Assembly: GCA_026710875.1 (NCBI GenBank)
Contig: JAPOQE010000039.1
Coordinates: 1 to 48,982 of the forward strand
Length of the DNA: 48,982 nt
Direction of reading: 5' to 3'
From: Gammaproteobacteria bacterium
GTDB lineage: Bacteria > Pseudomonadota > Gammaproteobacteria > UBA4575
The position numbers and the translations under genes are program-made. A model generated the notes under the pieces. The model did not search any database. It was not told the DNA's origin and saw only the letters and a program-made list of their open reading frames with translations. This document shows positions 1 to 48,982 of the stretch, piece by piece. Within the stretch, counting starts at the first letter, position 1. Each line of letters opens with the position of its first letter.

Positions 1-323
1 CCGCTGCTGCCAGAAAGCTCCAGCCCCAGGTCCCCCATGCCCTGGCCGATGGAAAGCTCGAGCCCGCTGCCGCGGTCGGTACCCAGATCAAAAACCCAGC
101 GGTCCCCGCCAATGGAATCCTTGTTACTGCAGTCATCGACCGGGTAACAGATGGTGTCCCGGTTCCAACCGGCCTGCTTCAGATCGGAAACCCAGTTCAC
201 GCCTGCACCTGCACCCACGTACCAGCCAGCACGCTGCGTATCATCCGCCATACCTGGCGCACTGAGCAAAGCGCCAAGTCCCAACAGGGCGATACCGCTT
301 TTCGCTTTTGATACCCACTTCAC
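1..323 (-). CDS. Outer-membrane beta-barrel protein, N-terminal part (runs off window)
   Basis: Only the first 107 codons are in the window; the gene continues past base 1. Reading leftward from a GTG at 323, a strong GGAGGT ribosome site lies about 5 bases upstream. The protein opens with a basic n-region, a hydrophobic core and a cleavage site near APGMA-DD, so it is exported. The mature part begins GWYVGAGAGVNWVSDL, which is typical of the first strand of small OmpA-like or OmpW-like barrels, and alternating hydrophobic/polar strands follow. Two cysteines about eight residues apart (TICYPVDDC) could form a loop disulfide. It lies 166 bp after the peptide transporter operon in the same direction and has its own ribosome site, so it is probably a separate unit. 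Its exact family cannot be decided from this fragment. Confidence 0.7.
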   Translation of the reverse strand, partial: MKWVSKAKSGIALLGLGALLSAPGMADDTQRAGWYVGAGAGVNWVSDLKQAGWNRDTICYPVDDCSNKDSIGGDRWVFDLGTDRGSGLELSIGQGMGDLGLELSGSS

Positions 324-489
324 TTGCCACCTCCTTCCTTTGATGACTGTATTGCTTTCACTGCAGGCTGAATGAGCCGGCAACTCATTTTCATCGTAAT
401 GGAGCACCTTCGGGGAATCAACTTTGCCTGGCAGGCCTTTTACGAAGGAACCGATGTTGATTTCCGTAGGCTTTACCGGTCTTGAAAGC

Positions 490-2154
490 TCATGCCGCTC
501 GCATGGGTGGAACCAGTTTGGGAACCGCACTCAGCAGTCGTTTCGTATACTCGTGCTGCGGGTCGGTCAGCACCTGTTCCACCCCTCCTTGCTCGACAAT
601 CTTGCCCTGGTACATCACTGCGACACGATCTGCAAAATACGCGACCACGGACATGTTATGGGTGATAAACAGGTAGCTGATTCCGTACTGTTCCTGCAGT
701 TGATTGAGGAGATCGAGAATCTGTGCCTGCACGGAGACATCCAGTGCACTGGTGGGCTCATCGCAGATGATGATTTTTGGATTCACGGCCAGTGCACGTG
801 CAATGCAGATTCGCTGGCGCTGACCGCCGGAGAATTCATGTGGATAACGCAAATGGGCGTCCTCGTCCAGCCCGACCTGTTTCAACAGTTCCAGTACGCG
901 GTCTCTGCGCGCCTGCGGATCCGTAATCACGCTCAGGGCCTTGATTCCTTCTTCGATGATCTGACCGACCAGCATGCGCGGATTCATTGACGAATAGGGG
1001 TCTTGAAAAACGATCTGCAGGTTGGCGCGCTGTTCCAGCAATTGGCTCTGATCAATTTCGTGCAGGCGCAGTCCCCGATAGGTTACCTCCCCAAGAGTCG
1101 GCTGTATCAGCCGCAAGATGCCCTTGCCGACCGTTGTCTTGCCGCTGCCAGACTCGCCTACCAGCGCAACTGTTTTTCCTGGTGGAATTTCCAGGGATAC
1201 CCCGTCCACGGCCTTGACGTAGCCGACCGTGCGCTTGAAGATGCCCTTGCGGATGGGGAAGTGCACGGCGAGATCGCGAACCCTCAACGTGTCATCTTTC
1301 GTGATGCCGGTGTTGGCTGGCTTGTCCGGGAGATGGTTTTGCCCGAGCAACGGCCGACCCCGTTTTTCCATTGCCGGCAGGGCGGCAAAAAGATCCCAGC
1401 TGTACGCATGCTTGGGGTCAGAAAAGAACACCTCATTACTGGACTCCTCCACGATCACTCCATCCTTCATCACTGCGACATGATCGGCAACCTGCTTCAC
1501 CACGGCCAGATCATGCGTGATAAAGAGGATCGCCATCCCGAAACGCTCACGCAGATCATTAATCAGGCCCAGGACTTGCGCCTGGATTGTGACATCCAGC
1601 GCGGTCGTGGGCTCATCGGCAATCAACAGCCGGGGTTCACAGGCCAGTGCGATGGCGATCATGACCCGCTGCTTCATGCCACCGGAAAGTTCATGTGCAT
1701 AGGTGTCGATGGTGTAATCAGGCTTCGGAATCCTGACCGCCTCAAGCAGGTCCAGGGCACGCTCGCGGGCCTCCCGTGCAGACAGGTTGCGGTGGCGCAT
1801 CAGTACTTCCGAAATCTGCCGACCCACCTTCAGGACCGGATTCAGGGACGTCATCGGTTCCTGGAATATCATGGAGATGCCGCGCCCGCGGATATTGCGC
1901 ATTTCGCGTTCCGGTAGCGCTAGCAGATCCTGACCTTCAAAATGAATACTGCCCGATGTCAGGCGCGCAGCTTCTGGCAGCAAGCGGATGACCGACAGCG
2001 CAGTCACGGATTTGCCGCTGCCTGACTCCCCTACCAGCGCGAAGGTCTGCCCTTCGCGAATATCGAAGCTGATGCAGTTGACCGCAGTGACGGTGCGCCG
2101 AGTGCTTCTGAATTCTGTCGTCAGATTGCGAACCTGTAAGAGAATCTTGGACAT
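490..2154 (-). CDS. Oligopeptide ABC transporter, double ATP-binding protein (YejF/OppDF type)
   Basis: This 554-residue protein powers peptide import at the inner membrane and contains two complete ABC ATPase halves in one chain. The first half has Walker A GESGSGKS at residues 42-49, signature LSGGMKQR and Walker B LLIADEPTTALD. The second half repeats the set with GESGSGKTT, FSGGQRQR and IIICDEPTSALD. The fused arrangement, about 530-550 residues long, is typical of YejF and of fused OppD-OppF proteins. It is the last gene of a leftward operon and starts 2 bp after the permease gene upstream (stop at 2157). The peptide class imported cannot be read from the ATPase; the operon context suggests oligopeptides, as for E. 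coli YejABEF, which is known to take up microcin C. Confidence 0.9.
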   Translation of the reverse strand: MSKILLQVRNLTTEFRSTRRTVTAVNCISFDIREGQTFALVGESGSGKSVTALSVIRLLPEAARLTSGSIHFEGQDLLALPEREMRNIRGRGISMIFQEPMTSLNPVLKVGRQISEVLMRHRNLSAREARERALDLLEAVRIPKPDYTIDTYAHELSGGMKQRVMIAIALACEPRLLIADEPTTALDVTIQAQVLGLINDLRERFGMAILFITHDLAVVKQVADHVAVMKDGVIVEESSNEVFFSDPKHAYSWDLFAALPAMEKRGRPLLGQNHLPDKPANTGITKDDTLRVRDLAVHFPIRKGIFKRTVGYVKAVDGVSLEIPPGKTVALVGESGSGKTTVGKGILRLIQPTLGEVTYRGLRLHEIDQSQLLEQRANLQIVFQDPYSSMNPRMLVGQIIEEGIKALSVITDPQARRDRVLELLKQVGLDEDAHLRYPHEFSGGQRQRICIARALAVNPKIIICDEPTSALDVSVQAQILDLLNQLQEQYGISYLFITHNMSVVAYFADRVAVMYQGKIVEQGGVEQVLTDPQHEYTKRLLSAVPKLVPPMRAA

Positions 2155-2156
2155 GA

Positions 2157-3572
2157 TTACCTGGATGTGCGTGGGTCGAGTGCGTCACGGACGACATCCG
2201 CAAACAGGTTGGCGAACAACACCAGTGTGAACATGAAAAACAACGAAGCGGCAAGCGACCACCATACGATGGGTTCGCGTGCCATCTCCAAGCGGGCACT
2301 GTTGATCATGTTCCCCCAGCTGTTCATGGTCGGGTCCACGCCGATGTTGATGTAGGACAACACCGCCTCCGCGAGCACCAGCCCGCTGAAATCAAGCACC
2401 AGCGTGATCAGTACGATGTGCATCACGTTGGGCAGGATGTGACGGAATATGGTCTGCATCGAGCCGACCCCGAACGCTGTGGCAGCCTGTACGTAGTCCA
2501 CCGCCCGCAACTTCAGCGTCTCTGCACGCAGCAGGCGACACAGGCCAGTCCAGCTGGTCAGCCCGAGAATCAGACACAGGAACAGCAGGCGCATGTCCGC
2601 ACGTTGGGTCAGACTGGCGAACGCCTCCGCATGCTTGCTCATGTACACGTTCAGCATGAGCACGGCAGCTGCAATCAGCAATACGCCCGGTACCGAATTA
2701 AGGGTCGTGTAGAGATACTGGATCAGGTCATCGATCCAGCCACGGAAAAAACCGGCCATGATCCCCAGCGTGATGGCAAAAGGTAGCATCAACAGGGTCG
2801 TTAATGTGCCGATCACCACACCGGTACGAATGCTTTTGAGTGCCTGGTACAGGACATCTTCACCCACCTTGTCGGTACCCAGCACGTGGTATTTTGAAGC
2901 CCACTCCGCACCAACCAGCAATACCAGCAATACCACTCCAAGCGTCAGGCTCAAAGTCCTCCAGGGCATGCCCGAACGGTTGTCAAACAGACTGCGAAAC
3001 GTTGCAGTAAAGGTTTGCGCACTCCTTACGGACAGGTACAGTGCCAGCAGCAGCAACACCATCATCCATACGAATACGGCCTTGAGTGCACCCGTTATCG
3101 CAAGACTGAGCACGTCTGTCACTTTCTCAGTCTGGGGGTCCTCCAGGTGGGATGCTCCCCAGGAAAGTCGCGGATACACACGCTGCCGTGTGCCATCCGC
3201 CATTTGCACGGTTTCCTTGGCATACAAGTGAGTGGCGAATGGCGCCGAATAGGTCTTTTCGGTACTTTTCCGAATGTCCGAAACCAGCTGATCGAAAACG
3301 CTGATCACCTCGCCGCTGTACTGCACCTTTTCGGAGTTGGTGGTGTGATTTTCCAGCATGGGGTGGAAGTGCAGCGAGTCAAGCAATGCGATTGCCACAT
3401 AGACCGACAGCACGATCATGGAAATGATGCCGGCCCTGCTGCGCACTACCTGGCCCCAGGGTTGGCGCAGATGCGGTTTACGCATGGCATAGACGAAAAA
3501 CGAGACAATACTCAACACCAGCACAAAGATCAGGATGTCTGTCAAAAGAAAAACTGGCTTGCCGGGCAACAT
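2157..3572 (-). CDS. Oligopeptide ABC transporter permease (YejE/DppC type), extended
   Basis: One of the two membrane subunits of the peptide importer, 471 residues. The C-terminal half is a standard DppC/OppC permease: HVLGTDKVGEDVLYQAL before the core membrane domain, and a cytoplasmic coupling loop RHILPN in the second half. The N-terminal part is longer than in E. coli YejE (about 340 residues). It has a first membrane segment at about residues 8-28, a second at about 48-65, and then a soluble stretch of about 90 residues rich in charged and polar residues before the next membrane segment. That insert probably lies in the periplasm and may contact the binding protein. The gene begins 2 bp after the stop of the YejB-type gene, so the two are co-translated. 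Confidence 0.85.
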   Translation of the reverse strand: MLPGKPVFLLTDILIFVLVLSIVSFFVYAMRKPHLRQPWGQVVRSRAGIISMIVLSVYVAIALLDSLHFHPMLENHTTNSEKVQYSGEVISVFDQLVSDIRKSTEKTYSAPFATHLYAKETVQMADGTRQRVYPRLSWGASHLEDPQTEKVTDVLSLAITGALKAVFVWMMVLLLLALYLSVRSAQTFTATFRSLFDNRSGMPWRTLSLTLGVVLLVLLVGAEWASKYHVLGTDKVGEDVLYQALKSIRTGVVIGTLTTLLMLPFAITLGIMAGFFRGWIDDLIQYLYTTLNSVPGVLLIAAAVLMLNVYMSKHAEAFASLTQRADMRLLFLCLILGLTSWTGLCRLLRAETLKLRAVDYVQAATAFGVGSMQTIFRHILPNVMHIVLITLVLDFSGLVLAEAVLSYINIGVDPTMNSWGNMINSARLEMAREPIVWWSLAASLFFMFTLVLFANLFADVVRDALDPRTSR

Positions 3573-3574
3573 GT

Positions 3575-4552
3575 TCAGCTGAGCCTCACCCTGGGGTCGA
3601 CGATGGTGTAAGAGATATCCGTCAGCAGCAAGCCGATGATGTACAACACCGCGCCCAGGAAAACCATGGAACGCACAATCGCAAAGTCTTGCCGGTTAAT
3701 CGCATCAATGGTGTAGCTACCGAGTCCCGGGATGCCGAAGAACGATTCGGTGATCAGGCTGCCCATGAACAGAAGCGGCAAAATAACCACCACGCCGGTA
3801 AGGATCGGAATCAGTGCATTGCGCAGCACGTGCCGGAACAGCACGGTCTGCTCCGCGATCCCCTTGGCACGCACAGTGCGTACATAGTCCTTGTTCATTT
3901 CCTCGAGGAAGATCGTGCGATACCAGCGTGTGCTTGAACCGATGCCGCCGAACACACCAATCAGTACGGGAAGGATCAGGAACTTGACTCCAAAGAGACC
4001 GCTTTCGAACCCGGAAATCGGGACAACCCGCAAAAGCTTGCCCATGACGAACTGCCCGCCAATAATGTAAAAAAGGCTGGAAATCGACATCAGTGCCACG
4101 CAGATCACCACGGCCCAGTAGTCAATGTACGTGGCGCGGAAAAAGGCAATAAGCAAGGCAAAAGTAATCGCCAACAGCAAGCCGATAAGCAGTTGAGGGA
4201 CGGCGATTGCGAGGCTCGGCCACATCCGCTGGCTGATGTCGTAGCTGATATCCCGTCCGCTGTCGGAACGTCCGAAATCGAAAACAAACAAACGCAGGGA
4301 CTTGGTGTAGAAAATGGTTTCCTTGAAGCTGTCCATGCCCTGCTCTTGTGCATTGTAGAAAAGCGGGTTGTGGTAGCCACGTTCTGCCTTCCAGTCCTCG
4401 ACCTGCGCCTCGGTTACATGTTTTTGTCCGAGGAACATGCGCGCCATGTCGTCCGGTGTATTGACCACGAAAAACAGCAGGAACGTAAGGATGTTGACTC
4501 CCACGAGAATCGGGATGGCGTACAGGGCACGACGAACAATGTAAGCAATCAT
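3575..4552 (-). CDS. Oligopeptide ABC transporter permease (YejB/DppB type)
   Basis: A 325-residue membrane subunit of the peptide importer, paired with the YejE-type permease. It starts with the usual DppB opening, a membrane helix containing RRALYAIPILVGVNILTF, followed by a periplasmic segment of about 90 residues and then five further hydrophobic segments. The coupling loop reads VRTVRAKGIAEQTVLFRHVL, which matches the conserved region of this family, and the C-terminus DISYTIVDPRVRLS is the typical ending. Its ATG overlaps the end of the binding-protein gene by 4 bp, indicating translational coupling. Length and motif order match E. coli YejB (about 364 residues) and DppB. Confidence 0.88.
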   Translation of the reverse strand: MIAYIVRRALYAIPILVGVNILTFLLFFVVNTPDDMARMFLGQKHVTEAQVEDWKAERGYHNPLFYNAQEQGMDSFKETIFYTKSLRLFVFDFGRSDSGRDISYDISQRMWPSLAIAVPQLLIGLLLAITFALLIAFFRATYIDYWAVVICVALMSISSLFYIIGGQFVMGKLLRVVPISGFESGLFGVKFLILPVLIGVFGGIGSSTRWYRTIFLEEMNKDYVRTVRAKGIAEQTVLFRHVLRNALIPILTGVVVILPLLFMGSLITESFFGIPGLGSYTIDAINRQDFAIVRSMVFLGAVLYIIGLLLTDISYTIVDPRVRLS

Positions 4553-6705
4553 TTCAGGGTACTGTGCTCACGCCGGTAAAATCCGAACACTGCCGGGATA
4601 AAGGAGGCCAGCAACAGTACGAACAGGATGATCAGGGGCCAATAATTCGGACGATTCCATTCTGCTCGTTTCCTGTCCCTATGCTCGCCGTCCACGCGCT
4701 TGTATTTGAGCAGATTATTGGCCATCAGATTGGGTTTGACATTCTTGTACCAGTCGTGAAAAAGCGAAAATGCCTTGGGATGGTGTCCCCACAGCCAGGG
4801 GGCGTCGCGCTGCAGTATCTGTGTCATCTGCCGGATGATTTCCAGCCTCGCAGACCCATTTTCAATATTCTTCATCTGTTCAAACAGGCGGTCAAACTCC
4901 GGGTTCTGGTAATTCGCAGTGTTCTCGCCGCTGTGCTTCACCTTGGCATTCGGCCCGTACAGAAGGAAGAAAAAATTCTCGGGATCCGGATAGTCCGCGT
5001 TCCAGCCCCACTGGAATATCTGCCCGGTCCCCTTGCGCATTTTCTCCTGGAAGCGGTTGTAGTCAGTCGCACGGATCACCAGCTGGATGCCAAGTTTCTG
5101 ATATTGCTTTCTCAACCAGTTGAAATGAGCCTTGGCCCCGGGTCCGGCACCGGGTGTATCAAAATACAGGATCAGCGGCTTACCGGATGCGTGATCAAAG
5201 CCATCCACGTACCCGGCTAGGGCCATCAGTTGTCTGGCTTCCTCGATATCCTTTCTTTTGGGTTCTCCATCCACCCACTCGTAAACGTATGGGTTGATGC
5301 CCGCCTCGCCCCCGATGTTACCAAAAATTCCAGGGGGCACCGGACCTTGCGCCGGGATTCCCCGGCCATTGGCAAAGATGGAAATATATTCCTCGTAATC
5401 TACCGCAATAGAAATGGCCCGGCGCAGCAGGCGCGCACGTTCGGAGTCACCGCCAACCACCGGGTCCATCATGTTAAAGCCCATGTACAGAATGGAGGCC
5501 GTCACAGAGGTCTCCAGCTGGATATCCTTCTCCTGCATCAGTTCGGTTAACTGAACATCGCCCTGTGAGCCGAACTGGATGGCCTGGTCGAAGCTGTCTG
5601 AACTGACCCCTGAGGCATCATAGTAGCCCTGCAGGAACTTGTTCCAGTACGGGATATTCTCTTTCTCCAGACTGAAGACCGCCCTGTCCAGGAGGGGTAG
5701 AGCTTTGCCTGCATCGTCCAGGAGCCCCTTTTCCCGATCCTGTGCCTCGCCATGGGAGGGGTACAGTTCCCCGTGAAAGTTCGGGTTTTTCTCCATCACC
5801 ATGCGCAGATTTGGATTGTTTTCTGTCAGCATGAAAGGACCGGTGCCTACCGGGTACCAGTTCAGTATAATATTTCGCTCCTCCATCCCCTGCTGGCTGT
5901 AAAACTTTTCAGCCTCCCACGGCATCGGGGCAAAAAACGGCATGGCAAGCCAATACACCAGTTGCGGGTACTGTCCTTCGATCCGGATGCGGTAGGTATA
6001 ACGGTCATCCACCGACAAGCCAACAAAATCAATCTCCCTCAAATCCTGCCAGACACCCTTCGGGCTATCTTTGTAACGCTCGCTTACCTGCTTTCTGAAG
6101 GTGTCGAAGCCGACAATGTACTCGCGCATGACCCCGGCAATGGGAGAGTGCAGATAAGGGCTGGCAATGCGCTTGATCTGGTATACGTAGTCCGCCGCAG
6201 TGAGTTCACGGGTACCGTTCATCGTGAAATCACCCAGCACATTGATGCCTTCCAGATCATCGGTCCCCAGGTCCAGATAGCGGGCATTGCCTTCATCATC
6301 CTTTGCCAGGGCCGGGTGGGGCTGGTAGTGGATGCCCGGCTGAATGCTCACAATATATTCGGTAAAGGCGATGGGTTCATCACGCTCCCAGGATACCGGC
6401 CGACCGGCAGCGTTCAGATAGCGTACCTGAGGCAGGCGTGTAGCTGTAAGGGGAATCAGTTTGTAGGGCCGAACAAGATAGTGGTACTGCAGGGGCGGCT
6501 CGTAGATCTGTGCGATAAACTGGTACTCATTGGAGCTGTAGGACCGTACCGGGTCGAGGTGTTTGGGCCGTTCACTGAATGATGAATACATCACATTCGA
6601 GGTTTCTTCGCCATCCGGGTAAGGATTGTTCCAAGCTCCTTCGCTGCATGCCCCGAGCAGGCAGGCTATAATCGCCGGAAACCAAAGGACGAGACGGTTG
6701 TTCAC
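4549..6705 (-). CDS. Peptide-binding lipoprotein of the ABC importer (SBP family 5), with C-terminal membrane anchor
   Basis: The solute-binding component, which captures peptides outside the inner membrane. From a GTG at 6705 the protein has 718 residues and begins with a clean lipoprotein signal, NNRLVLWFPAIIACLLGAC, whose cysteine would be lipidated. The open frame extends upstream to 6801, but that extension would put a charged tail before the signal peptide, so I prefer 6705 (GTG 6711 also possible); the ribosome site is weak. Family-5 features are present: the N-terminal DPVRSYSSNEYQFIAQIYEPP segment, the WYPVGTGPFMLTENN region and GWNADYPDPENFFFLLYG near the C-terminus. It is about 110 residues longer than E. 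coli YejA and ends in a second hydrophobic helix, WPLIILFVLLLASFIP, so it may be anchored at both ends. First gene of the importer operon. Confidence 0.85.
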   Translation of the reverse strand: MNNRLVLWFPAIIACLLGACSEGAWNNPYPDGEETSNVMYSSFSERPKHLDPVRSYSSNEYQFIAQIYEPPLQYHYLVRPYKLIPLTATRLPQVRYLNAAGRPVSWERDEPIAFTEYIVSIQPGIHYQPHPALAKDDEGNARYLDLGTDDLEGINVLGDFTMNGTRELTAADYVYQIKRIASPYLHSPIAGVMREYIVGFDTFRKQVSERYKDSPKGVWQDLREIDFVGLSVDDRYTYRIRIEGQYPQLVYWLAMPFFAPMPWEAEKFYSQQGMEERNIILNWYPVGTGPFMLTENNPNLRMVMEKNPNFHGELYPSHGEAQDREKGLLDDAGKALPLLDRAVFSLEKENIPYWNKFLQGYYDASGVSSDSFDQAIQFGSQGDVQLTELMQEKDIQLETSVTASILYMGFNMMDPVVGGDSERARLLRRAISIAVDYEEYISIFANGRGIPAQGPVPPGIFGNIGGEAGINPYVYEWVDGEPKRKDIEEARQLMALAGYVDGFDHASGKPLILYFDTPGAGPGAKAHFNWLRKQYQKLGIQLVIRATDYNRFQEKMRKGTGQIFQWGWNADYPDPENFFFLLYGPNAKVKHSGENTANYQNPEFDRLFEQMKNIENGSARLEIIRQMTQILQRDAPWLWGHHPKAFSLFHDWYKNVKPNLMANNLLKYKRVDGEHRDRKRAEWNRPNYWPLIILFVLLLASFIPAVFGFYRREHSTLK

Positions 6706-6753
6706 GTGCACACTATCACTTGGGCAATCATGGATATTTTCCTCTGGGCGGGC

Positions 6754-6759
6754 ATTATA
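6754..6759 (-). promoter_or_regulatory. Possible -10 box for the peptide importer operon
   Basis: Reading leftward, the hexamer is a perfect TATAAT. It lies about 49 bases before the GTG at 6705, giving a leader of roughly 40 bases. No convincing -35 hexamer is seen 16-18 bases further upstream (the best are AT-rich sequences such as GAATTA). If real, it supports starting the lipoprotein gene at 6711/6705 and not at 6801. Confidence 0.35.
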
Positions 6760-6843
6760 GACGTCCTTGGGTAAGAATAATTCAGTCTGACGCTCAGGCA
6801 CCTACCGTACTTGACCTATCGGGCCACAGACAAGGGAGTAAAA

Positions 6844-7629
6844 ATGGGATTTCTGGCAGGAAAACGAGCCTTGATCATCGGCATTGCAAGTAACCGGTCC
6901 ATTGCCTGGGGAATCGCTGAGGCGATGCGGCGCGAAGGGGCCGAACTGGTGTTCACGTACCAGAACGAAAAACTCAAGGCCCGGGTGGAAAAATTTGCCG
7001 GCGAATGTGGTGCCAAGGCGACCTTGCCCTGTGACCTGGAAAACGACGATGAGATTACCGGGCTGTTTGATGCGCTGGGAGAAATCTGGGATGGCCTCGA
7101 CATCCTGGTTCACTCGGCAGCGTTTGCGCCAAGAGATGAGCTTGCAGGAGACTTTGTCGATGTGACCACCCGCGAGGGCTCGAAAATCGCCCACGACATC
7201 AGCAGCTACAGCTTGACGGCATTAGGCAAGGCGGCGCGCCCCATGATGCGTGGACGCAGTGGAGCCATCCTCTCGCTGACGTACATGGGCTCGGTACGTG
7301 CCATGCCAAGCTACAACGTGATGGGTCTGGCCAAGGCCAGCCTGGAAGCCAACATACGGTACATGGCGTATGCCCTGGGCCCGGAAGGGATCCGTGTCAA
7401 TGGCGTATCGGCAGGCCCCATTCGTACCCTCGCGGCGGCAGGTATCGCAGATTTTCGCAAGATGCTGGATCATGTCGAGCAGAATGCGCCCCTTCGTAAA
7501 AACGTCACCATCGAGGAGGTAGGAAATACGGCAGCATTCCTGTGCTCCGATTTGGCAAGCGGAATCACGGGCGAGATCACCTATGTCGATGCAGGGTTCA
7601 ATATCATCGGGATGTCGGGCTACAGCTGA
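6844..7629 (+). CDS. fabI: Enoyl-[acyl-carrier-protein] reductase (NADH), FabI
   Basis: Catalyses the last step of each fatty-acid elongation cycle, reducing trans-2-enoyl-ACP with NADH, in the cytoplasm. From the ATG at 6844 it has 261 residues, the usual FabI length, beginning [19 protein letters not shown], which contains the NAD-binding loop. The Tyr-x6-Lys catalytic pair is in [20 protein letters not shown], and [11 protein letters not shown] is the mobile substrate-binding region. The start is set by GGGAG about 5 bases upstream; the open frame reaches back to 6811 but those residues do not belong to the family. It is divergent from the peptide transporter and convergent with ppiD. FabI is the target of triclosan-type inhibitors. 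Confidence 0.96.
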
Positions 7630-7704
7630 TCAGGGGTCGCTGCGCACCGCACCTACACTGGAGACGTGGTCAGGGCATTGTAAGACCAGGACCCGCCGGA
7701 TGGA

Positions 7705-9609
7705 CTAGAGGTTGCTCTCAAATACCTGCACGTCAAATTCATCCTTGATGGACTGCAAAACTGCGCTGTATTCACGACGACCATAATTTACGCGTTGGGA
7801 CAGTTGCAGAGCTTGTGCCTTATCCAGCGTACCTGTCCCGTCAATGATCGAATGCAGCTCCAACAGGGCAAAACTGCCATCGTCCAGTGCAAGCCCACTA
7901 ACCGATGTCCCTCCTGAACCTGGACGAGAAAGCGTGAAGGCCAAATTCATGATCTCAGTCGGGACACGTTCGTCATCACGGCGCAGTGCACCATGACGGA
8001 CGCGTTCCAGGGCGTACTTGTCCGACAACTCATACAGGCCGATGCCGCCTTGCAGCTGGGCAAGTAGCTCCTCACCCGTCTCAACCGCCTGTTCCGCAGC
8101 CTTTCGAACACGCAGCTCATCGCGTATCAGTCCCGCCACATCATCCCGTGGCTTCATCTCGGATATCCTGTGTCCAAGCAAACGAAAAGCCAGAACATGC
8201 CCATTTTCAACCTCGATCAGTTCGCTGTTCAAACCCTCTTCCAGGATGTCGGGCGTAAACGCACTCAGGCGAACTTTTGGATAGCGAAAAATTCCCGTGG
8301 TAGCAGAGAAGGTGAGCCAGTCCGTTTCCTGGATTTCCAGTCCGAAGGTCTCTGCCGCATGCGTCAGTTCATCAGGTTCTTCGACCACCAGGTTGGCCAA
8401 CTCATCTGTCATTTCGAGATAGCGCGCTTGCGCCATCTGGCTTCTGCGTTCATTGACGATGTTTTCATGTACCTCGTCAAACGGCTGGCGCTGGGAATCC
8501 TGAACCTCAACCAGCTGTATGATCTGGATGCCTTGCTCGGTGCGGATCGGCTTGCTGTAGGCACCGGTACTCAGACTGAACAGGGCCTTTTCCAGCGCAT
8601 CACTGGCCAGGTCACCCGATGCGATAAAACCAATATCGCCGCCCTTATCCGCTGACAAGGTGTCTTCTGAATGCTGTTTGGCAATTTTCTCGAACGCGGT
8701 GCCCGCCTCTAGCTGGCTGTGGTACTCGTTCGCCTTGGCCATCGCCTGGTCCCATCCTGCAGCATCGTCAGCACCCTGCTCAGGCCCCCTGACCAGGATA
8801 TGGCGAGCCTTGCGCAATTCAGCCGTTACAAAACGCTCGGGCTGCTCCTGATAAATGGCAAGGGCTTCATCCTCGCTTACAGACACCTGGTCAAACAGGG
8901 CTTCCTCGGAAAGCTCAATATAGGCCAGCCTGACTTGCTCGGGGGTTTGAAACCGCGTCTGGTTTTCTCCATAAAAGTCATCGATATCCTGGTCGGAAAC
9001 CTCGACGCCCTCCGGATCGACCCGTACTTGCGCGTAGCTGAAATCCCGCCCCTGTTCGGCCAGTTTCTTGAAGCGCTGCAAATCAGCACCTGTCATGAAA
9101 GAAGAGGACGCAAGCGAGAGTTCGAACTGCCCCAGTTTTTCCTGCTCGCGAAGTTCTGCCTCGAATCGGGTCTTGTTGTAGCGTTGTGAAAACAGGATTC
9201 TCGTATACAGTTCCGGATCAAACTTCCCATCCCTTCGAAACTGCGGCACTTGCTGAATTTTCTCTGCCAGGGTTGCATCGCTGACACGAAATCCCGCTTC
9301 TGTAGCCTCCTGGCGCAGTATTTCCAGGTCCACCATTTCCTGGAGCACCTGCGTCTTGATCACACTCTCATCCGGATACTGTTGCTCAAAGCTTGCACCG
9401 AGAGTGGAACGCAACTGCTGCCTGTACTGCTGAAACTGTTCGCTGAACTCGGGGACACTGATCTCCGCATCATTCACAGCGGCCGCAGCAGGTGCACCAC
9501 CGGCACCAAAGTATTCCTGGATTCCCCACAACGCAAACGAGATTACAAGCAGCCCGATGATCACATAGGCCACAACGCTGCTTGCCCGATCCCGAATATC
9601 AATCAGCAT
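7705..9609 (-). CDS. ppiD: Periplasmic folding chaperone PpiD (SurA-like, parvulin domain)
   Basis: A 634-residue inner-membrane-anchored chaperone that assists folding of exported proteins as they leave the Sec translocon. One membrane helix near the N-terminus (VVAYVIIGLLVISFALWG, about residues 13-30) is followed by a SurA-like chaperone region. A parvulin-type domain begins at ELRKARHILVRG (about residues 262-273) and contains the conserved DKGGDIGFI segment. A second chaperone-like region and a short C-terminal tail follow. Length matches E. coli PpiD (623). In E. coli PpiD the parvulin domain has little or no isomerase activity, and I expect the same here. It follows hupB, as usual in gammaproteobacteria, but two tRNA genes and a 397-bp gap separate them. 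Confidence 0.93.
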   Translation of the reverse strand: MLIDIRDRASSVVAYVIIGLLVISFALWGIQEYFGAGGAPAAAAVNDAEISVPEFSEQFQQYRQQLRSTLGASFEQQYPDESVIKTQVLQEMVDLEILRQEATEAGFRVSDATLAEKIQQVPQFRRDGKFDPELYTRILFSQRYNKTRFEAELREQEKLGQFELSLASSSFMTGADLQRFKKLAEQGRDFSYAQVRVDPEGVEVSDQDIDDFYGENQTRFQTPEQVRLAYIELSEEALFDQVSVSEDEALAIYQEQPERFVTAELRKARHILVRGPEQGADDAAGWDQAMAKANEYHSQLEAGTAFEKIAKQHSEDTLSADKGGDIGFIASGDLASDALEKALFSLSTGAYSKPIRTEQGIQIIQLVEVQDSQRQPFDEVHENIVNERRSQMAQARYLEMTDELANLVVEEPDELTHAAETFGLEIQETDWLTFSATTGIFRYPKVRLSAFTPDILEEGLNSELIEVENGHVLAFRLLGHRISEMKPRDDVAGLIRDELRVRKAAEQAVETGEELLAQLQGGIGLYELSDKYALERVRHGALRRDDERVPTEIMNLAFTLSRPGSGGTSVSGLALDDGSFALLELHSIIDGTGTLDKAQALQLSQRVNYGRREYSAVLQSIKDEFDVQVFESNL

Positions 9610-10006
9610 GTCCGCTTACCTGCAATGGTCTCATCTGCATTTTTCCAAAAGTATTTGTGTCGCGCATTGTAAAGGTTCTGTTCACCTGTGCGCACCCTGT
9701 TTCATGAGTTTCTCAACGAAATTCGCACCCCTGTGCATGCAGGAGTGCATCGACAACCTGTTGGGCCATGCGAAATTCAATGCCACGCTGCGGAGCCGAC
9801 ACACCATTATGGTATTTTGAAATCACCGCGCCCGATCTGCTGCACTGGGCCGTGCACGATCTTTTGGATAATGGACAACGGACCAGCGAGGATTCAACTA
9901 GTGTGGCCGGATACAGGCAGAACGGCCTGTTCCGGTGCCTCTTGGACTTGATTCGACTCGTTGAGCCTTCAGACCTGCCACAGTGCGATTTCCTGGCTCG
10001 AAACTA
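9610..10006. other. Intergenic gap between tRNA-Asp and ppiD
   Basis: About 400 bases with no supported gene on either strand. It must hold the end of the tRNA transcript and the start signals for ppiD. One small inverted repeat is visible (ACAGGC-6-GCCTGT at about 9912-9929), but no T-run follows it on the minus strand, so I do not call it a terminator. Confidence 0.5.
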
Positions 10007-10083
10007 TGGCGGAGTGGACGGGATTCGAACCCGCGACCCCCGGCGTGACAGGCCGGTATTCTAACCAGCTGAACTACCACTCC
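10007..10083 (-). tRNA. tRNA-Asp (anticodon GTC)
   Basis: On the minus strand the acceptor stem GGAGTGG pairs with CCACTCC, the anticodon loop reads CTGTCAC with anticodon GTC, and the T-loop is TTCGAAT. The 3' CCA is encoded. It sits 14 bp after tRNA-Val and is probably transcribed together with it. Confidence 0.95.
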
Positions 10084-10097
10084 TATAGTAAAGCCCT

Positions 10098-10173
10098 TGG
10101 TGGGTGCTGAGGGATTCGAACCCCCGACATCCGCCTTGTAAGGGCGACGCTCTACCAGCTGAGCTAAGCACCC
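10098..10173 (-). tRNA. tRNA-Val (anticodon TAC)
   Basis: The minus-strand acceptor stem GGGTGCT pairs with AGCACCC, the anticodon loop CTTACAA gives anticodon TAC, and the T-loop is TTCGAAT. CCA is encoded. It begins 10 bp after the hupB stop, so it may be read from the hupB transcript and processed out. Confidence 0.95.
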
Positions 10174-10183
10174 AAAAGGCGCG

Positions 10184-10456
10184 TCAGCTTACAGCATCCT
10201 TTAGCGCTTTGCCAGCCTTGAAACTGGGAACTTTACTTGCAGAAATCTGGATTTTTTCACCGGTACGGGGGTTATGGCCTGTACGGGCATTCCGGTGCTT
10301 TACCGAAAAGGTTCCAAAGCCTACCACTGTTACGTTATCTCCTCGATTCAATGCGGCTGCAATCGAGCTGAACACTGCATCAACTGCACGTGCTCCATCA
10401 GCTTTAGAAAGCTTCGCTGCTTCGGATACTGATTCTACAAGTTCACTTTTATTCAT
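10184..10456 (-). CDS. hupB: DNA-binding protein HU, beta type
   Basis: A 90-residue histone-like protein that bends and compacts DNA as a dimer. It begins MNKSELVESVSEAAKLSKAD, and the core reads GFGTFSVKHRNARTGHNPRTGE with the beta-arm that grips the minor groove, including the conserved proline after NARTGHN. The C-terminus VPSFKAGKALKDAV is also conserved. Full length and start are standard. It lies directly downstream of lon, as in other gammaproteobacteria, and has its own strong promoter immediately after the lon stop. tRNA-Val follows after 10 bp. Confidence 0.97.
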   Translation of the reverse strand: MNKSELVESVSEAAKLSKADGARAVDAVFSSIAAALNRGDNVTVVGFGTFSVKHRNARTGHNPRTGEKIQISASKVPSFKAGKALKDAVS

Positions 10457-10630
10457 TAGACTAAACTCCCCTGATTGTTAGTATGCAACCCAGACAATCG
10501 CACGTTATCGTTAAGAACTGAAGGCAGCCTGCGGACCTCATGATTAGCATACGTAACAAGCTGAGATATCATTGCTGCTGGTCGAGATATGTAATGTGCA
10601 CGTGGTTACAAAGGCATTCGAATAGGTTTT

Positions 10631-10660
10631 GTTATACCAAGTGTGTCCGAACCAAGTCAA
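10631..10660 (-). promoter_or_regulatory. Sigma70-type promoter for hupB
   Basis: On the minus strand a -35 TTGACT (10655-10660) and a -10 TATAAC (10631-10636) are separated by 18 bases. Each differs from the consensus at one position. Transcription would start near 10625, giving a leader of about 165 bases before the hupB ATG. The promoter lies in the gap just after the lon stop codon. Confidence 0.7.
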
Positions 10661-10672
10661 TAAAACGTACAC

Positions 10673-13108
10673 TTAGTGGGCCTGAACCGGCTCACTTTTT
10701 TGGATGGATTTCTTGTGCTCAGGCTCAACTGCAGCGACGACCTCGGGATCACCTAGTGGCTCAGGCATGTTGACCAACGCCACCTGGAGCACTTCATCGA
10801 TCCACTGTACCGGAATGATTTCAAGTTTTTGTTTGATATTCTTGGGAATCTCACTGAGGTCCTTTTCGTTGTCTTTCGGGATCAGCACCGTCTTGATCTC
10901 AGCCCGATGAGCAGCCAGCAGCTTCTCTTTCAGGCCGCCAATCGGCAATATCTCGCCGCGCAGGGTGATTTCGCCTGTCATGGCAACATCTGCACGTACA
11001 GCAACCTTGCTCAAGGCTGAGACGATCGCGGTCGTCATGCCAACCCCGGCACTGGGTCCGTCTTTTTTCACTGCGCCCTCGGGGACATGGATATGGATAT
11101 CCGACTTCTCATAGAAATCCGGCTGGATACCGAGGCCACTGGCACGGCTCCTGACCACCGTCTGGGCCACCTGGATCGATTCCTGCATCACATCCTCGAG
11201 CTGTCCGGTGCGGCTGGTCTTTCCCTTTCCCGGGATCACTACCGCTTCAATGGTAAGTAATTCACCACCGGTTTCTGTCCACGCCAGACCGGTAACCTGT
11301 CCAACCTGGTCGTTGTCCTCGGCAAGCCCGTACCGGAATAGCTTGACGCCGAGGTACTTCACCAGTGAGCGCGGTGTAATGGATACCTTCTTCCTGCCGT
11401 CACCAAGCACCAGTGATTTCACCACCTTCCGGCATATTTTCGAGATCTCTCTTTCCAGATTGCGCACGCCGGCCTCACGCGTGTAGTACCTGATCATGTC
11501 ACGAATCGCAGACTCACTGATCTGCAGTTCGTTTTTCTTCAGGCCATTGGCCTTCAGCTGCTTGGGAATCAGGTAGCGAATTGCAATATTTTTCTTTTCA
11601 TCTTCGGTATAGCCCGGCAACCGAATGACTTCCATGCGGTCGAGCAAGGGACTGGGGATGTTCAGGCTGTTGGCCGTGGCTACGAACATAACATCCGACA
11701 GGTCAAAATCGACCTCGAGGTAGTGGTCGTTGAAGGTGTGGTTCTGTTCCGGGTCCAGCACTTCCAGCATGGCCGATGCCGGGTCACCCCTGAAGTCCAT
11801 GGCCATCTTGTCAATCTCATCAAGAAGAAACAGCGGATTACGAACCCCAACCTTGGACAGGTTCTGCACAATCTTCCCCGGCAGTGACCCGATATAGGTA
11901 CGCCGATGTCCGCGAATCTCAGCCTCGTCATGCACACCGCCCAAAGACATGCGCGTGAACTTTCTGCTGGTGGCCCGTGCAATGGATTTGCCAATGGATG
12001 TCTTACCCACTCCCGGTGGTCCTACCAGGCACAGGATCGGCCCCTTGGGCTTGCGCACGCGCTGCTGCACAGCCAGGTATTCAATGATCCGTTCCTTGAC
12101 CTTGTGCAGGCCATAATGGTCCTCTTCCAGGATACGTTCAGCGGCCGCCAGATCTTTGCGCACCTTGGATTTCTTTTTCCAGGGTACGCCCACCAGCCAG
12201 TCAATATAGTTTCGCACTACTGTCGCTTCCGCAGACATCGGCGACATCATCTTCAGCTTGTTCAGCTCGGTCGTCGCTTTCTTCTTGGCCTCTTTCGACA
12301 TGCCGACTTTTTCAATCTTTTCTGTCAGCTCATCCACCTCGTTGGGCGCTTCCTCAAGCTCGCCAAGTTCTTTCTGTATGGCCTTCATCTGCTCATTGAG
12401 GTAGTACTCCCGCTGGGATTTTTCCATCTGCTGCTTGACGCGACCACGAAGACGTTTTTCAATCTGCAAGACGTCCAGTTCTCCCTCAATCAGCTTGACC
12501 AGATGCTCGAGGCGCTTACGCACATCACCAATCTCGAGCACATACTGCTTTTCATCCAGCTTCAGGGACATATGCGCCGCGATCGTGTCCGCCAGATGCG
12601 TGGGCTCATCAATCCCCGCAAGCGAGGTCAGGACTTCCGGCGGGATCTTCTTGTTGAGTTTTACGTACTGCTCGAAAAGGTTGGTCACCGAGCGTGCCAT
12701 GACCTCGAGTTCACGCTCATCCTCTGGCGAAGTATCCGATTCCAGCAGGGACACGCTGGCTCTGAGATAATCTTCTTCATCTAGGAAACGCATGACGCGC
12801 GCACGGTCGACGCCCTCCACCAGCACCTTGATCGTGCCGTCCGGAAGCTTCAGCAATTGCAGGATGGTCGACACTGTGCCAATGGTATGCACCTGGTCCG
12901 TACCCGGCTCATCCACCTCGGCATTTTTCTGTGCAACCAGCAAAATCTGCTTGTTGCTGGCCATGGCGACATCCAGGGCCTTGATCGACTTTTCCCGACC
13001 TACGAACAGTGGGATCACCATATGCGGGTACACCACCACATCGCGCAGCGGTAACACTGGCATGATGGCATCATCTGTCAGCTTGTCCGGTACTTGTTTC
13101 TCGCTCAT
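10673..13108 (-). CDS. lon: ATP-dependent protease Lon
   Basis: An 811-residue cytoplasmic AAA+ protease that degrades misfolded and regulatory proteins as a hexamer. The N-terminal substrate-binding domain starts near MPVLPLRDVVVYPHMVIPL, and a helical region of roughly 100 residues follows. The AAA+ module has Walker A GPPGVGKTSIGKSIA and Walker B PLFLLDEIDKM. The C-terminal protease domain carries the Ser-Lys dyad, with serine in KDGPSAGVGM and lysine in the segment before VLIPKDNEKDLSEIP. Length is close to E. coli Lon (784), with a short extra C-terminal tail. A sigma32-type promoter is seen upstream, which fits heat-shock control. It follows clpX and precedes hupB. Confidence 0.97.
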   Translation of the reverse strand: MSEKQVPDKLTDDAIMPVLPLRDVVVYPHMVIPLFVGREKSIKALDVAMASNKQILLVAQKNAEVDEPGTDQVHTIGTVSTILQLLKLPDGTIKVLVEGVDRARVMRFLDEEDYLRASVSLLESDTSPEDERELEVMARSVTNLFEQYVKLNKKIPPEVLTSLAGIDEPTHLADTIAAHMSLKLDEKQYVLEIGDVRKRLEHLVKLIEGELDVLQIEKRLRGRVKQQMEKSQREYYLNEQMKAIQKELGELEEAPNEVDELTEKIEKVGMSKEAKKKATTELNKLKMMSPMSAEATVVRNYIDWLVGVPWKKKSKVRKDLAAAERILEEDHYGLHKVKERIIEYLAVQQRVRKPKGPILCLVGPPGVGKTSIGKSIARATSRKFTRMSLGGVHDEAEIRGHRRTYIGSLPGKIVQNLSKVGVRNPLFLLDEIDKMAMDFRGDPASAMLEVLDPEQNHTFNDHYLEVDFDLSDVMFVATANSLNIPSPLLDRMEVIRLPGYTEDEKKNIAIRYLIPKQLKANGLKKNELQISESAIRDMIRYYTREAGVRNLEREISKICRKVVKSLVLGDGRKKVSITPRSLVKYLGVKLFRYGLAEDNDQVGQVTGLAWTETGGELLTIEAVVIPGKGKTSRTGQLEDVMQESIQVAQTVVRSRASGLGIQPDFYEKSDIHIHVPEGAVKKDGPSAGVGMTTAIVSALSKVAVRADVAMTGEITLRGEILPIGGLKEKLLAAHRAEIKTVLIPKDNEKDLSEIPKNIKQKLEIIPVQWIDEVLQVALVNMPEPLGDPEVVAAVEPEHKKSIQKSEPVQAH

Positions 13109-13195
13109 TTCAATAATTTCCTGGATACTGGCTAAACTATGTAAATCTTCGTCGGTACTTCCGTCTCAACATGTGCGGACGCACCTGAACCCTTC

Positions 13196-13224
13196 ATATG
13201 GGGGCATTCTTCTGGAAATTCAAC
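13196..13224 (-). promoter_or_regulatory. Sigma32 (heat-shock) type promoter for lon
   Basis: On the minus strand GTTGAA (13219-13224) and CCCCCATAT (13196-13204) are separated by 14 bases. The RpoH consensus is CTTGAA, 11-16 bases, then CCCCATNT, so this is a near-complete match. Transcription would start about 80 bases before the lon ATG. In E. coli lon is a known RpoH-regulated gene. Confidence 0.7.
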
Positions 13225-13279
13225 GTTGCTGGGCGCCGCGGCACCCGGTACGGCATGCACAGCCCTTTACAGGACCCAT

Positions 13280-14560
13280 TTACTCATCCGATGCCACTTT
13301 CTCATATTCCGAGCTTTCATAGAGCAGGTAGGGCTTTTCTCCATGAATTACAGATTCATCGACCACCACCTTGCCGATGCTGTTTTGCGATGGCATCTCG
13401 TACATGGTGTCCAGCAGCACATTTTCCAGTATGGTCCGCAGCCCGCGTGCACCGGTTTTACGATCCATCGCCTTGCGCGCCGTGGCATAGAGCGCATTTT
13501 CCCGAAATTCGATCTCTACACCTTCCATCTCGAACAGACGGTGATACTGCTTGGTAATGGCATTCTTGGGTTCAGTAAGAATCCGGACCAGAGCCTCTTC
13601 ATCGAGTTCATCCAGCGTTGCGACCACCGGCAGGCGTCCGACAAATTCCGGGATAAGGCCATACTTGATCAAATCCTCCGGTTCCACACTGTGCAGGACC
13701 TCACCAATCTTGATCGCATTGTCCTTGCTGCGCACATCCGCTGAAAAACCGATGCCACTGGTTTCCTTACGGTTGAGAATGACCTTGTCGAGGCCGGCAA
13801 ATGCTCCACCACAGATGAACAGGATATTGCTGGTATCCACCTGCAGGAATTCCTGCTGCGGGTGCTTTCGCCCACCCTGGGGCGGGACCGACGCGATCGT
13901 GCCTTCGATCAGTTTCAGGAGAGCCTGCTGGACCCCCTCTCCGGACACATCACGCGTAATCGAGGGGTTGTCGGACTTGCGTGAGATCTTGTCGATCTCA
14001 TCGATATACACGATCCCGGTCTGCGCCTTGTCGACATCGTAGTCACACTTTTGCAGCAGTTTCTGGATGATGTTCTCGACATCCTCCCCGACATAACCCG
14101 CTTCGGTCAGCGTGGTGGCATCCGCAATGGTGAACGGTACATTCAGCAAACGTGCCAGGGTTTCCGCGAGCAGGGTCTTGCCTGAGCCTGTCGGGCCCAC
14201 CAGCAGGATATTGCTCTTGGCCAACTCGACTGCATGCTTGCCCGAGTTGCGGGCATCGAGGCGCTTGTAATGATTGTATACCGCCACGGACAGGATTTTC
14301 TTGGCGCGGTCCTGACCAATGACATACTCCTCAAGGATGGCGTTGATCTCGACCGGCTTTGGAAGCTTGGTACCGTCTGACGAGGACTGCTCCTGCATTT
14401 CCTCCCGAATGATGTCGTTACACAGTTCGACACATTCATCGCAGATAAAAACCGAGGGTCCGGCAATCAGCTTGCGCACCTCGTGCTGGCTTTTGCCGCA
14501 GAAAGAGCAGTACAGAAGCTTGCCGCTGTCCCGATCCTTGGTTGTCGTGTTATCACTCAT
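13280..14560 (-). CDS. clpX: ATP-dependent Clp protease ATP-binding subunit ClpX
   Basis: A 426-residue AAA+ unfoldase that feeds substrates into the ClpP chamber. The N-terminal zinc-binding domain has the four-cysteine pattern CSFCGK...CDECVELC (about residues 18-46) that dimerises and binds adaptors. Walker A is [15 protein letters not shown] and Walker B is [11 protein letters not shown]. The ClpP-contact IGF loop is present in [12 protein letters not shown], and the sensor region is [17 protein letters not shown]. Length is the same as E. coli ClpX (424). It is 187 bp from clpP; a TATAAT hexamer on the minus strand in that gap (14685-14690) could give clpX its own promoter, though no good -35 accompanies it. 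Confidence 0.97.
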
Positions 14561-14747
14561 CGTACCTTGCCAGACATCTGTGCTTTGAAAGGGTGCAGAG
14601 TTTGTGTCTTAGGTTCCAAATGAATCAGACGAATGCGCCTCAGGAAACACTTACTCGAGTCCCAACTATACGCTTTTTTGAAATATTATACATCGCCCGC
14701 GCAGGGCCCCACCGAGGTGGCCTTTTCAGGCAAAAAGCCCTTGAAAT

Positions 14748-15401
14748 CTATGAGGTTGAATCCGAGAGGCTCTCGCCGCGCTTGTCCAGGACCTCATCCA
14801 CCAGGCCGTATTCCTTCGCCTCGATGCTGTTCAAAAAATGATCACGTTCAGTGTCCTGTGCAATGCGCTCGACGGGCTGTCCCGTGTGTTGGGCCAACAC
14901 CAGGTTCAGTTCCTCCCTGATTTTCAGGATTTCGCGGGCATGGATATCGACATCTGTTGCCTGCCCCTGAAAGCCACCCAGCGGCTGATGGATCATGATG
15001 CGTGAATGCGGCAAGGCATACCGCTTGTTCGCGGCGCCACCTGCCAGCAGCAAGGCGCCCATGCTGGCAGCCTGACCGACGCACAGCGTACTGATGTCAG
15101 GCGTGGTGAACTGCATGGTGTCATAAATGGCCATGCCGGCACTGACCGATCCACCCGGAGAGTTGATGTAGATGGAAATATCCTTGTCAGGATTTTCAGA
15201 TTCCAAGAACAGCAGCTGGGCCACCACGAGGTTGGCCATCTGGTCCTCGATTGCACCGACGATGAATATGACCCGCTCTTTGAGCAGACGCGAGTAGATG
15301 TCATAGGCGCGTTCCCCGCGTGCAGACTGCTCGATAACCATCGGCACGAGATTCAAAGCCTGTGTGTTCAGGGCCCCGCTCTTTGGGTATCTTTCTCCCA
15401 T
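14748..15401 (-). CDS. clpP: ATP-dependent Clp protease proteolytic subunit ClpP
   Basis: The 217-residue serine peptidase that forms the double-ring chamber used by ClpX. The nucleophile serine lies in [14 protein letters not shown], the histidine in [14 protein letters not shown], and the aspartate in the conserved TERDHFL segment near the C-terminus. The reading frame can be opened at a TTG (15416), but an AGGAG site followed by ATG at 15401 (MGERYPKSG) is the better start. The residues before [18 protein letters not shown] are the usual short propeptide. It lies 25 bp after tig and is probably co-transcribed with it. Confidence 0.97.
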
Positions 15402-15426
15402 ATCGCTTCTCCTCAAATAATCTGTA

Positions 15427-16719
15427 TCAATGCTGGCTGTTTACCATCTCATCAAAGGTAAATGACCGTGCGGTCTGCTGTGCCTGGCTGAGCACCCACT
15501 CGACCACCTGCTCTTCCATGACCTGCGATTCTATCCCAGCCCTGGCCTCGACACTGTTGTTGTAATACTGAACCACATCATCGGGTTTGTCATACCCTGC
15601 AGCAATTGCCTCGATGTGCTGGGCCACACGTCCTGTATCCAGCTTGATCTGGTTTTGACGGATAATTTCGCCGATGATCAGTCCCAGCGTGAGCCGACGC
15701 TTTGCCTGTTCCTCCAGCAAGGACTGCGGCAGCTTGGAATCATCCTCAAGCTGCAGGTTGCTCATGGCCTGCTGTCGAACCGACTGTACCTCATCCGCCA
15801 ACAGCTTCTGCGGCAATTCGAACTGGTTGGCTTCAAACAGTCGTTGCATGACCTGGTCCTTGCCGAAGGCCTTTTTGCGCTGTTCAAGCTCGGCTTCCAG
15901 GTTTTGCTGAAGCCGCGCGCTCAAAGTCTCAACCTTGCCATCCTCAATTCCGAGTTCACGTATAAAATGCTCATCAAGCTCAGGCAGTTTCCCGGCTTCC
16001 ACTCTCTTAACGCTCACCTCGAATACCGCTGTCCTGTCTGCCAGATCCTGCTGGCGGTAGTCTTTGGGAAAGCGCGCTTCAATCGGCTTGGCATCGCCGA
16101 CCTTGACGCCCTCAAGCTGCTGCTCGAACTCAGGTAAAAGGGCCTGGCTGCCGAGCACGACCTCGAAATCGTCATGGCTGCCCCCCGCAAAAGGCTCACC
16201 GTCCAGTGTGCCCTTGAAATCGATCGTTACCCTGTCCTCCTTAGCAGCGGCGCGCTTGACCAGGCGCCAGCGCATTTTCTGAGTACGCAGCTTCTCGATC
16301 ATGCCCTCCACATCCTCGGCAGTGACTTCGGCCTGCGCAGTTTCGATCTCGAATGCCGAGGCGTCCGCAAGCTCAATTTCCGGATAGACTTCAATGGTCG
16401 CAACGTACTTCAGATCCTGATCCGCCTCCTGGTCGAGGCGTTCGACCTGCGGGGGGCCCGCAGGGCGCAATTTTTCCTGCTGTATCGCCTCCCCGTAACT
16501 GGTCTGCATGGTATCTGCCAAGACTTCCTGATGTACCTGCTTGCCGTACCGCTGGCGCACTACCGCCAGGGGAACCTTGCCGGGCCGAAACCCAGGCAGC
16601 TTGACCGTGCGGGTCATGTCCTGGAGCTTCTTCTCCACCGCAGTGCGGATATTCTCACCAGGCACCTCCACGGTGATCTTGCGCTCCAGCGTCCCTGTTG
16701 TTTCCAGTGATACCTGCAT
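15427..16719 (-). CDS. tig: Trigger factor (ribosome-associated chaperone)
   Basis: A 430-residue ATP-independent chaperone that binds at the ribosome exit tunnel. The ribosome-binding signature GFRPGKVP is at about residues 43-50. The FKBP-like isomerase domain lies in the middle ([20 protein letters not shown] and the [11 protein letters not shown] region), followed by the long helical C-terminal arms. Length matches the family (E. coli 432). It is the first gene of the tig-clpP-clpX-lon series, with tRNA-Leu 168 bp upstream on the same strand. Confidence 0.97.
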
Positions 16720-16887
16720 CCAATAACCCTCTGATCAATACCCCTTGGGGTGTTCACGCCAATCGTTCATGCCGTGCAACCGGTTCCCGGGTGCTGGCGG
16801 CTTTGTCCGGCGACAGTATATTGAGTGCGCCAGCATATTGCATCCCGGGACATCCAGCCGGAGAATGCCCGCCGGCATTGAATCAGG

Positions 16888-16970
<83 letters not shown>

Positions 16971-17091
16971 TCCGTTGATATCGGCATACCATATCAACCG
17001 GCATGCGTTGCCCTGTATTATACCTGCAACCCTGCATCTGGATTTCAACCAGCTGCCGGGCACTACTCATTCTATTCATGTTCTGCCACAG

Positions 17092-17985
17092 ATGTACGCA
17101 CTACTTGTATTTGTTCTGCTCGTTGCGCTGGTCCTCATTGCCGGAGCCGCCCTTGCCTATCCGGTGCATGCGTTTCTGGGTCTCTGGCTTGAGACCGATT
17201 TCGAGGAGGTCGCCAAACGAACGGTACTTGGCCTTGGGATTTTCGCCTTGGTGGCCCTGTTTCGAACATTCGGTTTTCGTACCTTGCAGGACATCGGCTT
17301 TACCTCGAAGGGATCGCAATTCTGGAAAGACTCGCTGACAGGATTCGGCGTGGGTGTTTTGATCATGGGGCCTGTCATCACCGGCCTGCTGCTCTCCCGA
17401 AACCGGGTCCTTGACCTGCAATGGGACTGGTCTTTTTCAGGCGTGGCTCTACTGCTGGCGACCGCTGTGATATCCGGCACGGCCGTGGCACTGCTCGAGG
17501 AGACCATCTTCCGGGGGGCCTTGCTGAGCGCAATACTGCGAAGAAGCTCGGTTTCCCTGGCAGTGCTATCAACGAGCTTTATGTATGCGCTGGTGCATTT
17601 CCTGGAGCCTGGGGCGCCTGTGGACCCCGATGCGCTGGGCTGGGGCAGTGGTTTGATCCTGCTGCGCGATGCCTTCACCTTCCTGTACCACCCTGCGCTC
17701 ATATTCGACTCGTTCATCGCCCTGTTCGCAGCAGGCATCCTGCTTGCCCTTGTACGGGTTCAAACCGGCGGACTGGCCGCATGTATCGGCATCCATGCCG
17801 GCTGGGGATTTACCATCAAGATTTTCAAACGAGTGACCAACTCAAATCAAGACACGTCGTTTGCTTTCCTGACCGGCAACTATGATCATGTCATCGGTTA
17901 TCTCGCGACCCTTGTGTTGATTCTTGCTATCGGAATCTACCTCGGCATCAGCCGGCAGACCGGGGAGAGAACGGGAATGGGGTGA
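17092..17985 (+). CDS. CPBP-family intramembrane glutamic endopeptidase
   Basis: A 297-residue polytopic membrane protein of the CPBP/Abi family (Rce1-like). The family's motif 1, EExxxR, is in LLEETIFRGALLSAI, the FxxxH motif is in SFMYALVHFLEP, and the third motif's His-Ala-Gly-Trp is in GIHAGWGFTIK. About seven hydrophobic segments are visible. The frame stays open upstream to 16918, but that part overlaps tRNA-Leu, so I chose the ATG at 17092 that starts MYALLVFVLLVALVLIAG. The ribosome site there is weak. The stop codon overlaps the 3' end of tRNA-His on the other strand. Substrate unknown; family members range from prenyl-protein proteases to bacteriocin immunity proteins. Confidence 0.85.
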   Translation: MYALLVFVLLVALVLIAGAALAYPVHAFLGLWLETDFEEVAKRTVLGLGIFALVALFRTFGFRTLQDIGFTSKGSQFWKDSLTGFGVGVLIMGPVITGLLLSRNRVLDLQWDWSFSGVALLLATAVISGTAVALLEETIFRGALLSAILRRSSVSLAVLSTSFMYALVHFLEPGAPVDPDALGWGSGLILLRDAFTFLYHPALIFDSFIALFAAGILLALVRVQTGGLAACIGIHAGWGFTIKIFKRVTNSNQDTSFAFLTGNYDHVIGYLATLVLILAIGIYLGISRQTGERTGMG

Positions 17986-18054
17986 GCGATGGGGATCGAA
18001 CCCACGACCACAGGAACCACAATCCTGCGCTCTACCAACTGAGCTACGCTCACC
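17978..18054 (-). tRNA. tRNA-His (anticodon GTG)
   Basis: On the minus strand the acceptor stem GTGAGCG pairs with CGCTCAC. The extra G at -1, required by histidyl-tRNA synthetase, is encoded and faces C73. The anticodon loop TTGTGGT gives anticodon GTG. CCA is encoded. The last 8 bases overlap the end of the convergent CPBP protease gene. Confidence 0.95.
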
Positions 18055-18138
18055 GTAGTGGAGTGGATGTTAACGCATGAAATGCTGTAGCTCCACTCGA
18101 ATAAGCCGCCTGCAGCACACGATGCGCACTGCGCCGGC

Positions 18139-18960
18139 TCAGTGCCAGCCTCGAGAGGCGATCAGTGCCGAAAAGCGATCCTCTTGCAGGGCCTGTGCGT
18201 TCTCAATGCGGCGCACCGTTCCATCATGGACAGTAAAGAAAGACAACACCTCGTGAATACAGCCCGACGGGCAATCCCCCCAAGCCTCGCGAACAGCGAC
18301 ATGCCAGGTGCCGCGGGCGCTACTCACTGCCATGTCCGGACCATCCCCGAGCTGTGCATCGGGTTGTGCAAACCGCACGCCGGGTATCTTCAGGTAAGCC
18401 CGTGCAGCAGCCTCCAGGTTGACAGGCTTCCCGAAGTGCAGTGCGGCCACTCCTGTACGGCGAAAGACCTGTGCATGTTGCAACCCGAGCCGAGCATTCA
18501 AGGCATCAAACTTGGCAAAACCCGTCGGCACGCCGTTTTCACGCTCGGCCAGCATCGTGCCAGCAAGAAGAGCCGGTGCAAGGCCCACGAGCAGCATGCC
18601 GGGCCGGTAGTCAAGTCGCGGTGAAACATCGGCAAGCTCCGGGTAGGCCGTCCTGACCTGGATCAGCACCTTCTCGATTTCGCGAATGAGCTGGTCCCGG
18701 TGTGCGGTTTCCAGCAGCAGGCCAGCGCCTCGTCTACGCAATATGCGATCGGCCAGTACCTGCGCATCCGTGATTTTATCAGGTTGCTGTACAGCCGGAC
18801 TTGCTACGCTTTCCCCGGCACCCAGGCCCTGTACGCCCGACAGGAAAAGAGCCGCAAGCAAGCAGACACCTGCCGAGCGCAATGGACTGGAAAAAACATT
18901 CCGGCCGATGACTGCGAGGCCTTTACTGAATGTGCAGAAACCGAGCGTTTGAGCTTGCAT
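18139..18960 (-). CDS. Exported protein of unknown function with a subtilase-propeptide-like segment
   Basis: I do not recognise this 273-residue protein as a named family. It has a long basic N-terminus and a hydrophobic stretch (SAGVCLLAALFLSGVQGLGA, about residues 29-48), consistent with export. The middle contains a segment of roughly 80 residues from GMLLVGLAP through LNARLGLQHAQVF to YLKIPGVRFAQPDAQLGD. That layout (beta strand, N-x-x-x-G-hydrophobic helix, then PGVxxAxPD) resembles the I9-like propeptide of subtilisin-type proteases, but no protease domain follows. The C-terminal part has two cysteines close together (DCPSGC) and a HEVLSFFTVHDGTV strand pair. It stands alone between tRNA-His and the sugar dehydrogenase. 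No clear ribosome site, so the start is uncertain. Confidence 0.6.
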   Translation of the reverse strand: MQAQTLGFCTFSKGLAVIGRNVFSSPLRSAGVCLLAALFLSGVQGLGAGESVASPAVQQPDKITDAQVLADRILRRRGAGLLLETAHRDQLIREIEKVLIQVRTAYPELADVSPRLDYRPGMLLVGLAPALLAGTMLAERENGVPTGFAKFDALNARLGLQHAQVFRRTGVAALHFGKPVNLEAAARAYLKIPGVRFAQPDAQLGDGPDMAVSSARGTWHVAVREAWGDCPSGCIHEVLSFFTVHDGTVRRIENAQALQEDRFSALIASRGWH

Positions 18961-19040
18961 GAAGACAAATTTGTGGGCTAGCGCCTATCGTCGGCAAAAG
19001 TCTGGGCTCCGTATGGACACAGGCCACCCGTGACCATGCA

Positions 19041-20204
19041 CTAGTCTGCCGGCTCAAGACGCAGCAGCATACCGTTACGCGCATCGGTAAGCAGGTAAAT
19101 GAGGCCATCCGGACCCTGACGCACATCCCGGACCCGCCGCCCCCAGTCCTCAAGCAACCGTTCTTCGGCCACTACCCTGTCCCTCTCGATTCCAAGACGG
19201 GCCAGCAGTCTCCCGGAAAGCGCTCCTACGAACAGGCTTCCGCGCCAGTTCGGGAAGGCATCTCCATCATAAACCATCAGTCCGGAAGGTGAGATCGAGG
19301 GCACCCAGTAATGCAGCGGCTGGGTCATGCCCGCCTTGTGTGTACCCTCGCCAATCTTGAAACCGGAGTAGCTCAGGCCATACGTGATTACCGGCCAGCC
19401 AAAGTTCGCCCCGGGCTCGACGCGGTTCAGTTCGTCCCCGCCCCTGGGACCGTGCTCAACGAGATAGAGCTGTCCGCTCATCGGGTCCTTTGCCATGCCC
19501 TGCGGATTGCGGTTGCCATGGGTGTATATCTCGGGTCTGGCATTGGACCGGGCAACGAACGGATTGTTCTCCGGAACGCGTCCGTCCTCATGCAGGCGGA
19601 TCACGGAGCCCGCCGGGTCATCCAGGGCCTGCGCCCGGTCCGGGTCACCGCGCTCACCCGTAGTGATGAAAAGGTAACCATCGGAAAACACCAGGCGGGA
19701 ACCGAAATGACGGCTGCCTCGTGTGTGTGGCAATGCCACATAGAGCTCCTCGACGTCCTCGAGACGGTTGCCGACCAGTCGGCCGCGTGCGACCGCGGTG
19801 GCACCTCCTCCCTTGCCCGGGCTTGCATACGACAGATAGACCAGTCGGTTCTCGTCGAAGCGCGGATGGATTACGACATCGAGCAGGCCTCCCTGGCCGC
19901 TTGCATAGACCTGTGGAACCCCGGCCACTGGCTCCGGATCAAGCCTGCCTTGTACGATAAGTCGCAGGCGTCCCGGGCGCTCGGTGACCAGCATGGAGCC
20001 TTTCGGCAAGAAGGCCAGACTCCAGGGATGCTCAAGTCCATCGAGGATCTTGACCAGTCGGTAACGATGGTCCAGCGAATCAAACTCCCCGAGCAGTTCG
20101 CCGGCATCTGCCGAGCGACTCGCACCGAGAACAACCAATGCTGCAACAATCACTGCGAAAAGCCGGCAGGCGGTTCCCTCTATTGCGTCATGAATGTGCT
20201 TCAT
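19041..20204 (-). CDS. PQQ-dependent aldose sugar dehydrogenase (YliI/Asd family)
   Basis: A 387-residue exported six-bladed beta-propeller enzyme of the soluble glucose/sorbosone dehydrogenase family, which oxidises aldose sugars with PQQ as cofactor in the periplasm. After a signal peptide (LFAVIVAALVVLGASRSADA) come the family landmarks HPWSLAFLPKGSMLVTERPG, the TTGERGDPDRAQ loop, the NRNPQGMAKDP segment and the region VEHGPRGGDELNRVEPGANF, which normally supplies calcium and PQQ ligands. Length matches E. coli YliI (371). An upstream GTG at 20258 is possible, but the ATG at 20204 gives a better signal peptide. No PQQ synthesis genes are in the window. Confidence 0.88.
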   Translation of the reverse strand: MKHIHDAIEGTACRLFAVIVAALVVLGASRSADAGELLGEFDSLDHRYRLVKILDGLEHPWSLAFLPKGSMLVTERPGRLRLIVQGRLDPEPVAGVPQVYASGQGGLLDVVIHPRFDENRLVYLSYASPGKGGGATAVARGRLVGNRLEDVEELYVALPHTRGSRHFGSRLVFSDGYLFITTGERGDPDRAQALDDPAGSVIRLHEDGRVPENNPFVARSNARPEIYTHGNRNPQGMAKDPMSGQLYLVEHGPRGGDELNRVEPGANFGWPVITYGLSYSGFKIGEGTHKAGMTQPLHYWVPSISPSGLMVYDGDAFPNWRGSLFVGALSGRLLARLGIERDRVVAEERLLEDWGRRVRDVRQGPDGLIYLLTDARNGMLLRLEPAD

Positions 20205-20524
20205 ACCCAAATCCGTATTTTGCAAGCCCTCTATAGAGCGTATGTTCCTGCGGCCCACCCCGATAGCTTATACAATGAGTGTAGCAATCACACACGGCCA
20301 TTTACCATAGAATCTGGCATCAGAATCGTGGGCCTCGTAACAAAAGTAACACCCGAATAACGTACTATTGAGACCAATCGTACTACCAGGGAACCGGGAG
20401 TACAGGGGAATTGTCAAAATTCACTTGAACTAAAGTAAAAAGACCCCATTATTGCAGAGAGTGTAAAGTGCTTGATTCCGGCAATGTAAGGCAAGCGAAA
20501 GAAGATAGGAGAACATCTAAGTTT

Positions 20525-20755
20525 ATGGGTAAAAAAAGTGAATTAACGGCTCGAGTGGACAGGATGAACCTAGTGATGGCTGAGGTACGAAACGATCTCA
20601 AGTCGTTGCAAGAAGAGATGACGTACACGCTTCAAAAGTTTGGCTTGCCTGTAGAAGAACATACCAAGTGTGTTCACAGCATAGGTAAAATGCGTAAAAA
20701 ACTCAGTGGCGCAATGACTAAGACAGACGATTCCAAGAAGAAACAAGAATCGTAG
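20525..20755 (+). CDS. Small charged coiled-coil protein, unknown function
   Basis: From the ATG at 20525 it encodes 76 residues, MGKKSELTARVDRMNLVMAE and onward. The frame is open back to a GTG at 20468, but AGGAG at about 20508 favours the later ATG, though its spacing of about 12 bases is long. The protein is rich in Lys, Glu and Arg, with a heptad-like hydrophobic pattern (VDRMNLVMAEVRNDLKSLQE), no signal peptide and a lysine-rich tail. It sits at the left edge of the AT-rich island, so it may be an island gene or the last core gene. I do not recognise it. Confidence 0.5.
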   Translation: MGKKSELTARVDRMNLVMAEVRNDLKSLQEEMTYTLQKFGLPVEEHTKCVHSIGKMRKKLSGAMTKTDDSKKKQES

Positions 20756-20809
20756 TCCTTAAATTCAACAGGCATGACATCACACCGCTGGATGCGCATA
20801 GTCAGCATG

Positions 20810-21034
20810 TCACACACCACATCCTAGATTAGCAGCGGCCAGGGGAAGAAATTCCAACTGACGCTGTTTCATCCGTCCCATTCGGGAGCCTGCTAATCTC
20901 GTCTTTGCCAAGCTCGCCGCAGGCAGTTGTTTTATTTGAAATCCAAGTATCTCACTGCGAGTCATTCCAAATGCAGCTTGCAAGCCAAATAACTCATCAG
21001 CAGTGTCAACAATTGTCACTTTTATTCTGCGCAA
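20810..21034 (-). pseudogene. Possible remnant of a tyrosine-recombinase integrase
   Basis: A 74-codon frame directly after dndE (starting 13 bp inside it from a TTG). The segment ADELFGLQAAFGMTRSEILG resembles the LQxAFGLRxxE box that carries the first catalytic arginine in the phage-type integrases of the Integrase_1 group. The residues that follow do not look like a conserved fold, and the frame stops after about 50 more codons, so at most a decayed fragment remains. Position at the end of an AT-rich island fits an integration scar. The alternative is a chance open frame. Confidence 0.3.
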
Positions 21035-21399
21035 CCTCTTCCCAGAATAGTCAGTCTGATAAGATCATCCACGCTCCTTACATGACCTAGCTTATGCACA
21101 CCCATTTCAATTAAACCCACAGTTACTTCGCGGATATCTCCTTCAATTTGATTATCAAGCATAAATTTTTTTATCAGAAGTTCATATGTTGCAGCTAAAT
21201 CTCCAAACAAGACTTCTCTACTTAACTCTTGTCCATTATTGTCCTCTACGCCTGAATTACTAATCCCAGTTTCTTTGCTGAGACTGATAGAAATGGCAAT
21301 TCTAGAAAGTATATTGGGTGTAACGCCAGTATTAGCCTTAATAGCTCTAAACCGATCACTAGCCTTCTTGGATAGCTGTATCCTTGATGGTAGCGTCAT
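21022..21399 (-). CDS. dndE: DNA phosphorothioation protein DndE
   Basis: A 125-residue member of the DndE family, an essential part of the complex that puts sulfur into the DNA backbone; DndE is known to form a small helical protein that binds nicked DNA. The protein starts MTLPSRIQLSKKASDRFRAI, with the typical opening of basic residues and short helices, then GVTPNILSRIAISISL, and ends in a segment of hydrophobic helices with GLIEMGVHKLGH. Its ATG at 21399 overlaps the dndD stop as ATGA, with AGGTG 6 bases upstream; the longer frame from 21420 is unlikely. It is the last gene of dndBCDE. The family was assigned partly from context because DndE sequences are short. Confidence 0.85.
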   Translation of the reverse strand: MTLPSRIQLSKKASDRFRAIKANTGVTPNILSRIAISISLSKETGISNSGVEDNNGQELSREVLFGDLAATYELLIKKFMLDNQIEGDIREVTVGLIEMGVHKLGHVRSVDDLIRLTILGRGCAE

Positions 21400-23393
21400 G
21401 CTACACCTGATTGCTTCCAAAAATAACCTTGCTTGACAAAACTGGATTTCTTCTCAGGACTGTATACCACTTCAAATGCGTGGGAGATATTGGGTGATAG
21501 TTCAGAAAAAAAAGTTTTGTCAATTTCTGTATCAGTCGATAGCAAAATTACCTGATGGCTTGCTATGGGAAAATAATATTTTGCTAACTTTTTTCTATGT
21601 TTAGAATCAAGGCGGCCCAAAGGTGTGTCGATCATTACAGGTAAATTTCTTCCGCTTGCTTTTGCCAAAGAATTTAGCATAGCTATAGCATAAATCTGAC
21701 GCTCCCCAGCCGACATTTCATCTATAGAAACCTCATCTTCATTTCCTGCATCAATTAGCTTGATATCGAATGAATGAAGGTCAATCTGTGCCGTGAGATG
21801 TAAGTCTTCTTTTCGGGCAAGAACTCGATACGAGTTTTCAAATATCTCTTTAAGATAATCTACTTTGTATTTTTTCATTTTTTCTGAAAACTCTTTTAAT
21901 AATATTTGAGTAGTCGCTGCATATTCAATTTGTCGATCTAATTTACTACTAGAGTCTATTTGTTCCGTTATATTTTCTAGTTTTTTAACAATCATCAATG
22001 CTGACTTTAGAAAGGCTCTTCTTTTTTCAAAGTGTTTCTCAATTTTTCCATATTGTTCGGCTTTTTTTGTTTGTAATCTGGATAGTTTAGAAAGAGTTTC
22101 TCGTAGCAGTTCATCCTCCGGGGCGCGGGCAAAATTGTCTTCTAAATGCTGTTGCTTCTCACGAAGCTGTTGAAGTTTAGCCAACGTATCTGTAGCGGAA
22201 TGCTGTTCTGCAACACAAAATTCCAAGTCCTTTTGCACTTGGCTTCGCACTGCTGGGCCCACATTAAATACGCTTTCTAACGTATTTTGGGGGTTCTGGA
22301 GAGAATGTTGCTTTCTGCGTAGAATCTCCAAGACTGTTGCCGAGCCATGCAAATTTTCCAGCTTTACTTCTGATATCAAGTCTTCAGCCAGTTGCAATGC
22401 TCCTTTTCTCTGCAGATTCTTACTGTAAGACTGCTTTTCTTGTTCTAGACTTTTAAGCAATGATTTTAAAGGATCAATTGCCAAAGCCAGGGTGAGTCTG
22501 CTAGACAACAGTTCACGTGCATTTTGTTCTAAATGATCTATTTTGTATTTTGTATCAATTGAATCAATTGATGATTTTTGACGCGATCTTGCCCAAGCCC
22601 CTCCCATTTCCATGAGTGTAGCTTCAGTTCGTTGAATATTTACTTCTAGTTCTGCTAATTCACATCTACAGTTATCTATCTCAGTTTGCTCAGAATAAGC
22701 TAATTCCCGAAATTGGCTTAGCTCTTTTTCCATGACTTTTTGATGCCTAGCCAAGTCATCAGGTGCTGTAGTGAGCCGCCTTTTCCTCTTGTAAAGAGCT
22801 AAGTCCGCTGAAAGTATATTTATTATGTCTAGCCCAATTAGCTTCTGGATTGAATTTGATAGTTCAAGATTGCTATTCTCAGCCGCTAAGTCAGAAACCT
22901 TTTCACCATCAAAGAAAAACAACTCTGACACACCTAGAGGTACTAATTCGTTCAAGAAGGCTTGTGCTTGGTCTTGGCTTAACCCGCCAATTTCCTTACC
23001 GTCTTTGCTAATAAAAAGATCTTCAAGAACTCCTTCCCCTTTCCTTTCCCAACGTCTCGTTACTTGATATTCGCTAATCTCCCCTAGATGTGCGTATTCA
23101 AATGTGACTTCGACACTTGCACCACCAGCCGGTACGATGCTGTCTTGTGTTTTGTGAATGGATTTCAATAAGAAGTTTGAATATACCTTTTTAGAGGTGC
23201 CCCTCCCTAGAGATTGACGCCCATGAAATGCTAACCGGATTGCCAACAATATGCTGGTCTTCCCAGCACCATTAAGACCTCCGAACAGTATGATTGGTCT
23301 TGTATGCCCGTACTTAACTCCAGGTTTCAGTGTGATTTGATGAGTGCCTCGGAAAATACGAAAATCTGTCATCCGTAGAACAGACAATATCAT
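21396..23393 (-). CDS. dndD: DNA phosphorothioation ATPase DndD
   Basis: A 665-residue SMC/Rad50-like ATPase. In Dnd systems DndD is thought to supply energy for, or alter, DNA structure during sulfur insertion. Walker A is GLNGAGKT at residues 39-46, followed by AIRLAFHGRQ; the Q-loop region has FFFDGEKVSDLA. A long central part of about 350 residues is coiled coil, without an obvious zinc hook. The ABC signature SAGERQIYAIAML begins near residue 561, and Walker B with the D-loop is MIDTPLGRLDSKH near residue 588. The start overlaps the dndC stop by 4 bp (ATGA) and the end overlaps dndE, so the three are translationally coupled. The gene is AT-rich compared with the flanking core genes. Confidence 0.95.
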   Translation of the reverse strand: MILSVLRMTDFRIFRGTHQITLKPGVKYGHTRPIILFGGLNGAGKTSILLAIRLAFHGRQSLGRGTSKKVYSNFLLKSIHKTQDSIVPAGGASVEVTFEYAHLGEISEYQVTRRWERKGEGVLEDLFISKDGKEIGGLSQDQAQAFLNELVPLGVSELFFFDGEKVSDLAAENSNLELSNSIQKLIGLDIINILSADLALYKRKRRLTTAPDDLARHQKVMEKELSQFRELAYSEQTEIDNCRCELAELEVNIQRTEATLMEMGGAWARSRQKSSIDSIDTKYKIDHLEQNARELLSSRLTLALAIDPLKSLLKSLEQEKQSYSKNLQRKGALQLAEDLISEVKLENLHGSATVLEILRRKQHSLQNPQNTLESVFNVGPAVRSQVQKDLEFCVAEQHSATDTLAKLQQLREKQQHLEDNFARAPEDELLRETLSKLSRLQTKKAEQYGKIEKHFEKRRAFLKSALMIVKKLENITEQIDSSSKLDRQIEYAATTQILLKEFSEKMKKYKVDYLKEIFENSYRVLARKEDLHLTAQIDLHSFDIKLIDAGNEDEVSIDEMSAGERQIYAIAMLNSLAKASGRNLPVMIDTPLGRLDSKHRKKLAKYYFPIASHQVILLSTDTEIDKTFFSELSPNISHAFEVVYSPEKKSSFVKQGYFWKQSGVA

Positions 23394-24925
23394 TGGTTTC
23401 TACCAATAAATTCAGATTCTTGTTCTCCTAGCATTTTCATAATTTCATCTCGATCTTTTTCCCAGTCTGAGTACCTGGCTTTATCTCGATGATGCTGGTT
23501 TTCTATTTTCTCTAGGCTTTCCCAATCTTGGCTAAGCAATGTGTCCAACTGTTTTTGAATTCCCCGTCTGTTGCCTGATCCTATAGCCGCAACCTCCAAA
23601 TCAATTAGCTTCTGAACAAGCGGAGCCGGAATTGAGTACTCCTTGCTCAAAGACTCAACGAGTTCTATATCAAATTCAGAGAAAGTACCAAAATCATCTT
23701 TAACCCACTGAATTGGGTCATCTGGATATACCTCCTTATAAATTTTAGGAAGTGAATCTTTCCAATCTGGCTCGTTTGGGTCACTCAGCCACTGTTGACG
23801 TATTTCATGCAGTTCATCTCTTTGGATTAATTCAATATCCTGTCCGTTTTGCCTAAGTTTTTTTTCAATTTTGAGCAATCTCCTGAGCCAAGTCTTGCGC
23901 TGTTTCATCCAGTATGGACCAGGTATTACTTTCGAAATGGTGGATGAGTCATCATTAATTTTTTTACTCGCAGAAAATGTCACTTTCCCACTGCGGCGCT
24001 TGTAATTTCGATACTTGCGTTTATTTTCAGGTATGGTGGATTTAGCTAATTCATTCCTAAAATCTAGAAGTGGCTGCATCCAAGTCTCACCTGACTCAAT
24101 TAGCCCGTGCATGGCCTTATCCTCATTTACAACTGTGCATGTCCAGCAACCAAACCGAGAATTACCACAGGACGGTGTAGATGTATCTATGACCAGTGGG
24201 CATTCACCCTGGTTAGAACCTTTATAAAGTTCAAAAAGTTTTTTATTTGTGTCCCCCCACGGAGTAGGTGCACCAAGTAGGTACTCCCAAACTTCATCGG
24301 CAGACCAATCTTCTATTGGCATATAGGTATATGCATTCGGTAGTGATTTATGCCTTCCTAGTAAAGAATTTTTTATCCGATGCCGTGCAATGACCTGTGC
24401 GCGTGTTGCACTCTCCTGGCGGCGAGAACCAAGCACAATTATCGCCTCACCAAACTCAGCAACCTTGTCAAGAATAAACGTATTTACTGGATCAATTTTC
24501 ATCCTTTCCGTACACCATCTAAAACTTTTAGTTGGTGCTGGGTATCCCCTGCCAAGCAAATTGGCCCAGAAAGTTTGACTTTTTTTAGGATGAACTTGAT
24601 TAAGGCTGACTTTAAAAGAATTTTCTCCAGCTGCTGACGCAACAGATTTCAGAACATGTTTAATTTGATCAACGACAACAGGAGTTTCAACCAATGTGTC
24701 AGAAGATACGACATAGAGAGTTTTATTCCGTTTATCTTCGCTTAGGGTCACAATAGATTCATAAACGAGAGAAAGCACAGCAGTTGAGTCTTTACCTCCA
24801 CTGAACCCGATAACCCACGGCCTTTCATCCGCGGTGTACATGGTTTGAATCTCTTGGATAAGATTAGAGCAGGGCCGGCCTGCAAATTTTGTATTTCTTA
24901 CTAATTCACTGTGAGTCTTGTACAT
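23390..24925 (-). CDS. dndC: DNA phosphorothioation protein DndC (PP-loop ATPase, Fe-S)
   Basis: A 511-residue member of the PAPS-reductase/PP-loop family that activates the DNA backbone for sulfur transfer. The PP-loop SGGKDST is at residues 42-48. Four cysteines placed as in known DndC iron-sulfur proteins are visible: Cys138 in RWCTERMKIDP, then Cys253, Cys260 and Cys263 in CGNSRFGCWTC, likely ligands of a 4Fe-4S cluster. The C-terminal 200 residues are helical and charged. It follows dndB by 5 bp and overlaps dndD by 4 bp. DndC normally works with a cysteine desulfurase (DndA or a housekeeping IscS); no such gene is in this window. Confidence 0.95.
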   Translation of the reverse strand: MYKTHSELVRNTKFAGRPCSNLIQEIQTMYTADERPWVIGFSGGKDSTAVLSLVYESIVTLSEDKRNKTLYVVSSDTLVETPVVVDQIKHVLKSVASAAGENSFKVSLNQVHPKKSQTFWANLLGRGYPAPTKSFRWCTERMKIDPVNTFILDKVAEFGEAIIVLGSRRQESATRAQVIARHRIKNSLLGRHKSLPNAYTYMPIEDWSADEVWEYLLGAPTPWGDTNKKLFELYKGSNQGECPLVIDTSTPSCGNSRFGCWTCTVVNEDKAMHGLIESGETWMQPLLDFRNELAKSTIPENKRKYRNYKRRSGKVTFSASKKINDDSSTISKVIPGPYWMKQRKTWLRRLLKIEKKLRQNGQDIELIQRDELHEIRQQWLSDPNEPDWKDSLPKIYKEVYPDDPIQWVKDDFGTFSEFDIELVESLSKEYSIPAPLVQKLIDLEVAAIGSGNRRGIQKQLDTLLSQDWESLEKIENQHHRDKARYSDWEKDRDEIMKMLGEQESEFIGRNQ

Positions 24926-24930
24926 TGGGA

Positions 24931-26007
24931 CTAGGTAAACTCCTGCTCAATTTGCTTATCCTCATCACGTAAAGGCATATTCAGTTCTTTTTTAATGTAT
25001 ATGGCTGTGCGAGCAACATTGTATGTTGCCTTGCTTATCCTGCCGTTGTTCATAGCTCGGCCTTCCCAGGCAGGATTTATCCTAGACCAATCTATACTTT
25101 TCAGCTTCTTCAATTTTGCTTTCCAGGACCTCTCAGGAAGTAACAATAGTTCTGACCCTACAATTCCTATCGCCTGGAGTGTTACACCGTGGGCGTGTAC
25201 GAAGGATTCTCTAAGTCCGCTGGGAGCTATTTCTCGGCTGAGGACTTTTTGCCAATCAGGCATGTTCGCAGCCACATCATTCCAAAATTTAACTGCGAGA
25301 TCCTTATCCCCCTTGCTTATTGTATCCTTGCCGCTTTTTTTCAAAAGTGCTTTGGTTGCATTCTTGATAGCACTAAGTGTGAATAGCTTAAGACTACGAT
25401 TTGAAATACTGGATTTCTCCATTTCAGTAGTGCGGCTAAAAACATGAACATTCTTTTGTACATGTCGTCCTAGCTCAGAGATTTGGTCCCGCAAATCATA
25501 CAATGTACTTAGTGAGTCAGAAGGTCGTACCGCGTGCTTGTTTAAATCAGCAAACATTTGTTGAGCCCGTGCTAGGCCCTCATCAATGAAAAACATTACA
25601 GGGATGCTATCGTGGCCCAACTCAGGGTTTTCTTTGATTGCCGCCTCAATTGCTTTTCGGCGATGCTGGCCATCATTAATTATGATCTGCGCGTCCATTG
25701 GAACAGTGAGTGTTCCTATATTTGCACCTAAACCTATGTCTTCTGATGGTGCAAAAGACACTTTAGAATTTATAGATGCAGTAACGCAAGATAGTGTGTA
25801 ATCCTGTGGGTTATCAAGAAGATAGGAAGCAATTTCTGGAACCCGATTGAGATTTAGCGTACGTTGGGCACGCAGCTCTGGAGGTACTTCTTCTTCATCA
25901 AATTTAAATAGGGTAGGCACTACTCGCATCGGACACATCGCTATATAGCATGGACGACCCGACTGAATACCGCGCACGGCAGGAAATGAATGAAGATAAG
26001 TACTCAT
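24931..26007 (-). CDS. dndB: DndB, DGQHR-domain protein of the phosphorothioation operon
   Basis: A 358-residue DndB-family protein. The defining motif DGQHR is at residues 112-116 (IINDGQHRRKAIE), with the companion segment QMFADLNKHAVRPSDSLSTL further on. DGQHR proteins are related to ParB-like domains. In Salmonella and Streptomyces DndB is known as a repressor that binds the dnd promoter and tunes modification level. It is the first gene of dndBCDE. No ribosome site is visible before its ATG, and a possible promoter upstream would give an almost leaderless message. Tandem 20-base repeats lie 13-54 bases upstream of the start and could be its own operator. Confidence 0.93.
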   Translation of the reverse strand: MSTYLHSFPAVRGIQSGRPCYIAMCPMRVVPTLFKFDEEEVPPELRAQRTLNLNRVPEIASYLLDNPQDYTLSCVTASINSKVSFAPSEDIGLGANIGTLTVPMDAQIIINDGQHRRKAIEAAIKENPELGHDSIPVMFFIDEGLARAQQMFADLNKHAVRPSDSLSTLYDLRDQISELGRHVQKNVHVFSRTTEMEKSSISNRSLKLFTLSAIKNATKALLKKSGKDTISKGDKDLAVKFWNDVAANMPDWQKVLSREIAPSGLRESFVHAHGVTLQAIGIVGSELLLLPERSWKAKLKKLKSIDWSRINPAWEGRAMNNGRISKATYNVARTAIYIKKELNMPLRDEDKQIEQEFT

Positions 26008-26019
26008 GAGGCATTGCGA

Positions 26020-26061
26020 AAGTTAAATTAAAATTTATTGGAAGTCAAATTAAAGTTTATT
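26020..26061. repeat. Tandem imperfect 20-base repeats in the dndB promoter region (possible operator)
   Basis: Two copies, AAGTTAAATTAAAATTTATT at 26020-26039 and AAGTCAAATTAAAGTTTATT at 26042-26061, match at 18 of 20 positions and start 22 bases apart, about two turns of the helix. A shorter third copy of the core, TCAAATTAAAGT, is at 26188-26199. On the minus strand a possible promoter TTGACT (26043-26048), 17 bases, TAACTT (26020-26025) falls inside the repeats. The placement suggests a regulator-binding array, perhaps for DndB. AT-richness makes chance similarity possible. Confidence 0.5.
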
Positions 26062-26622
26062 TTAACATACATGCTATTGGATAATACGCTATAGTCTCAA
26101 AAATAAAGAATACGCTGCCAACCCAAAGAGTAAAGTATGTTTATTTTCGAGATTACTTTGCAATAACGACCTGAATTTGGCATGCCCTCAAATTAAAGTC
26201 AGCTTTTGATGGATAACATTTTGGACCTGTAAAGGCTCAAGCATTCCCAAGAGGCTGCAGCAAAAGAATTCTACGTATAACCAGTATGAGAATGACTGGA
26301 TCGACGAACCTCAAGAGTATTCTAATCCGACATTCTTGAATACTACTGGAGATTTCTAAGCATGCTTAGTAGAGGTTGGCAACAACATCAATCTGCAAAA
26401 TACCAGCAATGTTTGTTAACCGTAACACGTGATTCACACTGTACACTTCAATCTCCTACGCAACATCGTGTATTCCAGACATAGTAAATATCATTTCGTT
26501 CATTTTCTTATAACTTAGCAAACAGATATTAGTGACCGTGATGTGAGAGTAGTTCTGACAATTTCGGTTGCGAAATATGTCTCAAACTAGCAATGTTTCT
26601 TTGCTACATGTTGGAGGATTTA
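26062..26622. other. Divergent intergenic region between dndB and the HNH endonuclease gene
   Basis: About 560 AT-rich bases with no supported gene. It must contain the endonuclease promoter and perhaps upstream control sites for dndB. A third copy of the TCAAATTAAAGT core is at 26188-26199. I see no tRNA, no long inverted repeat and no convincing sigma70 promoter for the rightward gene. Confidence 0.5.
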
Positions 26623-27513
26623 ATGTCATATCTGCAATCATTATTAGAAATATTCGATAATCTTAAAATGGGAAAAAGGAAGGGCCAACATGCACCGCAT
26701 AAGCCTCTATTGATTTTGTACGCACTTAGTGAACTCCAAAGAGGTCAAAAAACATTTGCCTATAGAGATGTAGATCCTGCACTTACGAGTCTTCTCAAGA
26801 CCTTTGGACCGCAGCGAGTGTCGCATCACTCTGAATACCCATTTTGGAGACTGCAGAACGATGGAATTTGGATCGTAACTGCTGATGCACCTCTAGAATC
26901 GCGCAAAAGTAATTCAGACGCCAAGAAATCTGAATTGATACAGAAAAACGCTATAGGAGCATTTTCTCCTAGTGCAATGAAAACTCTTATGGCACATCCA
27001 CAAAACATAAGAACTGTAGCAAAATGGCTATTAGAAGCAAATTTCCCAGAATCATTGCATCATGACATTCTTGATGCAGTTGGGCTAAATTTGGAAGTAG
27101 CGGGAAATCAGCAAAGGCGCAGCCCAGATTTTCGTCGAAGAGTATTAAGGGCATACGAATCCCGATGTTGCGTGTGTGGTTATGACATGCGACTAGGAGA
27201 CAATTCTGCTGGACTCGAAGCAGCACATATTATGTGGCATCAAGTCGGCGGACCAGACAAAGAGTCTAATGGCCTTGCATTGTGTGTGCTACACCATAAG
27301 GCATTTGACCTCGGTGCGTTTGCTATTGATGATGATGGACAAACCGTTGTTTGTAGCCAAGAACTATCTGGTACTACTAGAACGGAATGGTTGCTTGCTT
27401 TTCACGGTACGCGTTTAAAGCGCCCACAGAGTGTATGTTATTTCCCAGAAAGAAAGTTCTTGGAGTGGCACCGCGTTACAATATTCAAGGGCCCTGGGAG
27501 AGACTTTAAATAG
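26623..27513 (+). CDS. Phosphorothioate-dependent restriction endonuclease (sulfur-binding domain + HNH)
   Basis: A 296-residue two-domain nuclease. Residues 1 to about 155 resemble the sulfur-binding domain (SBD) of type IV enzymes such as ScoMcrA and SprMcrA, which recognise phosphorothioated DNA: RKGQHAPHKPLLILYAL (residues 19-35), LLKTFGP, then SEYPFWRLQNDG (residues 70-81), whose Tyr-Pro matches, as I recall, part of the sulfur pocket. The HNH domain follows: Cys182-x2-Cys185, AAHI with His202, Asn216 and CVLHH at 221-225. The start is fixed by GGAGG 5 bases before the ATG at 26623; upstream in-frame ATGs (26593, 26608) lack a site. It is divergent from dndBCDE. A nuclease that cuts sulfur-marked DNA beside the genes that make the mark is unexpected. 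Confidence 0.85.
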   Translation: MSYLQSLLEIFDNLKMGKRKGQHAPHKPLLILYALSELQRGQKTFAYRDVDPALTSLLKTFGPQRVSHHSEYPFWRLQNDGIWIVTADAPLESRKSNSDAKKSELIQKNAIGAFSPSAMKTLMAHPQNIRTVAKWLLEANFPESLHHDILDAVGLNLEVAGNQQRRSPDFRRRVLRAYESRCCVCGYDMRLGDNSAGLEAAHIMWHQVGGPDKESNGLALCVLHHKAFDLGAFAIDDDGQTVVCSQELSGTTRTEWLLAFHGTRLKRPQSVCYFPERKFLEWHRVTIFKGPGRDFK

Positions 27514-27721
27514 TGATGCTATCTAGGAAGTATAAAAATGCAAGTAAGATGAAAAATTCAAACTCCTCTAAAACTTGATCCGCTTTGCACAAAACCAACT
27601 ACGATTAGTCCGCTTAACTCCCCATGCATGGACTAGGTATATTACATTTCTAACAAGAATTACCCGCAAATACCTTCCGCAATTGGATTGGGGTGGGCTC
27701 TGATTTAAAAACATTTAAAAG

Positions 27722-28003
27722 TCATAACAACTGTTCAAACTTTTTCAAACATTTAATTACCGTAAAGGCATCTCTTTTGCTATTTATAGAAAATGATTGC
27801 GCAACTTTCCAAGTATTGTTGCGCCTCTGCCAACGATAAAATTTTAGGAATAGCTTTTCTGTCTTGGGGTTTTCGATCAAAAGGATCGCAGTCCACCACG
27901 AACCAGTTCGACTTATTGTGAGTGCTTCTTTTATGTGGTTAGCATAGTAATCAGAGACTGGAAACCCATCGAACTCATCTATTCCACCCACATTCTCCGA
28001 CAT
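27722..28003 (-). CDS. Small protein of unknown function in the island
   Basis: A 93-residue protein with a reasonable ribosome site (AGGGA about 7 bases before the ATG). The N-terminus is acidic (MSENVGGIDEFDGFPVSDYY). The middle looks like a compact beta-sheet fold (WWTAILLIENPKTEKLFLKF), followed by a basic WQRRNNTWKVAQSF segment and a C-terminal helix with KCLKKFEQLL. The aromatic-basic strand pattern could bind nucleic acid, but I recognise no family. It is on the same strand as the SNF2-ParB-ParB-MBL operon, 143 bp after it, and may be its fifth gene; it is convergent with the endonuclease gene. Confidence 0.6.
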   Translation of the reverse strand: MSENVGGIDEFDGFPVSDYYANHIKEALTISRTGSWWTAILLIENPKTEKLFLKFYRWQRRNNTWKVAQSFSINSKRDAFTVIKCLKKFEQLL

Positions 28004-28146
28004 TGTTTGTCCCTGAAAGTTGCCTTACGTCCCAGCAATTATCCTGATGCAGTTTCATCCTCGACCTAGTAACTAGGTGGCAAACTATGTACTTGAGAGA
28101 ACTAGCAACTCATCCCAGGATTGAATGCTAAAGTATAAGGCTAACA

Positions 28147-29184
28147 CTACCCCCACTTATGGACACGGGCATTGCTGCTAGGTCTACATTTAATACCTAA
28201 TTCGTTTGAAAGCACATTAGCAAGAATTCGACCACGATCATTTCTGCCGCGGCAATTATCAGTAACTACATACTGAGCTCCAGATTTCTCCACATACTCC
28301 AGTGTTCCAGCAAAGTCTGCATGAGCTGATAATCCACATCTATATGCTTGATCTCCGTACTGCATAACAGGTTGTTCTGCACGATACTTACTAAGCTTAA
28401 CAGTTGAACCTTCGACAATTCCATCAACTCGACCACCTTCAGATAGTTGCCAACACCGGACATATCGACCATTTGCAAGTGCATTATGGCCATCTTTCGT
28501 ATCAACACAAATTGGCTCATCGATGGGCCACCCATATTTCTGGTGGACTTTAATACTGGCACAAAGCTTACGATTCGCTATTATCGGAACCGAGTCCTGA
28601 ATATCCGCAGTACTCAAAATCATCAATGCTCTTTCAATAACTGCAGTGTGAGCCATGAGATGAATTGGGCCGTTCCCTAGAAGTTTCTTGCTCAATTCGA
28701 CAAATTTTTCTTCTACTTCTGTTTGCGAATAATTGTATCCAGAGCCTGGTTTTCCATATGTTGCATCAACTACCAATGCATCAACTTTGATCACCTTGTC
28801 CAATGGCCATGAAAAGTCCCCGGAGTAGCCTAATCGTGTACCATCATCCAGCACGACAAGCACTTGTGATGCTCCTAACATATGCCCCGCAGCAACTATA
28901 GAAATAGTTGAGTTTCCATAATGAAATTGATCCCCAGCTGAAAGCTCACGAATATTCGTACGAAATTCAAAATCTGGATGATCAAACGTTAATAACTCTC
29001 GGACACATGGGCTCATTACAAGCACCCTGCCCTTACTAGTTTCGAAATCAGCCATATGATCACTGTGGATATGAGTTTGCACGCGCACATCTCTGTTGCA
29101 GTGGAAACCATCACAGGTCACGTCTGGCCCAAGTATTACCGTACCTGAGCGGATAACATCAATCTCAAAATCGTTTTCAACCAT
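28147..29184 (-). CDS. Metallo-beta-lactamase-fold nuclease-like protein
   Basis: A 345-residue MBL-fold hydrolase of the kind annotated as exonuclease-like or beta-CASP/SNM1-related. The metal-binding motif HIHSDH is at residues 38-43, with further likely ligands His101 (AGHMLGAS) and Asp123 (YSGDF), and His in LSAHADFAGT near the C-terminus. The segment PIHLMAHTAVIERALMIL resembles the beta-CASP-side region of RNA/DNA nucleases. No signal peptide, so it acts in the cytoplasm. Its start overlaps the upstream ParB-like gene by 8 bp, so it is translated as part of the same operon. Nuclease activity is an inference; the substrate cannot be read from the sequence. Confidence 0.8.
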   Translation of the reverse strand: MVENDFEIDVIRSGTVILGPDVTCDGFHCNRDVRVQTHIHSDHMADFETSKGRVLVMSPCVRELLTFDHPDFEFRTNIRELSAGDQFHYGNSTISIVAAGHMLGASQVLVVLDDGTRLGYSGDFSWPLDKVIKVDALVVDATYGKPGSGYNYSQTEVEEKFVELSKKLLGNGPIHLMAHTAVIERALMILSTADIQDSVPIIANRKLCASIKVHQKYGWPIDEPICVDTKDGHNALANGRYVRCWQLSEGGRVDGIVEGSTVKLSKYRAEQPVMQYGDQAYRCGLSAHADFAGTLEYVEKSGAQYVVTDNCRGRNDRGRILANVLSNELGIKCRPSSNARVHKWG

Positions 29185-29905
29185 TATCTGTTATCTTCAT
29201 TGTCAATAGTCTGCTAACCCTTTCCTCGAATTCAAGATCCGAAGCTACTACTGCGCCAACATGCTTACTTCCAATAACGGCAAAGTTCTTTTCGCCGAGC
29301 TTGGCAGAAAATTCTCCTAAATTTGGGTACAAATCTTTCACGATCTTCTTAATTAGCTGGTCCCGCTCTGACTGTCGCATTCTTTTTAAATTCTTGCTAA
29401 TTGAATTTCGATTAAGTTCTTCTTCAGTTAGTTTTCCAAGCACTACATGACGTACTTGCGTACGAACACGCCTTTGCACAACGTCTTTGATGCAATCTGA
29501 CAGTGATCGGTTGGATCGTTCACGCAACTGGCGCATGGATACAACTTCCTTTTTTGTAAGATGGTTTTCAATTATTGCGCTGATCATTTTTGGATGATTA
29601 CTCTGCGGCATCTTCGCAAGCTCAACTGCAACTGAAAAACCAATGCTACTGCTGGTAGACTCTCTCCATTCGACCAAATATTGAATTTCTTCTGACAGCT
29701 TAAGTAGCTGCAAAAACCGAGAAACCATTGTTGCATCATTGAATCCAAATGCCTTGGCAATTTCTGTTTTCGATGCTCCTGCTTTCTCAGCTTTGTGTAT
29801 ATTCCAAGCAACTTCAACTGGGGTTAAAGGCCGTTGTTTTCGATGTGAACCAACAGACAAAAACGTCTGATCTATTTCGCTCGAGTCAAGACCTAAAAGT
29901 CTCAT
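29177..29905 (-). CDS. ParB/KorB-type helix-turn-helix protein (lacks the N-terminal ParB domain)
   Basis: A 242-residue protein. Its first 110 residues look like the helical DNA-binding part of ParB: RPLTPVEVAWNIHKAEKAGA, SKTEIAKAFGFNDATMVSRF as the helix-turn-helix, and FLQLLKLSEEIQYLV after it. There is no N-terminal ParB/Srx box, which here is in the protein encoded just upstream. The C-terminal half is basic and charged and ends in a possible small beta domain (NFAVIGSKHVGAVVAS). It begins 2 bp after the upstream ParB-like gene and overlaps the MBL gene by 8 bp. Likely a DNA-binding partner of the operon. Confidence 0.7.
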   Translation of the reverse strand: MRLLGLDSSEIDQTFLSVGSHRKQRPLTPVEVAWNIHKAEKAGASKTEIAKAFGFNDATMVSRFLQLLKLSEEIQYLVEWRESTSSSIGFSVAVELAKMPQSNHPKMISAIIENHLTKKEVVSMRQLRERSNRSLSDCIKDVVQRRVRTQVRHVVLGKLTEEELNRNSISKNLKRMRQSERDQLIKKIVKDLYPNLGEFSAKLGEKNFAVIGSKHVGAVVASDLEFEERVSRLLTMKITDNG

Positions 29906-29907
29906 GT

Positions 29908-30729
29908 TTAATTGTTCTCAACCAATCCCATAGAGTCTAAGCTAGACTCGAGCATGTCTTGGGCCGCAACGCTGGGATCAGCATCTTGCCCTTCAGCATA
30001 CTTTCTTAAAGCATCCCCATATGAAGGGCCCATAGTAAATGAAATCTTAAGCCTAGTATCTGGCTTCTTTGCACTTTCAACTATCTTGCTGACCTCAGCT
30101 GTAGGGTTACTCTTGTTAACTTCCAAAATGCGTTTTCTTAACTCATCGTCTGATTCCTGCAACACATCAACAAGTTCCTCAGCCCTTTCAGGGCTATAGA
30201 CTCCATCCACAGTTGCAGCATCTTGTGATTTAATTGCGAGGTCTACAGGCAACGCATTGTTGTCAACAAGTGACTTTAAATTTGGCTCGAGCCTGCTATA
30301 ACGAACATACTTTCTAACCATATCGTACGGCAGTCGAGTCTTTTCCCACACCGCTTTCAAAGTGCCGTAACGCAAAAAGAGCTTTTCACAAAGATCAATC
30401 AAGTCCGTTCTCGTCATGTCTAACTGATGGACATTCTCATTGCCAGATATTGCCAATCCTTCATCTTCAGATAGTACTCGGTCAATAACACCAGCTTTAA
30501 TCTTTTGTTTACCAAGCTTCTTGTGTGCAAGGAGTCGTCGCTGCCCACAAACAACTTCCCATTTCGCTGAGTCATATTCAGAAATGGAAACTACGATAGG
30601 ATGCAATAATCCGAATTCCTGAATACTTGCAGCCAGTGTTTCTATTTCCTCTCCTGTATTTGATTTTCGAACTTGGAATCTATCAATTACCAATTTTTCA
30701 ATAGGTATATCCTCATATCTTTCAATCAT
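29908..30729 (-). CDS. ParB-like nuclease/partition-domain protein
   Basis: A 273-residue protein with a ParB/Srx fold at the N-terminus. DRFQVRKSNTGEEIETLAAS and GLLHPIVVS form box I, and VVCGQRRLLAHKKLG (CGQRR at residues 61-65) corresponds to the GERRxRA nucleotide-binding box, here with Gln for Glu. A helical region follows (LIDLCEKLFLRYGTLKAVWE and MVRKYVRYSRLEPN) that resembles the ParB helix-turn-helix. ParB/Srx domains bind CTP or cleave nucleic acid in different families; which applies here is unknown. An excellent ribosome site (AGGAGG) precedes its ATG. No parA is near, so chromosome partition is unlikely. Confidence 0.8.
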   Translation of the reverse strand: MIERYEDIPIEKLVIDRFQVRKSNTGEEIETLAASIQEFGLLHPIVVSISEYDSAKWEVVCGQRRLLAHKKLGKQKIKAGVIDRVLSEDEGLAISGNENVHQLDMTRTDLIDLCEKLFLRYGTLKAVWEKTRLPYDMVRKYVRYSRLEPNLKSLVDNNALPVDLAIKSQDAATVDGVYSPERAEELVDVLQESDDELRKRILEVNKSNPTAEVSKIVESAKKPDTRLKISFTMGPSYGDALRKYAEGQDADPSVAAQDMLESSLDSMGLVENN

Positions 30730-30776
30730 TACCTGCCTCCTATAATTCCGAATATGAAAATGAAATTGTGGAAAAG

Positions 30777-32105
30777 TTAACTAAGAATTTGCTGCAAAGT
30801 TTTAAGTGACTCTTTTGTGCTAACTTTAGTCGCAGCAGAGTCAATATATTCCTTAAATAATTGACGCTTTGACTTCAATACTTCGTCGATCCTCTCCTCA
30901 ATTGAATTACGTACTAAATATTTAATAACATGCAGTGGATGTATTCGCCCAAATCTGTGAGCTCGATGTACGGCCTGATTTTCAACCGACGGATTCCACC
31001 AACGGTCAAACATCACTACTGTATCTGCTTCTTTCAAGTTGAGGCCAACACCACCTGCTTTTAATGAAATGAGAAGTATATGTGAATCCACAGATTCTCG
31101 AAATCGCTTGATAGATTCGTGCCTAACCTTTGCATCCATTGCTCCAGTGTAGAGATCGTGGGAATAATCTCCCAACTGCTGACTTAACCATTTCAAAGTT
31201 TCAACAAACTGTGAAAAAACAATAAGCTTGCTGTTTGAAGCAAATGTATTTTCAATTACAGTTTTCAATGCATCCAACTTAACTGACTCTCCACTTTTGA
31301 AATCAAAATTACATACCTTTTTGAGTTTTACAATTAGCTCTAAAAGATGCGCACTTTCGTGCTTTTCGCGCTGCCATGTTGGGGTACCTCTGGCTTCCCA
31401 GATTTCATGATAGGAGACCCATTGTTTACCAGTGAGGGTGAGATGTACTTCTTGCTCTATAATTGGCGGGAGTTCAGGTATTACATCTTTTTTGATTCTG
31501 CGGAGAAAGTACGGTGCCATTAAATTCTGCATCTCGTCAGATGACATTTCAGGCAGCAATATCCCTGGCTTTACAAAGGAAAATATTGAAACTATATCTT
31601 CTGTAACGTTTTCAAGAGGTGTGCCAGATAGTGCCCAAGACCTTCTTCTTGGCAAAGTAGAACATGCGATACTTGTCGATGAGGAAGGAGATTTGATTCG
31701 TTGCGCTTCGTCCAGAACTACGACCTCAAACTTTTCAGCATAGTCAAGAAGGTGACTGTCAATTCGGACCTGATCATATGTAGCAATTAGTACAGGAAAC
31801 GGTAACAAATAGCTTGCCTCACGATTTTTTTGATTGCCTTGGACCATTCTTACTGAAAGCTGCGGGGCCCATACTGCAAATTCTTCTTGCCAATTCCTAG
31901 ATAATGCCTCAGGAACTACTACTAGTACCCTAGCCCCAGAGTTATTGGCAACAACTGTACGAATTGCAACAATTGTCTGGACCGTCTTTCCGAGACCCAT
32001 TTCATCAGCTAATAGTGCACTATTAGATCTAACAAGAAAATTGATGCCCTCCTCCTGATAGGCTCTTATCTCGTGAGGCATAATATATTGGGATGACCTA
32101 TTCAT
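30777..32105 (-). CDS. SNF2-family DEAD/DEAH-like helicase, minimal length
   Basis: A 442-residue SNF2-type ATPase that would translocate on or remodel DNA. It consists of little more than the two RecA-like lobes: Walker A region DEMGLGKT (residues 34-41), Walker B with DEAQ at residues 132-135, motif III as ALSGTPLEN, motif V as LKAGGVGLNLKEAD and motif VI as AHRFGRIHPLHV with the arginine finger. Typical bacterial SNF2 proteins are 900-1100 residues with extra domains, so this is a stripped-down form. It is the first gene of a leftward operon with two ParB-like genes and an MBL gene. It may start at 32105 or at the ATG 32081; no ribosome site is obvious. Confidence 0.9.
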   Translation of the reverse strand: MNRSSQYIMPHEIRAYQEEGINFLVRSNSALLADEMGLGKTVQTIVAIRTVVANNSGARVLVVVPEALSRNWQEEFAVWAPQLSVRMVQGNQKNREASYLLPFPVLIATYDQVRIDSHLLDYAEKFEVVVLDEAQRIKSPSSSTSIACSTLPRRRSWALSGTPLENVTEDIVSIFSFVKPGILLPEMSSDEMQNLMAPYFLRRIKKDVIPELPPIIEQEVHLTLTGKQWVSYHEIWEARGTPTWQREKHESAHLLELIVKLKKVCNFDFKSGESVKLDALKTVIENTFASNSKLIVFSQFVETLKWLSQQLGDYSHDLYTGAMDAKVRHESIKRFRESVDSHILLISLKAGGVGLNLKEADTVVMFDRWWNPSVENQAVHRAHRFGRIHPLHVIKYLVRNSIEERIDEVLKSKRQLFKEYIDSAATKVSTKESLKTLQQILS

Positions 32106-32617
32106 AGAAATATATAGCCAAGCAAAAAATTTTAGTAATTAAGGGACAATCCGAATAAATTACATAACCGATTTAAGATGCGCTTTAGCACGCATGCAGG
32201 GGGTGGTGTGTTTTAGCTTAGGATAGACCGAGCCTGGAGGGCGACTGGTTAAACTTTTCTTTACTACACGAGACATAACCGAAACCAATGATAATCGTAA
32301 ATGTTGAGCACAATTTAAAAGTCAAGATTTTGATCTAATGTCACAAATCCCCGCTATCCTTCTCTGTTCACTCAGACTCTGTTCAGGCAAAATTATTTTC
32401 TACATTAGGACACTATAGCTTGGTAATGACCACTACATCTGTACGGTTCCACATTAATTACCATATAACAAGTTCCTTGTTTCCCTCACAGACCAAGAGA
32501 CTTGGTCAATTTAAAATCTAGGCTAAAACAAAATTGAAGCTTCATGGTAGTTCACCATAACCTGATTACAACACCTCAAAGACCTCTTTTTATGAGAGGA
32601 TTGCGAACAAAAATCGA
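32106..32617. other. Intergenic region at the right edge of the island
   Basis: About 510 bases, AT-rich, with no supported gene, between the divergent SNF2 gene and the secreted nuclease gene. A small hairpin CCTCT-7-AGAGG lies at about 32582-32598, just before the secreted nuclease. I looked for tRNA fragments, direct repeats shared with the left edge of the island and insertion-sequence ends, and saw none. Confidence 0.5.
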
Positions 32618-33397
32618 ATGAGCAGAATAGTCTTTCTTGGGGTTGTGCTGATTACTGTATGCACTATCACGTTTGGTGTCTCAGGAAACACCAAAAATCA
32701 ATTTATCAAAAAGTCAAAATCCGGCATCTGCCACTGCCCGGGCGGGCAATACTATGCTCGCACCTCAAAATTCACGGCTTTCGATTCCATTGAGGCCTGT
32801 CTTGCCAGCGGGGGCCGACACCCCAAGCGTGGACAGGGACAATGTTCAGCATCAGGCAAGCAAGGTCCAGCGGCCGCCAAAACACTGCCCCTGCCCCCTG
32901 CCACAAAGCCTAGGTCAAAACCCTATGATAGAAGCGTGTTCGGCGGATGGGCAGATACGGATGGCGACTGCCAGAATACGCGCCATAAGCGCCTGATCGA
33001 CTTGTCCGGGACGCCTGTCCACCTTTCCGACAACGGCTGCCTGGTCATTCAAGGGCATTGGTACGATCCGTATACCGGAAAAGTCCATCGTACTGCCCGG
33101 GACATGCACATCGATCACCTGGTCCCACTTTTCTATGCCTGGAAAAGGGGTGCTGCACACTGGGAGCCTGCGAAACAGCGAAGCTTCATGAATGATCCGG
33201 CAAACCTTCTCGCTATCGAGGCTGGTGTAAACCAGGACAAGGGTGCAAACGGTCCGCTTGCATGGCTTCCACCACGCATCGAGTTTCATTGCGAGTACCT
33301 GTTGAGATTTTCACGCGTGACAACCCGTTACGGGTTGCAGCACACACCCACCGAGCGCGTAGCCCTGGAACAGTTGACTGCGCAGAAATGTGACTAA
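32618..33397 (+). CDS. Secreted HNH/DUF1524-type endonuclease family protein
   Basis: A 259-residue exported protein. An N-terminal signal peptide (MSRIVFLGVVLITVCTITFG) is followed by a small Cys-containing module (GICHCPGGQYYARTSKF and FDSIEACLASGGRHPKRGQG) found in front of secreted nucleases. The catalytic region holds MHIDHLVPLFYAWKRGAAHW and NLLAIEAGVNQDKGANGPLA followed by WLPP, the pattern of HNH nucleases of the DUF1524/GmrSD-C type. It probably degrades extracellular or periplasmic DNA. Base composition is like the core genes, so it seems to lie just outside the island. No clear ribosome site precedes the ATG. Confidence 0.8.
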   Translation: MSRIVFLGVVLITVCTITFGVSGNTKNQFIKKSKSGICHCPGGQYYARTSKFTAFDSIEACLASGGRHPKRGQGQCSASGKQGPAAAKTLPLPPATKPRSKPYDRSVFGGWADTDGDCQNTRHKRLIDLSGTPVHLSDNGCLVIQGHWYDPYTGKVHRTARDMHIDHLVPLFYAWKRGAAHWEPAKQRSFMNDPANLLAIEAGVNQDKGANGPLAWLPPRIEFHCEYLLRFSRVTTRYGLQHTPTERVALEQLTAQKCD

Positions 33398-33598
33398 ACC
33401 CCGGGAAACTGCCCTGTAGGCTTGGCAAGTCCAGGACTCGCAAAAACAGTCAAAAAATGAACGATAACCTACAAATTGCCGGTTAGGATTGTCGTAAGAT
33501 GGGTACTGCGGTATTTTTATAGCCCATAATCTATCGAAGCATAGGGCGATGGACTTATACCCTGCCGGGTTCATGCTGACTAGAATGTGCAAGTAAAC

Positions 33599-35497
33599 AT
33601 GCCAAGACATAGCCTGAAATTCCTGACATCCTGGGCCCCGCCCAACTCCTTCATGCCCTCCGGGATCTGTGTGGTCCTTGCAGGATGGCTGGCCCTGGCC
33701 GGTCTGTTTCCGGTTCAGTTGGCAGCCGTTGAGTTGTCAGGCAGCGAGCCCGGAATCTCGGGATATTTTGATACTACCGTCTCGGTAGGGGCTGCAATTC
33801 GCACCCAGGGGCGCAAAGACAACCTGATTGCCGTATCCAATGGTGGCTCGGCCTGGTCCATCAACGAAGATAACGGGAATCTCAACTACGATACGGGCGA
33901 TTTCGTCTCGGCCAACACTAAAATCACTCATGAACTCGAGTTGAGTCGTAATAATCTGGGCATGTTTGTACGTGCCTTGTACTTTTACGATTACGCCATT
34001 GCAGACGAACATACCGACCGTACACGCCTGTCTCGAAGTGCCAAAAACGATGCCGGTTACGACTTCAAGCTGCTGGATGCATACATCAATGGCCAGTTCG
34101 ACCTTGGAGGCTCCCCTCTGATGATCCGTGCGGGCGATCAGGTGATCCATTGGGGGGAAAGCGTCTTTATCCGTAACGGGCTCAACTCGATCAATCCGGT
34201 GGAAAGCGCCAAGGTTCGCGTGGCAGGCGCCGAAATCCGTGATGTGCTTGAGCCGATCACCGCGGCCAACCTGCGTCTCGGTCTCACCGACAACCTGTTT
34301 CTTGAAAGCTTCTATCAGCTGCGCTCGGCGCACTCTGAACTCGAGCCCGCCGGTACATTCTTCTCAACCAGTGATGCGGCAAGCCCCGGCGGCAACACTG
34401 TACATTTCGGATTTGGTGTCCCCGGCAGGGCGGATGATAATGACAACACTGATGACCCTGGCTGCACCAGCATCTGCTCGAGGGTACCCCGTGCCAGTGA
34501 TCGGGACGCTGACGATGATGGCCAGTTCGGTCTAGCACTTCGCTACTTTTCCCCGGCCCTTAATGATGCCGAACTCGGCTTTTATTACGCACGCATCCAC
34601 AGCCGTCTGCCACTGGTCTCGGTTCGTGCGGGTCAACTGGATGCGGTTCATGCCCCCACGGGCTATGTCGGATCCATCGGCTATTTCCGGGAATTCCCCG
34701 AAGATATCGATCTCATGGGTATCAGTATCAACACCGAACTCGGGAACAGCGGATTTGCGTTCCAGGGTGAGGTTTCCTACCGCAAGGATCAGCCATTGCA
34801 AATTGATTCTGCGGAGCTTTTCTTTTCCTCGCTCTCACCGCTTCGGCTTGTACAAGTGCCAGACGGCTTGCCTCCAGAACATACGGCTGTGCTGACGCAG
34901 CTGCAGCAGGCGGGAGGCCTGTTCAGTTTGAGCCAAACTGGTCCTTTGGCACCAGGGGAGGAGTTGCGTGGTTTCCGTCGCAAGAATGTGCTGCAGGGCT
35001 CGATGGCCCTTACCAAGGTGCTGGGACCGATTGCCATGATTGGGTCCAGCCAGAGCGTATTCCTGCTTGAAGCCGGCTTCACCCGGGTGCAGGGCCTGGA
35101 AAAGAGGTCGGAGTTGCGCTATGAGGCTCCCGGTACTTGGACCAGCGCCAATCCGGTGTTCACACTCGCACAATTACAACCGGCAACCCAGGATGGCGGC
35201 TTTGCCGACTCCTTCTCCTGGGGATATCGCGCACTGCTGCGTACAATATACAACAATGCCTTTGGCCCGGTGAGCCTCACACCACAGATCGCATTTGCGC
35301 ATGATGTCAACGGCACAACTCCAACACCGATCAGTAATTTTGTTGAGGACCGAAAAACTGTCACGCTGTCAGTCAATGCCAGTTATCTGCATACCTGGCA
35401 GGCGGGATTGTCCTATACCAATTCATTCGGAGGTGGCGCGGCCAACCTGCTCAATGATCGTGACTTCCTCGCTTTCACACTCAAATATTCCTTCTGA
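33599..35497 (+). CDS. DUF1302 family outer-membrane protein
   Basis: A 632-residue exported protein of the DUF1302 family, predicted to form a large outer-membrane beta-barrel. A signal peptide with core GICVVLAGWLALAGLFPVQLA precedes mature EGF-like length of polar/aromatic alternating strands. Conserved features are NYDTGDFVSANTKITHELEL near the N-terminus, RAGDQVIHWGESVFIRNGLN in the middle, and an aromatic C-terminal strand ending FTLKYSF, which matches the recognition signal for barrel assembly. I chose the ATG at 33599; a later ATG at 33653 would also leave a signal peptide. First gene of a four-gene operon with DUF1329, Ycf48-like and RND genes. Role is likely in handling or exporting hydrophobic compounds, by inference. 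Confidence 0.85.
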   Translation: MPRHSLKFLTSWAPPNSFMPSGICVVLAGWLALAGLFPVQLAAVELSGSEPGISGYFDTTVSVGAAIRTQGRKDNLIAVSNGGSAWSINEDNGNLNYDTGDFVSANTKITHELELSRNNLGMFVRALYFYDYAIADEHTDRTRLSRSAKNDAGYDFKLLDAYINGQFDLGGSPLMIRAGDQVIHWGESVFIRNGLNSINPVESAKVRVAGAEIRDVLEPITAANLRLGLTDNLFLESFYQLRSAHSELEPAGTFFSTSDAASPGGNTVHFGFGVPGRADDNDNTDDPGCTSICSRVPRASDRDADDDGQFGLALRYFSPALNDAELGFYYARIHSRLPLVSVRAGQLDAVHAPTGYVGSIGYFREFPEDIDLMGISINTELGNSGFAFQGEVSYRKDQPLQIDSAELFFSSLSPLRLVQVPDGLPPEHTAVLTQLQQAGGLFSLSQTGPLAPGEELRGFRRKNVLQGSMALTKVLGPIAMIGSSQSVFLLEAGFTRVQGLEKRSELRYEAPGTWTSANPVFTLAQLQPATQDGGFADSFSWGYRALLRTIYNNAFGPVSLTPQIAFAHDVNGTTPTPISNFVEDRKTVTLSVNASYLHTWQAGLSYTNSFGGGAANLLNDRDFLAFTLKYSF

Positions 35498-35525
35498 GCA
35501 ACACGTGGAGTACAGGAGAAACACA

Positions 35526-36893
35526 ATGATGCACAAAAAAAGATGGCCTACACTGGTGCATCTGATTTTGCTGACCTGTATGAGCTTGCCTGTCTCTGCG
35601 GGTGTGACAGCGGATGAGGCGGCCCGGCTCGGAGCCGACCTGACTCCAGTGGGTGCAACAAAAGCCGGCAATGCGGCAGGCACCATCCCGGCCTGGCAGG
35701 GCGGTATCACCCAGCCTCCGGCAAACTACAAGCCTGGCATGCATCATCCCGACCCCTTCGCCGAGGACCGGCCACTGTTTGTCATCACGGCTGAAAACCT
35801 GCATGAGCACGAAGCCAATCTTTCGCCTGGGCAAATCGCACTCTTCAAACGATATCCGGATACCTTCCGGATGCCGGTCTATGCAAGCCGACGAACAGCT
35901 TCCCTGCCAGAACAGATTTATGAGCGCACAATTGCCAATGCAACGACCGCGACACTGACCAAGCACGGTAACGGCGTACTGAATGCCGCGGAGGGCATCC
36001 CCTTCCCGATTCCGAAAAACGGCCTTGAAGCCGTCTGGAATCACCTGCTCCGTTACCGCGGCACCACACTAAGCACCTCAAGTGGCCAAGCGTCTCCTAC
36101 GGCTGACGGTTCCTATGTCGTGGTACGACTCAAGGAAGATATTCTCTGGGCTTACCACCAGCCAGGGGCCAACATCGAAACCATCGACAACAAGCTGGCC
36201 TACTTTCGACAGGAGGTGCTGTCCCCTCCTCGGCTTGCAGGACAGATCCTTGTGGTCCACGAGACCCTCAACCAGGCAGCCGAGCCTCGCAAGGCCTGGA
36301 CCTACAACCCGGGGCAGCGCCGGGTTCGGCGCGCACCGAACGTTGGCTATGACAACCCGGGCACCGCATCAGATGGACAACGTACCAATGATCAATCCGA
36401 TGTCTTCAACGGCGCCCCAGACCGTTATGACTGGACACTCGTCGGCAAGAGGGAACTTTATGTCCCCTACAACAGCTATCGACTGCACAGCGACCAAAAC
36501 AGCTTCGATGACATCCTGCAACCAGGGCACATCAACCCGGAACTGACACGCTACGAGTTGCACCGGGTCTGGGTCATAGAAGCGCGGCTGAAAGAGGGCC
36601 TGCGTAACATTTATGCAAGACGCACATTTTACCTGGATGAGGACAGCTGGCAGATTTCCATTGCCGACCAGTATGACGGTCGCGGCGAGATCTGGAGGGT
36701 CAGCGAGGCACATGTAATCAATTACTATGATGTCCCCCTTACCTGGACTACGCTGCTGGCCGTCTATGACGTTCAAAACGGGCGTTACCTGGCCATGGGC
36801 CTCAGTAACGAATTCAAGCCTGCGCGCTTTGATCACCCACTGGATCGTAACCAGTTCACCACTGAAGCCCTGCGCCAGCTGGGTCGCCGTTAA
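35526..36893 (+). CDS. DUF1329 family exported protein (outer-membrane lipoprotein-sorting-like)
   Basis: A 455-residue periplasmic protein of family DUF1329. The frame is open upstream to 35295, within the DUF1302 gene, but the true start is the ATG at 35526, preceded by AGGAG and followed by a signal peptide (LVHLILLTCMSLPVSAGVTA). The mature N-terminus LGADLTPVGATKAGNAAGTI is characteristic, as are the segments VWNHLLRYRG and NPGQRRVRRAPNVGYDNPGT. The fold is predicted to resemble LolA/LolB-like sorting proteins that shield lipids in a half-barrel. It begins 28 bp after the DUF1302 stop. Families DUF1302 and DUF1329 almost always occur together. Confidence 0.88.
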   Translation: MMHKKRWPTLVHLILLTCMSLPVSAGVTADEAARLGADLTPVGATKAGNAAGTIPAWQGGITQPPANYKPGMHHPDPFAEDRPLFVITAENLHEHEANLSPGQIALFKRYPDTFRMPVYASRRTASLPEQIYERTIANATTATLTKHGNGVLNAAEGIPFPIPKNGLEAVWNHLLRYRGTTLSTSSGQASPTADGSYVVVRLKEDILWAYHQPGANIETIDNKLAYFRQEVLSPPRLAGQILVVHETLNQAAEPRKAWTYNPGQRRVRRAPNVGYDNPGTASDGQRTNDQSDVFNGAPDRYDWTLVGKRELYVPYNSYRLHSDQNSFDDILQPGHINPELTRYELHRVWVIEARLKEGLRNIYARRTFYLDEDSWQISIADQYDGRGEIWRVSEAHVINYYDVPLTWTTLLAVYDVQNGRYLAMGLSNEFKPARFDHPLDRNQFTTEALRQLGRR

Positions 36894-36914
36894 TCCAAGC
36901 CGGGACCTCTGCTG

Positions 36915-37883
36915 GTGAGGCACGCGCTTGCACCTGCCCTGCTTCTGATTTTTGCAGCCTTCCCTTTGCCCAGTGGCAGCGAGCCACTGTATGAGACTCC
37001 TGCAATCCTTACCTGTCCTGAGTGCAGCCCGATTAATGCAGCCACCCAGGTTGCGGACGGGATCGTTGCCGTAGGCCAGCGAGGTCTTATCCTGCGCAGC
37101 ACCACCGATGGTGGCTGGGAACAGCAATATGCGCCGATACGCCGTACGCTGAACGCCGTTATCCACACAGGTGACGATCGACTGATTGCTGTCGGACAGG
37201 ATGCCTTGGTGATCTCAAGAGACAGTCCGGGGGCCTCCTGGACACTCATTCAGGCGGATCCGACACTTGATGCACCGCTCCTTGATCTGTGGATCGGGAA
37301 TGAGGGAAGAGGCTTTGCCGTAGGTGCCTACGGGCTGGCACTGGTGACAGATGATGGTGGCCGAAACTGGTCGGAAAGGAAGATTGATGCACAGGAGCCG
37401 CATTTCTATGCCATACGCGAGGCCCCTGAAGGGACACTGTACATCTGTGGTGAGTACGGCACCGTATTGCAGTCTCGCAACCGCGGTGCCAGCTGGACAC
37501 CGCTTACGTTGGGTTGGGATGGAACATTTTTTGGCTGCCGGGCCGGGCATGAGGGCCGTATCCTTGTGTATGGCCTGGAGGGCATGATCCTGGAGAGCCG
37601 TGATCAGGGGGCAAGCTGGCGGCGCCTGGAAACCGGGAGTTCTGCATCGATCTATGATGCGACGTTCCTGGCCGATGGACGTGCCGTCGTTGTAGGTGCA
37701 GGTGGTACTGTGCTGATCGAGACGGCCACAGGCAAGTTCGAACACATCGCACACCCCCATCGCGGATCACTGACGGCCGTTCTGGCAAGGAATCCGCACA
37801 CCCTGGTACTGTTTGGCGAGGGCGGAGTACACACACTGGCCTTGGCTGATTCTCCTCACTTCAGAATACGTCGCGAACCGTAA
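36915..37883 (+). CDS. Ycf48/BNR-type beta-propeller protein, exported
   Basis: A 322-residue protein starting at GTG 36915, with a signal peptide (APALLLIFAAFPLPSGS). The body has repeated blades with the motif G-x-x-G-x-hydrophobic followed by S-x-D-x-G-x-x-W: for example QRGLILRSTTDGGWEQQ, EYGTVLQSRNRGASWTPL and LEGMILESRDQGASWRRL. This is the sialidase/BNR-like propeller of the Ycf48 family, named for a photosystem II assembly factor. Outside phototrophs it is common beside RND transporters and nothing here indicates photosynthesis. It lies 21 bp after DUF1329 and 12 bp before the RND gene, in one operon. Confidence 0.85.
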   Translation: MRHALAPALLLIFAAFPLPSGSEPLYETPAILTCPECSPINAATQVADGIVAVGQRGLILRSTTDGGWEQQYAPIRRTLNAVIHTGDDRLIAVGQDALVISRDSPGASWTLIQADPTLDAPLLDLWIGNEGRGFAVGAYGLALVTDDGGRNWSERKIDAQEPHFYAIREAPEGTLYICGEYGTVLQSRNRGASWTPLTLGWDGTFFGCRAGHEGRILVYGLEGMILESRDQGASWRRLETGSSASIYDATFLADGRAVVVGAGGTVLIETATGKFEHIAHPHRGSLTAVLARNPHTLVLFGEGGVHTLALADSPHFRIRREP

Positions 37884-37895
37884 CGCTCGGAGCTA

Positions 37896-40238
37896 ATGAT
37901 GGCGAAGATTCACTGGAAACATCGCCTGGAAGAGGCGCTTTTTTGCCACCGACCGAGGGTGATCGCAGCCTTCGTTCTAGTCAGTCTAGGACTCGGACTG
38001 TCATTCGCACATCTGCAAATCGATGCTGGCTTTGAGAAGCATCTGCCCCAGGACCATCCATTCATGCAGGTTTTCAAAACGTACCAAGCCGAGTTCGGCG
38101 GTGCCAATCGATTGCTGATCTCGGTTCGTGCGCATTCCGGGGATATCTACTCAGCACCCTTTCTGGAAACCCTGAAATCCGTCACCGACGCCGTTTTTTT
38201 CCTGCCTGGAGTTAACAAGGCGTCCGTACGCTCCCTGTTCACGCCCAATGTTCGTTTTGTCGAAGTAGTACGGGGCGGGTTCGTAGGTGGAAACGTTGTG
38301 CCCCCCGACTACCGGGGAACCGATGCAGACGTACATCAGGTTCGAGTCAACGTCCAGAAGGCAGGCATCGTAGGTCGGCTGGTTTCCCACGATTTTTCCG
38401 CGGCAATGATTACCGCTGAACTGGTTGAGATCGATCCACGAACAGGAGAGCGTCTTGACTATATCGAGGTAGCCCATCTCCTCGAGGAACAGCTGCGTGC
38501 ACGCTACTCAAGTCCGGATATTGAGATTCATATCATCGGCTTTGCCAAGATGATAGGCGACATCGCCGATCATGCAGGAAACACGCTGATGTTTTTTGCC
38601 ATTGCATTTGTATTGTCCCTGTTGCCGGTCTACCTGTTCACGCGCTCTGTCCCGTATACGGGCCTGCTGATGCTATGCTCGACTGTGGCAGTGGTCTGGA
38701 CACTGGGCCTTCTGGCCCTGTTCGGCTTCCACATTGATCCGATGTCGATCCTGGTGCCGTTCCTGGTTCTCGCGATCGGCATATCGCACGCTGTTCAGGT
38801 TGCAGGGGCTGCCAGGGATTCACAAAGAAAAGGCGCCACCTCCCTAGCTGCGGCCCGTGCGGCATTTCGACGGCTGATCCTGCCAGGGAGTGTTGCACTG
38901 ATAAGCGATGGCGCCGGCTTTTTGACCATGCTGATCATTGATGTCCAGATCATTCGTGATCTCGCGATCACCATGTGCCTTGGTGTGGCAGCCATCCTAT
39001 GCACCAATCTTCTACTTTTACCGGTACTGATGTCCTATACCCGCAACAATGCCAGCTACCAGGTGCCCGTGCAGATCACGGACAGCAGCAGTGCCTTGCT
39101 CTGGAAGCGTCTCTCGCGTCTGGCGTCCTGGCCATCCTCAGGGGTGGTCCTGCTGATTGCACTTGTCCTGTTTGGGGTTGGTGCACAGGAGGCACGCAAC
39201 TATGCAATCGGGGATGTCCATGAAGGTGTACCCGAGTTGCGCCCGGATTCCCGCTACAATCTTGACAGCGCGACGATTACGCAGTTGTATACCGTGGGGG
39301 TAGATGTGCTCACGGTGATCGTTGAAACCTACCCGAACGCGTGTGTCGATTTCACAATTCTTGATCGAATTGACGATTTTGCGACGAGGATGGCACAAAT
39401 TCCCGGAGTGCAGTCCACGCTGTCCCTGCCCGGCGTTGCCCGCAAGATCAACGCGGGCTACAACGAGGGCCATCCCAAATGGCTGACCCTGCCCCGCAAG
39501 ACGGCAACACTCGTGCAATCTACTGGTCCGATTGAGACAGGCTCAGGCTTGTTGAATGCGGACTGCTCCGTAATGCCGGTGCTGATTTTCACAACAGACC
39601 ACCGTGCCGAAACCATAGACCGGATCGTTGCCGGTGTCACCGCGTATGCCGAGCTGCATGAAAACGATACGATCCGGTTCCGCCTTGCCACAGGAAACCT
39701 CGGCGTCATGGCTGCAACCAATGACCTTGTGCGCGATGCCGAGTTTGAAATGCTGCTGTGGATCTATTCAGCCGTACTGGGGCTTGCACTGCTGGCCTTT
39801 CGCTCTGTGCGTGCAACCCTTTGTGTCGTGCTGCCACTGGCTCTGGTGTCCACCTTGGCCTTTGCACTGATGGCCTGGCTTGAGATCGGGCTGAAGGTTT
39901 CGACCCTGCCTGTGGCTGCTTTAGGGGTCGGCATTGGAGTCGACTATGGGATTTATCTTTTCAGCGATGTGAAGAGACGACTTGATGCAGGCACGAAGCT
40001 TGTCGACGCCTTTCAGGGGGCTCTTGGTGTGACAGGCAAAGCGGTTCTCGTCACCGGAATGACACTTGCCCTGGGCGTTATTACCTGGGTGTTCTCGGAG
40101 TTGAAGCTTCAGGCGGATATGGGACTGTTACTCGCTTTCATGTTTTTAGCCAACATGGCCGGAGCGGTCATTCTTGCTCCAGCACTTGCCTGGCTCTTCT
40201 ATACGTTTCCTAGGAAAGGCTTGGCTCGGCAGCAGTGA
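37896..40238 (+). CDS. RND-superfamily (MMPL-type) transporter
   Basis: A 780-residue inner-membrane exporter. The pattern is a first membrane helix (VIAAFVLVSLGLGLSF), a periplasmic domain of about 180 residues with DAGFEKHLPQDHPFMQVF, five or six clustered helices with the GDIADHAGNTLMFF start, then a second half with the same plan. The last helices contain ALGVGIGVDYGIYLFSDVKR, the aspartate-bearing segment typical of MMPL and hopanoid-type exporters that move lipids with proton flow. GGAG precedes the ATG pair at 37896/37899. Last gene of the DUF1302-DUF1329-Ycf48-RND operon. The substrate is probably a lipid or other hydrophobic compound, by analogy only. Confidence 0.9.
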   Translation: MMAKIHWKHRLEEALFCHRPRVIAAFVLVSLGLGLSFAHLQIDAGFEKHLPQDHPFMQVFKTYQAEFGGANRLLISVRAHSGDIYSAPFLETLKSVTDAVFFLPGVNKASVRSLFTPNVRFVEVVRGGFVGGNVVPPDYRGTDADVHQVRVNVQKAGIVGRLVSHDFSAAMITAELVEIDPRTGERLDYIEVAHLLEEQLRARYSSPDIEIHIIGFAKMIGDIADHAGNTLMFFAIAFVLSLLPVYLFTRSVPYTGLLMLCSTVAVVWTLGLLALFGFHIDPMSILVPFLVLAIGISHAVQVAGAARDSQRKGATSLAAARAAFRRLILPGSVALISDGAGFLTMLIIDVQIIRDLAITMCLGVAAILCTNLLLLPVLMSYTRNNASYQVPVQITDSSSALLWKRLSRLASWPSSGVVLLIALVLFGVGAQEARNYAIGDVHEGVPELRPDSRYNLDSATITQLYTVGVDVLTVIVETYPNACVDFTILDRIDDFATRMAQIPGVQSTLSLPGVARKINAGYNEGHPKWLTLPRKTATLVQSTGPIETGSGLLNADCSVMPVLIFTTDHRAETIDRIVAGVTAYAELHENDTIRFRLATGNLGVMAATNDLVRDAEFEMLLWIYSAVLGLALLAFRSVRATLCVVLPLALVSTLAFALMAWLEIGLKVSTLPVAALGVGIGVDYGIYLFSDVKRRLDAGTKLVDAFQGALGVTGKAVLVTGMTLALGVITWVFSELKLQADMGLLLAFMFLANMAGAVILAPALAWLFYTFPRKGLARQQ

Positions 40239-40281
40239 GTCATCAGGAAAATTTCAAAGTACTATGAAAAAAGTACGAGAC

Positions 40282-40358
40282 TGGTGCGCCTGGCAGGACT
40301 CGAACCTGCAACCCTCGGCTTAGAAGGCCGATGCTCTATCCAGTTGAGCTACAGGCGC
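40282..40358 (-). tRNA. tRNA-Arg (anticodon TCT)
   Basis: On the minus strand the acceptor stem GCGCCTG pairs with CAGGCGC, the anticodon loop CTTCTAA gives anticodon TCT, and the T-loop is TTCGAGT. CCA is encoded. It lies 34 bp after fetB in the same direction and converges with the RND operon. Confidence 0.95.
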
Positions 40359-40392
40359 GTGGCACAAGGCGCCACTAGTGTAGCACTTAGGT

Positions 40393-41124
40393 TTATCCAG
40401 GGTGCGCATCCCTGGCAGGTGCTGTTGCATGGCGCTGTAGGTACAGATAAATGGCAGCAGAAGCTCCTGAGGAGCCGAACAGAACACTCATGATGACGAT
40501 CTGGTATTTGACGGCGATCAGGGGCGAGACTCCGGACAGAATCTGTCCTGTCATCATTCCCGGAAAGGCCACCAAACCGACTGCAAAAAATGTGTTGATG
40601 GAGGGTATGAGTGCGGCTGTGAATGCACTGTTGCGCGCACGAATATAGTCCGGCACAACGGCCATATCAGACTCGAAACGCTCTGCGGCAAGGCTCACTG
40701 TATTCATGGCATTGGAGAAGATCATTCCCGCCAGCGGGATGACATACTGCGGTTGATACCAGTAATCGATCTGGAGTACGGCAAAAGTGGTCAGGGCAAG
40801 CGTTGAAATTCCGCCCACAGAGATTCCAAACAGCGCTTTTGCATACAGATCCGTGCTCTTCTGTCTGAGTGGGCGCAATGCAATCCAGCTTGCCAGCAAC
40901 AGCATCAGGGCCAGCACGATCACCACGATGCCCGCATTGTCCAGGGCAAAGATCGAAGTCAGAACATAACCGACAACCGTCAACTGAACCAGCATCCTGA
41001 CCGAGGCGTACATGGCCGTCTTGCTCTTCAATGACCACATCATGAGTATTGCAATTACCACCAGGATTGGAATCACGGCAATCGCCAGATTCAGCACTCC
41101 GATTTCATATATGGTAAGTTTCAT
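40393..41124 (-). CDS. fetB: FetB-like ABC permease (UPF0014, iron export type)
   Basis: A 243-residue membrane protein with about seven hydrophobic helices. Family landmarks are MYASVRMLVQLTVVGYVLTS, the segment PLAGMIFSNAMNTVSLAAER and the region MMTGQILSGVSPLIAVKYQI. In E. coli FetB (YbbM) pairs with the ATPase FetA (YbbL) and is implicated in iron homeostasis under oxidative stress. Here no ATPase gene is adjacent: tRNA-Arg follows and a divergent acyltransferase precedes. The partner must be elsewhere or absent. Confidence 0.87.
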   Translation of the reverse strand: MKLTIYEIGVLNLAIAVIPILVVIAILMMWSLKSKTAMYASVRMLVQLTVVGYVLTSIFALDNAGIVVIVLALMLLLASWIALRPLRQKSTDLYAKALFGISVGGISTLALTTFAVLQIDYWYQPQYVIPLAGMIFSNAMNTVSLAAERFESDMAVVPDYIRARNSAFTAALIPSINTFFAVGLVAFPGMMTGQILSGVSPLIAVKYQIVIMSVLFGSSGASAAIYLYLQRHATAPARDAHPG

Positions 41125-41240
41125 AATCTAATCCACCCTGAATTGTATTTGGTCCGTTTACATCACTGGGAAATCTGTCCACTCCCCGGGATACAGGCAT
41201 ATCCACCTGCCGACACGGTATTGCCCAACTGGAAAATCCC

Positions 41241-42098
41241 TTGCCAAAACTCTTGCTCAAATTTCTTGCACACCTGCCCATGCCGGTATTGTATGGCTTG
41301 GCGAGACCGCTGTACCTGCTGCTATTTTATGTGCTGCGCTTCAGGAGAAAAATTGCAGAGAACAACATCAGCAACTCGTTCCCGGAGTTGGACGGTCGCG
41401 CGCGTACCGCACTGCTGAAAAACCATTACAGGAAGCTTTGTGAAGTCGCCCTTGAGGTCGCCAGGAGCCTGGCCATGCCCCCCTCAAAACTGGAGCGTCA
41501 TGTGAGCTTCACAAATCTTGCTGTCATCCAGCAGGCGCTTGAGCACAACCAGACCGTCCTGCTGGCAATTGCCCATCATTGCAATCCGGTGTGGGCCGTG
41601 CTGGCGGCAGGGCAACGGCTAGAAGCTCCCGTGGACAGCATATACAAACCTCCTCATCTAGCCTGGCTGGACGAGCTGACCCTGAAGTCCCTGTCTCGAT
41701 TCAACATCACTCCGGTACCAGCAAAAACCTGTGTGACAGACCTGATCCAACGGGCAGCCAGTACCCGCGCGATAGCCATTGTGGCAGACCAGGCACCGCG
41801 GCGAAGCGACCCGGCGTACTGGACACAGTTCATGCACCAGGACACACCATTTTATCTTGGGCTTGAAAAGATCGCCCAGGTGTTCAGATATCCCGTGTAT
41901 TTCATGGATCTCAAGCGCGTGTCTCGCGGCCATTACGAGGCCACTTTCAGCTTACTTTCCGAACCGCCCTACGACAAGCACTCACACGAGATTTCAGAAC
42001 GCTTTGCAAGAGCCGTGGAGGATCAGATTCTGCAATCTCCACAAGACTGGCTATGGACGCACCGCCGATGGAAAAGGACCCGGTCCCTATACGACTGA
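41241..42098 (+). CDS. LpxL/HtrB-like lysophospholipid acyltransferase, atypical active site
   Basis: A 285-residue inner-membrane-associated acyltransferase of the lipid A late-acyltransferase family. The N-terminal helix (LYGLARPLYLLLFYVLRF), the NISNSFPELDGRAR segment, DQAPRRSDPAYW and the ending DWLWTHRRWKR are all typical. The expected catalytic motif is H-x4-D/E, usually HFGNWE. Here it reads HHCNPVW at residues 112-118, with no acidic residue in the usual place. The best start is TTG 41241; ATG 41280 is an alternative but would remove part of the first helix. Its 3' end overlaps the convergent FAAL gene by 12 bp. It may transfer a fatty acid to a non-LPS acceptor, or be altered in catalysis. 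Confidence 0.82.
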   Translation: MPKLLLKFLAHLPMPVLYGLARPLYLLLFYVLRFRRKIAENNISNSFPELDGRARTALLKNHYRKLCEVALEVARSLAMPPSKLERHVSFTNLAVIQQALEHNQTVLLAIAHHCNPVWAVLAAGQRLEAPVDSIYKPPHLAWLDELTLKSLSRFNITPVPAKTCVTDLIQRAASTRAIAIVADQAPRRSDPAYWTQFMHQDTPFYLGLEKIAQVFRYPVYFMDLKRVSRGHYEATFSLLSEPPYDKHSHEISERFARAVEDQILQSPQDWLWTHRRWKRTRSLYD

Positions 42099-44036
42099 AC
42101 CCCTGCTTTTCAAAAACGCTGCCAACTGTGCAATGCTCGGGTGATCTACCAGGTCGGTAATAGCAAGGGTGTCCGGGAACAGGTCATCCAGACCCGAATG
42201 GATCTCGACCAGGGCCAGTGAATCTGCCCCGATTTCAAGCAAGCTGTCGTGCACTGTGAAGCGCTTGTCCGGCAGCGCCTCCCGGCAAACTGCAAGTACT
42301 GCATTCTCGATTCCGTCTTCTTGCACCTGCACCCGGCCGGTGTCTTGCTTGTCAAGTTCAACGGCCAACTGACTCAGGACACCATCATATTCGCCAGCCA
42401 GATATTCCTCGGCCAGAGCCGAACGCTGGATTTTTCCACTCGTGGTCTTCGGTATTCGGCTGACGGGAATGACATGGCGCACCTCGATAGAAAAGTTCTC
42501 GCTTACCGTGCTTTTCACCTGCAAACAGGTGGGCAAAAAATCCGGCAAGGCACCCTTGTACGCCACGAACACCAGCACTTCCTCCACGCCATCCTGCCTG
42601 GAAGACACGCCCGCCAGTGCCACTTTGCCGAGTTCCAGTCCCTCGATCGTACACAGGACTTCCTCAAGATCATGAGGGTAGTAGTTCTGGCCATGGACAA
42701 ACAGCACTTCCTTGTACCGTCCAGTGATATACAGTGCTTCGTGTAAAACAAACCCCAGATCGCCCGTATTCAGCCAGTCACCTGAATACAGGCTGCCATC
42801 GTCTCCCAAGACTTTTTCAGTGACGTTTATTCCCCGAATCTGGATGTGACCGACGCGCCCCTTGGGCTGGACAGTACCCTGGTGGTCAACGATCTGGACC
42901 TTGCAATGCGTAACCGGCTTGCCAACGCTAACCAGGGACACCGTGTCCTGCGCCGGCTGTGCGCACACGTGTACATCGGCATCAATGGAAAGTGAATCAC
43001 GCTGCACGTGGAGGATATCCAGATCAGCATTGATCGCCGGGAAGCTTACTGCCAGACTGGCTTCCGCCAGACCATAGACGGGAAACATGCTCCTTGCCGG
43101 CAGCCTGAAGCGGGCCATGGCATCGGTAAACTGTCTGCAGAGACTGACCGAGATCGGTTCCGCTCCGTTGAAGATCAGACGTACCTGCGACAAGTCGATC
43201 CCTTCCATCCCCTTGCGATTGAAAGCCTTCAGGAAGTGCTTGAAACCGAAATTCGGAGAGCCCAGCATGCTTGCCTTTTTCTCGCTGGCCGCCTCCATCC
43301 AGTACAGGGGCCTTCGAACGAACAGGTCCGTACGCATGATGCAGTGGCTGTAATTATTGACTACCGGACTCAGATGGAAACCGATCAGCCCCATATCGTG
43401 AGTGAGTGGCATCCAGCAAAGACTGACATCCTCCGGGGACATTGCCGCGCACTCGCGTATCCCTTCGATGTTTGCAATCAGGTTGCGGTGTTTTAGGACT
43501 ACCCCTTTGGGGCTTCCGGTGGAACCGGACGAGAACTGGATGAAGGCAACATCCTGAGGCCCAACCTCGACCATTTCCCCGGGAATCGTGATGTCTTGGA
43601 CCTCATCGCTCAAGAGCACATGCTGCGGCTGGGGCCAGTGACTGCCCTGGTCTTTCCCGGTTGTGCTGGATCGCAGACGGTTCAGGTTTTTGCGGTCAGT
43701 ATACAAATAAGCCGCACCGCCCAGTTGTTCGGCAACATTGAAAACCTTCTGTCGATGCTGGTCACTGATCCCCACGGCAAGTGGTACCGGGATGATGCCC
43801 CCGAACTGGCAGGCCCAGAACACATCGACGAACTGCCGATTATCATTCAGAAACATGATCAGATGATCGCCCTTGCGCATGCCTTGCTGCTGCAGGACAT
43901 GCAGCAATCCCAATGCCCGCTGGTACAGGGCCTCAAAACTGATGCACTTCTCATTCTCCTGCCCATCAATAAAGCTGACAGAGCGAACTTCACTGCGACG
44001 ACATGACAGCGCTTCGGTCAGTGTTTGAAAGTGCAT
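42087..44036 (-). CDS. Fatty-acyl-AMP ligase with C-terminal acyl-carrier domain
   Basis: A 649-residue adenylating enzyme that activates a fatty acid as acyl-AMP and can pass it to its own carrier domain. Adenylation motifs are FSSGSTGSPKGVVLKH (A3), WMPLTHDMGLIGFHLSP (the FAAL-type region), YGLAEASLAVSF (A5), SGDWLNTGDLGF (A7), GRYKEVLFVHGQNYYPHDLE (A8) and IPKTTSGKIQRSAL (A10 lysine). The last 75 residues form a phosphopantetheine carrier with the serine in LEIGADSLALVEI. The architecture is that of loading modules of lipopeptide and polyketide pathways, but no NRPS or PKS genes are near. It converges with the acyltransferase gene. The product may be a lipid made by partners elsewhere. Confidence 0.9.
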   Translation of the reverse strand: MHFQTLTEALSCRRSEVRSVSFIDGQENEKCISFEALYQRALGLLHVLQQQGMRKGDHLIMFLNDNRQFVDVFWACQFGGIIPVPLAVGISDQHRQKVFNVAEQLGGAAYLYTDRKNLNRLRSSTTGKDQGSHWPQPQHVLLSDEVQDITIPGEMVEVGPQDVAFIQFSSGSTGSPKGVVLKHRNLIANIEGIRECAAMSPEDVSLCWMPLTHDMGLIGFHLSPVVNNYSHCIMRTDLFVRRPLYWMEAASEKKASMLGSPNFGFKHFLKAFNRKGMEGIDLSQVRLIFNGAEPISVSLCRQFTDAMARFRLPARSMFPVYGLAEASLAVSFPAINADLDILHVQRDSLSIDADVHVCAQPAQDTVSLVSVGKPVTHCKVQIVDHQGTVQPKGRVGHIQIRGINVTEKVLGDDGSLYSGDWLNTGDLGFVLHEALYITGRYKEVLFVHGQNYYPHDLEEVLCTIEGLELGKVALAGVSSRQDGVEEVLVFVAYKGALPDFLPTCLQVKSTVSENFSIEVRHVIPVSRIPKTTSGKIQRSALAEEYLAGEYDGVLSQLAVELDKQDTGRVQVQEDGIENAVLAVCREALPDKRFTVHDSLLEIGADSLALVEIHSGLDDLFPDTLAITDLVDHPSIAQLAAFLKSRGSVV

Positions 44037-44321
44037 TGGCAGTAACTCGTGGAAATTTGAACAAGCTGCAGTACAGTCGGTATGTCTCTTTCAGAAATCC
44101 CATTTGTCCTGTATCCGGACAGTGACAAGTCTCAGATCAAATCCCCGCTAACGTATCCATACACGCCTGGGCTCATAAAACTCGATTATGAAGGATATTC
44201 GACTTATGGGGAAACCCAAGCAGGGATGACTAAAGGTTGTCTGATCAGCCGCTGACTCCGAAATCCGAGAAGCAGAACAAGGGCAGCTGAGGGCGATGCA
44301 TGGGACAGGCACCCTGTGTAC
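44037..44321. other. Intergenic gap with no recognised feature
   Basis: About 285 bases between the FAAL gene and the HMCES gene, both leftward. It presumably carries the FAAL promoter. I found no gene, RNA or clear hairpin here. Confidence 0.5.
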
Positions 44322-44927
44322 TCACACTGAAAACAGATCGGGGCTCCTCGATTCCTGAATGAGCCGGAGCTTGCTGTCATGGAGAGGCTGCATCATGGAT
44401 TCCAGCGATTCGCGATTCCCCGCACCCAGCCAGTCCGCGTAGTCCGCCCTGTCCAGAATAACAGGCATGCGATGATGAATTTCAGACAGCTTCGGGCTGG
44501 GCCGGGTGGTAAGGATGCTCATGAACATCTCACCGTCCACAGTGATTTCATAAAGCCCGGCGAAAGCGAACCCATCGTCTTCTGCGGGCTCGATCCTGTA
44601 CTTGTCCCGCCTCCCTTTTGGCTGGTTTTCATCCCATTCGAAAAATCCACTGGCTGGAACAATGCATCTATGGTTGCGCAAGGCCTGCGCCCAGGTCTTC
44701 TTGTCCCAGGCGCCTGCGCTACGGGCATTGATCAGGGGCTTGCTGGTAAAGGACCGCTTCCAGCCCCACTGCATTGGAGCGACTTCGTTACCTTCATCCC
44801 TGCAAAAGACAACATCCACACGGTCACCAGGAAAAACCTCCTCTCGAGGCGCGAATTCGATCTCGGCATCGATCAGGGCTGTAACGACTGACTCGGGGAA
44901 ATGATCCAGTGAAAAGCGCCCACACAT
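44322..44927 (-). CDS. SOS-response-associated protein of the HMCES/YedK family (abasic-site shield)
   Basis: A 201-residue protein that crosslinks covalently to abasic sites in single-stranded DNA through its N-terminal cysteine. The start must be the ATG at 44927, giving MCGRF, because Met removal leaves Cys2 as the nucleophile; the longer frame from 44954 would bury it. Other landmarks are NARSAGAWDKKTW, the glutamate in PASGFFEWDE and the histidine in HHRMPVIL. Length is close to E. coli YedK (222). It lies just downstream (34 bp) of the OsmC gene on the same strand. Confidence 0.93.
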   Translation of the reverse strand: MCGRFSLDHFPESVVTALIDAEIEFAPREEVFPGDRVDVVFCRDEGNEVAPMQWGWKRSFTSKPLINARSAGAWDKKTWAQALRNHRCIVPASGFFEWDENQPKGRRDKYRIEPAEDDGFAFAGLYEITVDGEMFMSILTTRPSPKLSEIHHRMPVILDRADYADWLGAGNRESLESMMQPLHDSKLRLIQESRSPDLFSV

Positions 44928-44961
44928 GCCCCTACTCGCCGTCGACTCTACCAAAAGACGT

Positions 44962-45498
44962 TCAGGCGGCTTTGGAGTCGGTGTTGTTGATAATTACTTC
45001 CTTGGAGACATCCACGCTTCGAACCAGCATATCCAGCACTGGGCACTGTTCGTTGACGGCTTCTGCAAGCTGCTGCAGTTGTTCCTGTGAGGCGGAACTC
45101 TCCAGTGTCGTCTTGTAGTGAATCTTGGTAAAACCCGGAGGCACATTTTCATCCTTGCCCATCCCTAACAGACCTCGAACGTCCAGGTCTCCTTCAAGTG
45201 CTACATGGCACTTCTGCAGCGGGATACCCATCACCGATGCCAATGCCACATACATGATTTCCTGGCACGTACCCAATGCTGCAAGCACCAGTTCGACCGG
45301 GCTCGGGCCGAGATCACTTCCGCCAAATGCCGGCGGCTCATCAATGACCATTGCCGGAAACTTCCTGACATTAGCGGAACAGCGCACATCATCTTCCCAC
45401 GCAGTATCTACACGGTATTTGAATTGTCCGCTTTCAGGCGATCCTGAAACACTCTCCATAATCTTTTCCACTGCTGCCTTGATGTCTGCCTGACTCAT
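44962..45498 (-). CDS. OsmC-family peroxiredoxin-like protein
   Basis: A 178-residue member of the OsmC/Ohr superfamily, thiol peroxidases that reduce organic hydroperoxides. The first redox cysteine is in LAALGTCQEIMYVALA and the second in NEQCPVLDML, with the expected spacing. FGGSDLGPSPVELVLAAL is the family's conserved helix start. An AGGAGG ribosome site lies 8 bases before the ATG. It starts a leftward pair with the HMCES gene. Substrate specificity within the superfamily cannot be told. Confidence 0.9.
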   Translation of the reverse strand: MSQADIKAAVEKIMESVSGSPESGQFKYRVDTAWEDDVRCSANVRKFPAMVIDEPPAFGGSDLGPSPVELVLAALGTCQEIMYVALASVMGIPLQKCHVALEGDLDVRGLLGMGKDENVPPGFTKIHYKTTLESSASQEQLQQLAEAVNEQCPVLDMLVRSVDVSKEVIINNTDSKAA

Positions 45499-45701
45499 TT
45501 CTATTCCCTCCTGTTTTTGCTAGGTGCAAGAATACTCGATGATTATTCTTCTGTTTTTCATGAACATACCCGATAGAAACCGGGGTACGGTGCAAGGATA
45601 GCCTACCAGAATTTTTGACGACGCTGTATGCCGGCAGGCCCTGCAAAATGCTGGGCACCGAAATGATTCATCATCGATATGGTGGGAAGGACCCTGGATG
45701 G

Positions 45702-45778
45702 TGGTCGGGGCAGAGGGATTTGACCCCCCGCCCCTCTGCTCCCAAAGCAGATGCGCTACCAGACTGCGCTATGCCCCG
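45702..45778 (-). tRNA. tRNA-Pro (anticodon TGG)
   Basis: On the minus strand the acceptor stem CGGGGCA pairs with TGCCCCG, the anticodon loop TTTGGGA gives anticodon TGG, and the T-loop is GTCAAAT. CCA is encoded. It lies 95 bp after mpl. Confidence 0.95.
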
Positions 45779-45873
45779 TTACCGGGCGTGCCCTTCAAGC
45801 ACGGGTGGGTCCTAACCAAGCGCGGATGATACGTCCCCGTCGTGATGCAGGTCAATGGCACAGAAAAGCCTGA

Positions 45874-47256
45874 TCAGTGCACGGCCGGGGCTTCACGCCT
45901 GGATAGCTGTAAAACCAGTCTGTCGGACAGGCCCTCGAAGCTGCCATTACTTAGTATCAGGATATTGTCACCCTCTTTGAGATCACCGAGCAGCCAGGTG
46001 ATGATCTCATCCGTGGTAACACAAACCTTTGCAGGCGAACTCATTTGATCTGCCACCTCCCTGAGTGACCACTGGAGGTCCTCGGGCTCAAACAGCACGA
46101 CACTGTCTGCATCATTGAATGCATCAGCAAGCTGGTCGACATGGGCTCCGAGGCGCATGGTGTTGGAACGGGGCTCAAACACCGTCACGATTCGCCCTCG
46201 CGGCTGCTGGTCCCGGAACGCCGAGATCGTGGCCATGATCGCAGTCGGGTGGTGTGCAAAGTCGTCGTACACACGAATACCATTGAATGTTCCCTTGTGC
46301 TCCAGGCGGCGTTTGACTCCTGAAAAGGATGCCAGGGCGCGCAGGGCTTCTGCAGGAGGAACCCCGACATGTTGAGCACCGGCCACTGCCGCGACGGCAT
46401 TCGCTATGTTGTGTCTGCCGTACAATCCAAGGGTGCCCTCACCACTGGGCTTGCCCTTATGAACCAGGGAAAACCGGGAAGTTCGTATATCCACTTCATC
46501 TGCAAACCATGCAGCCGAGGGGTCACTGACCGAAAAAGACTCTGCAGGGGTCCAGCAGCCCATTTCGATCACGTCACGAATATTCTGATCATCGTGGCTG
46601 ATGATCATGCGACCCTCATTAGGCATGATGCGCAGCAGATGATGAAACTGGCGCTTGACATCCTGGATCCCGTCAAAGATATCCGCGTGATCAAATTCCA
46701 GATTGTTCACGATCAGGGTATGCGGACAGTAGTGCAGGAATTTGGAGCGCTTGTCAAAAAATGCAGTGTCGTATTCGTCTGCTTCGATCACGAAGTACTT
46801 CGAGTTCCCGAGCCTCGAAGAAAATTCAAAATTCTCCGGTACACCGCCAATCAGGAAGCCGGGCTCGAGTCCGTGACATTCCAAAATCCAGGCCAGCATG
46901 CTGGAGACGGTGGTTTTGCCATGTGTTCCAGCAACCGCAAGTACCCAGCGGTTTTGCAGGACATGATCGTGTAACCAGGCCGGACCGGAGGTAAAGGCCA
47001 AGCGGTTGTTGAGCAGGTACTCGATCACCGCATTACCACGCGTCATGACATTGCCAACAATAATCTGGTCGGGCATTGGATAAAGATGATCGATGGAATA
47101 ACCCTCCATGATTTCTATACCTGCCATTTCAAGCTGCGTGCTCATCGGCGGATAGGCATTGGTGTCCGAACCGGAGACCTCATGCCCCAATTGCCTTGCA
47201 ATGATGGCGAGACTGCCCATGAACGTGCCGCCGATGCCAAGGATATGAATACGCAT
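45874..47256 (-). CDS. mpl: UDP-N-acetylmuramate:L-alanyl-gamma-D-glutamyl-meso-diaminopimelate ligase (Mpl)
   Basis: A 460-residue cytoplasmic ligase that recycles murein tripeptide by joining it to UDP-MurNAc with ATP. The N-terminus MRIHILGIGGTFMGSLAIIA is the UDP-binding glycine-rich fold. The ATP loop is AGTHGKTTVSSMLAW, the central domain has VNNLEFDHADIFD, and the C-terminal domain has RVYDDFAHHPTAI. Length is the same as E. coli Mpl (457). I start it at the ATG 47256, overlapping the stop of the membrane protein gene as TGATG; the upstream frame to 47397 runs inside that gene. Coupled translation with it is likely. Confidence 0.96.
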   Translation of the reverse strand: MRIHILGIGGTFMGSLAIIARQLGHEVSGSDTNAYPPMSTQLEMAGIEIMEGYSIDHLYPMPDQIIVGNVMTRGNAVIEYLLNNRLAFTSGPAWLHDHVLQNRWVLAVAGTHGKTTVSSMLAWILECHGLEPGFLIGGVPENFEFSSRLGNSKYFVIEADEYDTAFFDKRSKFLHYCPHTLIVNNLEFDHADIFDGIQDVKRQFHHLLRIMPNEGRMIISHDDQNIRDVIEMGCWTPAESFSVSDPSAAWFADEVDIRTSRFSLVHKGKPSGEGTLGLYGRHNIANAVAAVAGAQHVGVPPAEALRALASFSGVKRRLEHKGTFNGIRVYDDFAHHPTAIMATISAFRDQQPRGRIVTVFEPRSNTMRLGAHVDQLADAFNDADSVVLFEPEDLQWSLREVADQMSSPAKVCVTTDEIITWLLGDLKEGDNILILSNGSFEGLSDRLVLQLSRREAPAVH

Positions 47257-47771
47257 CAGGCGTGCATGTTCCCTGAAACAAACATCTCCAGCATCATGAC
47301 TTGCAGCAGGGCATAGCCGACACTGATTGCGATGCCATAGCTCATGGCACACGATAGAGCCTTGCTGAAAATATGCCCGTACACGATGACGATCCACACA
47401 AAGAGCGCGAATGCTGTCAGGCCGAAAAACATCTCGGCTGTGTGCCCGAGTTTCAGGTACCTCATGGAGTAACTGGCAGGAAGTGAAATGATATTGATCA
47501 GGGTCACGGTCCCAAGCATGGCGCTGAAGGTCTGCAGGAATCGCTCCGGTCTTTTCAGCAGTAAAAGTCTCACAAACACGAATGAAAGAAACAATCCTGC
47601 GATACTCGTAAGCATGGCACCAGTGACATCGTAAACCATCGACCCGATCAGTATCGAGACTCCCAGACTAATGACAATTATGGTGGCGAGAAAAGCCAGT
47701 GAGCTCGGCAAAACATCCGGCCCTTCCCGCAAAAGGCATATGTTCAAAAATGTGGTTATCAGATTCGTCAT
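47256..47771 (-). CDS. Polytopic inner-membrane protein, Yip1-like, unknown function
   Basis: A 171-residue protein with about five hydrophobic helices (for example SSLAFLATIIVISLGVSILI and AMLTSIAGLFLSFVFVRLLL) and no catalytic motif I recognise. The short N-terminal cytoplasmic segment followed by a compact bundle recalls Yip1-domain proteins, but this is a weak resemblance. It starts 33 bp after the lpxA-like gene and its stop overlaps the mpl start. The three form a leftward operon, hinting at a link to cell-envelope building or recycling. Confidence 0.7.
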   Translation of the reverse strand: MTNLITTFLNICLLREGPDVLPSSLAFLATIIVISLGVSILIGSMVYDVTGAMLTSIAGLFLSFVFVRLLLLKRPERFLQTFSAMLGTVTLINIISLPASYSMRYLKLGHTAEMFFGLTAFALFVWIVIVYGHIFSKALSCAMSYGIAISVGYALLQVMMLEMFVSGNMHA

Positions 47772-47804
47772 GTTGAATTGGGTAACAATAGTACCGATGC
47801 CGGA

Positions 47805-48572
47805 TCAATCCTGAGACTGCAGAAACCCGTAAATCCCACGCTTGGATGGCGCCAGCATCCAGTCACGAAGCAGATCAACCTCGGGCGAGCCCTGCAGGCT
47901 CTCGACTGATTCGCCCTGGCGTAAATGCCGGTAGGCCTGCTCCAGTTCGCGGTAACGCTTGCCTTTGATCCCGGCACGACGCAGGCCGATAGAATTCAAC
48001 CGGTAATGGCGTACAGGATCACCACCCAGCAGACAATACGGCATGACATCCTTGCGCACGGGAGTGTATCCGGCCACCATGGACAATGTCCCGATACGTA
48101 TGTGCTGATGGGTCCCCACATGGCCCCCCAGATTGGCCTTGTCGCCAATCTCGATATGACCGCTCAGTCCTACGTAGGCTGTTAAAACAACCTCATCACC
48201 CAGCTGACAGTCATGGGCAACATGTGAATAGCCCATCAGATAACAGCGGTTGCCGATACGCGTAGGCACGTCAGGGCGGGTGGAGCGGTGTACGGAACAG
48301 TTTTCCCGAAAGACATTCCCGTCCCCGATCTCAAGCCAGCTTTCCTCGCCTGAAAAAGAAAGATCCTGCGGCAGTCCGCCCAGTACCACCTGTGCATGCA
48401 GCTGGTTGTCGGCCCCCAATCGCACGTACGGATGGATTACACACTGGGGGCCAATTTCAGTGCCCGAATGTATGGTCACATGATCTTCCACCACACTATG
48501 GGGGCCCACGGTCACATGGGTATCAATTTCAGCCTTTGGGGAGACGACTGCTGTAGGGTGTATGTTTGGCAA
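47805..48572 (-). CDS. LpxA-like UDP-N-acetylglucosamine O-acyltransferase
   Basis: A 255-residue left-handed beta-helix acyltransferase. LpxA carries out the first step of lipid A synthesis, moving a hydroxyacyl chain from ACP to UDP-GlcNAc. Hexapeptide repeats fill the first 190 residues. The catalytic histidine region is YLMGYSHVAHDCQLGD, as in LpxA, and a C-terminal helical segment starts near LRRAGIKGKRYRELEQAYRH. The loop usually reading GGMTAVHQF is GGHVGTHQHIRIG here. The gene is not among lpxD-fabZ-lpxB but in front of a membrane protein and mpl, so it may be a paralogue acting in another sugar-lipid pathway. Confidence 0.8.
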   Translation of the reverse strand: MPNIHPTAVVSPKAEIDTHVTVGPHSVVEDHVTIHSGTEIGPQCVIHPYVRLGADNQLHAQVVLGGLPQDLSFSGEESWLEIGDGNVFRENCSVHRSTRPDVPTRIGNRCYLMGYSHVAHDCQLGDEVVLTAYVGLSGHIEIGDKANLGGHVGTHQHIRIGTLSMVAGYTPVRKDVMPYCLLGGDPVRHYRLNSIGLRRAGIKGKRYRELEQAYRHLRQGESVESLQGSPEVDLLRDWMLAPSKRGIYGFLQSQD

Positions 48573-48709
48573 GCCTGGGGACCGATTCTATTTGCTGAAT
48601 GAGGCAGGTATACGGAAGTTCACTTATGGGTTTCCGGGCGATGTAACCGGCGGTGCGAGCCGACCCGAAACCAGTCGTATTCTAGCAGAATCCGGGTACA
48701 TTCAGGGTC

Positions 48710-48982
48710 TCAAAGCTGATGATCCTGCAGCAAGGCAAGCAGGTTTTCCTCAGACAGGACTTCCACACCAAGAGAAAGCGCCTTGTCCACTTTTGACCCC
48801 GGGTTTTCTCCCGCGATTACTGCGGTGGTTTGTTTGGACACGCTGCCGGTTACTTTCGCGCCCAATGCCTTCAATTGCAGAGAAGCTTCCGTACGGCTGA
48901 AATTTTCAAGCTTGCCAGTCAAAACGAATGTTTGCCCATCAAGCAGTCTTTCCTTTGCCTCAGGTGTGGACTTTACCTCCCA
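48710..48982 (-). CDS. ligA: NAD-dependent DNA ligase LigA, C-terminal BRCT end (runs off window)
   Basis: The last 90 codons of a gene that starts beyond the right edge. Reading from 48982 leftward the protein is [20 protein letters not shown] then [18 protein letters not shown], followed by [20 protein letters not shown] and [20 protein letters not shown]. This is the BRCT domain that closes bacterial LigA (about 670 residues), including the T-G motif and the SKQT segment. It ends 137 bp before the lpxA-like gene on the same strand. Confidence 0.92.

Follow-up and report, generated by a model that had tools for sequence, protein, structure and literature searches.

What does a four-gene set composed of an SNF2-family ATPase, two ParB-like proteins and an MBL-fold protein do beside the phosphorothioate (PT) genes dndBCDE? 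The set lies in a 48,982-nt contig stretch of a gammaproteobacterium of the UBA4575 lineage (hereafter the window), and an original prediction, made from the sequence alone, had proposed that it forms a new effector or regulatory module that reads or enforces PT. We find a real and intact quartet that is unrecorded in the sources searched and that lies in a PT hotspot; its direct coupling to PT is no more than possible. At a rough probability of 0.5, we read it as a single operon encoding an ATP-driven machine for DNA processing that most likely restricts invading DNA. The features considered are collected in Table 1.

Table 1. Coordinates in the window of the island, the quartet and the neighbouring PT genes.
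Feature	Coordinates	Strand	Basis
Low-GC island with dndBCDE, SBD-HNH and the quartet	20768-32617		Sister-genome flanks, GC, codon usage
dndE	21022-21420	-	PF08870 1.3e-18; TIGR03184 56.4 bits, under cut-off 71.85
dndD	21396-23393	-	TIGR03185 471 bits, cut-off 246
dndC	23390-24925	-	TIGR03183 560 bits, cut-off 290
dndB	24931-26007	-	TIGR03233 482 bits, cut-off 328
SBD-HNH, predicted PT-binding restriction endonuclease	26593-27513	+	NF045808 335.5 bits, cut-off 180
93-aa ORF between SBD-HNH and MBL genes, downstream of MBL	27722-28003	-	
MBL-fold protein, beta-CASP nuclease superfamily, 345 aa	28147-29184	-	TIGR04122, CPSF/SNM1/Artemis matches
Second ParB-like protein, 242 aa, ParB HTH domain alone	29177-29905	-	HTH_ParB 1.8e-5
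ParB/Spo0J/Noc-type protein, 273 aa, ParB_N and HTH-like region	29908-30729	-	ParB_N 1.1e-13
SNF2-family ATPase, 442 aa, helicase core only	30777-32105	-	Pfam SNF2-rel_dom 1e-52, Helicase_C 7e-22

All four quartet genes, spanning 28147-32105 on the minus strand, are intact. The SNF2 protein is the complete 442-residue enzyme originally described, with the core motifs DEMGLGKT, DEAQ, SGTPLEN and AHRFGR; its closest PDB structure is the Sulfolobus SNF2/Rad54 core 1z63, spanning residues 9-437, and among 378 proteobacterial genomes its closest relatives show 35-39% identity and sit inside frames of 844-1606 aa. The ParB/Srx, HTH and MBL genes do follow on the same strand with the 2-bp gap (ParB-HTH) and 8-bp overlap (HTH-MBL) given before, to which a 47-bp SNF2-ParB gap must be added. 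This spacing, with an AGGAGG ahead of the ParB ATG, supports the quartet as one transcription unit. The 93-aa ORF, with zero family matches among Pfam, PADLOC, NCBIfam and PHROG profiles, is a possible fifth member.

The two ParB-like proteins are not equivalent: the ParB/Srx N-domain is confined to the first, which matches Noc/ParB structures at 5e-9, and the second comprises the HTH part alone, with a PHROG ParB-like match at 4.8e-7. The sequences of the ParB boxes are GQRR and ENVHQ, the second of which departs from the canonical ENxxR; this makes CTP hydrolysis by the ParB uncertain. Relatives of the ParB are plasmid ParBs. No ParA match was found in the island, which sets these genes apart from plasmid ParABS partition systems, and neither replication nor integrase genes were recognised there.

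Alignment of the MBL protein identified the motifs THIHSDH, AGHMLGAS, SGDF, DATYG and SAHAD, which supply the HxHxDH signature, motif A acidic residue and motif B histidine of beta-CASP nucleases. The alignment shows no histidine at motif C, where RNA-acting beta-CASP members usually have one, and this leans towards a DNA substrate without proving it. A profile built from the protein and a single archaeal homologue hits CPSF, Artemis, SNM1A and Apollo, and CPSF-73 and SNM1A are among the Foldseek matches of its AlphaFold model. That model is weak (pLDDT 49, pTM 0.53), as was the ParB model (pLDDT 38), which was discarded. Of the curated models, the closest is TIGR04122, a ligase-associated DNA exonuclease (2.6e-11); the metal-binding motifs and size resemble those of this family and of SNM1/beta-CASP nucleases, but the score of 43 bits stands against a cut-off of 325 and no ligase or Lhr helicase gene adjoins. 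The protein is classed as a beta-CASP-type nuclease and is a probable DNA-cutting enzyme.

This kinship with a DNA-damage exonuclease and with the SNM1/Artemis repair nucleases, like that of the ParB with plasmid ParBs, would suit a different reading, in which the quartet is a module for DNA repair or mobile-element maintenance that plays no part in defence and travels with the island. SNF2, ParB and MBL proteins are also known from repair and plasmid maintenance. We nevertheless consider this reading unlikely: no ParA or replication gene and no ligase or Lhr-type partner is recognised alongside the quartet, and the same locus in a congener holds defence genes.

That locus is an island of about 41% GC (36-44%) in surroundings of about 55%. 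GC3 is 0.33-0.37 for the quartet genes and 0.31-0.38 for dnd, against 0.60-0.72 for the measured core genes, and codon-usage distances are 0.225 between quartet and dnd, 0.651 between quartet and core, and likewise about 0.65 between dnd and core. So close a codon usage points to a common donor of dnd and quartet or to long co-residence. In the congeners G001 and G003, the two flanks of the island (the window as far as 20767, and the gene starting at 32618) lie close together, separated by 1.5 kb in G003, so the approximately 11.9 kb carrying dndBCDE, SBD-HNH and the quartet represents one inserted or replaced block; no repeat of at least 18 bp was found at its ends. The gene at 32618-33397 (plus strand) encodes an HNH-type GmrSD_C protein with a signal-peptide-like start and no DUF262 match, and is counted outside the island because it is conserved at the site in both congeners.

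A third congener, G002, encodes SspB, SspC, SspD and SspE at this locus, which lies there between the GSDH gene and DUF1302 (L046 545-9742, L047 10760-19456), together with a methyltransferase related to dnd, a tandem pair of HNH proteins and GHKL ATPases that include an MzaB-like one. With Dnd in one species and Ssp in another of a single genus, the locus is a hotspot for PT defence, useful for tracing the exchange of PT systems. Because it is such a hotspot, adjacency is weak evidence of functional coupling, and the quartet may be an independent system that shares the site with a separate PT unit of dnd and SBD-HNH. Such a pair of unrelated cargoes, which we put only a little short of even odds, accords with hotspot contents that differ between species and with the SBD-HNH gene, which lies closer to dnd than the quartet does and, being divergent, interrupts the transcription unit; the close match in codon usage argues against it. 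This reading overlaps with that of a DNA-processing defence machine, and the two are not mutually exclusive.

The proximity to dndBCDE on which the original prediction built was confirmed by curated NCBIfam/PADLOC models, which locate all four genes, intact, at 21022-26007 within the common low-GC island; DndB, DndC and DndD exceed their NCBIfam cut-offs, and DndE fails its own and passes Pfam. For the DndA or IscS that Dnd requires, an IscS gene lies at another site of the genome (750 bits, cut-off 643). Among the island genes, no match to DndF, DndG or DndH was obtained with Pfam, PADLOC or NCBIfam, nor any DndI/SspE-type protein with DUF262 and a C-terminal HNH in one chain. The prediction had also rightly set the quartet apart from DndFGH, SspE, SspFGH and PbeABCD, and indeed no known defence system in PADLOC/NCBIfam fits it. 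That list of PT partners overlooked two entries, however: DndI, another known dnd partner (PMC11662687), and the SBD-HNH endonuclease encoded in the island itself.

The SBD-HNH gene lies between dndB and the quartet on the opposite strand, with a likely start at the ATG at 26623, preceded by GGAGG. Its residues H36, K37, Y82 and P83 align with ScoMcrA H116, R117, Y164 and P165, whose roles in the sulfur pocket have been described (PMC6224610); the equivalent of ScoMcrA A168 is R, and most of the sulfur pocket is conserved. As judged from these matches, it is the nearest known-type PT reader to the quartet and a predicted PT-dependent endonuclease, a counterpart of EcoWI, SprMcrA and ScoMcrA that is encoded as a separate gene outside the quartet. 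SBD-HNH enzymes restrict PT-DNA, and fewer than 3.6% of them adjoin dnd genes (PMC7461809); in a wider survey, many dnd loci carry wHTH(SBD)+SAD+HNH proteins (PMC10853773). With dndBCDE apparently intact and IscS encoded at another site of the genome, the neighbouring predicted PT reader may present a self-restriction paradox, in that it should endanger its own host. On a Chlorohelix plasmid (L027 12001-19128), a second DndB gene comes after dndBCDE, together with a convergent gene for an HNH protein that bears a distant likeness (23% identity) to the SBD-HNH protein of the window.

Recurrence of the quartet beside other PT genes, as the original prediction would have it, was not observed. DndC is present in 8 of 369 gammaproteobacterial genomes, a count that includes the window's own, and the quartet lies near dnd in none of the other seven, two of whose loci are limited by contig ends. 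Only one of the seven has an SNF2 match with an E-value of 1e-30 or lower, and that match shows 35% identity and lies within a 1407-aa frame. The quartet is likewise absent from three annotated dnd plasmids and from the Ssp locus of G002; in this small sample, the association with PT therefore rests on a single locus. The surroundings of dnd in the seven contain other genes: in G304 (L029 7312-17884), for example, dndBCD and a divergent class-V aminotransferase, possibly DndA, are followed by GmrSD and PLD-helicase genes. In G362 (L031 3585-6252), a close dnd relative, with a 65% identical DndB, adjoins TraI_2 and RPA replication-initiator genes, suggesting carriage by a plasmid or conjugative element.

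Searches beyond PT loci gave a similar picture, with no orthologous quartet operon in plasmids, phages, viral contigs or about 1,150 proteobacterial genomes, which implies that the quartet is rare or fast-evolving. Plasmids were searched by tblastn with MBL, ParB, HTH and SNF2, and phages with SNF2 and MBL; viral contigs were scanned as well. The MBL query was run against 94 relatives and 369 gammaproteobacterial, 398 proteobacterial, 19 order-level and 337 further genomes, in partly overlapping samples, and the SNF2 query against 378 proteobacterial genomes. A motif scan of 84,980 species, not exhaustive in that it used two patterns (HIHSDHM and AGHMLGAS), also returned no quartet orthologue; the extra rows of its alignment were artificial variants of the window's MBL protein that steered the patterns onto the MBL motifs. 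Three sets of candidates were rejected: seven motif-scan hits, which are distant MBLs without adjoining SNF2, ParB or HTH matches; a Vibrio parahaemolyticus HTH match, near which SNF2, ParB and MBL are not annotated; and SNF2 matches on four plasmids, where the neighbours are unrelated and the SNF2 core sits inside a larger protein. No description of an SNF2-ParB-ParB-MBL gene set was found in the literature searched.

These comparisons bear on the proposal that the quartet is a PT-coupled restriction module, in which SNF2 translocation would scan DNA and DNA without PT would be cut, much as by DndFGH. Like the quartet, DndFGH pairs a DNA translocase with a nuclease, and it occurs with dndBCDE (PMC11662687, PMC10853773). 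The coupling of translocation to nicking reported for DndFGH (PMC11662687), the island and composition common to quartet and dndBCDE, and an island in which neither DndFGH nor DndI is recognised would all be in keeping with such a module. DndH, however, combines a HerA/FtsK motor, a degenerate SNF2 half and an REase, and DndFGH has no ParB or MBL subunit. No sulfur-binding domain was recognised in any of the four quartet proteins, the SBD-HNH protein already provides a PT reader, and the dnd-positive genomes, dnd plasmids and Ssp locus without the quartet weigh further against PT coupling, which appears quite improbable. The most specific version, a new PT-dependent module replacing DndFGH in which ParB clamps would load an SNF2 motor driving the beta-CASP nuclease, stopped or released at PT sites, is very doubtful. 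Of the original proposal, the mismatch with the listed PT partners stands, and the quartet's link to PT reduces to adjacency at one hotspot locus; direct coupling is possible.

Other systems have features in common with the quartet. IscS-DndBCDE-DndI and SspABCD-SspE also join a ParB-like superfamily NTPase (DUF262) to a nuclease, in PT-sensing defence, but there a single DUF262-HNH protein does both jobs, whereas in the quartet a ParB of canonical type, an SNF2 motor and an MBL nuclease are encoded separately. The SNF2 core resembles Zorya ZorD, Dpd DpdE and DISARM DrmD (best PADLOC E-values 3e-72, 4e-68 and 9e-43), but these matches are limited to the helicase core, none is full-length, and the partners ZorAB, DpdA and DrmABC are unmatched among the island genes. 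No quartet member is assigned to a known defence system.

Collectively, the quartet is best read as an orphan, probably anti-invader, DNA translocase-nuclease module in a PT-defence island. Its proteins would act together on DNA: the ParB and the HTH-only ParB-like protein may bind to DNA, where they would recruit or load the SNF2 motor, a stand-alone protein that would use ATP to translocate on double-stranded DNA or to remodel bound proteins, and the beta-CASP metallo-nuclease would degrade or process the DNA so exposed. Restriction of invading DNA is judged the most likely purpose because of the PT-defence setting, the quartet being carried with dndBCDE and SBD-HNH on a defence island. This defence-machine reading draws on the operon spacing, the intact SNF2 and beta-CASP motifs, the codon usage common with dnd, the single inserted block relative to G001 and G003, the Ssp set in G002 and the lack of a recognised ParA, replication or integrase gene; the failure to find an orthologous operon elsewhere, the weak AlphaFold models, the departing motif C of the MBL protein and the repair and plasmid-maintenance roles of its protein families count against it.

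Many dnd loci have no DndFGH, and how PT is enforced there is an open question (PMC10853773). The locus described here places two candidates for PT enforcement side by side, a predicted PT reader and an unrecorded translocase-nuclease operon. If the proposed function is correct, anti-invader defence would gain a new combination of ParB-type proteins, an SNF2 motor and an MBL nuclease.
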